64,000 nt of DNA from Bauldia sp. (lineage in GTDB: Bacteria; Pseudomonadota; Alphaproteobacteria; Rhizobiales; Kaistiaceae), in the NCBI GenBank assembly GCA_022841545.1, contig JALHRF010000001.1:1-64000 (forward strand), given 5' to 3'. Of this stretch, positions 1-64,000 are shown piece after piece. Below the pieces are notes generated by a model. It ran no database searches and was not told the DNA's origin. It worked only from the letters and a program-made list of their open reading frames with translations. The position numbers and the translations under genes are program-made. Every line of letters starts with the position of its first letter. The first letter of the stretch is position 1.

Positions 1-992
1 GCACCCTGGTGCGGCTGCCGGAGCTCGAGTTCGGTGATGAAACCGCCGCCGCGGGAGTAGCGGTGGGTGACGGCTTCGATCCGGTAGGCGCCGTCGATGC
101 CGGGGCGCGCACCCACAACGATGCAGAGACCATCGGGGATAGCGCCGGTGTCGCCCTCAATGGTGACGGATCCTTCGCCGGCATCGCGCTCGCTGGTCGC
201 CTTGTCAGCTGCCGCCTGGTCGCCGGCCTCGCCTTCACTGGCTCTTCCATAGCGGTGGTCGTGGCGCGCCTCGGCGCCTAGGCTGGTCGACTCCTCGGTT
301 TCTTTCCACGCTGCTTCCGCGGGGTCGTACCAGCGCGCCCGGACCTTGCCGTACTGGGCCCGGCCGAGCGCCGGCGCGATATCCCAGGCGTGGAGGTTCT
401 GGCCGGAGACCGCCGCAGTGAACGCGGCATAGGGCGCACCACGCCTGCTCATGGTGGCCGTCGTGCCCTGAATGCGGAAGTTGCCGCCGATCTCTCGGGC
501 GAGGCGCTCCCCCATGTGGATGAAGCTCTCGTCCCGCATCTCGAAATAAGTGCGGGTGATCCCCGCAAGCGCCGGATCCACCTCGAACTCGGTGATACCG
601 GCAGTACTTCCCGCCTCCGTGAGGATGTCCTCGACCGTCCTGTCGTCGAAGTGGCGCTGCTGGGGCTCCTTCGCCTTGCCAGTGGTGTCGACGCCCTTGG
701 CGGAGATCGACAGGGTGCGTCCGCCGCCTCGCGAGCCTGAGGACCGGACTTCGTCGACTGTGCCGGTGAAGACGACACGGATGCCACCATCCTCCCAGCC
801 GAGCGCAACGACCACCAGTGCTCCGAGCTGCGGCAGCACGATGCGGCCGTCGGTGTCGGCGATTTCCAGAGTGGCAGTGTCGGCGTGGGTGCCGACCTTG
901 TCGGAGACGGTGAGCGAGATCAGGACTGGCAGGAGGGGCGCGGTGATGTTGGTCCCCGCAACGGTGACCATGAAGACCGCGCGCCTGGACAT
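1..992 (-). CDS. Phage late control gene D / tail protein D family, C-terminus off the window
   Basis: Open minus frame from ATG at 992 reading MSRRAVFMVTVAGTNITAPLLPVLISLTVSDKVGTHADTATLEIADTDG; position next to gpX. Confidence 0.75.
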   Translation of the reverse strand, partial: MSRRAVFMVTVAGTNITAPLLPVLISLTVSDKVGTHADTATLEIADTDGRIVLPQLGALVVVALGWEDGGIRVVFTGTVDEVRSSGSRGGGRTLSISAKGVDTTGKAKEPQQRHFDDRTVEDILTEAGSTAGITEFEVDPALAGITRTYFEMRDESFIHMGERLAREIGGNFRIQGTTATMSRRGAPYAAFTAAVSGQNLHAWDIAPALGRAQYGKVRARWYDPAEAAWKETEESTSLGAEARHDHRYGRASEGEAGDQAAADKATSERDAGEGSVTIEGDTGAIPDGLCIVVGARPGIDGAYRIEAVTHRYSRGGGFITELELRQPHQG

Positions 993-995
993 GGA

Positions 996-1223
996 TCACC
1001 ACAGCCGGATCGGATCGAGCAGCACCGGCGCCCGCGGTGTAGGGATTGGCATGGCGAAGATAGTCCCGACAGGAAGCCATGCGCCGAGATCGGCGAGCCC
1101 GGGATTGAGGTCGTGGATCGCCTCGACCAGCCCCGGCATCGGCCGCTTGAACCGCCGCCAGACGATCAGCGAGACCGTGAGGAACTCGCCTTCGATTGTT
1201 ACTGTCTCGACGGTCTGGCTCAC
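996..1223 (-). CDS. Tail protein X (gpX-like), GTG start
   Basis: VSQTVETVTIEGEFLTVSLIVWRRFKRPMPGLVEAIHDLNPGLADLGAWLPVGTIFAMP; GTGA overlap with gpU stop. Confidence 0.75.
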   Translation of the reverse strand: MSQTVETVTIEGEFLTVSLIVWRRFKRPMPGLVEAIHDLNPGLADLGAWLPVGTIFAMPIPTPRAPVLLDPIRLW

Positions 1224-1642
1224 GAGAACAACCCCGACAGGATGGCGAAGTAGGATCCGTTCGAGGGGCCGGACGTGCGGCGGACGCTGATGTCGATATC
1301 GATGACCCGGCCGATGCCGTGGGCGTCGAGATAGGTCGAGCGCTCCATCACCCGTTCGATCACCACCCAGCCCATCAGCGCACCATCGCCGCGCATCAGG
1401 TACTGCGGGCGGCCCGACGCGCGGGCCTGGTGGAGTTTCTTCAGGTCGCCGAGACCCCCGAAACGATGCGGGAAAAGCCGGGCGTGGATGGCCCAGGTCT
1501 CGGGGCCTTCGCCGACCCATTCGAGCGGTGGCGACGCGCCAACCACTGGCTTCTCGGCGAAGCTGGTCTCGTGGGCGTGATCGTAGTCGGTGGCGTTGAA
1601 CGGCTGGACCTCGAACTGGATCGGTCCGAGGGTCATCAGCAT
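1220..1642 (-). CDS. Phage tail protein U (gpU-like)
   Basis: MLMTLGPIQFEVQPFNATDYDHAHETSFAEKPVVGASPPLEWVGEGPETWAIHARLFPHRFGG. Confidence 0.8.
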   Translation of the reverse strand: MLMTLGPIQFEVQPFNATDYDHAHETSFAEKPVVGASPPLEWVGEGPETWAIHARLFPHRFGGLGDLKKLHQARASGRPQYLMRGDGALMGWVVIERVMERSTYLDAHGIGRVIDIDISVRRTSGPSNGSYFAILSGLFS

Positions 1643-4107
1643 CAGGCGAACCTCAATCCTGTGTCGGCATAGACGCCGCGGAAGAGCTCGCGGACTTCCC
1701 GGCGAAGAACCCGGCGCACCTCGGCGGCGACGGCATCGGCATCGGCGGCGCGGGTATTGTTGAAGTGGAACACCGGGGCGACGGTGATGCCGTGGCCCGA
1801 CGCGAAGCCGGTTCCGGAGGGGTGTACGTACCCGGATCGACTGGGCGTGATCAGCTCTGGACCCTCCTCGCCGACGAGATAGCTCCCGCCGGCGGACACT
1901 GGCCCGCCCTTGGCTCTGAGTGCATCGATGCCGAGCTGCTGGGCCATGTCGCCCTTAGCTGCCCGGTTCGGCGTTTCGGTTGCACCGCCGCCAAACCCGA
2001 AGAAGCCCTTCACCGCGGCGGCGGCGTCGTTGATCGGGGCGAGAACCTCGGCGATCTTGCCGTCAATCCAGGCCACCAGGTCGGCGAAGACCTGGACCAT
2101 CCCGTCCCACAGTGCCTTGATCAGGTTGTAGCCGGCGGTGAAGAAGTCGGCGGTGAAACGGGCGATGACATCGACGGCGCCGGAGATCGCGGTCGCAACC
2201 CGGTTCGGCAGATCGGTCAGAGCCGCAAGGAAGCCGCCGGGGCCGAACAGGCCTGTGATGGCCGAGAGAATGCCAGCGATCCGCTGATCGATGGCCGCTT
2301 TGAGGCTGGCGAAGGCCCGGGTCATCCCATCCCAGAGGGCCTGGACGAGCCTGCCACCGGCCTCGGAGAACGCCGTGGCATATCCGGTCAGGGTGGCGAC
2401 GGAGTCTGCGATCGCCGCTCCGACCTTGCCGGGCAGTTCGACCAAGAGGGTCAAGAACCCTCCTACAGCTTCGCCGGCTACGCGGCCCCATGTCCGCCAC
2501 TCCTCGCTGGTGGCGTTGATCGGCCCGAGCAGATCGTTGATGGCACTGAACAGCGACCGGAACAGATCCACGATCGGTTCGATGATGGGGACGACGGGCG
2601 CAAAGGCGGCGGCGAAACCTTCGGCGAACCCGGCGAAGAACGACTTGAGGCCCTCCCAGTTGTTGCGGATGAAGAGCGCAGCGGCGCCGATCGCCGCGAC
2701 CGCGGCGGCAACCGCAGCCAGCGGCACGGCACCGACCGCGGCGACAGCGCCAAGCGCAACCCCGAGGCTCCGAACCGCGGAGACTGCGGCGAGGAGTCCG
2801 CCCTTGCCAAGCAGCCCGACAAACGACAGGGCCGAGATCGCGCCCCTGAGCGCGATGAAACCTGCCGCGGCGGCAAACACTCCGCCGGTCAGCTCCGGAA
2901 ACTGCTGGATCAGCCGTGTGATACTCTCCAGGATCGGCAGCAAGGCCGCAGCCACAGCATTGAGTGCAGGGACGAGAGAGGCGCCGAGGGTCGACTGGAA
3001 GTTCGCCCAGGCGATCTGGAAGCTCTTCAACTTCTCCTCGCTGGTCGCCATCATCCGCTCGAAGTCGGCGTCGATGACACCCGAGGCGCCGGCCACTGTC
3101 TCCCGGAGCGCGATGTAGTCGTCCATCCCCTGAAGCAGCGGGATCAGGCCCTTCTGGACCTGGGCATCGGCGAAGAGCGTGCCAAGCTTCGAGAGATCGC
3201 CGTCGATCGCCTTGTCGATGGACCGGATCGCCGCCTCGAGCGGGCTCGCTCCCTCGGCAACCGCTTCCTTCAGCACCGCGTTGATGTCGATGCCGTACTT
3301 GGCGAAATTCTTGATCGCGTCGTTGGCGTTGATCTTCTGGAGGATGTTGTTGAAGTTGATCGCGGCCTCCGAGCCATCCGCCGCGGTACGGCGGACGATC
3401 TGCAGCGCTGCGGCGATATCGGCGAGCCCCCTGGCGCCCGTGAGCCCCTTGGAGCCCGCCAGCCCAGTGATCGCCGGCAGATACTGCGCCATGTCCTTCA
3501 GCTCGAACCCACCTTCCTTGCCGGCGAGCGCCATCATGTCGAAGGCTCGGGTCAGTTCTTCCGGGGCAAGCCCGAGATTGGAGATCGACGCGTAGCCGGC
3601 CTTCGACAGATCAAGGATATCGGCCTTGGTCGCCGTCGCCGCCTTGCCGATCGCCGGCATCGCCCGCGCCGCCCGGTCGAGGTCGAGGCCCATGCCGACG
3701 ATGAAGTCCTCGGCCCGGACAATATCGGCCGTGAACTGGTTCACCTCCCGGCCGCCGATCTTGGCTGCCTCGCCGACGGACCGGAGCTGGTCCTCGGACA
3801 GGTTCGCCTTGGCGCCGAGCTCGGCGAGCGCGGTCTCGAGCGCATTGGCCGCCTGGATCGGCGCGCTGATCGCTGACTTCAGCACATAGAAGGCGCTAAT
3901 CGCATCCATGACGCCGGCACGAGCATTGGCAATCGCGCGGTTGTTGCGGGTGATCGCGGCATCGAGACGCTCGCTGAAGGAGAGCGGCGCATTGTTGGCG
4001 GCGCGCACCGCGCCGGAGATGCCGCGGAGGCTGTTGGCGACGCCCCGAGCCGGGCCCGACACCCTGTCGAGGAGCTGGACGATCAGCTGTGAGGTGAGAT
4101 TGGCCAT
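1642..4107 (-). CDS. Phage tail tape measure protein
   Basis: 821 aa, helical N-terminus, long hydrophobic Ala-rich segments, position between tail assembly and gpU. Confidence 0.9.
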   Translation of the reverse strand: MANLTSQLIVQLLDRVSGPARGVANSLRGISGAVRAANNAPLSFSERLDAAITRNNRAIANARAGVMDAISAFYVLKSAISAPIQAANALETALAELGAKANLSEDQLRSVGEAAKIGGREVNQFTADIVRAEDFIVGMGLDLDRAARAMPAIGKAATATKADILDLSKAGYASISNLGLAPEELTRAFDMMALAGKEGGFELKDMAQYLPAITGLAGSKGLTGARGLADIAAALQIVRRTAADGSEAAINFNNILQKINANDAIKNFAKYGIDINAVLKEAVAEGASPLEAAIRSIDKAIDGDLSKLGTLFADAQVQKGLIPLLQGMDDYIALRETVAGASGVIDADFERMMATSEEKLKSFQIAWANFQSTLGASLVPALNAVAAALLPILESITRLIQQFPELTGGVFAAAAGFIALRGAISALSFVGLLGKGGLLAAVSAVRSLGVALGAVAAVGAVPLAAVAAAVAAIGAAALFIRNNWEGLKSFFAGFAEGFAAAFAPVVPIIEPIVDLFRSLFSAINDLLGPINATSEEWRTWGRVAGEAVGGFLTLLVELPGKVGAAIADSVATLTGYATAFSEAGGRLVQALWDGMTRAFASLKAAIDQRIAGILSAITGLFGPGGFLAALTDLPNRVATAISGAVDVIARFTADFFTAGYNLIKALWDGMVQVFADLVAWIDGKIAEVLAPINDAAAAVKGFFGFGGGATETPNRAAKGDMAQQLGIDALRAKGGPVSAGGSYLVGEEGPELITPSRSGYVHPSGTGFASGHGITVAPVFHFNNTRAADADAVAAEVRRVLRREVRELFRGVYADTGLRFA

Positions 4108-4119
4108 GGCAACCTCTCC

Positions 4120-4535
4120 TCAACTGCGTCGGCGCGCCAGGCGGGTGGCCTCGCCGTGCCACAGCACGACCTCGGCCCAGTCCATCTCGTCAAAGGCGGG
4201 AAGTGGCGTCGACAGGATGTGGGCGGTGTCGGCTACGACGCCGCGCCAGTTGCGGGCGCCGGGCCCTGAGGCAAAAAACCGGCGATCACCTCCGAGAGCG
4301 CGGCGAAGTCCACCGCATCCATCTCGTCGATGATCTCGATCGGCAGTTCGGTCAGGAGGGCGACCATCGCGACACCCTGATCGATCTGCGACGCGGTGGG
4401 ACCATTGTCCCGCTCCATCGCGCGGAGATCCTTCACCTTCGGGCGACGGATCTGAACTTCGGTAACGGTCTTGCCATCGGAGGCGATCGGTTGGGTCAGG
4501 CGGACGATCTTCGGCTTACTCATGATTTCCTCCAA
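4120..4535 (-). other. GpE+E' tail assembly product made by -1 programmed frameshift (4535..4272 joined to 4272..4120)
   Basis: T_TTT_TTG heptamer at 4272-4278 in E frame; -1 frame continues as ASGPGARNWRGVVADTAHILSTPLPAFDEMDWAEVVLWHGEATRLARRRS*. Confidence 0.75.
4233..4535 (-). CDS. Phage tail assembly protein (gpE-like)
   Basis: MEEIMSKPKIVRLTQPIASDGKTVTEVQIRRPKVKDLRAMERDNG; located between tube and tape measure as in P2. Confidence 0.8.
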   Translation of the reverse strand: MEEIMSKPKIVRLTQPIASDGKTVTEVQIRRPKVKDLRAMERDNGPTASQIDQGVAMVALLTELPIEIIDEMDAVDFAALSEVIAGFLPQGPAPATGAAS

Positions 4536-5072
4536 CTACGGTCCGGTCGGGATGCGCAGGATGCGGCGCTCGTCATCGTTCTGGGAGACGCCGTCGAGCC
4601 GCCAGTCGGTCGAGAAGAAGTCCCAGAAGAGCTTCTCCTTGTCGGCGAGCCAGAGCTCGTAGTGCATCACCTCGTTGATCGCGTATTCGTGGCCCATGAC
4701 CTCGCCGCGCTGGAAGGCGTCGGCCTCGATCTTGCCGAGGCGTCCCTCGATAATCGCCTTCGCCTCATGGGCGATGCCGGTCCGCTTGTCGCGGACGACG
4801 CCGTAGGCCGTGAACACCTTGGCGCGGGAGGCACCGAGACCGAACTGCGTCAGGAGGTCTGGGTCCCAGCCGTTGAGCTTGAAAGTCGGCTCGAGCTTCT
4901 GGATGCCGACGGCGACCTCGATCTGGACGCGCGAGCCGCCAGGATGGTGGTCCTGGTACATCTCCTGAAGCGGCGGTAGCTTAAGTTCGACCAGGGTCAG
5001 GTGTTTCGACGCGGAGGGATCATGATCGCCGCAGAAAAGGTTCGCGGCCTCCATGATGAAGATCGTGCTCAT
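4536..5072 (-). CDS. Phage major tail tube protein (FII-like)
   Basis: MSTIFIMEAANLFCGDHDPSASKHLTLVELKLPPLQEMYQDHHPGGSRVQIEVAVG. Confidence 0.85.
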   Translation of the reverse strand: MSTIFIMEAANLFCGDHDPSASKHLTLVELKLPPLQEMYQDHHPGGSRVQIEVAVGIQKLEPTFKLNGWDPDLLTQFGLGASRAKVFTAYGVVRDKRTGIAHEAKAIIEGRLGKIEADAFQRGEVMGHEYAINEVMHYELWLADKEKLFWDFFSTDWRLDGVSQNDDERRILRIPTGP

Positions 5073-5097
5073 GAACGACGTCTCCTGTTCGTTGAGA

Positions 5098-6345
5098 TCA
5101 GCCGGTCACCGCGTCGACCTGGGCGAGAAGGTCGTCGAGCAGCGCGTCGAGCGCCGGCCGGTAGCGGGCGGACTGGATGCCGAGGTAGCGGAGCACCGGC
5201 GCTTCTTCGGCGGCGAAGTTGATCGTGAACTTGCCTTGTCGCAGCTGCTCCGGGCTGTTCTGGTCGCGGGTGAACTTCACCTCGTAGCCGAGGATGTCGC
5301 CGTCGGCCTTCAGATCACGGAGGGCGAAGCTCATGGTGTTGACCACGGCCTGTACCGTCTGGCCGGTGATGTTGAAGCGCCCGAGGTAGTAGCGGAGCGT
5401 GCGCAGGAACATGAGGTGAATGAAGTCCCGGCCGCGGGTGACGTTGTAGAAGCGCCAGAGATCGTCCTCCCCGGCATTGTCGGTGCCGACAAAGACGAAG
5501 CCGCCGGAGGCGATCGCCGTCTCGACGCCCATCTCACCGCGAAGCAGCACGCCGATGTTGTTGGCGAGGAGTCGCTGGCCCTCGGTGGCGCCGTCGGTGA
5601 GGGAGAAGTTGATCGGCCGTGACGGCCCGACAATGCCGCGGACCGGCTGGTTGGCCCAGGAATGGAACGGACGACCCTGCTTCTCGTGATCCCGCCGGAC
5701 GGCGATGCCGATCACCGCCGGCGACATCGGCACCACTGTCTCCGTGGTGCCGGCGAGCAACTTGACCGCTGGATCGACTGGGATGAGCCGGTCGCTGCTG
5801 AGCGTCTCCCGCCAGTCGAGGGCAGCCTGTTCGGTGGTGGCCGGGCCGTCCACCACCGCGTGGGCGAGGAGCTTGGCGCAGATGGCGGGTAGCGCGGCGC
5901 AGACCGCATTGGCGTTGCTGCCTTCCCGCTGACTGGTGAACCCGGGCGAGCAGAGCAGCCGCGGAATCACGCCGAGGAGGGGACCGGCCTCGATGAATGC
6001 GGCCAGACCGGTGGTGCTGCCGTCACCAACGATGTTGGCGATCGTCTCATCGGCATCAGTGCCCTCGGCGACCCGCACAACCACCACCTTGGCCGCGACC
6101 TGGAACTCGCCGAGCTGAGCGTTGATGAGATTCAGGGCGCCGGCAATCGTTCCCTCTGCCCCGAGCGCGGTCCGCTTCGCCGCGTCGTCGGAGTACATGA
6201 ACACGGGCGTGTCGATGGGAAAGACCGCATCGTCGGCCGCAGGGGCAGTGCCGATGATGCCGACCACCGCCATGTCGCTCCAGACGGCCGGCCGCGGCTC
6301 GTTGTCGATCCGCGTGATGGAAATGCCAAAGGTCGGATCGCTCAT
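5098..6345 (-). CDS. Phage tail sheath protein (FI-like)
   Basis: MSDPTFGISITRIDNEPRPAVWSDMAVVGIIGTAPAADDAVFPIDTPVFMYSDD; ORF extends upstream but this ATG is likely. Confidence 0.85.
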   Translation of the reverse strand: MSDPTFGISITRIDNEPRPAVWSDMAVVGIIGTAPAADDAVFPIDTPVFMYSDDAAKRTALGAEGTIAGALNLINAQLGEFQVAAKVVVVRVAEGTDADETIANIVGDGSTTGLAAFIEAGPLLGVIPRLLCSPGFTSQREGSNANAVCAALPAICAKLLAHAVVDGPATTEQAALDWRETLSSDRLIPVDPAVKLLAGTTETVVPMSPAVIGIAVRRDHEKQGRPFHSWANQPVRGIVGPSRPINFSLTDGATEGQRLLANNIGVLLRGEMGVETAIASGGFVFVGTDNAGEDDLWRFYNVTRGRDFIHLMFLRTLRYYLGRFNITGQTVQAVVNTMSFALRDLKADGDILGYEVKFTRDQNSPEQLRQGKFTINFAAEEAPVLRYLGIQSARYRPALDALLDDLLAQVDAVTG

Positions 6346-6418
6346 GACGTGGCTCCTCAAACGACGGGACCCGCACGCGGCGGGGCACGATTGGAGTAGG
6401 GGGAAAGGAAGGGCGGCC

Positions 6419-6859
6419 CTATTCGGGCGCGAGAATCTCGAACGGGTCGGCGCCGACTGCCGAGAGCAGCGCCATGGCGTCCGGGTCGTCGTGCGGAATC
6501 GAGCCCGCGGTATAGAAGCGACGGAACAGCACCGGCTGGGCAGCGAGCGCCGCATCCGCCGCGTCGATCAGCCCAACCTCCTCGAGCCGCCGGACGATGC
6601 GATAGGTCGATACCCGCCAGGCAACGGGAGGCGTATCCGGGTCAGGTTCCGGCGGCAGATCCGGCTTGGCCTCGGGCTCGATGTCGTATTGCCCGCCGTA
6701 GTGGCGCACGACCATCTCAACCACGGGATCGGCGGTGGGTGCCGGCACGTCGACGGTGTAGCGATGCGCCTCGAGTGCGTTCGCGAAGTCCGCGACTGCT
6801 GCCGAGAAGGCGGCCTCGCCCCCAAGGCGCACGATATCGGCGCGACTGATGATCGGCAT
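6419..6859 (-). CDS. Hypothetical phage protein (tail-fibre-associated position)
   Basis: ORF collinear with tail genes. Confidence 0.6.
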   Translation of the reverse strand: MPIISRADIVRLGGEAAFSAAVADFANALEAHRYTVDVPAPTADPVVEMVVRHYGGQYDIEPEAKPDLPPEPDPDTPPVAWRVSTYRIVRRLEEVGLIDAADAALAAQPVLFRRFYTAGSIPHDDPDAMALLSAVGADPFEILAPE

Positions 6860-6864
6860 CTCCG

Positions 6865-7752
6865 TCAGGCCCCCGCGTAGATCATGTAGTTGAGGACCAA
6901 TGTCGGCTGGACGTTGTTATGTGCCGCACCCGACCCGGCATTCCCCGAGTTGAAGGGCGGGATGTCGACTGTGTGCGCATGCGCAGCAACCGTACTGGTC
7001 GTCTCGGTCGAGCCAGTGTGCGTGAGGTCCGTGACATCCGAGCCGTCACCCGACTTGTTGCGCTGCCCATAGGTGAAGGTGTGGCTGTGAGATCCGCCCG
7101 GGCCGGTGTTGATCGGGGCCCCCATGTCGACCAGGTGGTCGTGTGGCGCGAGCTGTGCTTCCGACAGGACATGCGTCTCCGCGCCGCCCGCAGCCCCGAG
7201 CGTGTCGCCATCGAGGCCGCCGCTCTGGCCGGTCAGCCGGTTGGCCGATGCGCCGCCCATGTCGTCCTGGCCGGCGACGACACGCCCGCGAAGGTCGGGG
7301 AGGGTGAAGGTGGTGGCGCCATCGCCTGCGCCGTACGTGGTGGAGATGGCCGCGAAGAGGGCGGCATAGGTCGTCCGACTGACATTCTGCCCAAAGCAGA
7401 AGAGCCACCGGGGCGGCGCCGAGAGGCCAGCGTATGGAATGACGGCGCCGATCGGCACCAACGAAGGGGCGAGATCGGCCACATCGCCAATCGCGAGCGC
7501 AACCGCGCCGGTTCGTCCCGCGACTGAAGTCACCGATCCGGCGATGTCGGCAACACCGAGGCTGACCGCCCCTGTCCTGCCCGCAACGGACGTAACGGGT
7601 CCCACTTCGACGATCGACGCGGCCCCGTTATCCTTCTTGAGGTAGAGCTTGCCGTCGTTGGTGTTGAGGGCGAGCTCGCCGAGCTGGAGATCCGACGCGA
7701 GCGGGACCTTCCCGGCCGTGGCCGAGCGCTTCAACCGGATGGTGTTCGGCAT
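6865..7752 (-). CDS. Tail fibre protein with phage tail collar domain
   Basis: GDGATTFTLPDLRGRVVAGQDDMGG...HDH and SVAGRTGAV linker repeats. Confidence 0.8.
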   Translation of the reverse strand: MPNTIRLKRSATAGKVPLASDLQLGELALNTNDGKLYLKKDNGAASIVEVGPVTSVAGRTGAVSLGVADIAGSVTSVAGRTGAVALAIGDVADLAPSLVPIGAVIPYAGLSAPPRWLFCFGQNVSRTTYAALFAAISTTYGAGDGATTFTLPDLRGRVVAGQDDMGGASANRLTGQSGGLDGDTLGAAGGAETHVLSEAQLAPHDHLVDMGAPINTGPGGSHSHTFTYGQRNKSGDGSDVTDLTHTGSTETTSTVAAHAHTVDIPPFNSGNAGSGAAHNNVQPTLVLNYMIYAGA

Positions 7753-7776
7753 GAGGTCCTCGGAGCGCTCAGGCGA

Positions 7777-8580
7777 TCAGTAGGCGCCGCCGTCGAAGTT
7801 GGTGATCTGGCCCTGGAGCCCGGTCAACGTCGCCTGCAGATTCGAGACCTGGGCGATCGAGTGGCCGTGATTGCTGTCGGCCTTGGCGCCGATCGCGGCG
7901 ACGAGGTTTGGGATATCGGCCATGCCAAGGGCCACCGGGCCGGTCTTGCCGTTCACCGAGGAGACCGGACCGTTGGCGATGATCTGGACCGCGGTTGCCG
8001 CCGCGGTTTCCGCAGTGGCAGCCGCTGCTTCGGCAGCCGCAAGGGTCGCTCCGACCTCGGCTGCCACCTCGAGGACGGATCGGGCAAGGCCGGCGCTCGC
8101 AGAAATCACCCAATCCGCATGCTCGGTTGCGAGGTCGCCATGGACAGCAGCGACCGCAAAGGCGAGGCCGCCGTTGGCGCGGTCATACTCCTGGACGTGG
8201 AGCATCGCCCAGTCATCGACGGCGTCCTCCGCCTGTCGCGACAGGATCACGTAAGGCGTCGGCGCGAACAGCGGCCGCGCCGGGGTGTCGTCTACTTCCA
8301 GCGTCGCCTCGAGGCCGACCGAGAGCGATAGCGGGGTGGCGGAAGTCGCCACAAGGAACCCGCTCTCTGCCGCCGCCTGCGCCTGGGCGAGGGCAGGACC
8401 GAGCACTTCGTTGACGCGAAGGAGGCCGAGGGTGACGAGGCGATCCGTGGCGCCGGTCACGGATTGGAGGCCGGCGTCGATCTGCCCCAGGCTCTCGGCG
8501 ATGAGCCTGAAGCGCCGGTTGAAGAAGTCGCGGTCGAGGACCTGCTGATCCCGAACCCGGAGATCCTCGAACCTCAGCAT
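7777..8580 (-). CDS. Phage tail fibre-like protein
   Basis: MLRFEDLRVRDQQVLDRDFFNRRFRLIAESL; contains VSSVNGKTGPVALGMADIPNL linker. Confidence 0.65.
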   Translation of the reverse strand: MLRFEDLRVRDQQVLDRDFFNRRFRLIAESLGQIDAGLQSVTGATDRLVTLGLLRVNEVLGPALAQAQAAAESGFLVATSATPLSLSVGLEATLEVDDTPARPLFAPTPYVILSRQAEDAVDDWAMLHVQEYDRANGGLAFAVAAVHGDLATEHADWVISASAGLARSVLEVAAEVGATLAAAEAAAATAETAAATAVQIIANGPVSSVNGKTGPVALGMADIPNLVAAIGAKADSNHGHSIAQVSNLQATLTGLQGQITNFDGGAY

Positions 8581-8584
8581 CGGT

Positions 8585-8755
8585 TCACGCCTTGATGATC
8601 GGGCCGACCGAAGCGACGGCATCGGGAGACGCTCGCTTGACCGCGTCGTACACCACCGCCTTGACCTGATAACGCGCGCCAGGCCGGAAGCGGATGCCAT
8701 CGACCTCGACCGGCCGGTTGACGGTGAGTTCGTAATGCGTGGGCTTCTTGGCCAT
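8585..8755 (-). CDS. Small hypothetical phage protein (56 aa), not in the supplied ORF track
   Basis: MAKKPTHYELTVNRPVEVDGIRFRPGARYQVKAVVYDAVKRASPDAVASVGPIIKA*, collinear. Confidence 0.6.
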   Translation of the reverse strand: MAKKPTHYELTVNRPVEVDGIRFRPGARYQVKAVVYDAVKRASPDAVASVGPIIKA

Positions 8756-8841
8756 CGGGTTCTCCTTCGGTTCCGTGGATTGGGTCGGTCGGCGGACGGC
8801 TCCTGGACCTCGCGCGGAGTCAACCCGGACGGAAGCGCCTG

Positions 8842-11148
8842 CTACGACTGCGAGAACTCGATCAGCTCGCCGACATGGAAGAGCGCGGCGGCACTGGTCG
8901 TGGCGCCGGCGATCTTCACCGCGTAGCTGCTGACGGCCGAAACGTTGAAGATCGCCGTGCGGCGGAGCGAGCCGTCGGGCAGCGTCACGTCCTCCACGAC
9001 ATCGGCAGTCTCGGTGCCGGCCAACGCGGGCCCGGTGAGCAGCGAGACGGTGCAGTCGTGAGTCGCTTCCTCGTAGGTCTGGAGGTCAACAATGACCTTG
9101 ATGCTGTTGCTCGGCGAGCCGAGCGTACGGAGCGCCCCGATCCAGGTGAAGGACGTCTTCGGTCGGCTGACGATTGCCTGCGAGCCGGTGAGACCGAACC
9201 CAGGCATGAGGTCGGTGGTCCCGGTGAGCGTGATGCGGAGCGGCAGGATGGCCGGGAGCCCGGTGAGATTGGGCCCGTTTGGAGCGCCGTCGAGCGGCAC
9301 CCAGGCGCCATTCACCTGGACCTCGAAGTCGGTGCGGCAGGCCGGCGGGGTGATTCCCTCGTTGAGAATGTCGATGTCGAGAATGCCGCCGGCAAGCTGG
9401 AGCGCCGTCAGCTCCACCGACAGGCGCGTCCGTGCGAACTTCGCGAAGTAGAGCCGAAGCTTGAGATCGTCGGTCAGATTGCCGGCGAAGAAGGCGCCGT
9501 CGGTCGAGACAAAGAACGTCCCCTGCACCACACCGTTGTCGGTGTTGGTCATCGCCACGTAGTGGTCACCGGTGGTGACGCAGACGAGCGCATAGCGACG
9601 ACCGGCAACCAGATAGGTGGGCGGCAGGACGATCCTGGTCTCGACCAGGGACGGCAGCCCGATGCCGCCGGAGACAGATCCTACCTTGACCTCCGCCACG
9701 GGGACCGTGGTTCGCGACAGGACCCGGGTCAGGTCGGGCATGCCGAACGAGGTCTCGCAGATGAGCACCGTGATATCGCCGGTCGCTGCCTTCCGCGAGA
9801 CGAACAGGCCGACCTGGCTCAGCCAGCCATCTTGCGAGTTGAGGAAGGTCTGGGCGATCTGCTGCCCATTGATCGAGGCGGTGGCGGTGATCCGCTCCCA
9901 GTAGGGCTCCTGATAGATGTCGATCCAGAACTGGCGAACCCGAACCCAGTGGACATTGCCGTTTGGGATGACCTGGCCGTTCGGCATCCGGTCAGGCACG
10001 CCATTGATGACCTCCCACGTCTCGCCGTTCAGGCGGAAGACGTTGTGGGCCATGTCATAGGTGCCCTGGCGCCACCAGGTCCCGTTGGTGCAGACCTCGC
10101 GGGTCGCGCCATAGCGGCGGCGCTCGCGGGACCGGGTCAGCTGCCGGATCTCGGTGGCCTCGTAGGTGTACTGCGCCATCCGGGTCTCGCCCGAGTACCC
10201 GGTGAGGTCCATCCGGAGGCCGTGTCCGTACTTCGGCAGGACGAAGCCATTCGTCAGCGTGACATAGACGTTGTTAGGGTTGAGGAGCGCCAGGGTCGAC
10301 GTCGCCGATCCGGCCTCAGGGAAACGGATGCCTTCGCCCACCACGGCGTCAAAGCTCGCGTGGCCCGGGTTTGAGCCTTCGTCGGTCAGGAAGTGGTCGG
10401 TGCCGTAGTAGATGTAGGCGCCGGGCTCATAGACCTTGTTGCGGAGGTCTTCGAGCTGCTGGGTGAGGTCGACGACTTCGTTCTTGAGGGCAAAGGCCAA
10501 CATCCGGTCGGCGAGTGCCGACAGATCGGTACGGAGCGTGTCGACCTGGCCGCTGATCTGGCCACGCCACTGCTCGAGCGCCGCCACCCGGTTGGCGACG
10601 AGCCGGAGGTTGGGGAGTTGCGTCGCCGCCCACTGCTCGATCGCGACGATGCCGGTGGTGTCGAGGAGCACATAGGCGAGAACCGTTACGTTCGCGTCCG
10701 TCGCCGGATAGGAGGGATCGGGGCTCTCGGTGCCGGCCACGCTCGATACCTCGCAGCGCCGGTGGCTCTCCATTGCGACCGACTGCGGCTCGGTGGTGCC
10801 AAGCTGGGCGTCGATCAGGAAATCGCGTGGCTGGACGTCTGTGTCGACCGATTGTCCGAACGCCACGAGCGCGATCCGCTTTCGGGTGACGAGCGGCAGG
10901 GCGTTGAAGAGATCAACCACGACATCGTCGTTGCGGGCGAACACAGCGCCACCAGCATAGAGACGCCCGGCGCTGAGCGTCACCTCGGTAGCCGCGGTCT
11001 TGGTGGCGAAGAATCCGACATAGCCCTTGCCGGCATCGACCGCGTCCCTGACTACATGATCGAGCGAGGCTCGGGCAAAATCCTGCGCATTGTTGAGGTC
11101 CGCGGACTGGAGTTCTTGCCTGTCGCGGAAGAGGACCGTGCTTTCCAT
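8842..11148 (-). CDS. Large phage tail/fibre protein (DUF4815-like)
   Basis: 768 aa, MESTVLFRDRQELQSADLNNAQDFARASLDHVVRDAVDAGKGYVGFF; adjacent to tail protein I. Confidence 0.7.
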   Translation of the reverse strand: MESTVLFRDRQELQSADLNNAQDFARASLDHVVRDAVDAGKGYVGFFATKTAATEVTLSAGRLYAGGAVFARNDDVVVDLFNALPLVTRKRIALVAFGQSVDTDVQPRDFLIDAQLGTTEPQSVAMESHRRCEVSSVAGTESPDPSYPATDANVTVLAYVLLDTTGIVAIEQWAATQLPNLRLVANRVAALEQWRGQISGQVDTLRTDLSALADRMLAFALKNEVVDLTQQLEDLRNKVYEPGAYIYYGTDHFLTDEGSNPGHASFDAVVGEGIRFPEAGSATSTLALLNPNNVYVTLTNGFVLPKYGHGLRMDLTGYSGETRMAQYTYEATEIRQLTRSRERRRYGATREVCTNGTWWRQGTYDMAHNVFRLNGETWEVINGVPDRMPNGQVIPNGNVHWVRVRQFWIDIYQEPYWERITATASINGQQIAQTFLNSQDGWLSQVGLFVSRKAATGDITVLICETSFGMPDLTRVLSRTTVPVAEVKVGSVSGGIGLPSLVETRIVLPPTYLVAGRRYALVCVTTGDHYVAMTNTDNGVVQGTFFVSTDGAFFAGNLTDDLKLRLYFAKFARTRLSVELTALQLAGGILDIDILNEGITPPACRTDFEVQVNGAWVPLDGAPNGPNLTGLPAILPLRITLTGTTDLMPGFGLTGSQAIVSRPKTSFTWIGALRTLGSPSNSIKVIVDLQTYEEATHDCTVSLLTGPALAGTETADVVEDVTLPDGSLRRTAIFNVSAVSSYAVKIAGATTSAAALFHVGELIEFSQS

Positions 11149-11152
11149 GAAA

Positions 11153-12409
11153 TCAGACCTCGATGAGCTGGCCGAGCGTGGAGCCGCCGACCGGAAGGCG
11201 ATCGCCGGCGCGGGGAGAACGCCAGGTGCGGGTGTCGATCAGGATCCGGTCGCGGAGCGCCTTCGCGACGCGGATCGCCTCCTGGACGTCGGCGATGGGT
11301 TTGCGGTTGCCAGCGACCAGGTGGCCGTTGACGAAAAGACCGGCCGTACGCGGCGCCCGACGGCCGATGATCCGCGTCTGGACCTCGGCGTGATAGGGCG
11401 GCATGCCGAGGCGGGTGAACCCGAGATGCGTCGCGCGCTTCCGCTCGTCCGGGACCCGGTTTGGGTCGTGGATGTGCCAGCGCTCGTAGAGGTATTGCCA
11501 CGCGATCGTCGGCGGCAGGCACTTGTCGGCGATGAACTGCCGGCGGGCGGCGTAGAGGGCTGTCGGCTGCCCGGGATGGGCCTCGGCAACCCCCTCCGGC
11601 CTGATGTCGATCAACTCCGCGTTGGGCCAGGCGGTGATGTAGATCTCGCGGCCGAGCCGGAAGTCGTAGTTGGCGTCACGCGGAATGCGAATGATGCGCT
11701 GGCGGACACCGAAATCGTCGACGAGGAACGCCCTGACCTTCGGCGGTCCGTTGAGGTGGACGGCGGCCGTCGGCTTCGGGGCGAGGACCACTTCATCGTA
11801 GGCCACGGCATCGACACGACCGACAGCTTCAGCAGAGACCGTCCGGATGGTCAGCGTCGTCTCGACGCCGCGGTCCCACAGCTTGGCCGTCCGCACGAAC
11901 CGCGACCAGGCGCCGACGTCCTTGACCATGGACGCGTTGAGATAGGCCTTGTCCCGCCCGAATGCCTTGCTGGTGAAATGAGCGAACCGATAGGTCCCCC
12001 GTGCGACGTGAGTGTAGACGCGCAACTGTGCGAACCGCGCCAAATAGGCCGCCCGCTCCGCCGGCGTGAACGAAGGGACCATGAAGGTCTTGGCCGGCGG
12101 GACGATGAAGCGACGCGGTTCCGCGCCCATGATCCGGACGTGCTCGGCGATTGATGCTGCGGTACCCTTCCGGGCGTGCATCGGCAGAGAGCGTGCCGCG
12201 AGAAGCCGCCGCTTGTCCTCAGGCCAGGTCGCATCCCAGAGATCCACCGACAGGGCCCAGGCAAGCCAGGGCAGATGCGCCGCCGGAATATCATAGGGCC
12301 GGACCAGCTTCGGCAGATCGACCGGAATCTCGTCGATCCGCGCACCGGTCAGGTCCGCCGCCGCCTCGAACGCGGTCCGGTTCGGCGGCAGGAGGACGTC
12401 GCGGGGCAT
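11153..12409 (-). CDS. Phage tail protein I family
   Basis: LPKLVRPYDIPAAHLPWLAWALSVDLWDATWPEDKRRLLAARSLPMHARKGT. Confidence 0.8.
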   Translation of the reverse strand: MPRDVLLPPNRTAFEAAADLTGARIDEIPVDLPKLVRPYDIPAAHLPWLAWALSVDLWDATWPEDKRRLLAARSLPMHARKGTAASIAEHVRIMGAEPRRFIVPPAKTFMVPSFTPAERAAYLARFAQLRVYTHVARGTYRFAHFTSKAFGRDKAYLNASMVKDVGAWSRFVRTAKLWDRGVETTLTIRTVSAEAVGRVDAVAYDEVVLAPKPTAAVHLNGPPKVRAFLVDDFGVRQRIIRIPRDANYDFRLGREIYITAWPNAELIDIRPEGVAEAHPGQPTALYAARRQFIADKCLPPTIAWQYLYERWHIHDPNRVPDERKRATHLGFTRLGMPPYHAEVQTRIIGRRAPRTAGLFVNGHLVAGNRKPIADVQEAIRVAKALRDRILIDTRTWRSPRAGDRLPVGGSTLGQLIEV

Positions 12410-12413
12410 CGGA

Positions 12414-13274
12414 TCACGCGTCCCGCGTCGAGGCGGTGGTGATCGTCATGCCGGCGATGGCGTAGACCTCCGTATCGTCGAGGACGATGTCCTGCGCCGG
12501 TGCGATCAGCTCGACCGAATGCACACCCTCCTGATGGAGCCGCGCGAAGATCGCCGAGCGCCGGAGGTTCATGCCAAGCATCCGGTTCCGCTCGAGCCAG
12601 TCTCCGAGTGCGGACGTGGCGCGGCTCTGGACAACGCCGGCGTCCGGTCCCGGATAGAGCGTGAGCCTTGCCTCGATGTTCACAACACAAACCGTCGGTG
12701 GCAGGACCTGGACCACGTCGGTGAGCGGCCGGATCGCCTCGTCACGGAGGTGAAGGCGGATCGCCTCGCGCTCGGAATCGCTCGGCCTCGGATCCGCGCC
12801 GGCGCGGAGGACCGTGACACGCACCACGCCGGGCTGGGTCATGATGGCGGAGACGTCCCGCGCCCACGGCGCGACGGTGAGCACGTGGTGCTGGTAGGCG
12901 CCCTCGGGTCCGGCCACCGAGAGGGCCTCGGGGGCAAGCTGGATGCGACGCCGCAGACGATCGTCGCTCTCACTTTCCTGCCGGACAGTGCCAAACAGGG
13001 CGGCGAGGTGGTCGAGGTTCGTGCCGTAGGACGAGGCGAGCAGGACCGCGCGCGCGCCGTCATTGATCCGGGCGCGAAGCCGAAGCTCGCGATAGGCAAA
13101 CGCCTCGATCAGCTTCCGCGCCGGTTCGCTCTCGAGATCGATCACGCCGGCGATCAGCGGAAACCGGGCGACGAGATCGTCGCGCATTCCCTCGACGATC
13201 GCCTCGTAGTCGAGCGTCTCGATGATGTCGGGCGACGCCAGTCCGGACAGGTCGATCGCAGCGAAGCGGCTCAT
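12414..13274 (-). CDS. Baseplate assembly protein J (gpJ-like)
   Basis: MSRFAAIDLSGLASPDIIETLDYEAIVEGMRDDLVARFPLIAGVIDLESEPARKLIEAFAYRELRLRARINDGARAVLLA. Confidence 0.85.
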   Translation of the reverse strand: MSRFAAIDLSGLASPDIIETLDYEAIVEGMRDDLVARFPLIAGVIDLESEPARKLIEAFAYRELRLRARINDGARAVLLASSYGTNLDHLAALFGTVRQESESDDRLRRRIQLAPEALSVAGPEGAYQHHVLTVAPWARDVSAIMTQPGVVRVTVLRAGADPRPSDSEREAIRLHLRDEAIRPLTDVVQVLPPTVCVVNIEARLTLYPGPDAGVVQSRATSALGDWLERNRMLGMNLRRSAIFARLHQEGVHSVELIAPAQDIVLDDTEVYAIAGMTITTASTRDA

Positions 13275-13693
13275 GACGTCAGCCTCTCCTCGATCAGGAG
13301 ACCGTCCGGGTTGGCATAGGCGTCGAGGCGCCGGGCGCCCTCGGCCGTGAAGTCGCCGAGGATGGCGCGGGGGCGATACTCGCCCTCTAGGAAGACGTGC
13401 AGCTGCCCGTCGCGGGTGACCTTGACCACCTCGATCCGGGTCACCCGGAAGCGCGGCTCCCACTGCTCGATCGCCGAGGTGATTGCGGCGAAGTACGGGG
13501 TCACCTCGTTCGGCGTGATCAGCCGGCCGAGGAGGTTGGGCACGAAGGAGCCATACCACTCACGCATGATCCTCGACCCGAACCGGGTGTCGAAGATGTC
13601 CCGGAGCGACTGGATGACGTGTTCCCAGCCGGTGACGATGCTCCCCGTGGCCGCATCGATCCCGACCGATGGATCACGGAGGTTGATCGACAT
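13271..13693 (-). CDS. GPW/gp25 family baseplate protein
   Basis: SLRDIFDTRFGSRIMREWYGSFVPNLLGRLITP; ATGA overlap with gpJ. Confidence 0.85.
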   Translation of the reverse strand: MSINLRDPSVGIDAATGSIVTGWEHVIQSLRDIFDTRFGSRIMREWYGSFVPNLLGRLITPNEVTPYFAAITSAIEQWEPRFRVTRIEVVKVTRDGQLHVFLEGEYRPRAILGDFTAEGARRLDAYANPDGLLIEERLTS

Positions 13694-13702
13694 GGATGTC
13701 GG

Positions 13703-13966
13703 CTACGGCTTGCCGCGGCGGCCCCTGCGGGCTGCCTCGGGCGTAGCGGTGACAGGCGGTGGCTTTGCCTCCTGCGCGGTAGTCTCCGCCGCCATCGCGG
13801 GAGGAGGAACGGAAAGCTCAGGCGGGGTATCGAGGGCAACCAGCGACCCGAGGCGAAGCTCATGCTCGGCCTGCTTCTCGGTCAGTTCGAGCACCATGCC
13901 GACGCCAGTGTTGCGATGGGCCGCCACGAAGCGGCCCGCCTTCTCGGTGATGGCGTAGCGGGGCAT
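13703..13966 (-). CDS. Hypothetical phage protein
   Basis: MPRYAITEKAGRFVAAHRNTGVGMVLELTEKQAEHELRLGSLVAL; collinear. Confidence 0.6.
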   Translation of the reverse strand: MPRYAITEKAGRFVAAHRNTGVGMVLELTEKQAEHELRLGSLVALDTPPELSVPPPAMAAETTAQEAKPPPVTATPEAARRGRRGKP

Positions 13967-14054
13967 TAGGCACTCCGGGCTATACAGGGGTAAGGGAGCC
14001 CCAAAGGGACAAAACGCGGCAAGGGGGCTCATCGGAATTGGGCAAACGGCAGAG

Positions 14055-14369
14055 ATGAAGAGCCTCTACTCGGCAGTCATCGCCACGGTCGCGCTCTTGG
14101 CCGCCAGTCCTTCACCGGCTGACGAAGCGGCTGCCCGCGGCGAGACGGTCGTGGATCAGTGGTGCCGGCTATGCCACCTGCGCGCGACAGACCCGCCCAA
14201 TCCGGACATGGCGCCGCCCTATGAGGAGATCGTCAAACGTCCCGGCCGCGACGAGGCCTACTTCGTCGAATTTTTGCAGGAAGACCATTTCCCGATGACG
14301 ATCTACCGCCTGTTCGACGATGAGAAGCGCGATGTGGTCGCCTACCTTCTGTCGCTCAAACGGAACTGA
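14055..14369 (+). CDS. Secreted c-type cytochrome, opposite strand inside the baseplate cluster
   Basis: Signal peptide MKSLYSAVIATVALLAASPSPA, CRLCH (CXXCH) haem motif, downstream Met. Confidence 0.8.
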   Translation: MKSLYSAVIATVALLAASPSPADEAAARGETVVDQWCRLCHLRATDPPNPDMAPPYEEIVKRPGRDEAYFVEFLQEDHFPMTIYRLFDDEKRDVVAYLLSLKRN

Positions 14370-14389
14370 TCCTCGGCCCAGCTGAGGAT
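14369..14389. terminator. Hairpin between convergent cytochrome and gpV-like genes
   Basis: Perfect arms ATCCTC/GAGGAT immediately after the cytochrome stop. Confidence 0.45.
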
Positions 14390-14406
14390 ACTGGGTCGGG
14401 CCCACC

Positions 14407-14937
14407 TCAATCCGCTGGCGCTTCCGTCTCCGCTGTACCCAACACGACGCCACCGTGGGTGTGGGTCGCGCCGATGTTCTTGCCATCGTGCGAGACCTTG
14501 CCGCCTTTGATCGCGATACCGTCGCTGGTGATGTTGATGGCAACACCGCCCGCCTTGATCTCGACGAGACCGTCCTTGATCGTCATTCGCAGATCGCCGT
14601 AGGTGAGGACATTCTCGTCCCCGCTCTCGGACGGCGCCGAGTTCTGGTTGGACCAGGTAAACGGCACGGCCACGGCTTGTTGCCAATCGCCCGCAGGCGC
14701 CATCAATGTGAACTGCTGCCCAACCGACGGCGGGATGTGGACCTTCAGGGCGCCGGCCATCTGGGCGTAAGGAATCCAGGGCGACAGGAATGGCTTTCCT
14801 TCGACGTCCGTGCCGAATTTCAAGCGGACGCGATGCTTGGACGTGTCAAGTTCCTCTACCGTCCCGTGCCGTAGCATGCCGGAGAAGCGGCGCTCGAGCT
14901 CGGCAATCCGGGCGGCGAGTTCGACGATCTCACGCAT
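14407..14937 (-). CDS. Phage baseplate assembly protein V
   Basis: MREIVELAARIAELERRFSGMLRHGTVEELDTSKHRVRLKFGTDVEGKPFLSPWIPYAQ. Confidence 0.85.
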   Translation of the reverse strand: MREIVELAARIAELERRFSGMLRHGTVEELDTSKHRVRLKFGTDVEGKPFLSPWIPYAQMAGALKVHIPPSVGQQFTLMAPAGDWQQAVAVPFTWSNQNSAPSESGDENVLTYGDLRMTIKDGLVEIKAGGVAINITSDGIAIKGGKVSHDGKNIGATHTHGGVVLGTAETEAPAD

Positions 14938-14945
14938 CGACGGCC

Positions 14946-15719
14946 TCAGGCTCCAACCGAGATGACCACGTCCGCAGGGTCTCCCGTAAGCCTGATCTCT
15001 TCGAGGGCTTCGGCATCCTCCGCGAGATCGATGATAGGTCCGAGCCCGATCGCGTCCGCCGTTTCGAGATGGATGCCAAGGGCATTCGCAGCGCGGCGCC
15101 AATCGGCCAGCGGCTGACCCTCAATCGTGACGCGGAGCAGGTCCGCGATCGGCGATAGCGCCTCGTCCTCCGTCATCACGGCGAGCACATCCTCCCAGGT
15201 CGAGCCCGGCACCACCGCCGCGCCATCGGCTGGAGCCTCGATCAGATCGCAGCTGAGAACGATCTGGCGGGCCGCAAACCGAACGCCATGCTCGACCGAG
15301 GCACCGCGCCTCGAGGAGCGCTTGTGGACGCGCGGCGCGAGCTTCATCCACACCCGGGACCAGGTGGTCCGCTCCCGGGTGAGCGCCGTCATCACCTGGT
15401 GCTCGATCAGGTCGAGGACGATCTCCATGCCTTCGTCGGTGTGCGGGATCGAAAGGCTGACATCCCCGCTCACCTCGACCCGGGATGCGATCGCCGCCTC
15501 GATGACAAGTTCACATCGGGTGTCGCCATGCATGAGGTCACGCCCGACCGTATCAACTTCGTAGTCGTCGGTCGTCACGATCAGGACCGGCGCGCGGGTT
15601 TCGGCGATGGTCTGGTCGATCGGATCGATCGCGCTGTCGAAGACCCGGGCCTCGGCAAGGGTCGCGCCCTTCAAGGCCCGTGCCGCCGCGATCCGCATAG
15701 CCAGGCGGGAGAGACTCAT
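14946..15719 (-). CDS. Hypothetical phage structural protein
   Basis: Collinear 257 aa ORF between gpV and head genes. Confidence 0.6.
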   Translation of the reverse strand: MSLSRLAMRIAAARALKGATLAEARVFDSAIDPIDQTIAETRAPVLIVTTDDYEVDTVGRDLMHGDTRCELVIEAAIASRVEVSGDVSLSIPHTDEGMEIVLDLIEHQVMTALTRERTTWSRVWMKLAPRVHKRSSRRGASVEHGVRFAARQIVLSCDLIEAPADGAAVVPGSTWEDVLAVMTEDEALSPIADLLRVTIEGQPLADWRRAANALGIHLETADAIGLGPIIDLAEDAEALEEIRLTGDPADVVISVGA

Positions 15720-16132
15720 TCCGGTTGATCCTCGCGGATGAGCAGGAAGCCCAGATCACCCATGTTGGTCGGCTGGATCGCAGAGATGGCGTAGGTGGGC
15801 GAACCGGGACGGCCCGGGAGAGTGAGGAGATCGCCTTTGGCCGGCCGAAAGGGCAGCGCGTCGGCCTGCTCCCGTGTGATCCAGAATTCCGACCGCGCCG
15901 CGTTCACCCGTGTCGTGCCGTCCAACTCGGAACCGCGCGCCTGCCCGTGCAGGTCGAAGCTCGTCGGTCGAGCCGAGAAGACGCCCCAGAAGGTTGCACC
16001 GTTCCGGTCGGCATCGGCGGCGCGCTCCACATACTGCTCGGACCGCCGGGGTCGAAGAATCGCCTGCTCGCCGTAGGCGGTCACCACGGCCGAGGATGCC
16101 GCAGCATCGAGGGCATCAAACGGCGAGGTCAT
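15716..16132 (-). CDS. Hypothetical phage protein (head-tail region)
   Basis: ATGA overlap with neighbour; collinear. Confidence 0.6.
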   Translation of the reverse strand: MTSPFDALDAAASSAVVTAYGEQAILRPRRSEQYVERAADADRNGATFWGVFSARPTSFDLHGQARGSELDGTTRVNAARSEFWITREQADALPFRPAKGDLLTLPGRPGSPTYAISAIQPTNMGDLGFLLIREDQPE

Positions 16133-16145
16133 CGGTGCCGCCGGC

Positions 16146-17177
16146 TCAGGTGCGCTTGCCGGGGATGAGGACGCGCGGCCGGGTGCAGTAGTGGAGCGCG
16201 TTCATCTGGAACTCAAGGTTTACCCCCTTGCCGTTCTGCATCTCCCATTGCTTGGCGTAGAGGCGCTGGCCGGGGGTGTTGACGGTCTCGATGTAGTCGG
16301 CGGGCCCGTACACCGTCCGGAAGAGCCCCGGAACACCGATCGGATAGAGATGGCACTTGTTGGTGTCGATGCCGACGTTCTGGCCTCCGCGGTAGTTGGC
16401 CCAGGTGATGCCGCCGAAGTCGAAGGTGCCGTAGATGCCGGACGTGCCGGCGGTGATGTAGGCCGCGCGGAGGTTGGCCGCCTCGGCGTAGCCCTTGTAG
16501 GTCTCGCGGACCTCGCGGTGCGCAATCAGGTCGTCGAAGAAGGCGTCGCCGCAGAAGGACATGATGCCGGTATAGGGAAGGCCATCGAGGATGCCGGCCA
16601 TCTGGCGAACCACGCCGGCGCACTTCTTCCGGAGCGCACCCTCGCCAGGATTGGCGTTGTCGAGGTCGAAGTCGACCTCGGCCTGCTGGTTCTCGCCGAA
16701 CTCGGTGAAATAGTCGAAGAGGACCGAGCCGTCGGCGTCGAGGAGCTGGCCAGTCTTGAGGATGTTGAGGCGGTGGTACTCCTCGGTGAGCGCAAAGAAC
16801 TGCGAGGCCTCGGCGGCGCGGTCGGCGATCTTGGCCTGCAGCCGCTCGACGGCGATCTCCTGGCCAAAGGCGCGGACCTGCTGGACTTCGTCGGCGTAGA
16901 TCGCGTCGTCGACCTGGAAATGAGGGATCTTGAGGAGCCGCATCGCCCGCTTGGACTTGTCGAAGGTCTGGCCCGGCCCACCGCGGGGGCTGGCCGAGAC
17001 CAGCATGCGATTCTGCTCCTTGTCCTTCTCGATGGCGATATCGAGCGTATCGATGCTGGTGGTCTGGAAGAGACCCATCTGGCCGATACGGGACGGGGTA
17101 TACTTGATCTCGCGGAGCGCATCGGTGAGGCGCATGACGCTGAAGGCATCCTGCGCGAAGATGTTGAGGATGGTCAT
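16146..17177 (-). CDS. Major capsid protein (lambda gpE family)
   Basis: MTILNIFAQDAFSVMRLTDALREIKYTPSRIGQMGLFQTTSIDTLDIAIEKDKEQNRMLVSASPRGGPGQ. Confidence 0.85.
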   Translation of the reverse strand: MTILNIFAQDAFSVMRLTDALREIKYTPSRIGQMGLFQTTSIDTLDIAIEKDKEQNRMLVSASPRGGPGQTFDKSKRAMRLLKIPHFQVDDAIYADEVQQVRAFGQEIAVERLQAKIADRAAEASQFFALTEEYHRLNILKTGQLLDADGSVLFDYFTEFGENQQAEVDFDLDNANPGEGALRKKCAGVVRQMAGILDGLPYTGIMSFCGDAFFDDLIAHREVRETYKGYAEAANLRAAYITAGTSGIYGTFDFGGITWANYRGGQNVGIDTNKCHLYPIGVPGLFRTVYGPADYIETVNTPGQRLYAKQWEMQNGKGVNLEFQMNALHYCTRPRVLIPGKRT

Positions 17178-17248
17178 GGAGGGTCCTTTCGCGGGGATGC
17201 GCTGTCAGACTGAAGTCAGTCGGGATGCGCGCGGTCGGGCCGGCGTGA

Positions 17249-17620
17249 TCAGCGGACGATGATGCCGAGGGCGGCGAGGGCGACGTTGGCGGCGGCCTTC
17301 TCGGCCGGCTGGTCGCGGTCGGCGTGGTAGACGAGGCAGTGTCCGTTGACCTCGGCGTCTCGAACGATGGCCGCGACGTCCACGTCGGCGCTGGTGGCGT
17401 CGGCGCCGTAGATGGTGATGGCGGTCGGGTTCTGGCTGCCGTCGGAAGCGCCGACGGCGCTCGCGACATACTTGTCGGAGGCCGTCACTTTGCCAAGCAC
17501 TGTGCCCGGGGCAATGACGCCGGCGCCGCTGGCGATGGTGATGCTCTCGCGCGAGCGCTGACCGTTCGCCTCGGTCATCAGGAATTCGCCCGGGTGCCGG
17601 GCCTCAAGCAGGACGTTCAT
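17249..17620 (-). CDS. Head decoration protein (gpD-like)
   Basis: MNVLLEARHPGEFLMTEANGQRSRESITIASGAGVIAPGTVLGKVT. Confidence 0.8.
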   Translation of the reverse strand: MNVLLEARHPGEFLMTEANGQRSRESITIASGAGVIAPGTVLGKVTASDKYVASAVGASDGSQNPTAITIYGADATSADVDVAAIVRDAEVNGHCLVYHADRDQPAEKAAANVALAALGIIVR

Positions 17621-17648
17621 TTCGGATTCTCCGGTTGGGCCGCGGGTG

Positions 17649-18929
17649 TCAGGCGGTGTGGAAGCGCTGGTTGGCGGTGGCGATCGCCTTCTTCCAGCCG
17701 GCGACCGCCCGCTCGGCGGCAACGTCCGTCGCGGCGGGATCGCGAGAACTGCCGATCTCCGCCCCGCTGGCGGCGCGGGTGGCGAGCGCTTCGATGCCGG
17801 CTTCCTTGGGCGAAGCGGCGAGCAGCTTCTCGGCCTCCGTGACGGTGAGACTGGTCTCGGTGGCGAGCACCAATGCCTGCGTCATCCGCCCTTCGGCGGT
17901 AGCGGACGTGACGATGGCACGGATCCGCGCGCGTTCCTCGGTCCGGGCGGCGGTCGCCGCGGCATCCCGGTCGGCGACCGAGATGCCGGTTCCATCAGCC
18001 GCGGGTGCATTCTCAGAAGTGCTCATATGGGTCCCTCCTGTGCGGGTTGGTCGGCCGGCAGGTTGTTTCCGGGACAGTCCGGCCAAGACCTCGTCGAAGG
18101 TCGCGATCCGATCAGCGAGGCCGAGGGCGACCGCGTCGGTGCCGATGAAGGTCCGGGCTTCCGTCGAACGTGCACCGTCGATGGTGAGGCGTTCGCCGCG
18201 TCCGGCGGCAACAAGGCCGACGAACTGGTCGTAGTGGGCATCGACGCTGGCCTGGAGGTCGGCGCGGACCGCGTCCGACAGCGGCTCGAAGGGGTTGCCG
18301 TCAACCTTGTGGCTGCCGGCGAAGATCAGCGTGGGCTTGATGCCTTGGGCCGCAAGCTCGCCGCTCCGGTCGGCATGGATCATCAAGACGCCGATCGAGC
18401 CAAGGATCGAGGTCGGCGACACCACGATCTCGTTCGCGGCGCTGGCGATGCCGTAGGCGGCCGACGCCGCCATGTCGTTGACGAAGGCCACGACGGGCTT
18501 GGTCTGGCGAACGGCTCGGATCAGGTCGGCAACCCCGGACATGCCCGCTGCCTCGCCACCGGGCGAGGAGACGTCGAGCAGGATTGCGTGGACCTCAGGA
18601 TCTGACGCAGCGTCGCGGATCTGGGCCCCGATGCCCTCGTAGCTGGTCAGGCCCGAGCGGCTATCGAGCCAGGCGCCGCGGTTCACCAGCGTGTCCAGAA
18701 CCGGCACAATCGCGATGCCGTTGGTGGCTCGCGTCAGCGCAGATCGGCCGCTGTCCCTCCGTGCCGATCCGACGAAGCGAGTTGCATCGATATCGGGTCC
18801 GATGCCGAGGTCGGCGTCCACGCCGATCCTGCCGGCGAGCGCGGCAAGAAGGACCTCGGCCTTGGCGGGATGGATGAGCAGCGGCGTATTGAGGAGCCGA
18901 TCCGCGAGATGATGGAGCTGTGCCGCCAT
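17649..18929 (-). CDS. S49/ClpP-like capsid maturation protease with scaffold-like C-terminus
   Basis: ILLDVSSPGGEAAGM and AASAAYGIASAANEIVVSPTSILGSIGV motifs. Confidence 0.85.
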   Translation of the reverse strand: MAAQLHHLADRLLNTPLLIHPAKAEVLLAALAGRIGVDADLGIGPDIDATRFVGSARRDSGRSALTRATNGIAIVPVLDTLVNRGAWLDSRSGLTSYEGIGAQIRDAASDPEVHAILLDVSSPGGEAAGMSGVADLIRAVRQTKPVVAFVNDMAASAAYGIASAANEIVVSPTSILGSIGVLMIHADRSGELAAQGIKPTLIFAGSHKVDGNPFEPLSDAVRADLQASVDAHYDQFVGLVAAGRGERLTIDGARSTEARTFIGTDAVALGLADRIATFDEVLAGLSRKQPAGRPTRTGGTHMSTSENAPAADGTGISVADRDAAATAARTEERARIRAIVTSATAEGRMTQALVLATETSLTVTEAEKLLAASPKEAGIEALATRAASGAEIGSSRDPAATDVAAERAVAGWKKAIATANQRFHTA

Positions 18930-19183
18930 CAGAACCCTCCCGCGCGAAGTCCGAAGCGGCGCCGCGCGCCGGACCTGCTGGCGCATAGCCCCTCGAGGCG
19001 GCTCAACTCGGCGCGCAGTGCCGGGATGTCGCCCTGGCCATACTGGACGCGACGGCGGACGCCGTTGCCGGCATCGAACTCAACGAGCTCTGCCCTGCGG
19101 CCCTCGAGCAGCGCGTAGTAGGCCTCGCGGATCCGCGGCAGCACGGCGCAAGGATCCGCGTAGTCGGTGTCGGCCGCCGTCAT
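18929..19183 (-). CDS. gpW-like head-tail joining protein
   Basis: IREAYYALLEGRRAELVEFDAGNGVRRRVQYGQGDIPALRAELSRLE. Confidence 0.75.
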   Translation of the reverse strand: MTAADTDYADPCAVLPRIREAYYALLEGRRAELVEFDAGNGVRRRVQYGQGDIPALRAELSRLEGLCASRSGARRRFGLRAGGF

Positions 19184-20769
19184 GTTGACGTGTCCCGGTC
19201 AGTGTCTTCGGCTCCGGGTGCCGTCGTGATGCCTTGGTGCTGGGCATCCGGCAGGCCGTAGGTCTCGCGCATCGCCTTCTCGCGGGCGCGCTGGGCATAG
19301 ACGTCCTCAATATCGTAGCCGAGATCCTCCGCAATCGCGGCGTCGGTCATGACGCCGAGGCGGCACCAGATCTCGTGCGCCTTCGCGGTCTTGAGGTCGT
19401 CGGCCTGCGGCTTCGGCGCACCGCGCCAGATCGCCCGAGAGGCGGCCGCCCGGTTGGCAAGGAAGCCAGCGAGCCCGCCCGGGAACGGAATGCCGCCGCG
19501 GGCGATCTCCTCCTCCAGCCAAGCCTCGTAGACCGCATTGCACAGCGGCGCGATGACATGGGCGCGGCGATAGAGCGTGATCTGGAAGATCTCGCCGGTG
19601 GCCATACGCACGCTCGAGTAAGTCGCGTTGGTGTAGTCGGCGGTAGCGCTCTCGTAGGTGAGGCCCATGCACCGCGCCAACTCGCGGAGGAGATGGGCGG
19701 CGAAGTCGCGGTAGTCCGAATGCGGGTGCTGCGCCCGATGGAGTTCGAGCTTCTGGCCGGGAAAGAGATGGGCAATCCGGCCATTGATGCCGAGGTTGAT
19801 TGTGGCCGTGTCGTACCAGCCGGACTGCGCCTGGATGTAGGCGTCCCACGGCGACACGCCGGTGGCAGCAAGCCGCGCCTGCTCCTGCGGCGTCAGCAGC
19901 CCGTTCAGTACCTCCTCGGTCGGCTCCTCCGAAGTGATCGACGCCGCAAACACCGTCTGCAGGATTGCCGCCGTGAGCGTCGCGTCCGACAGCTGGTCGA
20001 ACTGCCGCGCGACCTGCAGCGCCGGCGTCAGGGGGCTGATACCGCGCACCTGGCCCGGCATGCCGTCGAAGACGTGGATGACGCGCGTCCGCCCGAGGGT
20101 GTCCCGAGCGGCCACCTCCACTTCGACCGTGCCCAGCAGCGGATCCTTCCGGCTCGCGAGATAGCCGACCGGCATCCCATCCGGGTCCATCCGAACGCCC
20201 TGGACAACCCGGCGAAGGCTGTCGTCGCGGCGCGGGATCCGGTGTGGCGGGAGCAGCCGCACCTTGGTGCCGTAGCGGCCGCCGGGTCGCTCGCGCCACG
20301 GCAGCTCCGTCCAGATCTCGCCGGTGGCGAACCACGAACGGAAGGCGGCCGCCTGCATCAGGCCGAAGCTGCGTCGTCCCTCAATGTCGCATTCGTAGGC
20401 GCGGTCCGCCCACAGGCTCCAACGCTGTTCGACGAGTTGTGCCCATTGTTCGGCCTCGTCGCTCGACATGCCGAAGACGTCATTCTCCGGCATGGCCTTC
20501 AGCCGCAGCCCAGTGCCCACGGTGTTGGCGACCGCCTGATCGAGCGCGCCTGCGATCCAGCCGGAGTTCTGGATCAGGTCGGTTGTGCGCGCCGCTGCCA
20601 GGTCCCACGAAGCGCCGACATCGTCAGACGCGTCCCGAAGCGCCGGGCGCCAACCACCGAAGACGACGCCGCGATTGCCGCGCATGAAATCGGCACGGAC
20701 CGCCGGCGGCGCACTGCTCCGCCTCTGGGCCGGCGCGAGCCAGTCCCGGATGGTCGCGACCAAGCCCAC
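19180..20769 (-). CDS. Phage portal protein, lambda family
   Basis: RGVVFGGWRPALRDASDDVGASWDLAAARTTDLIQNSGWIAGALDQAVANTVGTGLRLKAMPE; next to terminase. Confidence 0.9.
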   Translation of the reverse strand: MGLVATIRDWLAPAQRRSSAPPAVRADFMRGNRGVVFGGWRPALRDASDDVGASWDLAAARTTDLIQNSGWIAGALDQAVANTVGTGLRLKAMPENDVFGMSSDEAEQWAQLVEQRWSLWADRAYECDIEGRRSFGLMQAAAFRSWFATGEIWTELPWRERPGGRYGTKVRLLPPHRIPRRDDSLRRVVQGVRMDPDGMPVGYLASRKDPLLGTVEVEVAARDTLGRTRVIHVFDGMPGQVRGISPLTPALQVARQFDQLSDATLTAAILQTVFAASITSEEPTEEVLNGLLTPQEQARLAATGVSPWDAYIQAQSGWYDTATINLGINGRIAHLFPGQKLELHRAQHPHSDYRDFAAHLLRELARCMGLTYESATADYTNATYSSVRMATGEIFQITLYRRAHVIAPLCNAVYEAWLEEEIARGGIPFPGGLAGFLANRAAASRAIWRGAPKPQADDLKTAKAHEIWCRLGVMTDAAIAEDLGYDIEDVYAQRAREKAMRETYGLPDAQHQGITTAPGAEDTDRDTST

Positions 20770-20773
20770 GATG

Positions 20774-23700
20774 TCACCTGTTCAGTCGCGACGAGAGGCC
20801 GGCAAATCGGATCCGAAGGTTGGGGTCGGCTGCCGCATGTGGCGCGGTGTCCGCGATCCGCGCTTCGTTCACTTCTGCACCGGCCCTCTCGATCGGCCCA
20901 TCGCCCGACCGCACCACACCTTCCGGAATGCGCTGGACGTTGAGCGAGTAGCCGATCGCCATGGCCAGCGCCTCACAATCGAGAAAGTGGTTCTGTCGCG
21001 AACGCTGGACCCATTGCGGCTTGCCGGTCCCCGTGTCGACGACGCGCACCTCCGAGACCAGCTGCTTGCAGTAGTCCTCGTCGATATCGTCGGGCACGAT
21101 GAAGCTGCCCGGCTGGTCCATCGGCGTCCGGATCCGTGAAACCAGCAGCGACTTGAAGAAGTCGGTCGAGAGCCAGACCAGATTGATCGAGTAGGACGCC
21201 TGCTTACCCTTCGGCGTCACCTCGATCTTCGACACCCGATAGGGCGGCGACATCGTGGCGCGGCCCTTGGTCGGCGATACCAGCCAGGCATAGCGGCGCG
21301 TGAACTCGTAGACCTTGTGCTCGTCGCCGGCGTCCGGCTTGTTCGGCCGGAAGCCCGAGTCGATGAACACCCGCTCGATCTGCATGCCACCGATCGGCAT
21401 CAGCATCTGATCGGCGAGCGCGTTCCAGACCTCGTCATCGTCGGTCGGTCCGAACAGCTGGCCGCGATCGATCAGCCAGGATGTCCCCCGTGAGCCGAAG
21501 CCGCGGATGGTGTAGAAGAGCGAGAGCTTCTGGACGTCGACCGCCATCCCGAGACGGAGCACACCATCCGGAAGCTCCTTCATCCGGTAGGGCTGCCGCC
21601 GCTGGAGGATCTCCTGGTAGTCGAGGGCATCGCGTCCCGACGCCGGGGTGTAGCACTCGCCGAAGCCGGCATTGAGCGCGGTCTGCAGCTGATCGGGGTC
21701 TCCGGACGCAAGCGCCCGGACATATCGCTCGACCCGAGTGCCCCAGGTGACGAACGGGCTGGCCAGTCCGCTCGCCCAGAAGCTGAGCACCGCGTTCTCG
21801 GCCGGTTCGCCAAGAACGTTCCCGTCATCCATCCACTGGCCGGGCGCGATGTATAGGCCGCGGGCGTTCATCTCCGCCTTGTCGTCGTCCTCGTGCAGAC
21901 CCCCGCAATGCGGACACGCGAGCTGAGCGGACCTGGCGGCCTCGGCCGGCGTGGCATTCTCCGGCCAGCGCATCTGCTCGAAGCGCGGCACGAAATAACG
22001 ATCGCAGTGGAGGCAGGGCCAGCAGAAGTGATGCCGCGTACCCGACTGCCATAGTCGCCAGATCGCGCTCTCGACCGCCTCCGGATCGCCGACCTTCCAG
22101 AAGGTCAGACCGCTCCGCGCATCCAGTTCCGTCTCAATCAGACCCCGCGATGGCGTCGACGTGATCGCGGTCACGAAGTCGGCGTAGGTCTCGCCGCGGG
22201 CCTCGACCAGGCCAAGGGGATCGCCCTGGCCCTTCACGTTGGCGAGCATCTCGTCATACTCGTCGACCAGCGCCAGCGCTGCCGGGCTCGACTTGAGCGC
22301 CGCCGACGACCCGGCATGCGCGAGCCGCACTGGCACGCCGGCAACGATCTTCAGCGTCTTCTTCATCCGCCGACCGCGCACGACCTTGGCAGCCAGCGTT
22401 TCGGCCTCGTCGAGTAGGTTCATCAGCCGCGGTTCGAACTGGTCGGTCAGGAAGTCGCGGATCGGTCCGACATAGAGGATCGGGGCCGGCCGCTGGTCGA
22501 GGCGAGCGCCAAGGACATCGAGCAGGCCGTCAGTGTTGTGCGTCGGCACCATGCGGTAGCCGGCGAGGAACAGGTGCGAGGGACTGTCGACGCCGATGCA
22601 GCGCACCGGCACCGACGGGACCGCGGCAATCTCCCGGATGTACCGCAGCTCCGCCATATGCGGCCGGCTCCGCGAATGATGCACCGATCCCAGGGCGTCC
22701 GTCTTGCGCTGCAGCCGGAACGGCGACCGTTCGCGGTAGGCAAGAAGGGCGACGCAGTAGAATGGGGTCCGGTACTTCCGAGACAACCGCTCGCGAAATC
22801 GCGGCTTGAACCCGAGGCTCACGGCCAAGTCGAACGCCTGCAAAGCCAGCGATTCATGCTTGGAGCAGAATTCAGCGCGGCCCCGGCTGGCGCCACCATC
22901 GGTGTCCATGAGTCCCTGCAGCAGCGCCATCCTCTGCGCCGCCGACGCCCGGAGGTACTGGGCGGGAATGTGCTTGTTTACGATCTGGCCGAGCGCACGA
23001 AGGCGCGACGACAGGTTCTCCGGATCGCGCGGGCCGGCTCCCGGAGCCGAAAGCTGCACGTCCCATGCACCGGACGTCGTGGTTCCGTACCAGCGCGCTT
23101 TGGTCTGCAAGCCTTCGGCACTCAGCTCGCCCATCATGGCGTCGAAGTCATCGCGGCCGATGGTGATCCGCGCCGATCGGCTGTTGCCGTCACCAAGCCA
23201 CGCGCCGAGGACATACGGCCGGACCGGCAATTCTGCGTCGGGCAGGTCGAGCGCACCGGTCACCGGGATGGCGAAGCGCGCGGCACCGTTGCCGAGCATC
23301 AGCCCTTGGTTCAGCATCTGCTCGGTGGTCAAGGTCTCCTGGGAACGGCCACCGTCGCGCGCCCATCGATCGGTCGTTACCGTCCATAGGTGATCAGCGT
23401 CCGCGACAATCTTCTCACCATCGTCGAACGTCACGCGATAGCAGGGCCGGTCGGTCTGGACCGGGCTGACGATCACAACCCGGCACGGTGCGCCATGCTC
23501 ATCGAACAGCGTGTCACCGACCCGCACGTCGGCCATCGTCGTCCACCCCTCCGGCGTCGGCAGGGGCGTGTCGAGGGCCAGCGATTTCCCCATCTGGGCC
23601 CCGCAAACCAGTACCACCCGTTTGTGGAGCCCGGCATGAACAGCGCGGACGACCGGAATGACGTAAGGCGTCAGGCTCGGATCACGCGGTCCCGGCAGCC

Positions 23701-23842
23701 CTGACGTCTCGGCATAGACCCGGTTCGCCCGCGCCCATTCATCCGGCGGCAGCTTGGGGCTGGGCCTGAGGATCGCCGTGGCCAGCTCCCAGAGCTGCCG
23801 CCTTTTCAGCGGCTCGCTCGGAAAGGCGCGAGAGGACACCAT
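20774..23842 (-). CDS. Terminase large subunit (GpA family) containing an in-frame intein
   Basis: Extein parts VVLVCGAQMGK + TDGLLDVLGARLDQRPAPILYVGP and downstream GpA-like sequence; intein 22535-23584. Confidence 0.9.
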   Translation of the reverse strand: MVSSRAFPSEPLKRRQLWELATAILRPSPKLPPDEWARANRVYAETSGLPGPRDPSLTPYVIPVVRAVHAGLHKRVVLVCGAQMGKSLALDTPLPTPEGWTTMADVRVGDTLFDEHGAPCRVVIVSPVQTDRPCYRVTFDDGEKIVADADHLWTVTTDRWARDGGRSQETLTTEQMLNQGLMLGNGAARFAIPVTGALDLPDAELPVRPYVLGAWLGDGNSRSARITIGRDDFDAMMGELSAEGLQTKARWYGTTTSGAWDVQLSAPGAGPRDPENLSSRLRALGQIVNKHIPAQYLRASAAQRMALLQGLMDTDGGASRGRAEFCSKHESLALQAFDLAVSLGFKPRFRERLSRKYRTPFYCVALLAYRERSPFRLQRKTDALGSVHHSRSRPHMAELRYIREIAAVPSVPVRCIGVDSPSHLFLAGYRMVPTHNTDGLLDVLGARLDQRPAPILYVGPIRDFLTDQFEPRLMNLLDEAETLAAKVVRGRRMKKTLKIVAGVPVRLAHAGSSAALKSSPAALALVDEYDEMLANVKGQGDPLGLVEARGETYADFVTAITSTPSRGLIETELDARSGLTFWKVGDPEAVESAIWRLWQSGTRHHFCWPCLHCDRYFVPRFEQMRWPENATPAEAARSAQLACPHCGGLHEDDDKAEMNARGLYIAPGQWMDDGNVLGEPAENAVLSFWASGLASPFVTWGTRVERYVRALASGDPDQLQTALNAGFGECYTPASGRDALDYQEILQRRQPYRMKELPDGVLRLGMAVDVQKLSLFYTIRGFGSRGTSWLIDRGQLFGPTDDDEVWNALADQMLMPIGGMQIERVFIDSGFRPNKPDAGDEHKVYEFTRRYAWLVSPTKGRATMSPPYRVSKIEVTPKGKQASYSINLVWLSTDFFKSLLVSRIRTPMDQPGSFIVPDDIDEDYCKQLVSEVRVVDTGTGKPQWVQRSRQNHFLDCEALAMAIGYSLNVQRIPEGVVRSGDGPIERAGAEVNEARIADTAPHAAADPNLRIRFAGLSSRLNR
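22535..23584 (-). other. Intein (about 350 aa, Ser1...His-Asn / +1 Thr) with LAGLIDADG-type homing endonuclease domain
   Basis: Block A SLALDTPLPTPEGWTTMADVRVGDTLFD; DOD-like LGAWLGDGN and LLQGLMDTDGG; C-terminal LFLAGYRMVPTHN|T. Confidence 0.92.
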
Positions 23843-24251
23843 CGACTTCCGTCTCGATCCTGTGGCGTTCGTCCATGATGCGCGTCAGCCTCGCCGGCAG
23901 CCCGGCCAGCTCCGATCGGACCGCGGCGGCGAACTCGGCCATGTCGGCGAGGGCATCCTCGAGCGGGATCAGGTCTCGCGATCGCTCGGCAATCCTCAAC
24001 TCGATCTCCAGCGCCCGGGCATCGCGCACCCGGCTGTCGGCGGCCGACTTGGCCGAGCGTCGCTCGTCGTCCTTGAGGTAGCGGAGGTAGCCCTGGACGG
24101 CACCGACAAGCTGCACCACGCCGCGCTTGTCGGCCTTCGGGACATATCCCTGCTTCTGCAGCTGCCGGATGCGCTCCTCGGAGATCATCAGGAGCCGTGC
24201 GGCCTGGCCGATAGGTATCAGACCAGACTGCTCGGCCACGCGCGCCTCCAC
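23739..24251 (-). CDS. Terminase small subunit (Nu1-like)
   Basis: N-terminal HTH IGQAARLLMISEERIRQLQKQGYVPKADKRGVVQLVGAVQGYLRYL; directly upstream of terminase large subunit. Confidence 0.8.
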   Translation of the reverse strand: MEARVAEQSGLIPIGQAARLLMISEERIRQLQKQGYVPKADKRGVVQLVGAVQGYLRYLKDDERRSAKSAADSRVRDARALEIELRIAERSRDLIPLEDALADMAEFAAAVRSELAGLPARLTRIMDERHRIETEVDGVLSRLSERAAEKAAALGAGHGDPQAQPQAAAG

Positions 24252-24350
24252 CTTTCTCGGGCCCGAGAAAGCAATGAAATGATCGACTTATCGACTTGGC
24301 TTCCGCCGCGGATCACGCCTGTATGCGATCACCAGAACGGAGACGCGGAC

Positions 24351-24572
24351 ATGGCAAGGACCAGGGACAACAGCGCGGCGGCAGCCGTTTTCATCGCGAA
24401 GAAGGGCGAGATCGACGCGATGCTCGGCCGGCTTCAGAGCCTCAGCGCCGACCACTTCAACGTCGACCCCGACCGGATCACTTGGGGCGACGTCGGCACG
24501 CTCAGCCACTACGCCGAGCTCCTCAAGCGCATCACCGACAGCGCCTTCCGCGAGGGCGAATTCGCCGACTGA
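24351..24572 (+). CDS. Small hypothetical protein
   Basis: MARTRDNSAAAAVFIAKKGEIDAMLGRLQSLSADHFNVDPDRITWGDVGTL. Confidence 0.65.
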   Translation: MARTRDNSAAAAVFIAKKGEIDAMLGRLQSLSADHFNVDPDRITWGDVGTLSHYAELLKRITDSAFREGEFAD

Positions 24573-24682
24573 GTCGACGCCCCCTTGCTTACCTGCTCCT
24601 GCCCCGCCGGCACGCGGGGCTCGGGGTCGTAGAAGGCTCGCGGATGGTCGCGGGCCCTCTCGAAACCCTGAAGGAGCCCACA

Positions 24683-25237
24683 ATGACCAAGCTCACCGAC
24701 ACCCAACTCATCGTCCTCGGCAAGGCCTGCGAACGTACCGACGGCGCAGTCTACCCGGTCACCACCAAGCTGAACGGCGGGGCACTTGCCAAGGTGCTCA
24801 ACAGCCTGATCGCCAAGGACCTCATCAAGGAGGTCCGCGCCAAGCGCGACGAGACGGTTTGGCGCCGCGATGACGAGGACCGCCCGCTCACCCTCTACGC
24901 CACCCCGGCCGCCTATCAGGCGCTCGGCATCGAGCAGGAGACTTCCGGGCAGGAAGCCGAGGCCTCCGAGAAGCCAAAGCGGACGCGCGTTGCGAAGGGC
25001 GCCAAGGTGACAAAGGAGAAGCCGACGTGCACGCGCGCCGACAGCAAGCAGGCGCAACTGATCGAGATGCTCAAGGCTCCGAAGGGGGCGACCATCGACG
25101 AAATCGTCGCCGCCTTCGGCTGGCAACCGCACACCGTGCGCGGCGCGATCGCCGGGGCGCTCAAGAAGAAGCTCGGCCTCGAGGTGACCTCCGAGAAGGT
25201 CGAGGGACGGGGCCGCGTATATCGGATCGTCGGCTAA
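24683..25237 (+). CDS. DUF3489-like protein
   Basis: MTKLTDTQLIVLGKACERTDGAVYPV...QLIEMLKAPKGATIDEIVAAFGWQPHTVRGAIAGALKKKLGLEV. Confidence 0.75.
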   Translation: MTKLTDTQLIVLGKACERTDGAVYPVTTKLNGGALAKVLNSLIAKDLIKEVRAKRDETVWRRDDEDRPLTLYATPAAYQALGIEQETSGQEAEASEKPKRTRVAKGAKVTKEKPTCTRADSKQAQLIEMLKAPKGATIDEIVAAFGWQPHTVRGAIAGALKKKLGLEVTSEKVEGRGRVYRIVG

Positions 25238-26567
25238 GCTCAGCCGAGACGTCTGCCGAGCGCTGCGCCGCGCCCGGCAGCGGCTCCGCCGGCGGCGGAG
25301 ATGACGTTCCCTCGGCGAGGGATTTCTCGGGTGTCCCACCGGCCAGGCGCTTGGCCTTCACACCCGCGAAGCTCGACCCCTCACCCTCCAGCGTTGCCGC
25401 CCTGCCGGTGAACTCCTGCCAGCGGCTGACGATCACGTCGACGTACTTCGGATCGAGTTCCATCAGGCGCGCGGCCCGGCCGGCGCGCTCGCAGGCGATC
25501 AGCGTCGTCCCCGAGCCGCCGAAGAGGTCGAGCACGATGTCCCGTGACTTCGACGAGTTGCGGATCGCGCGCTCGACCAGCTCCACCGGCTTCATCGTCG
25601 GATGCAGGTCGTTGGCCCGCGGCTTATCGTGGTGCCAGACGTCGCCCTGGTCCCGCGCGCCGCACCAGAAGTGTTCCGAACCCGCCTTCCACCCATAGAG
25701 GATCGGCTCGTACTGGCGCTGGTAGTCCGAGCGGCCGAGGGTGAAGGTGTTCTTCGCCCAGATCACGAAGGTCGACCACTTGCCACCGGCATCGAGCCAG
25801 GCGCGCTGGAGCGTATGGAGCTCGGACGAGCTCATGCAGACGTAGCAGGCGCCCTTGGTGACCGCGAGCAGGTTGGTGCACGCCGCCTCGAGGAACTTGG
25901 CGAATGAAGCGCCCAGCGCATCGTTGAGGATCCGGCGCCCCTTGCCAGGCGACTTCGCGCCTCCCTGGCCGCCGTAGTCCACGTTGTAGGGCGGGTCGGT
26001 GAATGCCATGTCGGCAAGCACGCCGCCCATCAGACGCTCGACGGCGGCCAAGGCCGTGGCGTCGCCGCATAGGACACGATGGTCGCCGAGGATCCACAGG
26101 TCCCCCGAACGCGAGGTGCTTTCGTCCGGCAGGGCGGGCGCGTCGTCCGGGTCGGTGAGACCTTCGAGCGTATCCTCTGACAGCAGCTCGGACAGCTGAT
26201 CGGCGTCGAAACCGGTCAGATCGAGATCGAAGCCGTCGAGCTTCAGATCCCCGAACTCGAGCTTGAGTAGTTCGTCATCCCACTCGGCGTTCTCGTGCGA
26301 GCGATTGTCCATCAGCCGGTAGGCGCGTACCTGCGCCGGGGTAAGACCCTCGGCGACGTGGACCGGCACCATCGTCAGGCCCAGGGCCTTCGCGGCCTCG
26401 AGCCGGGTGTGACCGACGATAACCACCATGTTCTCGTCGACGACGATCGGCTGTCGGAAGCCGAACTCGGCAATCGATGCCTTCACCGCGTCGATTGCCT
26501 TGGCGTTGTTCCGCGGGTTCCGCGCATAGGGGACCAGCCGCTCGACGGCCACGTCGGTGACGAGCAT
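25161..26567 (-). CDS. ParB-like domain fused to DNA methyltransferase (DPPY, beta-class motif order)
   Basis: RLVPYARNPRNNAKAIDAVKASIAEFGFRQPIVVDE; DPPYNVDYGG; VLDLFGGSGTTL. Confidence 0.88.
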   Translation of the reverse strand: MLVTDVAVERLVPYARNPRNNAKAIDAVKASIAEFGFRQPIVVDENMVVIVGHTRLEAAKALGLTMVPVHVAEGLTPAQVRAYRLMDNRSHENAEWDDELLKLEFGDLKLDGFDLDLTGFDADQLSELLSEDTLEGLTDPDDAPALPDESTSRSGDLWILGDHRVLCGDATALAAVERLMGGVLADMAFTDPPYNVDYGGQGGAKSPGKGRRILNDALGASFAKFLEAACTNLLAVTKGACYVCMSSSELHTLQRAWLDAGGKWSTFVIWAKNTFTLGRSDYQRQYEPILYGWKAGSEHFWCGARDQGDVWHHDKPRANDLHPTMKPVELVERAIRNSSKSRDIVLDLFGGSGTTLIACERAGRAARLMELDPKYVDVIVSRWQEFTGRAATLEGEGSSFAGVKAKRLAGGTPEKSLAEGTSSPPPAEPLPGAAQRSADVSAELSRRSDIRGPVPRPSRRSPRGRASS

Positions 26568-26700
26568 CAGAACACCTGTCGATATTGGGTGGGGGCCGGC
26601 CTTGCAAAGGCCCGCCCGTGGCGACAATCTCAGGTCAACAAACCGGTCATCGGGGTGAAAGCCGGCGGGGAATATTCGCTCCAAGCGGAAAGGCCGGCCT

Positions 26701-27849
26701 ATGCGCGTGTTGCTGACCTCGATCAGGGGCACCGGTCATGTGCGCCCGCTCTTGCCATACGCCCATGCGCTGCAGTCGCATGGCCACGACGTGCGCATCG
26801 CCACGCCGAGTGATGCTGCGGCGATGCTGGCGGCCGCCGGCGTGCATCACGTCGTTACCGAGCGGGCCAGCGACCAAGAGCTGTCCGCGTTCTGGTCCGC
26901 GAAGGGGAAGCTCACCAACGACGAAATGATCGCCATTGCAGTTTCCGACGTCTTCATCGGGATGAGCGCACGCCACGCCTTGCCCACGATCCTGTCGGAA
27001 ATCGAGACTTGGAGGCCGGACGTTGTCGTCCGCGAGTCCGTCGAGTTCGCGGGATTGGTCGCCGCCGAATTGCACGGAATTCCGAGTGCGATTGTCGAGG
27101 TGCACAACGGCCCGACCGAGGTCGGGCTGTATCGTCTGGCGACTGACAGTCTCGACGGTTTCCGGGCCCGGAACGGGTTGGCGCCAGACGGTGGCGCTGC
27201 CCTTCGCAGGCAACCTGGCTTCACGTCCTTTCCGGCCGCGATCGATGATGCCGCGCGGCCCCTGGACAGCCCGCCCCGGTTCCGGGTGCGCTCGGACCCG
27301 CCGGAGGCCGTCGATCCGCGGCGGCTTCCGTCATGGCGCAAGGCGCCGGAGCTTCCCTTCGTGTACGCCTCTTTCGGAACGGTTGCCGACGGCAAGAACC
27401 TATCCGCCTACCGCGCCGCGCTCGAGGCGATCGGCGGCCTCGAGGTTGAGGGCCTGCTGACGACGGGCCCTCACGTCGATCCGATGGATCTCGGCCCGGT
27501 CGCCGGCAAGGTGACGGTTGCTCCCTTTGTGGCGCAGGCCGAGGTCCTGGGCCATGCAGCCGTAGTGCTCTGCCACGGCGGGTCCGGTACATTGATAGGG
27601 GCGCTGGCCGCCGGCAAGCCGCTCGTCATTGTGCCCCTCTTCGCAGATCAGCCTCTCAATGCCGCCACGGTCGCGGCGACCGGCTGCGGGCTGGCGGTCC
27701 TTGAGATCGAGCCGGAGGCCATCCGTGGCGCGCTCGAGAAGGTGCTTTCCGACCCCCGCTTCGGTGAGGGGGCAAGGGCGGTCGCGGCGGAGATCGCGAC
27801 CCTGCCGGACATGGACGAGGCGGTCGCCAGACTGAACGCCATGGCCTGA
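26701..27849 (+). CDS. UGT/MGT-like glycosyltransferase
   Basis: MRVLLTSIRGTGHVRPLLPYAHALQSHGHDVRIATP; CHGGSGTLIGALAAGKPLVIVPLFADQPLNA. Confidence 0.85.
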   Translation: MRVLLTSIRGTGHVRPLLPYAHALQSHGHDVRIATPSDAAAMLAAAGVHHVVTERASDQELSAFWSAKGKLTNDEMIAIAVSDVFIGMSARHALPTILSEIETWRPDVVVRESVEFAGLVAAELHGIPSAIVEVHNGPTEVGLYRLATDSLDGFRARNGLAPDGGAALRRQPGFTSFPAAIDDAARPLDSPPRFRVRSDPPEAVDPRRLPSWRKAPELPFVYASFGTVADGKNLSAYRAALEAIGGLEVEGLLTTGPHVDPMDLGPVAGKVTVAPFVAQAEVLGHAAVVLCHGGSGTLIGALAAGKPLVIVPLFADQPLNAATVAATGCGLAVLEIEPEAIRGALEKVLSDPRFGEGARAVAAEIATLPDMDEAVARLNAMA

Positions 27850-28081
27850 TGGCTGGCACTTCGAGCTCCAGGCGCAGACATCCGCCCGAAGACGAGCCCG
27901 CCACCTTGCCGCCCCACCGAGACATCGGTTTACGAGCGTCGGAGTGCCCCGCAAGTCGATCGCTGAAACACCGAAAGCCGAGGAAATCGGCCGATCATTT
28001 CCAAAACAAAATGGAAAAATGAAACCGAGAAAAACACCCGAAAACCGGGCGGCGGCGCCAGCGCAACCCAGACGGGAGAAA

Positions 28082-28096
28082 TGGGGCTCCTAGCCC
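28082..28096 (-). terminator. Hairpin downstream of the gpZ-like gene
   Basis: GGGGCT-CCT-AGCCCC perfect stem; weak T tract. Confidence 0.35.
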
Positions 28097-28107
28097 CGCC
28101 CCACCCC

Positions 28108-28653
28108 TCACTTTCGGATTCCGATCGAAAACGGCAATGCCATCAGGCGTTGTGCCTCCTGAAGCACCTTTCCATTCTGCGCTTCCCATGCCGCCAGTGC
28201 GTCGTCGCGTAGCATCTCGACCGGGACGGCCGGTCCCAAAAGCTGCTCGATCGGGAAGCGCGCCTTGCTCGTTCGCTTGAACACGTTGCCGCCGAAGCGG
28301 CCGACGACGAAGGCCGAGCGATACATCTGTGCCCGTCCCCAGACCTTGGCGCGGACGCCGTAGGAGAACTGCTTCGCGCCGAACACAGACAGCGGCAGGT
28401 GTCGGCCGGTGCCGATGATCCGCGTCTCGAGCGTCGCCCGCGTCGAGGCGTTGAACTTCATGGCCGCCGTCACGGCGCCGCGCGGGATCGACGACTGTTC
28501 TGCGAGCGCGCGACGGTGAGATGTGAAGGCTTTGCGACCTTCCTTGTTCAGGGCCAGCGAGAAGGCCTGCCTAGCCGAGCCCTCGCCGATCCGGAAGCAA
28601 GCCGCTTCGAACTTGACGCGCACCTTGTCCGGCTCGGTGAGGACGATGCGCAA
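28108..28653 (-). CDS. Prophage minor tail protein Z (GPZ)-like; start uncertain (TTG at 28653, or ATG at 28788)
   Basis: LNKEGRKAFTSHRRALAEQSSIPRGAVTAAMKF...FGAKQFSYGVRAKVWGRAQMYRSAFVVGRFGGNVFKR. Confidence 0.7.
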   Translation of the reverse strand: MRIVLTEPDKVRVKFEAACFRIGEGSARQAFSLALNKEGRKAFTSHRRALAEQSSIPRGAVTAAMKFNASTRATLETRIIGTGRHLPLSVFGAKQFSYGVRAKVWGRAQMYRSAFVVGRFGGNVFKRTSKARFPIEQLLGPAVPVEMLRDDALAAWEAQNGKVLQEAQRLMALPFSIGIRK

Positions 28654-29098
28654 CGCCGATGCCTCCGAAACGCAAAATGCCCGAAGCCTTGGCTCCGGGC
28701 ACAGTTTCGAGATTGGAATATCGGAATTACTAGAGATGTTTCTAACTCCTGTCAACAACAAACGTCCGCATACGGTATGTTTGTTCAATATATGCTAACC
28801 CGTATCTTAAGCTGTTTTTTGTAATTCCTTCCGGCCACCAAAATGAAAATTGCAAACCCTGTCAACCGAACTGCGCTTGGCATCAGTCTACCGCCTCAAA
28901 AGCCCGCGTCGATCTCGCTGTGTTCCGGTGTGATACCGTGGTAAATCACAGGGTGAGCGCTGCAGACGAGTTGCCTCCGCCCGTTCAGTTCCCGGCTCTT
29001 TGAGGCACATCAAGGCAATTGCCCGGCGTTGGAGGTAGCGTTCCAACAGTGCGCTCTTGGCGTTCCGACACCACGCACACGAATCACGGGGAGGGGAA

Positions 29099-29905
29099 AT
29101 GTCTAGGTTCCTTTGGTATGCGGCGATCTTCGGCATTGGAGTGGGAGTTCTCCCCGCCCAGGCCCAGGAGAGCAGCGACGAACTGGCTCAGCAGCTGAAC
29201 AATCCAATTTCGAGCCTGATCAGCGTGCCGTTCCAGTTCAATGCCGCCTTCGGCGGTGGCCCGGACGACGACGGCGAATGGTACACGCTGAACATTCAGC
29301 CGGTCATCCCCTTCAGCATTGCCCCGGACTGGAACCTCATCGTGAGGACGATTGTCCCGGTCATTGGCCGCGAGAATGTCTTTCCGACTGATTCCAGCGC
29401 CTGGGGTCTCGGCGACACCGTGCAGAGCTTCTTTCTCTCGCCGAAGGCACCGACCGAGGGCGGGCTGATTTGGGGCGTGGGCCCGGTCTTCCTCTACCCG
29501 ACCGCAACCGATGACCTTCTTGGGTCTGAGAAGTGGGGCGCCGGACCGACGGGCGTTGCCCTCATACAGAAGGGGCCGTGGACTACCGGCGTGCTGGCGA
29601 ACCACATCTGGTCATTCGCCGGAGATGAGGGTCGGAACGACATCAACGCGACCTTTGTGCAGCCCTTTGCGGCGTATGCTTTGGGGAAGGGTCAGACGAT
29701 CTTCTGGAACATTCAGGCCAACTACGACTGGATTGGCGACCAGTGGACCGCACCGATGAACCTCGGTTATTCGAAGGTCTTCAGCATAGCGCAGCAGCCC
29801 ATGAGCATCGGCATTGCCGGGCAGTACTATCTGGACTCTCCTGAAGGCGGGCCGAAGTGGGGCGTGCAGTCGACCCTGACCTTCCTGTTTCCGACTGGGG
29901 GCTGA
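29099..29905 (+). CDS. Outer-membrane channel/transporter-like beta-barrel protein
   Basis: Signal peptide; NNPISSLISVPFQFNAAFG; alternating beta-barrel-like strands; aromatic-rich C-terminus. Confidence 0.7.
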   Translation: MSRFLWYAAIFGIGVGVLPAQAQESSDELAQQLNNPISSLISVPFQFNAAFGGGPDDDGEWYTLNIQPVIPFSIAPDWNLIVRTIVPVIGRENVFPTDSSAWGLGDTVQSFFLSPKAPTEGGLIWGVGPVFLYPTATDDLLGSEKWGAGPTGVALIQKGPWTTGVLANHIWSFAGDEGRNDINATFVQPFAAYALGKGQTIFWNIQANYDWIGDQWTAPMNLGYSKVFSIAQQPMSIGIAGQYYLDSPEGGPKWGVQSTLTFLFPTGG

Positions 29906-29973
29906 AAAACTCGCCGTGGTGGTGCGCAACAATCATGTTTCGCACTGTCGACAAGTTGTTTGGGAGGCCTACC

Positions 29974-31950
29974 ATGCGAATGAAGCAACTTTGCGCCTTA
30001 CTCCTGGCTGGCACTCTGGGTGGAGCTTATCCGTCCTATGCCGAGGAGGCGTTGGCCAAGGTCGAGAAGCCCGCGTCCCAGCCGCTCGGTGGAGGGGATG
30101 CTGGGGAGGTGAACCCCTCCGACCTCACCCGGGTCTTTCCTTCAAAGCCCGCCTACTCACCCGCTGTGAACCGCAACTTCCCAACGAGACCTCTTTTCGG
30201 CGATACCCATCTCCACACGGCGATATCGCTGGATGCAGGCATGGCCGGCGCGACGTTGAGCCCACGCGAAGCCTATCGCTTTGCGCGCGGCGAGATGGTT
30301 ACTAGTTCGACCGGGCTCCCTGCCAAACTCACCCGGCCCCTGGACTTCCTCGTCGTCGCCGATCACTCCGACCTGATGGGCTTCTTCCCGCTACTCGCCG
30401 CGGGCGATCCTTTCATGCTCGCCGACCCCACGGGCCGGCGCTGGTACGACATGATGCAGGCGGGAAAGGGCGCTGAAGCTGCGTTTGAAGTGATCGCGGC
30501 GTTCTCCAAAGGGGAGTTCCCGAAAGCGATCAGCATTGAGCCGGGAACTTCAGCCTTCCGCACCGTTTGGGAGGAACTCGTCGATGCGGCAGAGGAGTTC
30601 AATGACCCCGGACGCTTCTCGGCGATTATCGGCTACGAATGGACGTCTCAGGCGGCCAACAACATCCATCGCAACGTGATCTATCGCGACGGCGGCGACA
30701 TCGCCCGTCGGGTTGAGCCATTTACGGTCACGCCGCCCCTGGGCAGCCCGTACGAACCCGATCTCTGGAAGTGGATGGCGAACTACGAGGCGCAGACCGG
30801 TGGTCGCGTCCTTGCGATCCCTCACAACGGCAATGTCTCGAATGGCATGATGTTCCCGCTGATCCAACCGTTCACGGACAAGCCGGTGGACCAGGCCTAT
30901 GTCGAGGCCCGTGCCCGCTGGGAGCCGGTCTATGAAGTGACGCAGATGAAGGGTGATGGCGAGACGCACCCATTGCTCTCGCCGAACGACGAGTTTGCGG
31001 ATTTCGAGCGATGGGACCGCGGCAACCTTGATGTCAGCGTGGCCAAGACCCCCGAGATGCTGCCGCACGAATATGCGCGCTCCGGACTTCTTCTCGGACT
31101 GCAGCTCGAGAAGGAATTCGGCACCAACCCGTTCAAGTTCGGCATGATCGGATCGACCGACGCGCATACCAGCCTCGCGGCGGTGGAAGAGGACAACTTC
31201 TTCGGCAAGGTCGTGCCAATGGAGCCCAATCCGGAGCGGCTGACCCGACCCTTCATATCCAACGCCGAGACCGGGCTGAAGATCATGGAATGGGAGGTCA
31301 GTTCATCCGGCTATGCGGCCGTCTGGGCGACCGCGAATACCCGCGAAGCGATCTTTGACGCGATGGAGCGGCGCGAGGTCTATGCGACCACCGGCCCGCG
31401 AATGGTCGTGCGCTTCTTCGCCGGCTACGATTTCTCTCCTGAAGACGCCAGTTCGCGAAACCCCGCAATGATCGGCTACACCAAGGGCGTGCCGATGGGT
31501 GGAGACCTGAGGTCCGATCCGAATGGCCGCGCCCCGACTTTCCTCGTCGCGGCTCTCAAAGACCCGATCGGGGCCAATCTCGACCGGTACCAGATCATCA
31601 AGGGTTGGATGGACGCTGACGGGAAACTGAACGAGAAGGTGTATGACGTCGCTTGGACTGGCGACCGCATACCTGGGCCCGACGGCAAGGTGCCCGCGGT
31701 GGGCAATACGGTCGACGTCGAGAACGCTACCTGGACGAACACGATCGGTGGCCCCGAACTGGTCGCCGTGTGGACCGATCCCGAATTTGATCCCGCACAG
31801 AATGCTTTCTACTACGGACGCGTGATCGAGATTCCGACGCCTCGCTGGACCGCCTACGATGCCCATTACTTCGGGACCACCCCGTTGGCCGGGACAAAAA
31901 TGATGTTGCAGGAACGGGCTTACACATCGCCGATCTGGTACACGCCCTGA
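29974..31950 (+). CDS. Secreted DUF3604 (PHP-like) protein
   Basis: Signal peptide; GDTHLHTAISLDAG, VVADHSDLMGFF, IIGYEWTS, IPHNGNVSNG, GMIGSTDAHTSL. Confidence 0.88.
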   Translation: MRMKQLCALLLAGTLGGAYPSYAEEALAKVEKPASQPLGGGDAGEVNPSDLTRVFPSKPAYSPAVNRNFPTRPLFGDTHLHTAISLDAGMAGATLSPREAYRFARGEMVTSSTGLPAKLTRPLDFLVVADHSDLMGFFPLLAAGDPFMLADPTGRRWYDMMQAGKGAEAAFEVIAAFSKGEFPKAISIEPGTSAFRTVWEELVDAAEEFNDPGRFSAIIGYEWTSQAANNIHRNVIYRDGGDIARRVEPFTVTPPLGSPYEPDLWKWMANYEAQTGGRVLAIPHNGNVSNGMMFPLIQPFTDKPVDQAYVEARARWEPVYEVTQMKGDGETHPLLSPNDEFADFERWDRGNLDVSVAKTPEMLPHEYARSGLLLGLQLEKEFGTNPFKFGMIGSTDAHTSLAAVEEDNFFGKVVPMEPNPERLTRPFISNAETGLKIMEWEVSSSGYAAVWATANTREAIFDAMERREVYATTGPRMVVRFFAGYDFSPEDASSRNPAMIGYTKGVPMGGDLRSDPNGRAPTFLVAALKDPIGANLDRYQIIKGWMDADGKLNEKVYDVAWTGDRIPGPDGKVPAVGNTVDVENATWTNTIGGPELVAVWTDPEFDPAQNAFYYGRVIEIPTPRWTAYDAHYFGTTPLAGTKMMLQERAYTSPIWYTP

Positions 31951-32021
31951 CGCACGGCGGGCGTGACGTCCCACGCGGCTGCCGTCTCTGGTCCCCCCAC
32001 GGTCGTGGAGTTCAGTCGGCT

Positions 32022-32876
32022 TTGCTGAAGCGCTTGCTGAAGGAACCGCTGGTCCATTTCGCGGCTGTCGCGGCTGGCCTCTTCCTGCTTTACGCGGCGC
32101 TCAACACCGCGCCGATGGAAACGCCCGACCGCATCGTCGTCACCCAAGCGCGGATCGAGCAACTCGCAGCGGTCTTTGCAAAAACGTGGCAGCGCCAGCC
32201 TTCCGCTGCGGAGTTGAAGGGACTCGTCGACGGCTACGTCAAGGAAGAGGTCTTCGTCCGCCAAGCCTACGCAATCGGGATGGACCGGGACGATACAGTG
32301 ATCCGCCGCCGCCTGCAGCAGAAGATGGAGTTTCTCAACGACGCTGAGATCGACGCGGTCGCGCCAACGGATGCCGAACTCGATGCTTACCTCGAGACGC
32401 ACGCAGACCGCTACCGCGTCGAGCCATTGACGGCATTCGAGCAGGTGTTTCTCAGCCCCGAGAAGCGTGGGAATGCGGTCGACCGGGACGCGGCGGATAT
32501 TCTCGCGGGCCTTGTCCGGGGTTCCAGCGCGAATTGGACCGAGCTCGGTGATCCCACCCTCCTGCCAGCAGTCATTCCGCTGACCGATGAGCCTCGGATC
32601 GACGGAAGCTTCGGTGCAGGGTTCGCCGACAGCCTAGAGGGAATGGCGCTCGGGGTCTGGTCCGGCCCGGTTCCATCGAGCTATGGGCTCCACGTCGTTC
32701 GTGTCACGGCGCGCGAAGCCGGGCGGCTGCCCGACGTCGCCGAGGTCAGGGAGGCGGTCGCGCGCGATTGGGGGGAGGAGAAGCGAAAGGCCGTCGAGAA
32801 GGAGCGATTCGATGCGCTCCTCTCGCGCTACGAGGTGGTGATCGAGGAGCCGGCGAAGACTGTCGCGGCCCAATGA
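32022..32876 (+). CDS. Membrane-anchored peptidyl-prolyl isomerase (PpiC/parvulin-like), TTG start
   Basis: N-terminal TM segment; GVWSGPVPSSYGLHVVRVTARE. Confidence 0.8.
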   Translation: MLKRLLKEPLVHFAAVAAGLFLLYAALNTAPMETPDRIVVTQARIEQLAAVFAKTWQRQPSAAELKGLVDGYVKEEVFVRQAYAIGMDRDDTVIRRRLQQKMEFLNDAEIDAVAPTDAELDAYLETHADRYRVEPLTAFEQVFLSPEKRGNAVDRDAADILAGLVRGSSANWTELGDPTLLPAVIPLTDEPRIDGSFGAGFADSLEGMALGVWSGPVPSSYGLHVVRVTAREAGRLPDVAEVREAVARDWGEEKRKAVEKERFDALLSRYEVVIEEPAKTVAAQ

Positions 32877-33865
32877 TCCACCGGCTCGTCTTTCTTCTCC
32901 TTGTATCGGCAATACTCGGGAGCCCGGCATCCGCCCACGAAATGCGCCCGGCCTATCTCGAGATCAGGGAGACCACGCCGGACGCATATGCGGTCCTGTG
33001 GAAAGTGCCGGCGATGGGCGATCGGCGTCTCGGACTCTATGTCCGCCTTCCGGACTCCTGCGCCGCTGGGGCCGAGCCGGTCGCCTCGATCGTCGCCGGC
33101 GCCTTCTACCAGCGCTGGGCCACGACGTGTCCCGGCGGGATGAAAGGCTCGGAGATCGTTATCGACGGTCTGAGCGAGACGATGACCGACGTGCTCGTGC
33201 GTATCGCCTATCGCGACGGGACCACCGAGATCGCACGGCTGACGCCTGACGCACCGACGTTGAAGGTGGCGGGCGCTCAAACGAAGGTCGAGGTGGCCGG
33301 CACGTATTTCCTGCTCGGCGTCGATCACATCCTCAGCGGCTTCGACCATCTGCTGTTCGTTCTTGCGCTTGTGCTGCTCATCGGCGACCGATGGATGCTT
33401 CTGAAGACCATCACGGCCTTCACGGTGGCGCACAGCATCACGCTCGCCGGAGCCTCGCTCGGCTATTTCAGCCTGCCTCAGAAGCCCGTCGAGGCTGCAA
33501 TTGCCCTCAGCATCGCCTTCGTAGCCAGCGAACTCGTTCGGATGAAACCGGGCGAACGACGTCTCTCGGAAGCCTATCCGTGGGTTGTCGCCTTCGCCTT
33601 CGGCCTTCTCCACGGGTTCGGCTTCGCCGGCGCGCTTGCGGAGACCGGCCTGCCGCAGACCGACGTACCGCTCGCTCTTCTTGCCTTCAACTTGGGCGTG
33701 GAAGCTGGCCAGCTCCTCTTTGTGGCCGGCGTAATCATCGTTTATCGGGTCGTCGTTGCAATCTATGCCGTGCCCGTCACACCGGCTCGTACGGTCGCGG
33801 CCTACCTCATCGGCATCGTATCGACGTTCTGGCTGATAACCCGAGTCGCAGATTTCTGGGTTTAG
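32873..33865 (+). CDS. HupE/UreJ family membrane protein
   Basis: GVDHILSGFDHLLFVLALVLL, ITAFTVAHSITLAGASLG, FGLLHGFGFAGALAETGLP; 4-nt overlap with ppiC-like gene. Confidence 0.88.
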   Translation: MIHRLVFLLLVSAILGSPASAHEMRPAYLEIRETTPDAYAVLWKVPAMGDRRLGLYVRLPDSCAAGAEPVASIVAGAFYQRWATTCPGGMKGSEIVIDGLSETMTDVLVRIAYRDGTTEIARLTPDAPTLKVAGAQTKVEVAGTYFLLGVDHILSGFDHLLFVLALVLLIGDRWMLLKTITAFTVAHSITLAGASLGYFSLPQKPVEAAIALSIAFVASELVRMKPGERRLSEAYPWVVAFAFGLLHGFGFAGALAETGLPQTDVPLALLAFNLGVEAGQLLFVAGVIIVYRVVVAIYAVPVTPARTVAAYLIGIVSTFWLITRVADFWV

Positions 33866-33885
33866 GGCCAGGGAACTCACGATCG

Positions 33886-34455
33886 TCACTGCCGATCCAA
33901 CCGAAACACCCTCACCAGCGCATTGAGCGCGACGCGGAGATTGCCGAGGTCGTCCGCTGGCCAGAGCGTGGTGTCCTCATCGACGCAGATGGCGCGATAG
34001 ATCAGCAACGCTGGCCGTCGGCCCGGCGAGAACCGATGATCCCGGTCGCACTGATCGAGGGCGTCGGTCGCCGCATCGAACCGCCGGCGGAGGCGCTCGA
34101 CCAGCGCGGCATCGGGTTCGCTCGAGGACCCGCCGAAGATGCCACCGCTGACGAGCAGGCCGGCGACCGACCGCGGCGACGGCAGCGGCAGGCCAAGCAC
34201 CATGTGATGACGGCGGTAAAGCTCGCCGAACTCCAGACCCGCCTCGTACTGGGTGGTGCTGATGGTCCCATGCCAGGCGAGTCGGCCAAAGGCGGTGCCG
34301 AGCCGCTCGTCTCGAGCTTGTTTCGCGGTGACGCCATAGTGGCGCTGACGGGCTTCGATTGCGGTTTGCATGACGTCCTTCTCCGTTTCGATGCGGGTTC
34401 GTTTGCCGCAGGGGTAGCGGTTGCCGGATTTCCGTTTGCGACCGCGGACCGTCAT
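33886..34455 (-). CDS. Hypothetical phage protein
   Basis: MTVRGRKRKSGNRYPCGKRTRIETEKDVMQTAIEARQRHYGVTAKQARDERLGTAFGRL; collinear with early genes. Confidence 0.65.
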   Translation of the reverse strand: MTVRGRKRKSGNRYPCGKRTRIETEKDVMQTAIEARQRHYGVTAKQARDERLGTAFGRLAWHGTISTTQYEAGLEFGELYRRHHMVLGLPLPSPRSVAGLLVSGGIFGGSSSEPDAALVERLRRRFDAATDALDQCDRDHRFSPGRRPALLIYRAICVDEDTTLWPADDLGNLRVALNALVRVFRLDRQ

Positions 34456-34646
34456 GCCGACCTCCGCTGTTCGATGCGCTTGCCGTAGAACTTCTCGCCA
34501 AGCTGCTTGACCAGCTCGCGCTCGGGCCAGGTGAGGCGCTGGTCCTCGACGCTGACGGCGAGCAGACCCTGCTCGACCCAGCCGTCGCGCTTGATGTCTT
34601 CGGGGGAACGGCGACTGCCGCCATAGCCGTGGGGAAGCCACCTCAT
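34452..34646 (-). CDS. Hypothetical phage protein (64 aa)
   Basis: MRWLPHGYGGSRRSPEDIKRDGWVEQGLLAVSVEDQRLTWPERELVKQLGEKFYGKRIEQRRSA; start overlaps preceding stop. Confidence 0.6.
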   Translation of the reverse strand: MRWLPHGYGGSRRSPEDIKRDGWVEQGLLAVSVEDQRLTWPERELVKQLGEKFYGKRIEQRRSA

Positions 34647-34894
34647 CGGGTCACCTCCGGCAGGAGGGCGGCATAGCCGATGACGTCGACGATGCTGTCG
34701 CGGTGGGACGGATCGTGCGCCAACCGAGCCAGCTTCAGATCGATCATGCAGAGCATGACCTCGGTCGGCGTCACAGGATGACCGAGGGTCACCGACCATC
34801 GTGCCGCGACGGTTGCCATCGAGGTGCCCGGATCGCCGTAGGTGACGCGGCGCTCGGCGATAGTGCCGGCGGCGTGCTCGAGGATCGCGTTCAT
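34643..34894 (-). CDS. DUF6378-like phage protein
   Basis: HAAGTIAERRVTYGDPGTSMATVAARWSVTLGHPVTPTEVMLCMIDLKLARLAHDPSHRDSIVDVIGYAAL. Confidence 0.65.
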   Translation of the reverse strand: MNAILEHAAGTIAERRVTYGDPGTSMATVAARWSVTLGHPVTPTEVMLCMIDLKLARLAHDPSHRDSIVDVIGYAALLPEVTR

Positions 34895-35436
34895 CGCGTG
34901 CCTCCCCGGGTCTCGATCGCCCAGAGCAGGATGGCGATGGCGTCGGCCTCGTTGTCGTCGGCAGGGCTGAACCCACGCTCACGAACGGCGGCGATCACTG
35001 CTGCCTTGTCGGCGTTGCCCTTTCCCGCGATGAACCGCTTGATAGTGCCGACCGCGACACCCTGATAGGCGATCGCGTGTTCCTCGCACCAGGCGGTGAG
35101 GCCAGCGAGGAAACCCCCATAGGCATGGGCTGCATCGACGCCGATATGCCGGCGCACCTCTTCGAAGTAGACGGCCTCGACGTCACCGGCGAGACGAAGC
35201 GTCTCGTCGAGCCAGCGTTCGAAGCGGAGGTAGCGCATGCCGCCACCCTCGAAGCGATGCGGCTTGAACTCGGCGGTGCCACTGAGGATGCGGCCGCGGA
35301 GATTGCGGAACGCCCAGCCGGTGGTGGTGCCGAGGTCGAGGGCGAGGATGGCGGCGCCGACGGATGTCTCGGCAAGGCCGACCTGGGGTGGCGTACTTGC
35401 ATCCGCTGCGGACAGAGTCAGAGTCATCGAAGCCAT
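34891..35436 (-). CDS. RuvC-like Holliday junction resolvase
   Basis: AILALDLGTTTGWAF; VYFEEVRRHIGVDAAHAYGGFLAGL; DDNEADAIAILLWA. Confidence 0.85.
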   Translation of the reverse strand: MASMTLTLSAADASTPPQVGLAETSVGAAILALDLGTTTGWAFRNLRGRILSGTAEFKPHRFEGGGMRYLRFERWLDETLRLAGDVEAVYFEEVRRHIGVDAAHAYGGFLAGLTAWCEEHAIAYQGVAVGTIKRFIAGKGNADKAAVIAAVRERGFSPADDNEADAIAILLWAIETRGGTR

Positions 35437-35569
35437 TGCATGGTCTCCGTCATGGAGGTCATCGGTGGTGGAAGGCGACGGCGGCTCTGGTGCCTGGCGG
35501 TGCTGGCCGCCGTCGTCTGATCTCAGCGCGAAGGGAGGGGCGGAGCCCGCGCGCGCGGAACCCATCCGG

Positions 35570-35815
35570 CGTATGGGAGGCGAGGCCAAACCTGGCGGTT
35601 GGCCTCCCCATACGTAGTATGGGGGGTTTCCCTATTCCTCATGCTGAGAGCTCCATGTATCTGTTTCCATTGGAAGTTTCTCGATTGCGGATGACGAGGT
35701 GGCATGACGGGGCGCTTTGTCATCGTCATGAGCAAGCCATTGATTTTGTTGGAGGCATGACAGAGGGATGAGGATGACGTGGGCTTTGTCATCATGACGA
35801 AGTCAGTCATCGATG
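35570..35815. promoter_or_regulatory. Intergenic palindrome/iteron region, candidate origin or early control region
   Basis: CCCCATAC-GTA-GTATGGGG perfect dyad at 35606-35624, imperfect larger hairpin from 35571, and clustered TGTCATC/ATGACG repeats 35690-35815. Confidence 0.5.
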
Positions 35816-38097
35816 CCCTCCGGATAGACCCAGACGGTGGGGTTCTCGACCTCGAGGGCGATCCCGGAATGGGGGCATTTGTAGTGGCTTGGGAAGACCG
35901 GAATCCCCTCGGCAATGATTTCGCCGGTCTCGGCATCGATCTCCGCTTCGCTGCCGAAGCGCATGCCTTCAATGACGAGATAGCCGAAGTGTGATCGGGT
36001 CGCCGCATAGCCGTGCTCTCCGAAGTCGCGGCGGAACTTCACGATGCCTTTTGTGGCGAGGACACCCAGCCGTTCGCGGATCGTATATCTGCTTCCGAGG
36101 CCGGCCTTGTTCTCGAAGGCTTCGCCGAACTGGGTGGACGTGTAGAGCCGCCCCTCGATCGCCTCGTCGAGAAGGATCGACAGCATGACGTCGCGCTTCC
36201 GATCACGCTCAGCGTCCTGCCTCGCGCCAACCTCCTGGCGGACCAGTCGCTCATTCATCGGGTTGATCTCGACCCACTGTCCCTTGACCTTGTCGATCAG
36301 CTTCGGGCGAAGCGCCGGTCCATTCCGCAGCTCGATCTCGAGCCGGCGGGCGGTGTCATCCTCGTTGGGCCGGTGCATGAGCAGACCCGAGGTGTAGAAC
36401 CCGCGAAGAGCGCTCGCCCCTGACAGTGCCTGGAACGGGTCTTCGGCGACGAGTTTGCGGTTCATCTTCCGGGTATGGTGGGCAAGGATGACGCCGCAAT
36501 CGGGGGCTACGGCCTCCCGCAGCACTTCGACACGCTCGGTGAGGAAGAACATCATCGCGGTGTTGTCGTTCTCGCCGCCGCCTTCAGGACCGCCATCGAA
36601 GAGATTGCGGATCGGATCGAGGCAGATGATGTCCGGGGGCGCCGCGGCGAAGTGAGCGCGGACGGCGGCGGTCGCCAGAGCGAGACCCTTGTCGTCAAGG
36701 ATCAGCTTGAGCTTCGGGGTGATGAGGAGATTGTCGCGGGCTACGGCAAGCAGGTCCGGCTCGAGCGGCATGGCCTGCATCCGCTCCCGGAGATAGTGGT
36801 ACTGGATCTCGGCCTGCAGGTAGAAGACGCGCAAGGGTCGCGGCGGCGCGAGGCCGAGGAAGGGCACGCCGGCGGCCATGTGGACCAGGAGGTGACCCAG
36901 GAAGTCGCTCTTGCCAACCTTGGGCGCCCCGCCGAGCACCAGCAGTCCACCAGGTGTCAGGAGGCGCGGTGCGATGATGTCCGCCGGCATCGGCGAGCGG
37001 TCGTCGAGCAGCGCGCCGAAGGAGAAGACCGGGATGGGGTCAGGCGCCGCGCCCCCGCCGTCGAGACGCAGGAGCGGCGGCCCGTTCTTTTCGATGTGCC
37101 GCGCCCAGAGCCGGTCGGCCTCCTGCTTCAGCCGCTCGACCGGCCAGGCCGGGCGGAGCATCGCGGCGTTGTACTGACAGATCGCTTCCCAGCCGTCGTC
37201 GGGGCTGATCCTGCCGTCATGAACGAGGCGGATGTAGTGGCCGATGGCGGCACTGGCGCCTTCGAACCGCGTCCATGGATCCGATCCGCCTTCGTGCACC
37301 GGCGTGGTCAGGACGTCCTGGAGGGTAGGCTTCGCGAGGTGTTCGGTTCCGCCAGGCAACTCCAGGCCGGGGAACGCCGGCATGGTTCGGACGATATCGG
37401 CGAAGTCCCGGAGGTCGCATTCGACGTCGGGGTGATGTTCGAGGATGGTGACGGCACGGACGAAGCCGCCCTTGTGATAGACGGAGCCGGCGACCCTGAT
37501 TGGCTGATGCGCCGAGCGGAAGTGGCGATCGCCGCCAACCTTGGCCGCGATCTCACCCCGGAGATCGCAGATCAGTTCGATATCCTCAGCTTCCGAGGGC
37601 TCGTTGAGCTTCCACCAGACATGGCATTTCTGGCGACCTTCCGCGGTGCGGCCGCCGCTTTCGACCAGCAAGGTCGGCCGGCCGAGATGGCGAACGAGGT
37701 GGGCGTACTTGGCGCCGATGTCGCCATCGTCGAGATCGACGACGATGGTTTGCATCTGGGCGACCTCTTCGGCCCGTGCCTGTCCCGAGTTGGCGACGGT
37801 GCCCGGGACCACGTAGACGGCCGCACCCTCGCGCCAGGCCCAGTGGGTGAAGGTGGCGAGCTTCTCCGCCGCGGCGGCATCGGCCTCGATCCAGATGTTG
37901 TTGGGCTTGCCCTCCTTGCCGGCGCCCTTGTCGACAAAGCCGCGGACCGGGATCAGCCCCTCGCAGTAGCTGAACACGACATCGAGAAAGACCTTCAGCT
38001 GCTCGACATCCGGTTCGATGTCGGCGGGATCGATGATCGCGCTCACATCGTTGAAGTCGGTCCACGGATTGAAATGGACGATGTTGTCCTCGCTCAT
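35803..38097 (-). CDS. Phage primase-helicase: RepB-like primase N-terminus plus RepA-like AAA ATPase
   Basis: TIVVDLDDGD; GGDRHFRSAHQPIRVAGSVYHK; Walker A LVLGGAPKVGKSDFLGHLL. Confidence 0.8.
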   Translation of the reverse strand: MSEDNIVHFNPWTDFNDVSAIIDPADIEPDVEQLKVFLDVVFSYCEGLIPVRGFVDKGAGKEGKPNNIWIEADAAAAEKLATFTHWAWREGAAVYVVPGTVANSGQARAEEVAQMQTIVVDLDDGDIGAKYAHLVRHLGRPTLLVESGGRTAEGRQKCHVWWKLNEPSEAEDIELICDLRGEIAAKVGGDRHFRSAHQPIRVAGSVYHKGGFVRAVTILEHHPDVECDLRDFADIVRTMPAFPGLELPGGTEHLAKPTLQDVLTTPVHEGGSDPWTRFEGASAAIGHYIRLVHDGRISPDDGWEAICQYNAAMLRPAWPVERLKQEADRLWARHIEKNGPPLLRLDGGGAAPDPIPVFSFGALLDDRSPMPADIIAPRLLTPGGLLVLGGAPKVGKSDFLGHLLVHMAAGVPFLGLAPPRPLRVFYLQAEIQYHYLRERMQAMPLEPDLLAVARDNLLITPKLKLILDDKGLALATAAVRAHFAAAPPDIICLDPIRNLFDGGPEGGGENDNTAMMFFLTERVEVLREAVAPDCGVILAHHTRKMNRKLVAEDPFQALSGASALRGFYTSGLLMHRPNEDDTARRLEIELRNGPALRPKLIDKVKGQWVEINPMNERLVRQEVGARQDAERDRKRDVMLSILLDEAIEGRLYTSTQFGEAFENKAGLGSRYTIRERLGVLATKGIVKFRRDFGEHGYAATRSHFGYLVIEGMRFGSEAEIDAETGEIIAEGIPVFPSHYKCPHSGIALEVENPTVWVYPEGIDD

Positions 38098-38861
38098 GAC
38101 ACGAGGCTCCAACACCGGTTGGACCACGGGCACATCTGGCAGATGTGGAAATCACGGTCGCGGGCGATGCGGGGCAGCAGTTCGCCGGCGTCGGTCGCCC
38201 GGAGGATCCGGACGGCGCGGTCGCTCATGCGCTGGGCGAGATCGGCGTCGAACGGGATCAGCTCGTGGTGGAGCTCGGCCGTGTCCTTGTTGATCGCGGT
38301 GAGGAGGGCCGGGTTGGCTGCGATACCCGGTACCGATGCATCCATGTAGGCCTGATAGAGCGCGACCTGGGAGGCGTAGACCGGCTTGGCGATGGTGACC
38401 CCGTGCTTGACCGTCTCGCGCCAGTTCCTGGCGTTCATCGTCTTGCATTCCCACAGCGCGGGAACGCCGAGTTTCAGGTTCTCCGGTGCGGCGGCGATGA
38501 TGCCGTCGACATGACCGCGGACCCGGCCGCCCGCGACCGAGAAGCCGAACTGGTCGCCGTCGGGGCGATTGCCCTTCCGGGTACAGAGGTCAAATCCTGC
38601 CGCCCGCAGCCAGCGGATGGCGAGGTCCTCGAGAGCATGGCCGATGGCGAAGATGCGCAGCGTCTGCCCGGAGAATGACCCGCCTTCGTCCCTCGGGGCA
38701 CCGGCGAACTCGAGCTGCAGCGCCCGCTCGCAAGGATGACCAATGCGGGACCCGCCGAGGTAGTCGCGCGGCGTCGTGGCGGCGTTCTCAACCACGAGGG
38801 CCGTATCAACGACGGCGTTGAGGATTTCCGCGAACTTCGGTTGGTGATTGTAATCGAGCAT
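38094..38861 (-). CDS. PD-(D/E)XK nuclease with Cas4/AddB-like cysteine arrangement
   Basis: GHPCERALQLEF; GHVDGIIAAA; ALWECKTMNARNW; ICQMCPWSNRCW. Confidence 0.75.
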   Translation of the reverse strand: MLDYNHQPKFAEILNAVVDTALVVENAATTPRDYLGGSRIGHPCERALQLEFAGAPRDEGGSFSGQTLRIFAIGHALEDLAIRWLRAAGFDLCTRKGNRPDGDQFGFSVAGGRVRGHVDGIIAAAPENLKLGVPALWECKTMNARNWRETVKHGVTIAKPVYASQVALYQAYMDASVPGIAANPALLTAINKDTAELHHELIPFDADLAQRMSDRAVRILRATDAGELLPRIARDRDFHICQMCPWSNRCWSLVS

Positions 38862-39154
38862 CAGAACGGCACCTCCGGGTCAGTCCTAGGCGTCGCGGCG
38901 ACGATGTCGCGCAGGGCCTCCTGAAAGCCGCCGACCGCGACCTCGATGAGGGTCATGACCTGATCCCGGGTCAGGTCCATCAGCCGGGTCTCCCAGCCGA
39001 TCTCCTCCATGATCTCGGCGACGAGCCTCATGGCGTCGATGATCGCCATGTGCTCTTCCTCGGTGAGGTCGATCATTGCGAACTCCTTCCTGCCGCGAGG
39101 GAGCAGACGCACATGCCGCTGTTCGATCGGAGCGAGTTTCATGTTCCCCTCCAT
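38861..39154 (-). CDS. Hypothetical phage protein
   Basis: MEGNMKLAPIEQRHVRLLPRGRKEFAMIDLTEEEHMAIIDAMRLVAEIMEEIGWETRLMDL. Confidence 0.6.
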   Translation of the reverse strand: MEGNMKLAPIEQRHVRLLPRGRKEFAMIDLTEEEHMAIIDAMRLVAEIMEEIGWETRLMDLTRDQVMTLIEVAVGGFQEALRDIVAATPRTDPEVPF

Positions 39155-40836
39155 CACGCCGCCGCCGCGAGCGCGGCCTCGGCCGCCCCGAACACCAGGG
39201 AGCGGATGGCGGTCTTGTTGAAGCGGAAGGTGAGCAGCGCCGAAGCGCGGTAGCGGGTGAGGCTGAAGTCCATCCGGCACTCCGGCGGGAGATACGCCAA
39301 CTGCCGGTCGGTCGGCGGCTGCTTCAGCCAGCTGCGGGTCTTGTGGGCGCTCTCGTCGGTTTCATTGGTGTTCAGCCAGTCGTCGGCCGCCGCGAGGCAG
39401 ACCATCTGCTCGCCGACACCAAGGAGCCGTGGCCGCTTCGACTGGGCGCCGCCGATCCCGTACCAATTGCCGTTGAGGAAGAAGACGCCCGCCCAGGCGT
39501 TGAAGCCGTTGGCGAGGAGAGCCGCGCCATCGCCGTGAAGGTCAGACCACTCGAAGCTCGACCGCTTCAACAGGTCGATCTCGGTCATGACGAAGGAGCC
39601 GATGGCCTCCCGTTCACCGCGCTCGGCCGCGCTCTCCCAGACGTAGCCACAGAGCGGACACTCGATGACGGCCGCGGGTACCGTGGCTGCACATTCCGGG
39701 CACTGCTTGATCGGCGCCTCGCCTGCGGCCAGACGGCCATCGAGATCGACATCCTGCTCGAGTGAGCCGTGCATCAGGCTCGACGTGCCGAAGTCGAGGA
39801 TGATGCAGTCGGTCTTGATGACGCCGGGATGTTCCTCGGGATCGACTGTCCTGAGCCCCCGACCGACCATCTGGATCATGGTCGACTTGTAGGAGCTGGG
39901 GCGGAGGAGAATGACGCATGAGGTCGGCGGGTTGTCCCAACCTTCCGTCAGCACCGCGACGTTGACCACCACCTGAATGGTGCCCTTGCCATAGGCGGCG
40001 AGCGTGGCGCTGCGGTCCACGTCCTTCATCTCGCCATGGACGACCGCCGCGGTGAAACCGGCGGCGACGAAGGCCTCGGCAACGTTCCGGGCGTGGTCGA
40101 CGGTCGAGCAGAAGACGACCGTCTGCCGATCGCCTGCCTTCTCCTTCCACTCCGTGACCACGGCGTCGGTGACCGGCGCCCTGTTCATGATCGCGTCGAC
40201 TTCGGTCATGTCGAAGTCGGCGGCCACACGGCGAACCTGTCTCAGCTGCTCCTGGACCCCGACATCGATGACGAAGGTGCGCGGCTTTACGAGATGTCCA
40301 GAGGCGATCAGCTCTCCGATTCGGATCTGGTCGGAGACGTTCGAGAACACCTTCCGCAGTCCCTTGCGGTCACCCCGGTTAGGCGTCGCGGTGACCCCGA
40401 AGATGCGGAGGCTCGGATTACGCTGGGCGGCGCACTCGATGATGCGGCGGTAGCTCTCCGCCACGGCGTGATGCGCCTCGTCGATGACGAGCAGATCGAG
40501 CGCCGGCATCGCCGCGAGATTGGCTTCCCGCGATAGCGTCGGCACCATGGCGAACGTGACCTGGCCGTCCCAGGATTTCGTCTTGGCGTCGACGACCGAG
40601 ATCGTGACGTCTGGATTGACCCGCACGAACTTGCTGCTGTTCTGGTCGGTCAGCTCATCGCGATGTGCCAGTACACAAGCCTTGGCATCGCCTCCGCGGA
40701 TCCTGTCGCCGACCACCGCCGACAGCATGATCGTCTTGCCGGCCCCGGTGGGCGCGACACCGAGCGTGTTGCCATGGGCGTCGAGCGCAGCAAGGCTGCG
40801 TTCGACGAATGTCTTCTGGCGCGGCCGAAGCAGCAT
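39154..40836 (-). CDS. DEAD/DEAH-box superfamily 2 helicase
   Basis: GVAPTGAGKTIMLSAVV; LLVIDEAHHAVAESY; VTATPNRGD; MIQMVGRGLRT. Confidence 0.9.
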   Translation of the reverse strand: MLLRPRQKTFVERSLAALDAHGNTLGVAPTGAGKTIMLSAVVGDRIRGGDAKACVLAHRDELTDQNSSKFVRVNPDVTISVVDAKTKSWDGQVTFAMVPTLSREANLAAMPALDLLVIDEAHHAVAESYRRIIECAAQRNPSLRIFGVTATPNRGDRKGLRKVFSNVSDQIRIGELIASGHLVKPRTFVIDVGVQEQLRQVRRVAADFDMTEVDAIMNRAPVTDAVVTEWKEKAGDRQTVVFCSTVDHARNVAEAFVAAGFTAAVVHGEMKDVDRSATLAAYGKGTIQVVVNVAVLTEGWDNPPTSCVILLRPSSYKSTMIQMVGRGLRTVDPEEHPGVIKTDCIILDFGTSSLMHGSLEQDVDLDGRLAAGEAPIKQCPECAATVPAAVIECPLCGYVWESAAERGEREAIGSFVMTEIDLLKRSSFEWSDLHGDGAALLANGFNAWAGVFFLNGNWYGIGGAQSKRPRLLGVGEQMVCLAAADDWLNTNETDESAHKTRSWLKQPPTDRQLAYLPPECRMDFSLTRYRASALLTFRFNKTAIRSLVFGAAEAALAAAA

Positions 40837-40845
40837 GACCTGGCC

Positions 40846-41487
40846 TCACCTCGCCCAGGTGGGGCGAATGCCCGCCGCCGGTGCCGGCTGCGGCGGCGGA
40901 GCTACGGGGTGTTGGGCGTGGGCCGGCGGATAGGTCGCCTGAGCCGCGCCTGCGTGGGCCGGTGCCGGCGCGTAGCCCGGAGCCGCTGCGTGGCCCATCA
41001 CGGCCGCATAGTCCTTGTGATCACGCGTCACCGCCGAGCGGATGTCGTTCTTCTCCTCGCCGTTGCTGTCGGTGCCGACATCGATGCGGGCCACGAACTC
41101 GATGCCATCGAGGTCGGCGAAGCCGGCAATTCGGCGGGCGTTCTGTGCCTCGGGCGAGTTGTCCTTGTCGGAGAGGCCGCGGGCCGAGTTGAGGATGCCG
41201 CGGACAAGGGAGCGGCCCATATTCGCCCAGTCCGGCCCCTTCGGGCTGTAGAGCCCGATCATCGACCAGACCTTCCGCCGGGCGAACGGGCCCTCGAGCA
41301 CGGTGTACTCAGCGTCGAGATAGACGGCGCCGGTCGTGCCACGCTTGGCGTAGCCGCTGGTCCAACCCTGGGACGGATCATCGAAGCCGCCCGGACGGAT
41401 GGTGAGACGCACCTTGGCAATGGTGCCCTTCGGGATCAGACTGGCGTTCTGCCGGGCGTCGTTGAAGTCATTCCATGCGTTCGTCAT
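40846..41487 (-). CDS. Hypothetical phage protein, possibly single-strand binding/recombination accessory
   Basis: MTNAWNDFNDARQNASLIPKGTIAKVRLTIRPGG; Pro/Ala/His-rich C-terminal tail. Confidence 0.6.
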   Translation of the reverse strand: MTNAWNDFNDARQNASLIPKGTIAKVRLTIRPGGFDDPSQGWTSGYAKRGTTGAVYLDAEYTVLEGPFARRKVWSMIGLYSPKGPDWANMGRSLVRGILNSARGLSDKDNSPEAQNARRIAGFADLDGIEFVARIDVGTDSNGEEKNDIRSAVTRDHKDYAAVMGHAAAPGYAPAPAHAGAAQATYPPAHAQHPVAPPPQPAPAAGIRPTWAR

Positions 41488-41502
41488 GGACAGTCTCCTT
41501 GA

Positions 41503-42387
41503 TCAGCGGTTGGTGGATGCGGACGGCGCGGTGCCGGCGGCCGGAGCCCCTGGCGCCGGGCGGCTGAAGGTCAGACGTTCAAGCGGGGACCGGCCGGGCT
41601 CGCCGATCTTGGTGATCAGGCGTCCGAGATGGGCCTCTTCGACGAGGTCGAGACGGCCGGAGCGATCCTTGGCGGGATAACCCCAGGGGTTCAGCGTCTG
41701 GCAGACGAAGACCCGGTGGAGATTCTTGTCGGCGTCCGCCAGCTCGGTCATCGTCAGGACTTCATCGACGATGCCGGGCAGCTCCAGACCGGTCTTCGCC
41801 CCGTCGATCTGCGGCACGAAGATCTTGCGGTTGAAGTCGTCGAGCTTCTCATCGAGGATGCCGACGAAGAACACGTCCTTGGCGCGGGTGTGTTGGAGGT
41901 GCGTGATCCAGCCGATCATCTCGCGGCCATGAAGGCCGTAGGCGCCACGGACGTCCGGCTTGCCGGTCTTCTCCGAGAACGCCTCGGGCTGTTCCTTGGC
42001 CCACTGGAAGCACAGGCGGCCGGCGACGGTGATCGAGTCGACGAAGATCGCGGCGTACTTCTCGAGCGCGGCCGGATCGCCGAACTTCGCGACAGCCTCG
42101 TCGAAGTGCCGCTGGCTGTAGGGACGGCCATCCGGGATCGCCGGGTTGGGCCCACCGATGAACACCGCGAAGTCGCGGCACTCATCCCATGTGCGCGGGC
42201 GGATCGTATCGCCGCTCCATCCCTCGACGGCGAGATCGCCCGCCTCGAGGTCATAGAACAGCGTGGATTCCGGCGGCAGGGTCCAGAGCAGGCTCGTTTT
42301 GCCCATGCCGCTCTTGCCGAAGATTGCGGCCTTGACGCCGCGCCGCTCGGCGAGGCGCTGGTCGGCGAGAATGATCGGCAGGCTCAT
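41503..42387 (-). CDS. ATP-binding protein, Sak4-like phage recombination ATPase
   Basis: KAAIFGKSGMGKTSLLWTLP Walker A; AIFVDSITVAGR. Confidence 0.75.
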   Translation of the reverse strand: MSLPIILADQRLAERRGVKAAIFGKSGMGKTSLLWTLPPESTLFYDLEAGDLAVEGWSGDTIRPRTWDECRDFAVFIGGPNPAIPDGRPYSQRHFDEAVAKFGDPAALEKYAAIFVDSITVAGRLCFQWAKEQPEAFSEKTGKPDVRGAYGLHGREMIGWITHLQHTRAKDVFFVGILDEKLDDFNRKIFVPQIDGAKTGLELPGIVDEVLTMTELADADKNLHRVFVCQTLNPWGYPAKDRSGRLDLVEEAHLGRLITKIGEPGRSPLERLTFSRPAPGAPAAGTAPSASTNR

Positions 42388-42899
42388 GGCGACCCCCGCC
42401 CGTGTCCTGACGTTGCCGACTGGCCGGCCCGCATTTCGATCCGATAGGAGGGCTTGCCGGTCTCGACCCGGCGCGCCGGCAGGAACAACTCTCGGACCGG
42501 CCGGGGCCAGTTGGCGAAGGCCGCCTCGGAGACATCGAGTCTGGTCTTGACGTAGTCGGACGGATCGTCACCCCAGCTCTGGCGGATGATCTCGGCGGCG
42601 TGGCGGAGCTTGTCCTGGTCCCACTTCACCCGCTTCGGCAGGTCGGCGATGACGACGAAGCCATTGTCGTTGAAGCGGACGGTACCGGCGTCCTTTCCGG
42701 CCTCGGCGCGGCACTGCTGGGCGCGCGGCCCGTAACGCCGGTCGAGCGCCGCGTCGAGCGCCTCTTCGACTCGGCGAAGCGCCGCCTTCTGGGTGGCGAG
42801 ATCATCGATCAGGCAGGCGAGTTCCGGGGCAGAGAGGGCGGCGATGTCCGGGATCGTCAGATCCCGGATCTGCTCGGTGATGACGACGGGGGGGTTCAT
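42384..42899 (-). CDS. Hypothetical phage protein
   Basis: MNPPVVITEQIRDLTIPDIAALSAPELACLIDDLATQKAALRRVEEALDAALDRRYG; overlaps next gene. Confidence 0.65.
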   Translation of the reverse strand: MNPPVVITEQIRDLTIPDIAALSAPELACLIDDLATQKAALRRVEEALDAALDRRYGPRAQQCRAEAGKDAGTVRFNDNGFVVIADLPKRVKWDQDKLRHAAEIIRQSWGDDPSDYVKTRLDVSEAAFANWPRPVRELFLPARRVETGKPSYRIEMRAGQSATSGHGRGSP

Positions 42900-42910
42900 G
42901 ACGGACACCC

Positions 42911-43276
42911 TCACGCCGCGAGCGCCAGGGCCGGTGCGATCGGTGCCAGGCAGGCCCTCGTGGCAATCCGCCGGCGACCGCTGGCCCGCACCGCGATGTA
43001 GAGGGCGTCGTCCGGACCGAGCCGCTTCTGGACCGGATGCACGAGGCCCTGGTCCGTCGCCGCCATCACGCGACGCGCAATTTTGACCAGGCGCTGGCGC
43101 TCCTTGGCATCGCCGATCCGTCCACTCTCGCATCGGTCGAACGCCAGATGGCCGCGGTAGTAGACGACAGGGTCGCCTGCTTCGGCGTTGACCAGCCAGT
43201 CGACGAAGCCGTTCTCGTCGAGCGCGACCTCCAGAAGCGCGGGTGGGTGGATGGAAGGGCGAAGGAATCCCGGCAT
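42911..43276 (-). CDS. Hypothetical phage protein
   Basis: Collinear 121 aa ORF. Confidence 0.6.
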   Translation of the reverse strand: MPGFLRPSIHPPALLEVALDENGFVDWLVNAEAGDPVVYYRGHLAFDRCESGRIGDAKERQRLVKIARRVMAATDQGLVHPVQKRLGPDDALYIAVRASGRRRIATRACLAPIAPALALAA

Positions 43277-43295
43277 GAGGCAAACCTCTCGGCTT

Positions 43296-43321
43296 CGGCC
43301 GGGAGGGGAGGCTCCCGGCCG
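43296..43321. terminator. Strong hairpin between sigma-like gene and downstream early genes
   Basis: CGGCCGGGAG-GGGAGG-CTCCCGGCCG, perfect 10 bp arms. Confidence 0.5.
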
Positions 43322-43431
43322 TCGGTGTGACTGGTTTCGGTCTGGTGCGGGTGGAGCGACCGGCCCGGTCGTCCCCTGCTACTGATCAGGTAGCGATAGA
43401 GAGGCCGATCTTTCCCAGGAGGGGTGGGGGG

Positions 43432-44031
43432 TCAGTCGAGGAAACGAAGATCGACGAGGCCGGCGGCCATCATCCGGTAGCGAACCTCACGAAGCCGCCG
43501 ATAGAATTCGCTGGTCGACAGGCCCGCTGCGCGCTGCGCCTCGGCGATCTCACCCTCGGCCGTGATCGCTAGGCCGGCCACCGACCTGAGCTCTGCCGGA
43601 AGCGTGGTCATGAAACGATGCATGGCCTGGACATAGAGGATGTCGTCGGCGCTCGGTGCGGAAGGATCGATGACGGACTCGAGGACATCGTCTCGGTCCC
43701 GGTCATCGTCGGGATCGGTCGTCTCATCCGACCACGCACTGAGGCGACGACGGTCCTCGGCATAGCCATCGGCTATCCCCTGGGCAGCCTGGCGGGCTAC
43801 CCGGTGTGCGAAGGGCGTCCATGGTCCGCGCGCCACGTCGAAGAAGCGCCGGCGTTCGAGGAGTGCCAGAAGCAACTGCTGCTCCGCATCCTGCCGGTCG
43901 GTCGGGCAGAGCCGGAGGGTTCGCGCGATGCGGCGCGCCTGATAGGCGGCGGCCGCCATCATGATGTGGAGCGTGGGGCCGTCGAGATCAGGCGGTTCGG
44001 TCTCGTGGTCGATGTGCGCCGGCTCGGACAT
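43432..44031 (-). CDS. Sigma-70-like protein
   Basis: RLCPTDRQDAEQQLLLALLERRRFFDVARGPWTPFAHRVARQAAQGIADGYAEDRRRLS; C-terminal AGLSTSEFYRRLREVRYRM. Confidence 0.65.
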   Translation of the reverse strand: MSEPAHIDHETEPPDLDGPTLHIMMAAAAYQARRIARTLRLCPTDRQDAEQQLLLALLERRRFFDVARGPWTPFAHRVARQAAQGIADGYAEDRRRLSAWSDETTDPDDDRDRDDVLESVIDPSAPSADDILYVQAMHRFMTTLPAELRSVAGLAITAEGEIAEAQRAAGLSTSEFYRRLREVRYRMMAAGLVDLRFLD

Positions 44032-44136
44032 GATTCACTCCCTGATGGTGCCGCGGCCTTCGCGCCACGTTGAACAGACTCTTCCTGTTCCCCGACGAGG
44101 TCGCCGAGGTTGAACTCAAATCGAAATTGGGACGGA

Positions 44137-44418
44137 CTAGCTGCTGCCGCGCGCCTTGAACTCGCGGTAAACGGAAACCGCGAGTTCGAGGTCACCCTGC
44201 ATGTCGGGGGGCAGGCGCCTCGCCTCGATGAAGGCGCGGTCCGTCGGAATCCCGAGCCGTTCGCAGGCGGCGATGATCAGCGAGTCCTTCGGCGCCAGCT
44301 CAAGCCCGCGCTCGATGCGGGACCAGTAGGCGGTCGAGATGTCTATCGAGCGCGAGAAATCCTTGAGCGAGATTCCCGCCCGTTCCCGTTCGCCGCGGAC
44401 CCACGGTCCAAAGGCCAT
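44137..44418 (-). CDS. XRE-family HTH regulator
   Basis: RGERERAGISLKDFSRSIDISTAYWSRIERGLELAPKDSL. Confidence 0.8.
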   Translation of the reverse strand: MAFGPWVRGERERAGISLKDFSRSIDISTAYWSRIERGLELAPKDSLIIAACERLGIPTDRAFIEARRLPPDMQGDLELAVSVYREFKARGSS

Positions 44419-44431
44419 GATCGTGCTCCCC

Positions 44432-45175
44432 TTAAAGACCTGACCAGGCACGATGGCCACGAAGTAGATCGTAGCGTTCGAGCCTTACCTGGATGAAGCT
44501 CTGCGAGACGGCGTAGCGCTCGGCGAGGGTGAAGATGGCCTCTTCGACGACCTCGGTCTCGAGCGTCGTCCCGTCATAGGCCGGCGCCCCGGACAGGACC
44601 GTGGATGGACGGCCAGAGGCCGGAAAGCGGTGCTGCTTCGCCTGCCGCTGCCAGTCGACCCGAAGCAGCCACGGCGGTACCAGGAGCGCTCCCATCAGCT
44701 CGTTGGCCCGGACCTCGCGCGGGTCGCGGCGGTTCTTCATCCCGTCGAACCCTGACCGCACCGGCGCATTGGGCGGGATCAGGATCCAGCCCGGCGCGTC
44801 GAAGACGAGGTGGCCGATCTCGTGGGCAATGGTCGAACGTAAGAGCGTGTCGGAGCCCTCGAGCATCGGGCCGTTGACCGACACGAGCACGCAGTCCGGC
44901 GAGGCCTTGTCGTACTCGGTGACGCCCATCACCTGCCGGCCCGCTCGATTGACGACGCGGTGATCGAGATCCCAGTCGGCATCGAAGGCGATGCCGTTGA
45001 TCTCGAGCCGTGACAGGTGCTCGCCGATGTCGCCAAGGGGAACCCGACGCTCGAGGCTGTCACCAGTGAGCTGGCTCCGGAGGGACTTGGCAACGGCCCA
45101 GATCTCGGCCGCTGACAGCCGCTCCGGCGTCGCGGTGAATTGCGAATGACGATAGGTGGCGGTGATAGGAGACAT
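44432..45175 (-). CDS. ImmA/IrrE family metallopeptidase
   Basis: TIAHEIGHLVFDAPG (HEXXH) and adjacency to XRE gene. Confidence 0.85.
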   Translation of the reverse strand: MSPITATYRHSQFTATPERLSAAEIWAVAKSLRSQLTGDSLERRVPLGDIGEHLSRLEINGIAFDADWDLDHRVVNRAGRQVMGVTEYDKASPDCVLVSVNGPMLEGSDTLLRSTIAHEIGHLVFDAPGWILIPPNAPVRSGFDGMKNRRDPREVRANELMGALLVPPWLLRVDWQRQAKQHRFPASGRPSTVLSGAPAYDGTTLETEVVEEAIFTLAERYAVSQSFIQVRLERYDLLRGHRAWSGL

Positions 45176-45194
45176 CGGACGCTCCAAGGAATAT

Positions 45195-45209
45195 GTTCCT
45201 CTTTTGTTC
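45195..45209. promoter_or_regulatory. LexA-type SOS box, GTTC-N7-GTTC
   Basis: GTTCCTCTTTTGTTC, 20 nt upstream of the ImmA ATG. Confidence 0.6.
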
Positions 45210-45516
45210 TCACATCCCGTTGGCCGAGTCGAGTCGAAATTGCGCCCTCACGCAATCACTGTCCCCAGGGTTCTTCGGCACCTGCTGGGAAGACGGCGGT
45301 GTCGCGCCGCTACCTGATCAATATGTTCAATGGCCTCCGTCCCGACCTGATGTCGCCGGCCGAGCGACTCGCCGAAATCGCAGAGATCCTGGCCGCGGGC
45401 CTGGTTCGGCTCCGGGCGCGACAGTCCACCTCTTTATTGCCGTCGCCCGGAGAAAGTTCGCTCGACTGTGCCGGCGACCAGAGCGGTCATGCCAACTCCA
45501 AAACGGAGAAAGGCCT

Positions 45517-45959
<443 letters not shown>

Positions 45960-45963
<4 letters not shown>

Positions 45964-47276
45964 AGAAGCCGATCCTCCGCAAGCTCCGCTGCGCCATCTA
46001 CACCCGGAAGTCGAGCGAGGAAGGCCTCGACATGGAGTTCAACAGTCTCGACGCCCAGCGCGAGGCTTGCGAAGCGTTCATCGCCAGCCAGAAGTCGGAA
46101 GGCTGGGTCGAACTAGCCGACCGCTATGATGATGGCGGCTTCTCCGGCGGCACCCTGGAGCGTCCCGCGTTGAGGCGCCTGCTCGCCGATATAGAGGACC
46201 ACCGCGTCGACGTGGTGGTCGTCTACAAGATCGACCGGCTCAGCCGTTCGCTGATGGATTTCGCTAAGCTGGTCGACGTGTTCGATCGCGGTGGCGTCAC
46301 CTTCGTCAGCGTCACCCAGTCGTTCAACACCACGACGTCGATGGGCCGACTAACGCTCAACATCCTCCTGTCCTTCGCCCAGTTCGAGCGCGAGGTGATC
46401 GGCGAGCGCATCCGCGACAAGTTTGCCGCCTCCCGGAAGAAGGGCATTTGGATGGGCGGCTTCGTGCCGCTCGGCTACGGGGTCGAGAACCGCAAGCTAG
46501 TGATCGAGGAGACCGAGGCGGCCATGGTGCGCATGATCTTCGAGCGCTTCGTCGAGGTGGGTTCGGCGACGGCGCTGGCTCGGGCGCTCGCCGCCGAGGG
46601 TGTGCGGACGCGGCGCGGACGGCTCGTCGACAAGGGCTTCCTCTACAAGCTCCTCAACAACCGGGTCTATATCGGCGAGGCCGTCCACAAGGGCACGGCC
46701 TATCCCGGCGAGCACCAGCCCATCATCAGCCGCGCGCTCTGGGACAAGGTTCATTCGATCCTGCGCGAGAGTCCCCGGAGTCGTGCCGCCAACACGCGCG
46801 CCCAGACGCCCGCGCTTCTGAAGGGCCTCATCTTCGGGCCCACCGGCTGCGCGATGACGCCGACTCACACCCGGCGCGGCGACAAGCTCTATCGGTACTA
46901 TGTCAGCCAGGACGTGCTGAAGCGCGGACGCGATGCCTGCCCTGTCGGCCGCGTTCCGGCAGCCGAGATCGAGACCGCCGTGGTCAACCAGCTGCGTGGT
47001 CTCCTGCGCGCGCCGGAGATCGTTGTCGGAACATGGCGCACGGCACGGCGCGACGTTGACGGTCTGACCGAGGGGGAGGTCCGGGAAGCTCTGGAGGGGC
47101 TCGATCCGCTTTGGGATGAATTGTTCCCCGCCGAGCAGGCCCGTATTGTCCAGCTGCTCATCGAGCGGGTCGACGTCGGAATCGAAGGCGTCGACATTCG
47201 CCTTCGCGTCGATGGGCTGGCGCACCTTGCCCGAGATCTTGGTGGCATTGCCGATGCCTCGCGAAGGGCAGCATGA
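45960..47276 (+). CDS. Large serine recombinase
   Basis: RCAIYTRKSSEEGLDMEFNSLDAQREACEAFI; VVVYKIDRLSRSLMDF; ATGA overlap with DUF2924 gene. Confidence 0.93.
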
Positions 47277-47677
47277 AGCCCCGCGACGCCACCACCGACG
47301 ACGGACGGACGCTGACCGTCCGCGTGTCCCTGACCCTCCGGAAGCGCGGCGGGCGGAAGCAGGTCGTGTTGCCAGACGGCGCGAGCTGGGGTGCGCCCCG
47401 TCCGCGGATCGACAATACCATGGTCAAGGCGATCGCCCGAGCTCATCGGTGGAGGCGGCTCCTGGAGAGCGGCCAGTTCACCTCGATGCGCGATTTAGCC
47501 AAAGCGGAGAAGATCAACGACTCCTACTTGGCCCGCGTTCTACGCCTGACCCTCCTCGCGCCGGATATCGTGGAGGCGATTCTTGATGGGCGCCAGCCGG
47601 CGAAGCTGCAGGTCGATGTACTGTTGAAGCCTTTACCTCTTGGCTGGGATGTCCAGCGGGCCATGCTGGCCTCGTGA
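47273..47677 (+). CDS. Small conserved HTH-like companion of the recombinase
   Basis: MVKAIARAHRWRRLLESGQFTSMRDLAKAEKINDSYLARVLRLTLLAPDIVEAILDG; ATGA overlap with recombinase. Confidence 0.75.
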   Translation: MKPRDATTDDGRTLTVRVSLTLRKRGGRKQVVLPDGASWGAPRPRIDNTMVKAIARAHRWRRLLESGQFTSMRDLAKAEKINDSYLARVLRLTLLAPDIVEAILDGRQPAKLQVDVLLKPLPLGWDVQRAMLAS

Positions 47678-47779
47678 CCTCCACTCCCAGCGACCGGCAT
47701 CGCCGATTGAGGCCCATCTATTTCGGGGACGGCCTTCCGAGCAGTCCTCAAACGAAAAAAAGCACTTGGGCTCCGGCGG

Positions 47780-48220
47780 AACGGAGGAACTGCTCCGCGC
47801 CCTCACGGCGCCGAGCCACGACGTTGTCCTGATCAACCAGCCACCCCGCGCGCGATGCGCTCATACAATACGTCTCGCACCGCCTGGCCGAGAGGGCCGT
47901 CGGCCTCATCGGCACACTGGCACGACTGCTCAAGCGGACGAGCATCCGGACCGGGTTCGACGCCCTCGTCGACCGCCTCGGGGTGCGCCCCCGAATCGTC
48001 GCTGAGGTCGACGACATGGCGATGATGCGTCTCCTGGCGCGCGAGGACATCGGCCTCGCCGTGTTGCGGCCGATCGTTGTGAAGGACGAGATCGCCGCCG
48101 GCGTGCTCGTCGAGGGCGATGCCCTCGCTGGCACTACCGAGGCCTTCTACGCCGTAAACCATCGACTGGCGCTTTCCCAATCCCCTCCTGCGGACCCTCA
48201 TGCGCGAACGACGACCGTGA
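47780..48220 (+). pseudogene. Degraded LysR-family regulator (NhaR-like effector domain), N-terminus missing, three reading frames
   Basis: LLRALTAPSHDVVLINQP / LIGTLARLL..IRTGFDALVDRLGVRPRIVAEVDDMAMMRLLAREDIGLAVLRPIVVKDEIAAGVLVEG / WRFPNPLLRTLMRERRP*. Confidence 0.7.
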
Positions 48221-48344
48221 AGGGTGCATCACGCCAGCGCGTCTGGTGCGCCTGACGGTTTAGGTGAATCGGCAGGGTCGGCCTTGAGTGCGTAGCCTGT
48301 CCCCACCATCTGATCTGTTCCACCATGGAGGCAAGAAGCCCGAG

Positions 48345-49256
48345 ATGCCGATAGACCTGGTTGCGTCACGCTCGACGAACGTTCGCGTTCGCGACCGTGT
48401 CGGCCTCGACCTGCCATTTTCGCGCGGAATCATGGCCAGCGCCATTCTCGCAACGGGACTGCCCACCGACGACGCCTACCGGATCGCCAGCGATATCCAG
48501 CGACAGCTCGACAGTTCGGGCGTGACCGAGATCGGCGCCGACGAAATCGCCACGCTCGCTGCCGAGACGATCGACCGGATTGCCGGTCCCTCCTTCGGGC
48601 ATCGGTACCGTGCGTGGCGGGAGGCGAAGCGCATCGGCCGGCCGCTCGTGGTCGTTCTGTCGGGGGCGCCGGGGGTCGGAAAGTCGACGGTCGCGACCCG
48701 GCTCGCGGTTCGGCTTGGCATCTCGCGTATCGTGACCACCGATGCCATCCGGGAGGTGCTCCGGACGGTGATCCCGGCATCGGTCCTGCCTGAACTCCAC
48801 GCCTCGACATATGAACTCGACGTCCCACCGTCCTATGCCGGTTTCGAGCGCCAGGCGAGCGTGGTCGCGGCGGCGACGCGCGCGGTGGCGGCGCGGCTCG
48901 CCACCGAGCGACGAAGCGTCCTCCTCGAGGGCGTGCATCTCCTGCCCGGCTACATCACGCGGACCCTCGCCGGACATTCCGCCAATCCCGTCGTCGTCGA
49001 GCGCCTGCTGGTGCTCGACGACGCGGGCGTTCATCGCGCGCAACTGAAGTACCGGGCCGGCAACGAGCCGGGCCGGGGCGGCGACCGGACGCTCGATCAC
49101 CTCGCCACCATCCGCCACATCCAGGAGCACCTGGTCGGCCACGCCACCAGAAGGGCGGTTCCCGTCTTCGACCTGGCGCACCCGGCCGAACTCACCCACC
49201 AGGTCGTCGACGCGGTCGTTGCCGAACTGGTGGAGATGCCGGCCGAGCCGGCCTGA
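48345..49256 (+). CDS. 2-phosphoglycerate kinase-like P-loop kinase
   Basis: VVVLSGAPGVGKSTVATRLAVRLGISRIVTTDAIREVLR. Confidence 0.75.
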   Translation: MPIDLVASRSTNVRVRDRVGLDLPFSRGIMASAILATGLPTDDAYRIASDIQRQLDSSGVTEIGADEIATLAAETIDRIAGPSFGHRYRAWREAKRIGRPLVVVLSGAPGVGKSTVATRLAVRLGISRIVTTDAIREVLRTVIPASVLPELHASTYELDVPPSYAGFERQASVVAAATRAVAARLATERRSVLLEGVHLLPGYITRTLAGHSANPVVVERLLVLDDAGVHRAQLKYRAGNEPGRGGDRTLDHLATIRHIQEHLVGHATRRAVPVFDLAHPAELTHQVVDAVVAELVEMPAEPA

Positions 49257-49319
49257 GTACCCCGCGCCAGGCCGGTCGGAGGGCGGCACGCGCTCCGCGG
49301 GCAGACCGCACCCGCCGCT

Positions 49320-50246
49320 TCAGAGGCCGCTCTCCTCGCCGATCCCCAACTGCTGCGCGGCGATGACGGCCGTCTCGGCAAGCGTGCGGTAGTGCCGCTC
49401 GCGACCGCTCTTGTCGCGCCAGGAGAAGCCGACCTCACGGCGCTCGTTCCAGTCCTCGATGCGGAGCAGCTTGACGTTGTCGGTCTCGCGGAACTCGGCT
49501 CGCGCATAGAGCTCGGGGAACAGCGACAGGCCCATCCCGATCGATACCATCTGGCGGATCGCATCAAGGCTCGTGCCTTCGAAGTCCTCCACGATCCGGG
49601 CGCCCGAAAGCTCCGCTAGGTGGCGCACGTTCTCGAGCAGCCTGTGGCCCCGGCCGAGGGTCAGGAGCCGCTCGCCCTTGAGCATCGCGGCCTTGACCGA
49701 AGCACGGCGTGCGAGCGGATGATCCGCCGGTACCCCGAGGTAGATGGCCTCCACCCCGATCCGCCGGAAGGTCAGGCCGGGGCGTTCGGGAGCGGGGCCG
49801 AGGCTGCAGTCGAGCGCCCCTTCCGCCACGCTCGCCTCGAGGGCCGCGGGACTGTCCTCGCGGATGTACAGCTGAAGATCCGGGTAGCGCTCGTGCAGCC
49901 CGGGTAGCAGGTGCGGCAGGAAGTACGGCCCGAAGGTCGGTGGGGTTCCGAGACGCATGGTGCCGCCAAGGGCGGCGGTCTGCCGCGCGAGTTCGTTCAG
50001 CGTCTCGTCGACGGTCGCCAGGACCAGTCTCGCCGTCCTTGCCAGCATCTCCCCCGCGGGCGTCGTCACCACGGCCGCGGAGGTGCGCTCGAAGAGCGGC
50101 ACGCCGACGCTCTGCTCGATCTGCGCGACCTGGACCGAGAGCGTCGGCTGCGAGACGCCGCATCGATCGGCCGCCCGGCCGAAATGCTGCAGGTCGTGCA
50201 CGGCCAGCACGTATTCCAGTTGGCGGAGGGAAGGGCGGTAGGGCAT
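49320..50246 (-). CDS. OxyR-like LysR transcriptional regulator
   Basis: MPYRPSLRQLEYVLAVHDLQHFGRAADRCGVSQPTLSVQVAQIEQSVGVPLFERT; OxyR-like C-terminal half. Confidence 0.85.
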   Translation of the reverse strand: MPYRPSLRQLEYVLAVHDLQHFGRAADRCGVSQPTLSVQVAQIEQSVGVPLFERTSAAVVTTPAGEMLARTARLVLATVDETLNELARQTAALGGTMRLGTPPTFGPYFLPHLLPGLHERYPDLQLYIREDSPAALEASVAEGALDCSLGPAPERPGLTFRRIGVEAIYLGVPADHPLARRASVKAAMLKGERLLTLGRGHRLLENVRHLAELSGARIVEDFEGTSLDAIRQMVSIGMGLSLFPELYARAEFRETDNVKLLRIEDWNERREVGFSWRDKSGRERHYRTLAETAVIAAQQLGIGEESGL

Positions 50247-50251
50247 GCAAC

Positions 50252-50266
50252 ATAGTCTCTAGCTAT
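50252..50266. promoter_or_regulatory. Candidate OxyR half-operator ATAG-N7-CTAT
   Basis: CATAGTCTCTAGCTATG dyad in the OxyR-like leader/intergenic region. Confidence 0.45.
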
Positions 50267-50347
50267 GGAAGCGATTTTAACAATCAATTGGCACTATCGG
50301 ATCAATCCCCCCAGTTTCTCCCTGTCTGGACTACGCAGGAGATACCG

Positions 50348-50575
50348 ATGGAGCAGCTTCCGAAGCCGTCGAAGGGGCCGCGGGATGCCATGGAGGCCCG
50401 GGTCGCGAAGGAACATGCGCGTCATCGCCTCCGGTTCCACGAGCGGATCGATTTCCTAGAACGGCGCGATCGCGACGGGCAGGGGACGATCGTGCCTGTC
50501 ATCCGCCGCCGCTCCCCTTCGGTCGTGCAACGGGGAAGGGCCGAAGATATGCCTGTGCATCTGACAGAAGCTTGA
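50348..50575 (+). CDS. Small hypothetical protein
   Basis: MEQLPKPSKGPRDAMEARVAKEHARHRLRFHERIDFLERRDRDGQ. Confidence 0.55.
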   Translation: MEQLPKPSKGPRDAMEARVAKEHARHRLRFHERIDFLERRDRDGQGTIVPVIRRRSPSVVQRGRAEDMPVHLTEA

Positions 50576-50617
50576 AAGGTCGAGACGCTTCGTTCCCTGA
50601 CGCGTTGGATCCCACCC

Positions 50618-50702
50618 AGGAGGAAGACCGATGATCCGTACCGCAATAATCGCCACGACCCGTTTGGCCGGGCTCGTCGGACCGGCCTTTGCAACGATAA
50701 GG
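50618..50702 (+). repeat. Partial copy of the 5' end of the SH3 gene (RBS plus signal peptide)
   Basis: Near-identical to 51694-51778; encodes MIRTAIIATTRLAGLVGPAFA then diverges. Confidence 0.8.
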
Positions 50703-50709
50703 AACGACG

Positions 50710-51465
50710 ATGTTCGACCCCAAGCAGCTTCTTGACCAGTTCCTGGGCGACCAGGCCAACGGTAACCCCTCCCGTAGCGACCAGCCGGCGAACATCCCTT
50801 GGGACAACCGGCGTTCTGGTGGCAGCATCATGAACCGGGTGGGCAGCTTCACCCGCGAGAACCCGATGCTTACCGGCGGCGTCGCCGGCGGCTTGGCCGG
50901 GCTGCTGCTCGGCCGCGGCTTCGGGGGCGACCTGCTCAAGTATGGCGGCATGACCGTGATCGGCGGCCTGGCCTACAAGGCATATCGCGACTACCAGGAA
51001 TCGCAGCAGCACGGCGGCCAGTCGCCGGCGACTACCTACGGCCCGGCGGACTTTGCGCCGCCGCCGGCCGATTCGCCCTTCGCGCCAGCCAATGCCCCGC
51101 AGGGGCAGATGCAGTTTGCCGAGGTCCTGATCGTGGCGATGATTGCCGCTGCGAAGGCCGACGGCCACATCGATGCGGAGGAACGCGGCCGCATCTACCA
51201 GCGACTCGAGGAGGGCGGACTGCCGCAGGAAGAAATCGCCTTCCTGCACCGCGAACTCACTGAGCCTGTGGACATGGAGCGGATCGTCGCTGGAGCGAGA
51301 AACAAGGAGGAAGCGGTCGAGATCTACGCCGCCTCGCTGATGGCCATTCGGGCCGACACGCCGCAGGAGCGGGATTACCTCGCGGCGCTTGCACGCCGGC
51401 TCACGCTCGAGCCGGGTCTCGTCCAGTCGATCGAGAACACGGTCGAAGCGGTGGCGGTCCGTTGA
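50710..51465 (+). CDS. DUF533 / TerB-like protein
   Basis: GGVAGGLAGLLLGRGFGGDLLKYGGMTVIGGLAYKAYRDYQ; VAMIAAAKADGHIDAEERGRIYQRL. Confidence 0.85.
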   Translation: MFDPKQLLDQFLGDQANGNPSRSDQPANIPWDNRRSGGSIMNRVGSFTRENPMLTGGVAGGLAGLLLGRGFGGDLLKYGGMTVIGGLAYKAYRDYQESQQHGGQSPATTYGPADFAPPPADSPFAPANAPQGQMQFAEVLIVAMIAAAKADGHIDAEERGRIYQRLEEGGLPQEEIAFLHRELTEPVDMERIVAGARNKEEAVEIYAASLMAIRADTPQERDYLAALARRLTLEPGLVQSIENTVEAVAVR

Positions 51466-51706
51466 CAACCGGCGAATCCGCATTGTCGGGCTCGAGATCG
51501 CGCGCCGTACGGCGTGGGTTGCAAATGATTCGGGCTGGCGAAGAGGGGTGGTAGGCGTCCGCCATAGAGAGGGACTACTGAGAAGTTCCTAGTAATCAAT
51601 TCAACCTATCGATAGGGCGTCAAAATCTCTCCGCTTGCTTGAGTGCGGGGCGCCCGGAGTGCCGTCCAATTCCACGCCGAGCGTGGCATACCAAGGAGGA
51701 AGACCG

Positions 51707-51961
51707 ATGATCCGTACAGCAATGATCGCCACGACCCTTTTGGCCGGGCTCGCCGTACCGGCCTTCGCGAACACCAAGGCTACGACCGACGGTCTGTTCG
51801 TCAACATCCGGTCGGGACCGGGCGTGAACCACCCGGCGACCTGCCTGGCTTGGCCGAATGTGACCTTCAACGTGACCAAGTGCGAAGGCAACTGGTGTCA
51901 CGTCGAGTATCTGCGCTCGTCCGGCTGGATGGCCGCGAAGCACATCGTGCTTCAGGACTGA
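51707..51961 (+). CDS. Secreted bacterial SH3-domain protein
   Basis: Signal peptide; ATTDGLFVNIRSGPGVNHPATCLAWPNVTFNVTKCEGNWCHVEYLRSSGWMAAKHI. Confidence 0.8.
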   Translation: MIRTAMIATTLLAGLAVPAFANTKATTDGLFVNIRSGPGVNHPATCLAWPNVTFNVTKCEGNWCHVEYLRSSGWMAAKHIVLQD

Positions 51962-52078
51962 CGCTGCGATGAGGCTGGCGGCGTCGCGAAGCAGGGCGCC
52001 GCCGCCTGGCTGTCGACCCTACGCCGTCGTGGCGATGGCCGGTTCATGGTCCTCCCGCGCAGGATGGAGTTGCTACCG

Positions 52079-52429
52079 ATGCAGATTGAGAAGCCCGGCG
52101 ACGCCGTCGCGTCGCGCGAATTCCATGGCGGCTCCGCGCAGGCCGACTGGTGCCTCGAGTCGGATACGATGTACAACGTCATCGCTCGCCGCAATGCGCT
52201 GATGGGGTTGTGGGCCGGGCGAAAGATGGGGCTGGAGGGACCCGCCATGTCCCACTATGCCGGGATCGTCCATTTCTCGGACTACCAGGTCGCCGGCGAT
52301 GCCGATGTCGTCCGCAGGGTCTGCAGCGACCTCGCCGCGCACGGCCTCGATATCCGGGAGGCAGACGTCCGGCAGAAGCTGTCGGAGTTCCACAGGGAAG
52401 CCCTCCGCCAGTCGATCGCGACCGACTGA
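52079..52429 (+). CDS. DUF1476 (ATPase zeta inhibitor)-like protein
   Basis: RRNALMGLWAGRKMGLEGPAMSHYAGIVHFSDYQVAGDADVVRRVCSDL. Confidence 0.65.
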   Translation: MQIEKPGDAVASREFHGGSAQADWCLESDTMYNVIARRNALMGLWAGRKMGLEGPAMSHYAGIVHFSDYQVAGDADVVRRVCSDLAAHGLDIREADVRQKLSEFHREALRQSIATD

Positions 52430-52469
52430 CCGGGCGTTGCACGGCATACCCGTACCGAGAGAAAGAAGT

Positions 52470-53318
52470 ATGGCTTTCAAGGACCTCATGCTCCAGGCGA
52501 GCAGCTACCCCGAGCCGACGCCGGCTGCGGCGATCAGGCAGGGCATCGACCTCGCAGCAGCCCTCGGGGCCCACGTCTCCGCCCTGTCGTTCGGGATCGA
52601 ACTTCCGAGGCCCGGCAACGCGCTCGCCAATGCGCTCCTCGGCCTACCCGGAATGGTCGCGGCGGAGGAGGAGAAGAGCGTGGAGCGCGCGCGCGATCTG
52701 ATGAGCCTGTTCGAGAGGCTGGCGACCGAGCGCGGCGTTCAGCATGCACAGGTCATCGAGACGTCGACGACATCGGAACTGCCGGCCGCAGTGACCGAAC
52801 ACGCACGGACATACGATGTCGCGATGATCCCCGTGGGCGAAGTGCCGGGCCTTCAGCAGTACGTCGCCGAGAGCGTGATCTTCGGGTCCGGTCGCCCGGT
52901 GATCGTCCTGCCCGCGGCGCCGAAGCGCGACGCCGCGCTGTCCCTCGATGTCGTCGGCGTGGCCTGGGATTTCAGCCGGCCCGCTGCCCGGGCCGTCGCG
53001 GATGCGCTCCCGATCCTGAAGCTTGCCAGGACCGTCCGGGTCGTGACGATCACGGAGGAGAAGACGATCGACACCCGGCGCACGGCCGCTGACCTCGCAA
53101 GGCACCTCGCGCGCCACGGCATCGAGATCGTCGTGGACGAGGAGCCGGCGCGCGGCCGCCCGATCGGCCAGGCCGTCAAGGAATATGCATCGGCGCGCGA
53201 CCTCGGGCTCCTGGTGATGGGCGCATACGGGCACTCGCGGCTCCGGGACTTCGTCCTGGGCGGGGCAACCAAGAGCATCGTCGCCAACCCGCCGCTGCCG
53301 GTGCTGCTCGCACACTGA
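52470..53318 (+). CDS. Universal stress protein, two-domain
   Basis: ESVIFGSGRPVIVLP; LLVMGAYGHSRLRDFVLGGATKSIVANPPLPVLLAH. Confidence 0.88.
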   Translation: MAFKDLMLQASSYPEPTPAAAIRQGIDLAAALGAHVSALSFGIELPRPGNALANALLGLPGMVAAEEEKSVERARDLMSLFERLATERGVQHAQVIETSTTSELPAAVTEHARTYDVAMIPVGEVPGLQQYVAESVIFGSGRPVIVLPAAPKRDAALSLDVVGVAWDFSRPAARAVADALPILKLARTVRVVTITEEKTIDTRRTAADLARHLARHGIEIVVDEEPARGRPIGQAVKEYASARDLGLLVMGAYGHSRLRDFVLGGATKSIVANPPLPVLLAH

Positions 53319-53486
53319 CGCCGGGAGCGCGACCCGCGTGCGCGAGAACCGCTTCGCCGAGGAGCGCGGGTGATCCGCGGAACCGGGATCGGTCTCTTCG
53401 CGGCGCTCGCCTGCCGCAACACCGCATCGACGCACTGAAGACCGCAAGAACAGTCCTCCGGGCGCCCGGAACGAGCAAGGATTTCC

Positions 53487-54476
53487 ATGGAACTGCTAGC
53501 AGACTTCCTGACCAGTGACTTCCTCGGCAAGGCGGTCTGGCTTTGGCTCGCCTTCCTCGTTGTCGTCGGCGCCCTGCTCGCCTTCGACCTCGGCGTCCTC
53601 CACAAGAGCGACAAGGAACTCGGCATCGCCGAAAGCCTGACCCTCTCGGCGTTCTATATCGCGGTCGCGATCCTGTTCGGCGTCTGGCTGTGGTGGTCGA
53701 TGGGCCCGACCGCAGGCATCGAGTATTTCACCGGCTATGCGCTCGAGAAGGCCCTGTCGATCGACAACGTCTTCGTCATCTCCCTGATCTTCGGCTACTT
53801 CGCGATACCCGCCAAATACCAGTATCGGGCCCTGTTGTGGGGCATCATCGCCGTCCTGGTGCTGCGCGGCATCATGATCGGGGTGGGTGCGGCGCTGGTG
53901 CAGCAGTACGAGTGGGTACTCTATATTTTCGGCGTCTTTCTCATCGGTACCGGGATCAAGATCCTGGTGATCGGCGAGAGCGAGAGCGACGTGTCGAAAA
54001 ACCCGATCGTGCGCTTCCTCTCCAGGCGCATGAACGTCTCGACCGAGCTGCACGGGTCGCACTTCTTCGTGCGCAAGGTCGATCCCGCGACCGGCAAGCT
54101 GGTGCGGTTCGCCACGCCGCTGTTCCTGGCGCTGGTGATGATCAACATCGCCGACCTCGTCTTCGCGGTCGACTCGGTGCCGGCGATCTTCGCGATCACC
54201 ACGGACACCTACATCGTCTATACCGCGAACATCATGGCGATCCTCGGGCTCCGCGCCCTCTATTTCGCGCTGGCCGCCATGGTGCATCGCTTCGAGTATC
54301 TGAAGTACGCGCTGGCGATCGTTCTCGTGTTCATCGGGGCGAAGATCTTCTGGAACCAGATCGTCGGCAAGCTCGACCCGGCCATCTCGCTCGGCGTGAC
54401 GCTTTCGATCATCGCGCTGGGGGTGCTGTTCTCGCTCTGGAAGACCCGCACCGCCTCCCGGCACGGTGCGAGCTGA
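53487..54476 (+). CDS. TerC family integral membrane protein
   Basis: YFTGYALEKALSIDNVFVISLIFGYFAIPAKYQYRALLWGIIAVLVLRGIMI; IADLVFAVDSVPAIFAITTD. Confidence 0.93.
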   Translation: MELLADFLTSDFLGKAVWLWLAFLVVVGALLAFDLGVLHKSDKELGIAESLTLSAFYIAVAILFGVWLWWSMGPTAGIEYFTGYALEKALSIDNVFVISLIFGYFAIPAKYQYRALLWGIIAVLVLRGIMIGVGAALVQQYEWVLYIFGVFLIGTGIKILVIGESESDVSKNPIVRFLSRRMNVSTELHGSHFFVRKVDPATGKLVRFATPLFLALVMINIADLVFAVDSVPAIFAITTDTYIVYTANIMAILGLRALYFALAAMVHRFEYLKYALAIVLVFIGAKIFWNQIVGKLDPAISLGVTLSIIALGVLFSLWKTRTASRHGAS

Positions 54477-54568
54477 CGATCCAGATCGACGGGGTCCATG
54501 GCCGTGAATCGCATCCCGCGCCGTGGCGACGGGCCGCCCCGGCCGGCGGCCCGCCGCTCTCACGCCCA

Positions 54569-55444
54569 ATGCGGCCTGGGCCGGAAGGCATCGTGACCGG
54601 CTGGCTTCGCTCGATCGTCCTCGATCCGCGCACGGAGCGCGCGGTCATCGTCTTGATCATCCTCAACGCGATCACCCTCGGGCTCGAGACGAGCGAGACC
54701 GTGATGACCTCCTACGGGGCGCTCCTGCTGGCGATCGACCGGGTCATTCTCGTGATCTTCGTCGTCGAGATCGCAGCAAGGATCGTCGTCTTCCGGCAGG
54801 CCTTCTTCCGTGATCCGTGGAACATCTTCGACTTCCTCGTCGTCGGGATCGCCCTGGTGCCGGCGACCGGGCCGTTCTCGGTGTTGCGCTCGCTCAGGGT
54901 CCTGCGGGTGCTCCGCCTGATCACCCGCGTGCCTTCACTGCGGCGCGTGGTCGGGGGCCTGCTGACCGCGCTGCCGGGCATGGGCGCCGTTGGCGCGCTC
55001 CTGTGCCTGCTGTTCTACGTGTTCTCCGTCATGGCGACCAAGCTCTTCGGGCAGCAGTTTCCGGACTGGTTCGGCACGATCGGCGCCTCCGCCTATTCCC
55101 TGTTCCAGATCATGACCCTGGAAAGCTGGTCGATGGGCATCGTTCGCCCGGTCATGGATTCGTTTCCCTTTGCTTGGGCGTTCTTCGTGCCCTTCATCGT
55201 CGTCACCACCTTCGCCGTCCTGAACCTGTTCATCGGCATCGTCGTCAACGCGATGCAGGCAGAACAGGAGAAGGTGGCGACCGAGGGCAGCACCGCGGAG
55301 CGCGACATGATCCGCGAAGAGACGGCGCCACTGGTCGAGGAGATTAAGACGCTTCGCATTGAGATCGCCAAGCTGCAGCAGTCGATCGAACTCAATCACT
55401 CAGACGCGGTTTCCGGCTCGCAGCGGATGAATGTCGGTCTCTAG
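54569..55444 (+). CDS. Voltage-gated sodium-channel-like ion transporter (NavAb/NaChBac type)
   Basis: S4 RSLRVLRVLRLITRVPSLRRVV; filter FQIMTLESWSMGIVRPVM; C-terminal coiled coil. Confidence 0.88.
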   Translation: MRPGPEGIVTGWLRSIVLDPRTERAVIVLIILNAITLGLETSETVMTSYGALLLAIDRVILVIFVVEIAARIVVFRQAFFRDPWNIFDFLVVGIALVPATGPFSVLRSLRVLRVLRLITRVPSLRRVVGGLLTALPGMGAVGALLCLLFYVFSVMATKLFGQQFPDWFGTIGASAYSLFQIMTLESWSMGIVRPVMDSFPFAWAFFVPFIVVTTFAVLNLFIGIVVNAMQAEQEKVATEGSTAERDMIREETAPLVEEIKTLRIEIAKLQQSIELNHSDAVSGSQRMNVGL

Positions 55445-55814
55445 CTCAGCTAGTCCCGCCCGAGGACGGCGCGGGGATCAAAAGCAAAGGGCAATTGGTA
55501 GGCAGCGGAGATGCGAAACCGACGGAGGTTCTGTCTGCAAATAATCGAACAAAATCAATTTCTTGGGTCTCCGTACTGGGAGCGGTCCAGTCCACAGGTC
55601 GAGAGAATTTCGACGGAGAGAGAACGTCACAGCCAAAGTTGCCTATGAGCGCAGTCCAGAGGGTCCGCCGCCGAACCGCGCGATTCCTTGGCGTTTCTTA
55701 GCCGCCTTCGTAGGCGGAGACCTTTCACCTGGTTGGGACTGGCGGAGGGAGAGAAACCCCCGTCCAACGTTCTCTGGGGAAAAGGGCGGATTTCTGCGAT
55801 TATATTCTACCGCA

Positions 55815-55973
55815 GACTTCCGCCCGCGCGCTCGAACTCGAGCCCGGTCCGTTCCAGCCAAGCGGCGATCGCCGCCGGTTCAGATCCGACGCGGCCTTCC
55901 TTTCGCGCGTCTCGTCGACCGCGCAGATCGACGTCTCGTTCGTCGAGACATCCAGGCAGACGTAGTGCTTCAT
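55815..55973 (-). pseudogene. IS110-family transposase N-terminal remnant
   Basis: [23 protein letters not shown] then frame change to [17 protein letters not shown]. Confidence 0.6.
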
Positions 55974-56211
55974 GGCCCCCCTCCTTCGCGTAGCTGCCTC
56001 ATGGATCAGGCGATCGGCGTCAGCTTTGATGACGCCCGCCAAACCGTCACCGGCGCGGCGGTTGCGCCAAGCCGATTGCCCCATCTCTGGAGAAATACCC
56101 CAAACGACGGCTACTCCGAACCAATGTTGCGCTTATCCGGCAGGCATTATGGAAGCGAAAATACGACGCAACCGAATACGCCTGCCGAAACGGCAAATCC
56201 GCCCACGCGGC

Positions 56212-57042
56212 CTAGTGAGACAATAGCGCCGGTAGTTGCAGATCTTTCAAGATTCCGCTCGTAGCTCCACCCATGACAAAATCCCTCATACGCGAGTGAC
56301 CGAAGCCGCCCATCACTATCATCCCGGCTCCGATTTCCCGGGCCTCCTCCTGCAAGGTCTGGGCGATGGGGCGCCCTCGACCCTTTACCAGTGCCGCGGT
56401 CGCCTTGATGTCGTGCCGAGAGAGGTGTTCGGCAAGCCGCTTCCCGGGATCGTCGTGGGAGAGAACCTTCTCGTCGGTGACCGACGCTATCGTGACGCTT
56501 CGCGCGCGTTGCAGGAATTCGCGCGCCTCGGACACCGCCCGTGTCGCCACCCGACTTCCATCCCATGCAATCATGACATGCTCCAGATCGATCGCGGGCA
56601 AAGCGTCTGGAATGACAAGCGTCGGTCTGCCTGACCCGAATATCGCCGCCTCTGCGACGGCTCGAGTCGCTTCATCGCCCTCGCCGACGCCGGCAAGGAC
56701 AAGATCATGGTAGTGGGCAAAGGTCGTCACGATGTCCCCAGCGGCGCTCTGGAGGCAGTCAATGTTCGTTGTTCGGAACTCCACCGCTTCCATCTGCGTC
56801 AAAAGAGCTTCCACGACTGCCGCTCCACGCTCCCGGCATCGTTCCCTGGCCTCGCTGATCATTGCGGGCACATCGAGAAGCAGGTTGCCCAAAGCACTCG
56901 CAACGCGTGGAAAGTCGGCGATGATCGCGAGTGCGTGAACATCCGCATCAAGATGTCGTGCGACGGCGACAGCGTGGCGGGCAAAATTGGCTGTGTTCCC
57001 GTCGGGGTACGTGACGATCGGAACGAGGATGTCCAGTTTCAT
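56212..57042 (-). CDS. Universal stress protein, two-domain
   Basis: VMIAWDGSRVATRAV; GAGMIVMGGFGHSRMRDFVMGGATSGILKDLQLPALLSH. Confidence 0.88.
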   Translation of the reverse strand: MKLDILVPIVTYPDGNTANFARHAVAVARHLDADVHALAIIADFPRVASALGNLLLDVPAMISEARERCRERGAAVVEALLTQMEAVEFRTTNIDCLQSAAGDIVTTFAHYHDLVLAGVGEGDEATRAVAEAAIFGSGRPTLVIPDALPAIDLEHVMIAWDGSRVATRAVSEAREFLQRARSVTIASVTDEKVLSHDDPGKRLAEHLSRHDIKATAALVKGRGRPIAQTLQEEAREIGAGMIVMGGFGHSRMRDFVMGGATSGILKDLQLPALLSH

Positions 57043-57202
57043 TTCAACGGTCCTCCGTGGCACGAAACGTTCAAGGCACTCCGGGCGGAGACGCTTGTGG
57101 TCACGAGGGCGCCACGCCCTGGCGGGCGGCGATGCGAAGACTCCGTGTCGAACCGGCAGCTCGGGAAGAAGCCTTCACACTGCGGTCCGATCACTCCGCC
57201 GA

Positions 57203-58924
57203 TCATGTCCTCATCTCGCGCTGCGCGTCGGGCTCTATCGGGTCGAGTCGAACCGGCCGCTCGTTAGACCCGATCAACTCGACGGCGCGGTCCGCGGCAT
57301 CCTGGAAGGGATCGAGGGCGAGGTCGGCGCCCAGCAGCAGAAGCGTCTCCGCATCGACTTCCGCGGTCGTCGTGACCGCGATCGCCCCGCGGAAACCGTG
57401 TTCCCGCAGCGACTGTATCAGCACATGCCGGGCATCGGGATGGTTGACGCCGGTATTCGGCTCGCGAATGGTCGACACGACCCATTGCGATGCAGAGAGC
57501 GGGAGGCTCGCGATGAATTCCGGGTCCGAGACATCGCCGTAGACCGCGTCCAGTCCGTCCTCACGCCAGCGTCTTACCGCTGCGGGACTGAAGTCGATGC
57601 CAAGCACCCGGTAGCTTTTGGCGGCGAGCCGTCGGCCGATCGTGCCGCCATAGCGACCGAGGCCGAACATGATGATGTCGTAGGGTTCGGCGGAGGTGAC
57701 CGATTCATCGGCGGCCTCGCGGCGTCCGCTCCTGCCGAATATGCCCAGCAGCGGCTCGCAGAGGGCGTAGAGTTCGTGCGAATAGGTGATCATGTAGGTC
57801 GAGGCTGCGATCGTGATCAGTCCGACCAGCGTGACGAGGCCGAGGGCGTCGGTGCCCACATGCCCGATGCTCACACCCATGGCCATGAATATCAGGGAAA
57901 ACTCGCTGATCTGGGCGACGGTCAGACCGGCGAGGAAGCCGGTGCGACGGCGGTATCCGAGCCCGGTCATGATGGCGAGCACGATCACTGGATTGCCGAT
58001 GAGGACGAACAGTGAAAGCACGATCGCGGCGACGGTGTCCTGGCCGAGGCTGGCGAGATCGAGCCGCGAGCCCAGTGCGATGAAGAAGAACAGGAGCAGG
58101 AAGTCGCGGAGCGGCGCGAGCCGGGCGGCGATCGCGTCGCGGAACGGGGTCGAGGCCAACGCGACACCGGCAAGAAGGCCGCCAAGTTCCTTGCCGAATC
58201 CGAGCTCGTCGCTCAGCGCGGCGAAGGACGCGGCGAGCGCAATGGCGAAGCTGATCAGGAGCTCGGGCGACCTGGCCAGGCGCTCGCATAGTGGATTGGC
58301 GAGGTAGCGTATGAAGATCAGCACGAGTCCGAGCATCAATGCGCCGGCGCCGAACACGCCGAGGACGTCGGTAACATCAGCATCACGGCGCGCGCCGATG
58401 CCGACTGCCGAAAGGACGATCATGGCCAGCACCACCACTAGGTCCTGGACGATCAGGAAGCCGAGGGCGATGCGGCCGTGGAGCGAATCGATCTCCCGCT
58501 TGTCGGAGAGGAGCTTGACGATGATGATCGTGCTCGAGAAGGTCAGGGCTACGGCGACATAGAGGCTGGTCACGGCATCCATGCCGAGGCCGAGGCAGAT
58601 CAGGAAGCCGAACGCGGAGGTGAAGATGACCTGCCCGAGTCCGGTGGCGAGCGACACCGGTCCGAGCGAGCGGATCAGCCCGACGTCGAGCCTGATACCT
58701 ACCAGGAAGAGTAGGATCGCGATGCCGAGTTCGGCGAGGAGATCAATGGGCTCGTTGGACTGCGCGATACCGAGCCCGGATGGCCCGGCGATGATGCCGA
58801 CCGCAATGAAGCTGACGATCAGCGGCTGACGGAACAGAAGGCCGAGGAAGCCGATCGCCGCCGCGAGCACCAGAAGGGCCGCGACTTCGTTGAAGATCGA
58901 GCCGGCGATCCATTCGGCCAGCAT
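57203..58924 (-). CDS. CPA2 cation:proton antiporter with C-terminal TrkA-N domain
   Basis: FLGLLFRQPLIVSFIAVGIIAGPSGLG; DIIMFGLGRYGGTIGRRLAAKSYRVLGIDFSP. Confidence 0.9.
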   Translation of the reverse strand: MLAEWIAGSIFNEVAALLVLAAAIGFLGLLFRQPLIVSFIAVGIIAGPSGLGIAQSNEPIDLLAELGIAILLFLVGIRLDVGLIRSLGPVSLATGLGQVIFTSAFGFLICLGLGMDAVTSLYVAVALTFSSTIIIVKLLSDKREIDSLHGRIALGFLIVQDLVVVLAMIVLSAVGIGARRDADVTDVLGVFGAGALMLGLVLIFIRYLANPLCERLARSPELLISFAIALAASFAALSDELGFGKELGGLLAGVALASTPFRDAIAARLAPLRDFLLLFFFIALGSRLDLASLGQDTVAAIVLSLFVLIGNPVIVLAIMTGLGYRRRTGFLAGLTVAQISEFSLIFMAMGVSIGHVGTDALGLVTLVGLITIAASTYMITYSHELYALCEPLLGIFGRSGRREAADESVTSAEPYDIIMFGLGRYGGTIGRRLAAKSYRVLGIDFSPAAVRRWREDGLDAVYGDVSDPEFIASLPLSASQWVVSTIREPNTGVNHPDARHVLIQSLREHGFRGAIAVTTTAEVDAETLLLLGADLALDPFQDAADRAVELIGSNERPVRLDPIEPDAQREMRT

Positions 58925-58943
58925 CTAGTTCGTCCGCCCTGGC

Positions 58944-61721
58944 TCACGCATACCCAGGCCCATTCCTCGCGCTGAGCATGGCGACGATCCGCTTCTCGGC
59001 CTCGACGATGACGAGCAGGACGACGCCGACCGCGACGATCGCCAAACCGTCGGCGAGGGCAACCGGGCGAGTTTCGAACACTGCCTGCAAAGGCGGCAGA
59101 TAGGTAAAGGCGAATTGTGCGGGGACCACCACCGCTACGCCAATGAGGACGGCGCGCGTGCCGAAGACGCCCTGCCAGGTGAGCGAAGTACCGTGAACGT
59201 AGCGCACGCTGAACAGGTAGAAGATCTCCATGACGACGAGCGTGTTGACCGCCATCGTCCGGGCCGTCTCCAGCGGAAGGCCGCGGCTGGTCGCCCAGGC
59301 ATAGATGCCGAATGTCCCAGCGACCATCAGGGCGGACACGAAAAGAATGCGCCAAAGGAGCCGCCCCGAGAGGAGCGGATGCGAGGACGCTCGAGGTGGA
59401 CACAGCATCGTGTTTGGCTCAGTCGGCTCGAAGGCGAGGGTGAGGGCGAGTGCGACCGAGCTGAGCATGTTCACCCAGAGAATCTGGAGGGGCGTCACCG
59501 GGAGGGCCAGGCCGAGAAAGACCGCGAGCGCGATCACCATCGACTCGCCACCGTTGATCGGAAGCAAAAACGAGATGACTTTCCTCAGATTGTCATAAAC
59601 CGTCCTGCCCTCGCGCACCGCCGCAACGATCGATGCGAAGTTGTCGTCGGCGAGTACCATTTCGCTCGCTTCCTTGGCGGCCTCGGTGCCCTTGCCGCCC
59701 ATGGCGACGCCGACATCGGCGCGCTTCAGGGCCGGTGCGTCGTTCACGCCGTCCCCGGTCATCGCGATAACCGAGCCGTCCGCCTGCAGACTTTCTACGA
59801 GCCGCAGCTTGTTCTCGGGACTGGTGCGGGCGAACACCGACGACTCAAGGGCACTCTTCAGGAAAGCGTCATCCGCGAAGGCATCTAGCTCCTGGCCGGT
59901 CACGACCTTCGGGTCGTCGGCGATGCCGAGCTGGACGGCGATCGCGCGGGCGGTGGCGGCATGGTCGCCGGTGATCATTTTGACCCGAATGCCGGCCGCC
60001 TTGCATTCGGCGATGGCGATGATCGCCTCAGGGCGCGGCGGATCGATCAGACCCGCCAGGCCTAGCAGGGTGAGCCCATGCTCGACGTCTCCGGGCGCGA
60101 TCTGGCGGGTTCCGTCCGTCATCACCCGCCGCGCTAGCGCGATAACGCGCTGGCCGTTCGCCGCGAGTTGTTCGATCTGTCGGTGCCAGGCATCGGCGTC
60201 GAGCGGGCGCTCGCCGTCGAGCGTCGCGCCGCTGTCGCACATCGCGATGATGCGTTCCGGAGCGCCCTTGACGTACACCACCGGAGGCCGGCCGGCGCGG
60301 GCATGGAGCGTGGCCATGTAGCGGTGCCGCGAGTCGAACGGGATCTCGTCGAGACGCTCGAAGGCGCCACGAGCCGCGGCGGCATCGTGCCCCGCCTTCA
60401 GGGCAAGGGAGATCAGCGCCCCTTCCATGGGATCGCCATCGACGATCCAGTCGGCATCTGATTGCCGAAGTTGGGCGTCGTTGCAGAGAAGGGCTGCGAG
60501 TGACAACTCCTCGAACACTGGATCAGCAGCGGGATCGAGCGGCTCGCCCGCGTTGGTGCGGAAGTTGCCCTCCGGCTTGTAGCCGGCGCCCTCGACGGAG
60601 ATCGAACTGTCGGCCGTGACGAGGGCGCTCACCATCATCTCGTTGCGGGTAAGCGTGCCGGTCTTGTCCGAGCAGATGACCGATACCGAGCCCAGCGTCT
60701 CGACGGCGGGCAGCCGCCGGATGAGCGCGTTGCGGCTTGCCATGCGCTGGACGCCGACCGCGAGGGTGATGGTCATGACTGCGGGAAGCCCTTCAGGGAT
60801 CGCAGCAACCGCAAGCCCCACAACGACCATGAAAGCCTCGTCAGGGAGATAGGCTTGCACCAGAACGGCGTAGCCGAAGACGAGCACTGCGAGGCCGAGC
60901 ACGACGATGGTGACCTGTCGCGCGAACTGGTTCATCTGCCGGACCAGGGGGGTGGCAAGATGCTCCACCGCGCCAATCAGTGAACTGATGCGGCCAAGTT
61001 CAGTGGCTGCGCCAGTCGCCACGACGACGCCGGTTCCCTGGCCGGCAGCGACAAAGGTTCCGGAGAATGCCATCGGGAACCGGTCGCCCAGGGCGGCTGC
61101 TGTGGCGACTGCTCTTGCCGATTTGTCGACCGGGACGGACTCGCCGGTAAGGATGGCTTCGTCTACCCGGAGATTGCGCGACTTAATGAGCCTCAAGTCG
61201 GCCGGCACGCGGTCGCCGGCCTCGAGCAACACAATGTCGCCTCGGACGACCCTGTCGGCGGCGATACTCGCACGGTGGTCGCCCCGTATCACCGAGGCAT
61301 GAGGGTCGATCATCCTCGTGATCGCTTCCAGTGCCTTCTCCGCACGTCCCTCCTGCACGAAGCCGATGATGGTGTTGGCAAGGACCACCGCGAAGATCAC
61401 CAGCGCATCTGTCTCGTGGCCGATCGCTGCCGCAAGGATTCCAGCCGCCATCAGGACGCAGATGAGCAGATTGCGGAACTGCTGCAGGAAGCGGACGAGG
61501 GCGCTGCGATGCGCGCCCTGCGGCAGACGATTCGGACCGTAGCGCTCCAGGCGGCGCGCCGCCTCGTCCTCGGAGAGGCCGTGCCTATTCGTCTGCACGG
61601 CGTCGAGCGCAGCATCCGGTGTGAGGGCATGCCAGGGCTTGTCGGGTGGGGACGACAGGAGGTCGGCGGCCAGCATGTCGCGCTTCGCCGTCGACTTGGG
61701 CTCCGGTGTCGCGTCGTGCAT
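58944..61721 (-). CDS. Cation-transporting P-type ATPase (P2-type)
   Basis: VICSDKTGTLTRNEM; TGDGVNDAPALKRADVGVAMG; N-terminal cation ATPase domain. Confidence 0.93.
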   Translation of the reverse strand: MHDATPEPKSTAKRDMLAADLLSSPPDKPWHALTPDAALDAVQTNRHGLSEDEAARRLERYGPNRLPQGAHRSALVRFLQQFRNLLICVLMAAGILAAAIGHETDALVIFAVVLANTIIGFVQEGRAEKALEAITRMIDPHASVIRGDHRASIAADRVVRGDIVLLEAGDRVPADLRLIKSRNLRVDEAILTGESVPVDKSARAVATAAALGDRFPMAFSGTFVAAGQGTGVVVATGAATELGRISSLIGAVEHLATPLVRQMNQFARQVTIVVLGLAVLVFGYAVLVQAYLPDEAFMVVVGLAVAAIPEGLPAVMTITLAVGVQRMASRNALIRRLPAVETLGSVSVICSDKTGTLTRNEMMVSALVTADSSISVEGAGYKPEGNFRTNAGEPLDPAADPVFEELSLAALLCNDAQLRQSDADWIVDGDPMEGALISLALKAGHDAAAARGAFERLDEIPFDSRHRYMATLHARAGRPPVVYVKGAPERIIAMCDSGATLDGERPLDADAWHRQIEQLAANGQRVIALARRVMTDGTRQIAPGDVEHGLTLLGLAGLIDPPRPEAIIAIAECKAAGIRVKMITGDHAATARAIAVQLGIADDPKVVTGQELDAFADDAFLKSALESSVFARTSPENKLRLVESLQADGSVIAMTGDGVNDAPALKRADVGVAMGGKGTEAAKEASEMVLADDNFASIVAAVREGRTVYDNLRKVISFLLPINGGESMVIALAVFLGLALPVTPLQILWVNMLSSVALALTLAFEPTEPNTMLCPPRASSHPLLSGRLLWRILFVSALMVAGTFGIYAWATSRGLPLETARTMAVNTLVVMEIFYLFSVRYVHGTSLTWQGVFGTRAVLIGVAVVVPAQFAFTYLPPLQAVFETRPVALADGLAIVAVGVVLLVIVEAEKRIVAMLSARNGPGYA

Positions 61722-61788
61722 GCCCTCTTGCTCCTTCAATGCGACTGCCGTCGTGACAATCGGCGCTGCTCAACGGCACGCAATCCGG

Positions 61789-62865
61789 TCATGGCGTGAT
61801 CGCCACCTTGAGGACGCCGTCGCGCTGGTTGGCGAAAAGGTCATAGGCCTTCTCGATCTCATTGAGTTTGAAGCGATGCGTCACGAGTGGCTGCGTGTCG
61901 AGGCGCTTCGCCGCGATGACCTCCATCAGCCGCCGCATGCGCTCTTTGCCTCCCGGACAGAGCGTGGTGACGATCGTGTGATCGCCGAGCCCGGCCAGGA
62001 AGGGACCGAGCGGGATCGTGAGGTCGCTCGAATAAACGCCGAGCGACGAAAGGGTTCCGCCTGGGCGCAGGACGCGGAGAGCTGCCTCGAACGTCTGCTG
62101 GCGGCCGAGCGCCTCGATCGCAACGTCGACCCCGCGGCCGTCGGTGAGGCGCAGGATTTCCTCGACCGGGTCAGTCTTGCTGAAGTCGATGACGTGGTCG
62201 GCGCCCATCCTGCGCGCAATCTCCATGCGCGCCGGGACGGCATCGACGCCGATGATCGTGGTCGCGCCCATCAGCCGTGCGCCGGCCGTCGCGCACAAGC
62301 CGATCGGTCCCTGTGCGAAGACCGCGACAGTGTCGCCGATCCTGACCTTGCCACTCTCGGCACCGGAGAAACCGGTCGACATGATATCGGGACACATCAG
62401 CACCTGCTCGTCGGTGAGCGCGTCCGGGATGGGGGCGAGGTTGGTCATGGCGTCGGGGACCAGGAGGTACTCCGCCTGCGCCCCGTCGATCGTATTGCCG
62501 AAGCGCCAGCCGCCCATCGGCTTGAAGCCGTGCCTGGTGCCGGCGCCGTCCTGTGAGAGACACCCGCAGAGGCACGCGGCGCTGTGGCCGCTCGGCGTGA
62601 TCGCACCGGCGATCACCCGCTGCCCCTCCCGGTAGCCGTCGACGGCAGACCCGAGTTTGGTGATCACCCCGACGGGTTCATGGCCGACCGTCAGGCCGCG
62701 CGCGACGGGGTACTCGCCCTTTAGAATATGGACGTCCGTGCCGCAGATCGTGGTGGTGGTGATGCGGATCAGTGCGTCAAGCGGGCCGACATCCGGGATT
62801 GGCTTCTCGTCGAGGACGATGCGGTTCGGTTCGACGAAAACGGCTGCCATCATCTTCTTTGCCAT
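61789..62865 (-). CDS. Zinc-dependent alcohol dehydrogenase
   Basis: TTTICGTDVHILKGEYPVARGLTVGHEPVGVITKLGSAV. Confidence 0.9.
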   Translation of the reverse strand: MAKKMMAAVFVEPNRIVLDEKPIPDVGPLDALIRITTTTICGTDVHILKGEYPVARGLTVGHEPVGVITKLGSAVDGYREGQRVIAGAITPSGHSAACLCGCLSQDGAGTRHGFKPMGGWRFGNTIDGAQAEYLLVPDAMTNLAPIPDALTDEQVLMCPDIMSTGFSGAESGKVRIGDTVAVFAQGPIGLCATAGARLMGATTIIGVDAVPARMEIARRMGADHVIDFSKTDPVEEILRLTDGRGVDVAIEALGRQQTFEAALRVLRPGGTLSSLGVYSSDLTIPLGPFLAGLGDHTIVTTLCPGGKERMRRLMEVIAAKRLDTQPLVTHRFKLNEIEKAYDLFANQRDGVLKVAITP

Positions 62866-62870
62866 GAAAG

Positions 62871-63137
62871 CTACTCCTTGCTAGCCGGATCGGTGTCGGC
62901 CGCACGGGGACCCGTGCGATTCCCACGATCCGCGCCGTCCGCGGCAGGCGGCTCGTCTGGTGGACGATTGGCGTGGCGCTGCAGAAAGCTTTCAAGGTCC
63001 CGTGGCGCGATGCGCCATTCCCGTCCGACTTCGACGGCGCGCAGGTCGCCATGCTTGATCCAAGAGCGCACGGCCACATCGCCTACCTTGAGGAGGTCGG
63101 CGACATCCTTCACGGAAAGGAACTGCCGACTCAGCAT
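62871..63137 (-). CDS. Excisionase-type HTH DNA-binding protein
   Basis: FLSVKDVADLLKVGDVAVRSWIKHGDLRAVEVGREWRIAPRDLESFLQRH. Confidence 0.8.
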   Translation of the reverse strand: MLSRQFLSVKDVADLLKVGDVAVRSWIKHGDLRAVEVGREWRIAPRDLESFLQRHANRPPDEPPAADGADRGNRTGPRAADTDPASKE

Positions 63138-63197
63138 TTGAGAGCTCCAGAGCAGCGATCATTGCGGTTGAGCCTAGCTGACCTTATCCGGCGCCGA

Positions 63198-63211
63198 TTG
63201 ATCGAGATCAA
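63198..63211. promoter_or_regulatory. FNR/FixK-type box TTGAT-N4-ATCAA
   Basis: TTGATCGAGATCAA between divergent HTH gene and uspA-like gene. Confidence 0.7.
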
Positions 63212-63301
63212 CGCAGGGCAGCGCTTATCGTCCAGCCTGTCGCTCGGCGGCCCGGTCTCGGCTCGATGCGTCAGGGCGCGGTTTTCGCGGGAGAAGCAGA
63301 G

Positions 63302-64000
63302 ATGAAGCGCATACTTGTCGCAACCGACTTCTCGACGCGTTCCGACCGCGCCCTGCGGCGGGGGATTCTGCTAGCGCGACAGTTCTCCGCCGCGATTGTC
63401 ATCGTTCACGTCGTCGATGACGACCAGCCAACGCGGCTTCGGGAAGCCGAGGTTCGCGAGTCGGCGGCACTGCTCGACGAGGTCGCAGCGACCATGCGCG
63501 AGATCGACCGCCTGTCGTGCGAGACGCGCCTGGTTCTCGGAGATCCGTTCCAGGCCATCGCGGACTCGGTCCACGCCACAAGCGCCGATCTGGTTGTAAT
63601 GGGGCCGCACCGGCGGCAGGCGCTCCGCGACGTCTTCATCGGCACCACGGTCGAGCGGGCGATCCGCATCAGCCCCCGGCCGGTGATCATGGCCAACGGC
63701 GTTCCTGCCGGGCGCTACGATCGCATTCTCGTCGCAACCGACCTTTCGGACAGCTCCGCAGCCGCGATCGTTGAAGCGCGTGGGCTCGGCATTCTCGACC
63801 ACACCGATACCATCGTGGTCCACGCCTTCGACTCGCCGGCGGTCAGCCTGATGATCCGTGCAGCGACAACGATGGAGCAGTTGAAGGACCACATTGCCGA
63901 GGCAGACGCGCGCGCCATGGCCGAACTCACGGAGTTTCTGCAAAGGATCGACGTGCAACCGCGCCGCCGGGTCACCCAGCTAATCGAGGTCTCGGCCGCG
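63302..64000 (+). CDS. Universal stress protein (truncated by window end)
   Basis: MKRILVATDFSTRSDRALRRGILLARQFSAAIVIVHVVDD; LVVMGPHRRQALRDVFIGTTVERAIRISPRPVIM. Confidence 0.88.
   Translation, partial: MKRILVATDFSTRSDRALRRGILLARQFSAAIVIVHVVDDDQPTRLREAEVRESAALLDEVAATMREIDRLSCETRLVLGDPFQAIADSVHATSADLVVMGPHRRQALRDVFIGTTVERAIRISPRPVIMANGVPAGRYDRILVATDLSDSSAAAIVEARGLGILDHTDTIVVHAFDSPAVSLMIRAATTMEQLKDHIAEADARAMAELTEFLQRIDVQPRRRVTQLIEVSAA

Follow-up and report, generated by a model that had tools for sequence, protein, structure and literature searches.

Class 3 inteins are defined by Trp B:12, Cys F:4 and Thr G:5 (WCT), and Cys F:4 initiates splicing (PMC3196547, PMC5222942, PMC7664689). In mycobacteriophages the terminase is the commonest intein host, and the terminase inteins described there (TerL1-a to -e and TerL6-f) lie in the terminase ATPase domain, as does the intein reported here; TerL1-a separates Lys from Thr in the P-loop just as our intein does, and TerL1-c and -e were grouped with class 3 DnaB inteins (PMC5050341). 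The location is therefore not new, terminase P-loop GK|T inteins having been described in these phages (PMC5050341). The mycobacteriophage hosts named in that survey are Terminase_1 and Terminase_6 only (plus a terminase-like protein), whereas the present host is a lambda-type GpA terminase (PF05876/PF20454) (PMC5050341). Both class 3 inteins and P-loop inteins are thus already known from terminases, and a GpA host and a Ser at position 1 are minor variations. No paper on GpA inteins was found in the literature searched.

The class 3 DnaB P-loop inteins (M. smegmatis DnaBi1 and M. chimaera DnaB1; 6bs8, 6own, 6rix and 6riy) share with the intein described here the splicing blocks, the WCT residues, the final His-Asn and the predicted HINT fold. 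The M. chimaera DnaB1 equivalents of H65, W67, C329 and T348 are His65, Trp67, Cys124 and Thr143. The DnaB inteins differ in host (DnaB), residue 1 (Ala in those compared) and residue +1 (Ser), compared with terminase, Ser1 and Thr+1 in the present case. Our intein also carries a LAGLIDADG endonuclease, whereas the solved DnaB intein chains are of 128-146 aa.

The window (the whole stretch of 64,000 nucleotides that was analysed, from Bauldia sp.) contains a gene for a GpA-type terminase large subunit with a precursor of 1022 aa (20774-23842, minus strand, as for all features of this gene given below). We read the locus, with a probability of roughly 0.92, as a full-length class 3 LAGLIDADG intein in the GpA P-loop of a contractile-tailed prophage, and from this we infer splicing, DNA cleavage and a need for splicing in packaging. 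The evidence counted directly is the exact insertion, the empty alleles, the class 3 signature, the predicted fold and purifying selection.

The extein flanks match the Pfam families GpA_ATPase (PF05876, E = 6e-42) and GpA_nuclease (PF20454, E = 1e-54), and genes for a portal, a head maturation protease, a major head protein, a baseplate, a tail sheath and a tape measure follow downstream. The host protein is thus assigned to GpA with both domains and a packaging gene neighbourhood present, and the portal, head, baseplate, tail sheath and tape measure genes identify the locus as the packaging and structural module of a contractile-tailed prophage. The contig runs past the window to 135,611 bp and carries a second, related module: window positions 1-28757 and G000:C1:88631-116185 are collinear with 85-88% DNA identity, about 88 kb apart. 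For the prophage relative itself, window positions 1-25228 align with C1:88631-112882, likewise at 85-88%. That both prophages reside in one genome depends on how a single contig was assembled, in an assembly of 373 contigs with an estimated contamination of about 5%. In the terminase region, the clear difference between the two modules is the terminase intein.

The insert (22535-23584) corresponds to precursor residues 87-436, i.e. 350 codons or 1050 nt, in frame and with no stop codons. It lies between the Lys and Thr of the P-loop, CGAQMGK|TDGLLDV, separating an N-extein of 86 aa ending in VCGAQMGK (23585-23842, delimited by alignment to empty alleles) from a C-extein of 586 aa plus stop that starts with TDGLLDV (20774-22534, from the translation). 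With the insert removed, a GpA of 672 aa is obtained that aligns to empty copies with no gap at the junction. An intein-free GpA on the same contig (C1:109475-111493) shows 93% identity along all 672 aa, and the empty GpA of a same-genus genome (G003:C46) is 94% identical and gapless across the site, with identical residues over more than 30 positions around the junction. At the DNA level the match to the same-contig empty copy stops at window position 22526 and restarts at 23594, the two blocks being 17 nt apart in that copy. The segment is an insertion into GpA, as the same-contig and sister-genome empty alleles show. The preliminary description had placed a 350 aa intein exactly between the Lys and Thr of the terminase Walker A motif and had proposed that its removal rejoins CGAQMGK and TDGLLDV; the precise, gapless alignments bear out both statements. 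A search of the genome found the intein only once, and no relatives of it were found in 297 other genomes of the same order at E <= 1e-30.

Splicing blocks A, B, F and G, the terminal Asn and a Thr at +1 are present in the intein, and all of the motifs named in the preliminary description were recovered, namely SLALDTPLPTPEGW, LGAWLGDGN (residues 126-134), LLQGLMDTDGG (221-231), the final HN and Thr+1. The class 3 triplet consists of Trp67 in block B:12 (23384-23386; definition in PMC3196547), Cys329 in block F:4 (22598-22600; PMC3196547, PMC5222942) and Thr348 in block G:5 (22541-22543). His65 in block B:10 (23390-23392) is the predicted base of the class 3 triad, its role being assigned after PMC7664689. 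Asn cyclization is predicted for His349-Asn350 of block G (22535-22540), where His349 is nearly invariant, and Thr+1 (22532-22534), the Thr of the restored Walker A GKT, is the predicted branch-point residue. Two alignments, with 18 and 20 inteins, show no variation at H65, W67, C329, T348 or N350. The presence of the WCT residues and His65, and their invariance in relatives, place the intein in class 3, and this signature makes Cys329 the predicted first nucleophile. The nearest solved structures by sequence are class 3 DnaB inteins (6bs8, E = 9e-30; 6rix, E = 1.5e-29); an NCBIfam search returned weak matches only, to intein-containing radical SAM models.

Both LAGLIDADG helices are present, with D132 and D229 as their acidic residues, as are conserved lysines. 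Motif 1 (LGAWLGDGN, 23183-23209, by alignment) contains Asp132 and motif 2 (LLQGLMDTDGG, 22892-22924, by Pfam and alignment) the invariant Asp229; Lys204 in the invariant NKHIP (22973-22975) is a candidate block D catalytic lysine by analogy with the PI-SceI family. The segment itself matches Pfam LAGLIDADG with E = 1.8e-4 and a score of 22.1, just below the gathering score of 22.5, and in the alignment of 20 inteins LAGLIDADG_3 was found in 20/20 members (best E = 7e-10) and Hom_end in 16/20. An AlphaFold2 model calculated from the 20-row alignment has a pLDDT of 91.3 and a pTM of 0.90. In Foldseek searches it matched full intein-endonucleases (PI-SceI, with a query-based TM score of 0.77) and class 3 DnaB inteins (target-based TM scores of 0.78-0.83), so that the predicted fold is that of a HINT intein with a LAGLIDADG endonuclease.

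Among the window intein and its relatives in viral contigs L060 and L062, dN/dS was 0.04-0.11 (splicing part) and 0.11-0.22 (endonuclease part). These values are rough, since dS among the three orthologues approaches saturation (1.3-1.7), but purifying selection appears to act on both parts. It is unlikely that the intein is a decaying passenger which has lost splicing in a defective prophage. Selection on packaging is relaxed in a prophage, and one dead class 3 intein, Arth_1007, is known (PMC3196547), but all residues known to be needed are present here, including the Cys F:4 and His B:10 lost in Arth_1007, the reading frame is uninterrupted for 1022 codons, the model predicts an intact fold and dN/dS is low for intein and exteins alike.

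Residue 1 (Ser1, 23582-23584) is unconserved: Ala, Leu, Val, Ile or Ser is found at this position in the two alignments, and Ser occurs in 4/31 inteins compared (the present one, its two orthologues and Burrough gp216 of a mycobacteriophage of the Bxz1 group). Since WCT and H65 are invariant while residue 1 varies, the Ser1/Thr+1 pair does not define the mechanism, and Ser1 is probably dispensable for splicing, judging from these alignments. Tori and Perler reportedly tested a WCT intein with Ser1 (Catera Gp206) in 2011 and placed it in class 3. The preliminary description had presented Ser1 and Thr+1 as an unusual nucleophile pair; both residues are indeed there, but the class 1 reading of them gives way to class 3 in view of WCT and His65. 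Ser1 could still support a class 1 start, class 3 inteins being usually described without an N-terminal nucleophile, and residue 1 is Ser in the L060 and L062 inteins too, and a Ser in this position is able to serve in class 1 inteins (PMC4031507). Splicing by the class 1 route, with Ser1 as the first nucleophile and Thr+1 as the second, is nevertheless very improbable: the WCT triplet disfavours it, Cys F:4, Trp B:12 and Thr G:5 being kept in all aligned relatives alongside a variable residue 1 (A, L, V, I or S), the structures nearest by sequence are class 3, and Catera Gp206 is among the class 3 inteins that splice efficiently (PMC3196547). The earlier interpretation of a LAGLIDADG intein in Walker A therefore stands, with its nucleophile assignment replaced by the class 3 signature.

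80 GpA relatives were retrieved from viral contigs, and the insert was found only in L060/L061 (the same sequence where both overlap, and treated together) and L062, in each case with exactly 350 codons at exactly the same codon. A conserved GpA domain, which the preliminary description had set as its refuting test, has a negligible probability as an explanation of the segment, being refuted by the empty alleles: the 93%-identical GpA on the same contig, that of the sister genome and nearly all of the 80 viral relatives lack it without a gap.

The L060 and L062 inteins are orthologous, with 71-72% identity to the window intein. They share the GpA host, the P-loop site and the WCT residues with it, as do the distant inteins of L005 and L008, which differ in having Ala1 and an identity of only about 40-45%. 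A single origin of the GpA inteins is unsupported; the tree places L005 and L008 elsewhere with weak support and contains no supported clade joining them to the window intein. Compared with the Terminase_1 and Terminase_6 hosts of the published survey, GpA in the window, L005 and L008 is a modest extension of the host family. Class 3 inteins were also found at the P-loop GK|S site of DnaB-like proteins (L025, L026 and L028). In L005 (position 2186) the intein occupies the corresponding place in a P-loop of deviant sequence (SARVGY|TK), where no Lys precedes it.

Several other GpA loci showed particular features. In L060/L061 the intein-bearing gene, whose product is unusually diverged at its N-terminus, is preceded at a distance of about 1.3 kb by a fragment (238-369) with 63% identity to GpA residues 1-39. 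A same-genus GpA copy at G003:C124:70070-71765 (L133/L040) is without its first 131 codons; unrelated sequence directly upstream includes an ORF (L133 1850-2305, minus strand) that by eye looks like an HNH-type endonuclease, and inspection of about 6 kb revealed no N-terminal exon. L041 (IMGVR_UViG_3300002461_001045, 1497-3515) is identical in DNA sequence to the same-contig empty terminase over the codons compared, so that a common sample or population is its probable origin. The C-terminal end of the spliced protein (codons 621-650) is hypervariable among close relatives (about 17-50% nt differences).

About 45 codons around the insertion site occur as two haplotypes, M and S, that are discordant with the gene tree. 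Among 24 close relatives the M form is GAQMGKTDGLLD and the S form AAQSGKTE or SAQSGKTE; all intein-bearing alleles are M and the same-contig empty copy is S. Between the window gene and this copy 38/120 nt differ in codons 61-100, against a median of 10% per comparison interval elsewhere. Of the 33 amino-acid differences in codons 1-620, 13 lie within codons 61-97 (at most 11 in 20,000 shuffles); the C-terminal end (codons 621 onwards) is also variable between the two. On a tree built without the haplotype stretch, M/S changes at least seven times over all rows, at least four of these changes being forced by well supported branches, and a constraint holding the M alleles together was rejected (AU test, p = 1.3e-6). 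The invaded alleles lie on three separate branches and are all M; with three invaded lineages, the association of M with invasion is no more than suggestive. Compared with the window site over the surrounding 42 nt, empty M alleles show 3-8 differences, against 14-18 in S alleles.

From haloarchaea, a case of flanking residues being co-converted with an intein has been reported (PMC10643990). The 38/120 nt had suggested that the flanks entered the window allele by recent co-conversion. This was rejected, since the empty M allele of G003 has the flank residues of the window allele with ordinary synonymous divergence (17/120 nt); this match indicates that the flank state is older than the window allele. 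Homing-centred exchange, or ordinary recombination with an endonuclease restricted to M sites, would both give the M/S pattern, which fits homing-driven exchange or site resistance without proving either. We put forward only tentatively, as a possible but doubtful reading, that in this phage family the terminase P-loop region is a dimorphic locus shaped by homing, in which repeated invasion copied an M-type flank (CGAQMGKTDGLLD), many alleles lost the intein but kept the M scar, and S-type alleles (AAQSGKTE/SAQSGKTE) are naturally resistant.

For a class 3 intein in the GpA P-loop, the splicing steps proposed here are borrowed from characterized class 3 inteins. Cys329, activated by His65 and Thr348 and packed near Trp67, would attack the Lys86-Ser1 bond and take the N-extein as a thioester. 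The N-extein would then be transferred to Thr+1, cyclization of Asn350 would release the intein, and an acyl shift would give CGAQMGK-TDGLLDV with a normal Walker A motif. Since the insert separates the K and T of this motif, the terminase is expected to need splicing, and we infer that packaging requires it. Empty terminase alleles of the M type are the predicted targets of the endonuclease, and the intein would be copied into them after cleavage; the diverged S-type site of the second prophage's terminase may explain why it has stayed empty.

These results widen the host range of class 3 inteins to lambda-type GpA terminases and correct the chemistry, the key residue for splicing being predicted as Cys329 rather than Ser1. 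They also bring together naturally occurring alleles of one essential phage gene in three states (invaded, empty M-type and empty S-type), including an invaded and a diverged empty copy on one contig, a set that is useful for the study of protection by site divergence and of flank carry-over. If the reading as a dimorphic locus is true, an intein-bearing and an immune empty terminase can share one genome.
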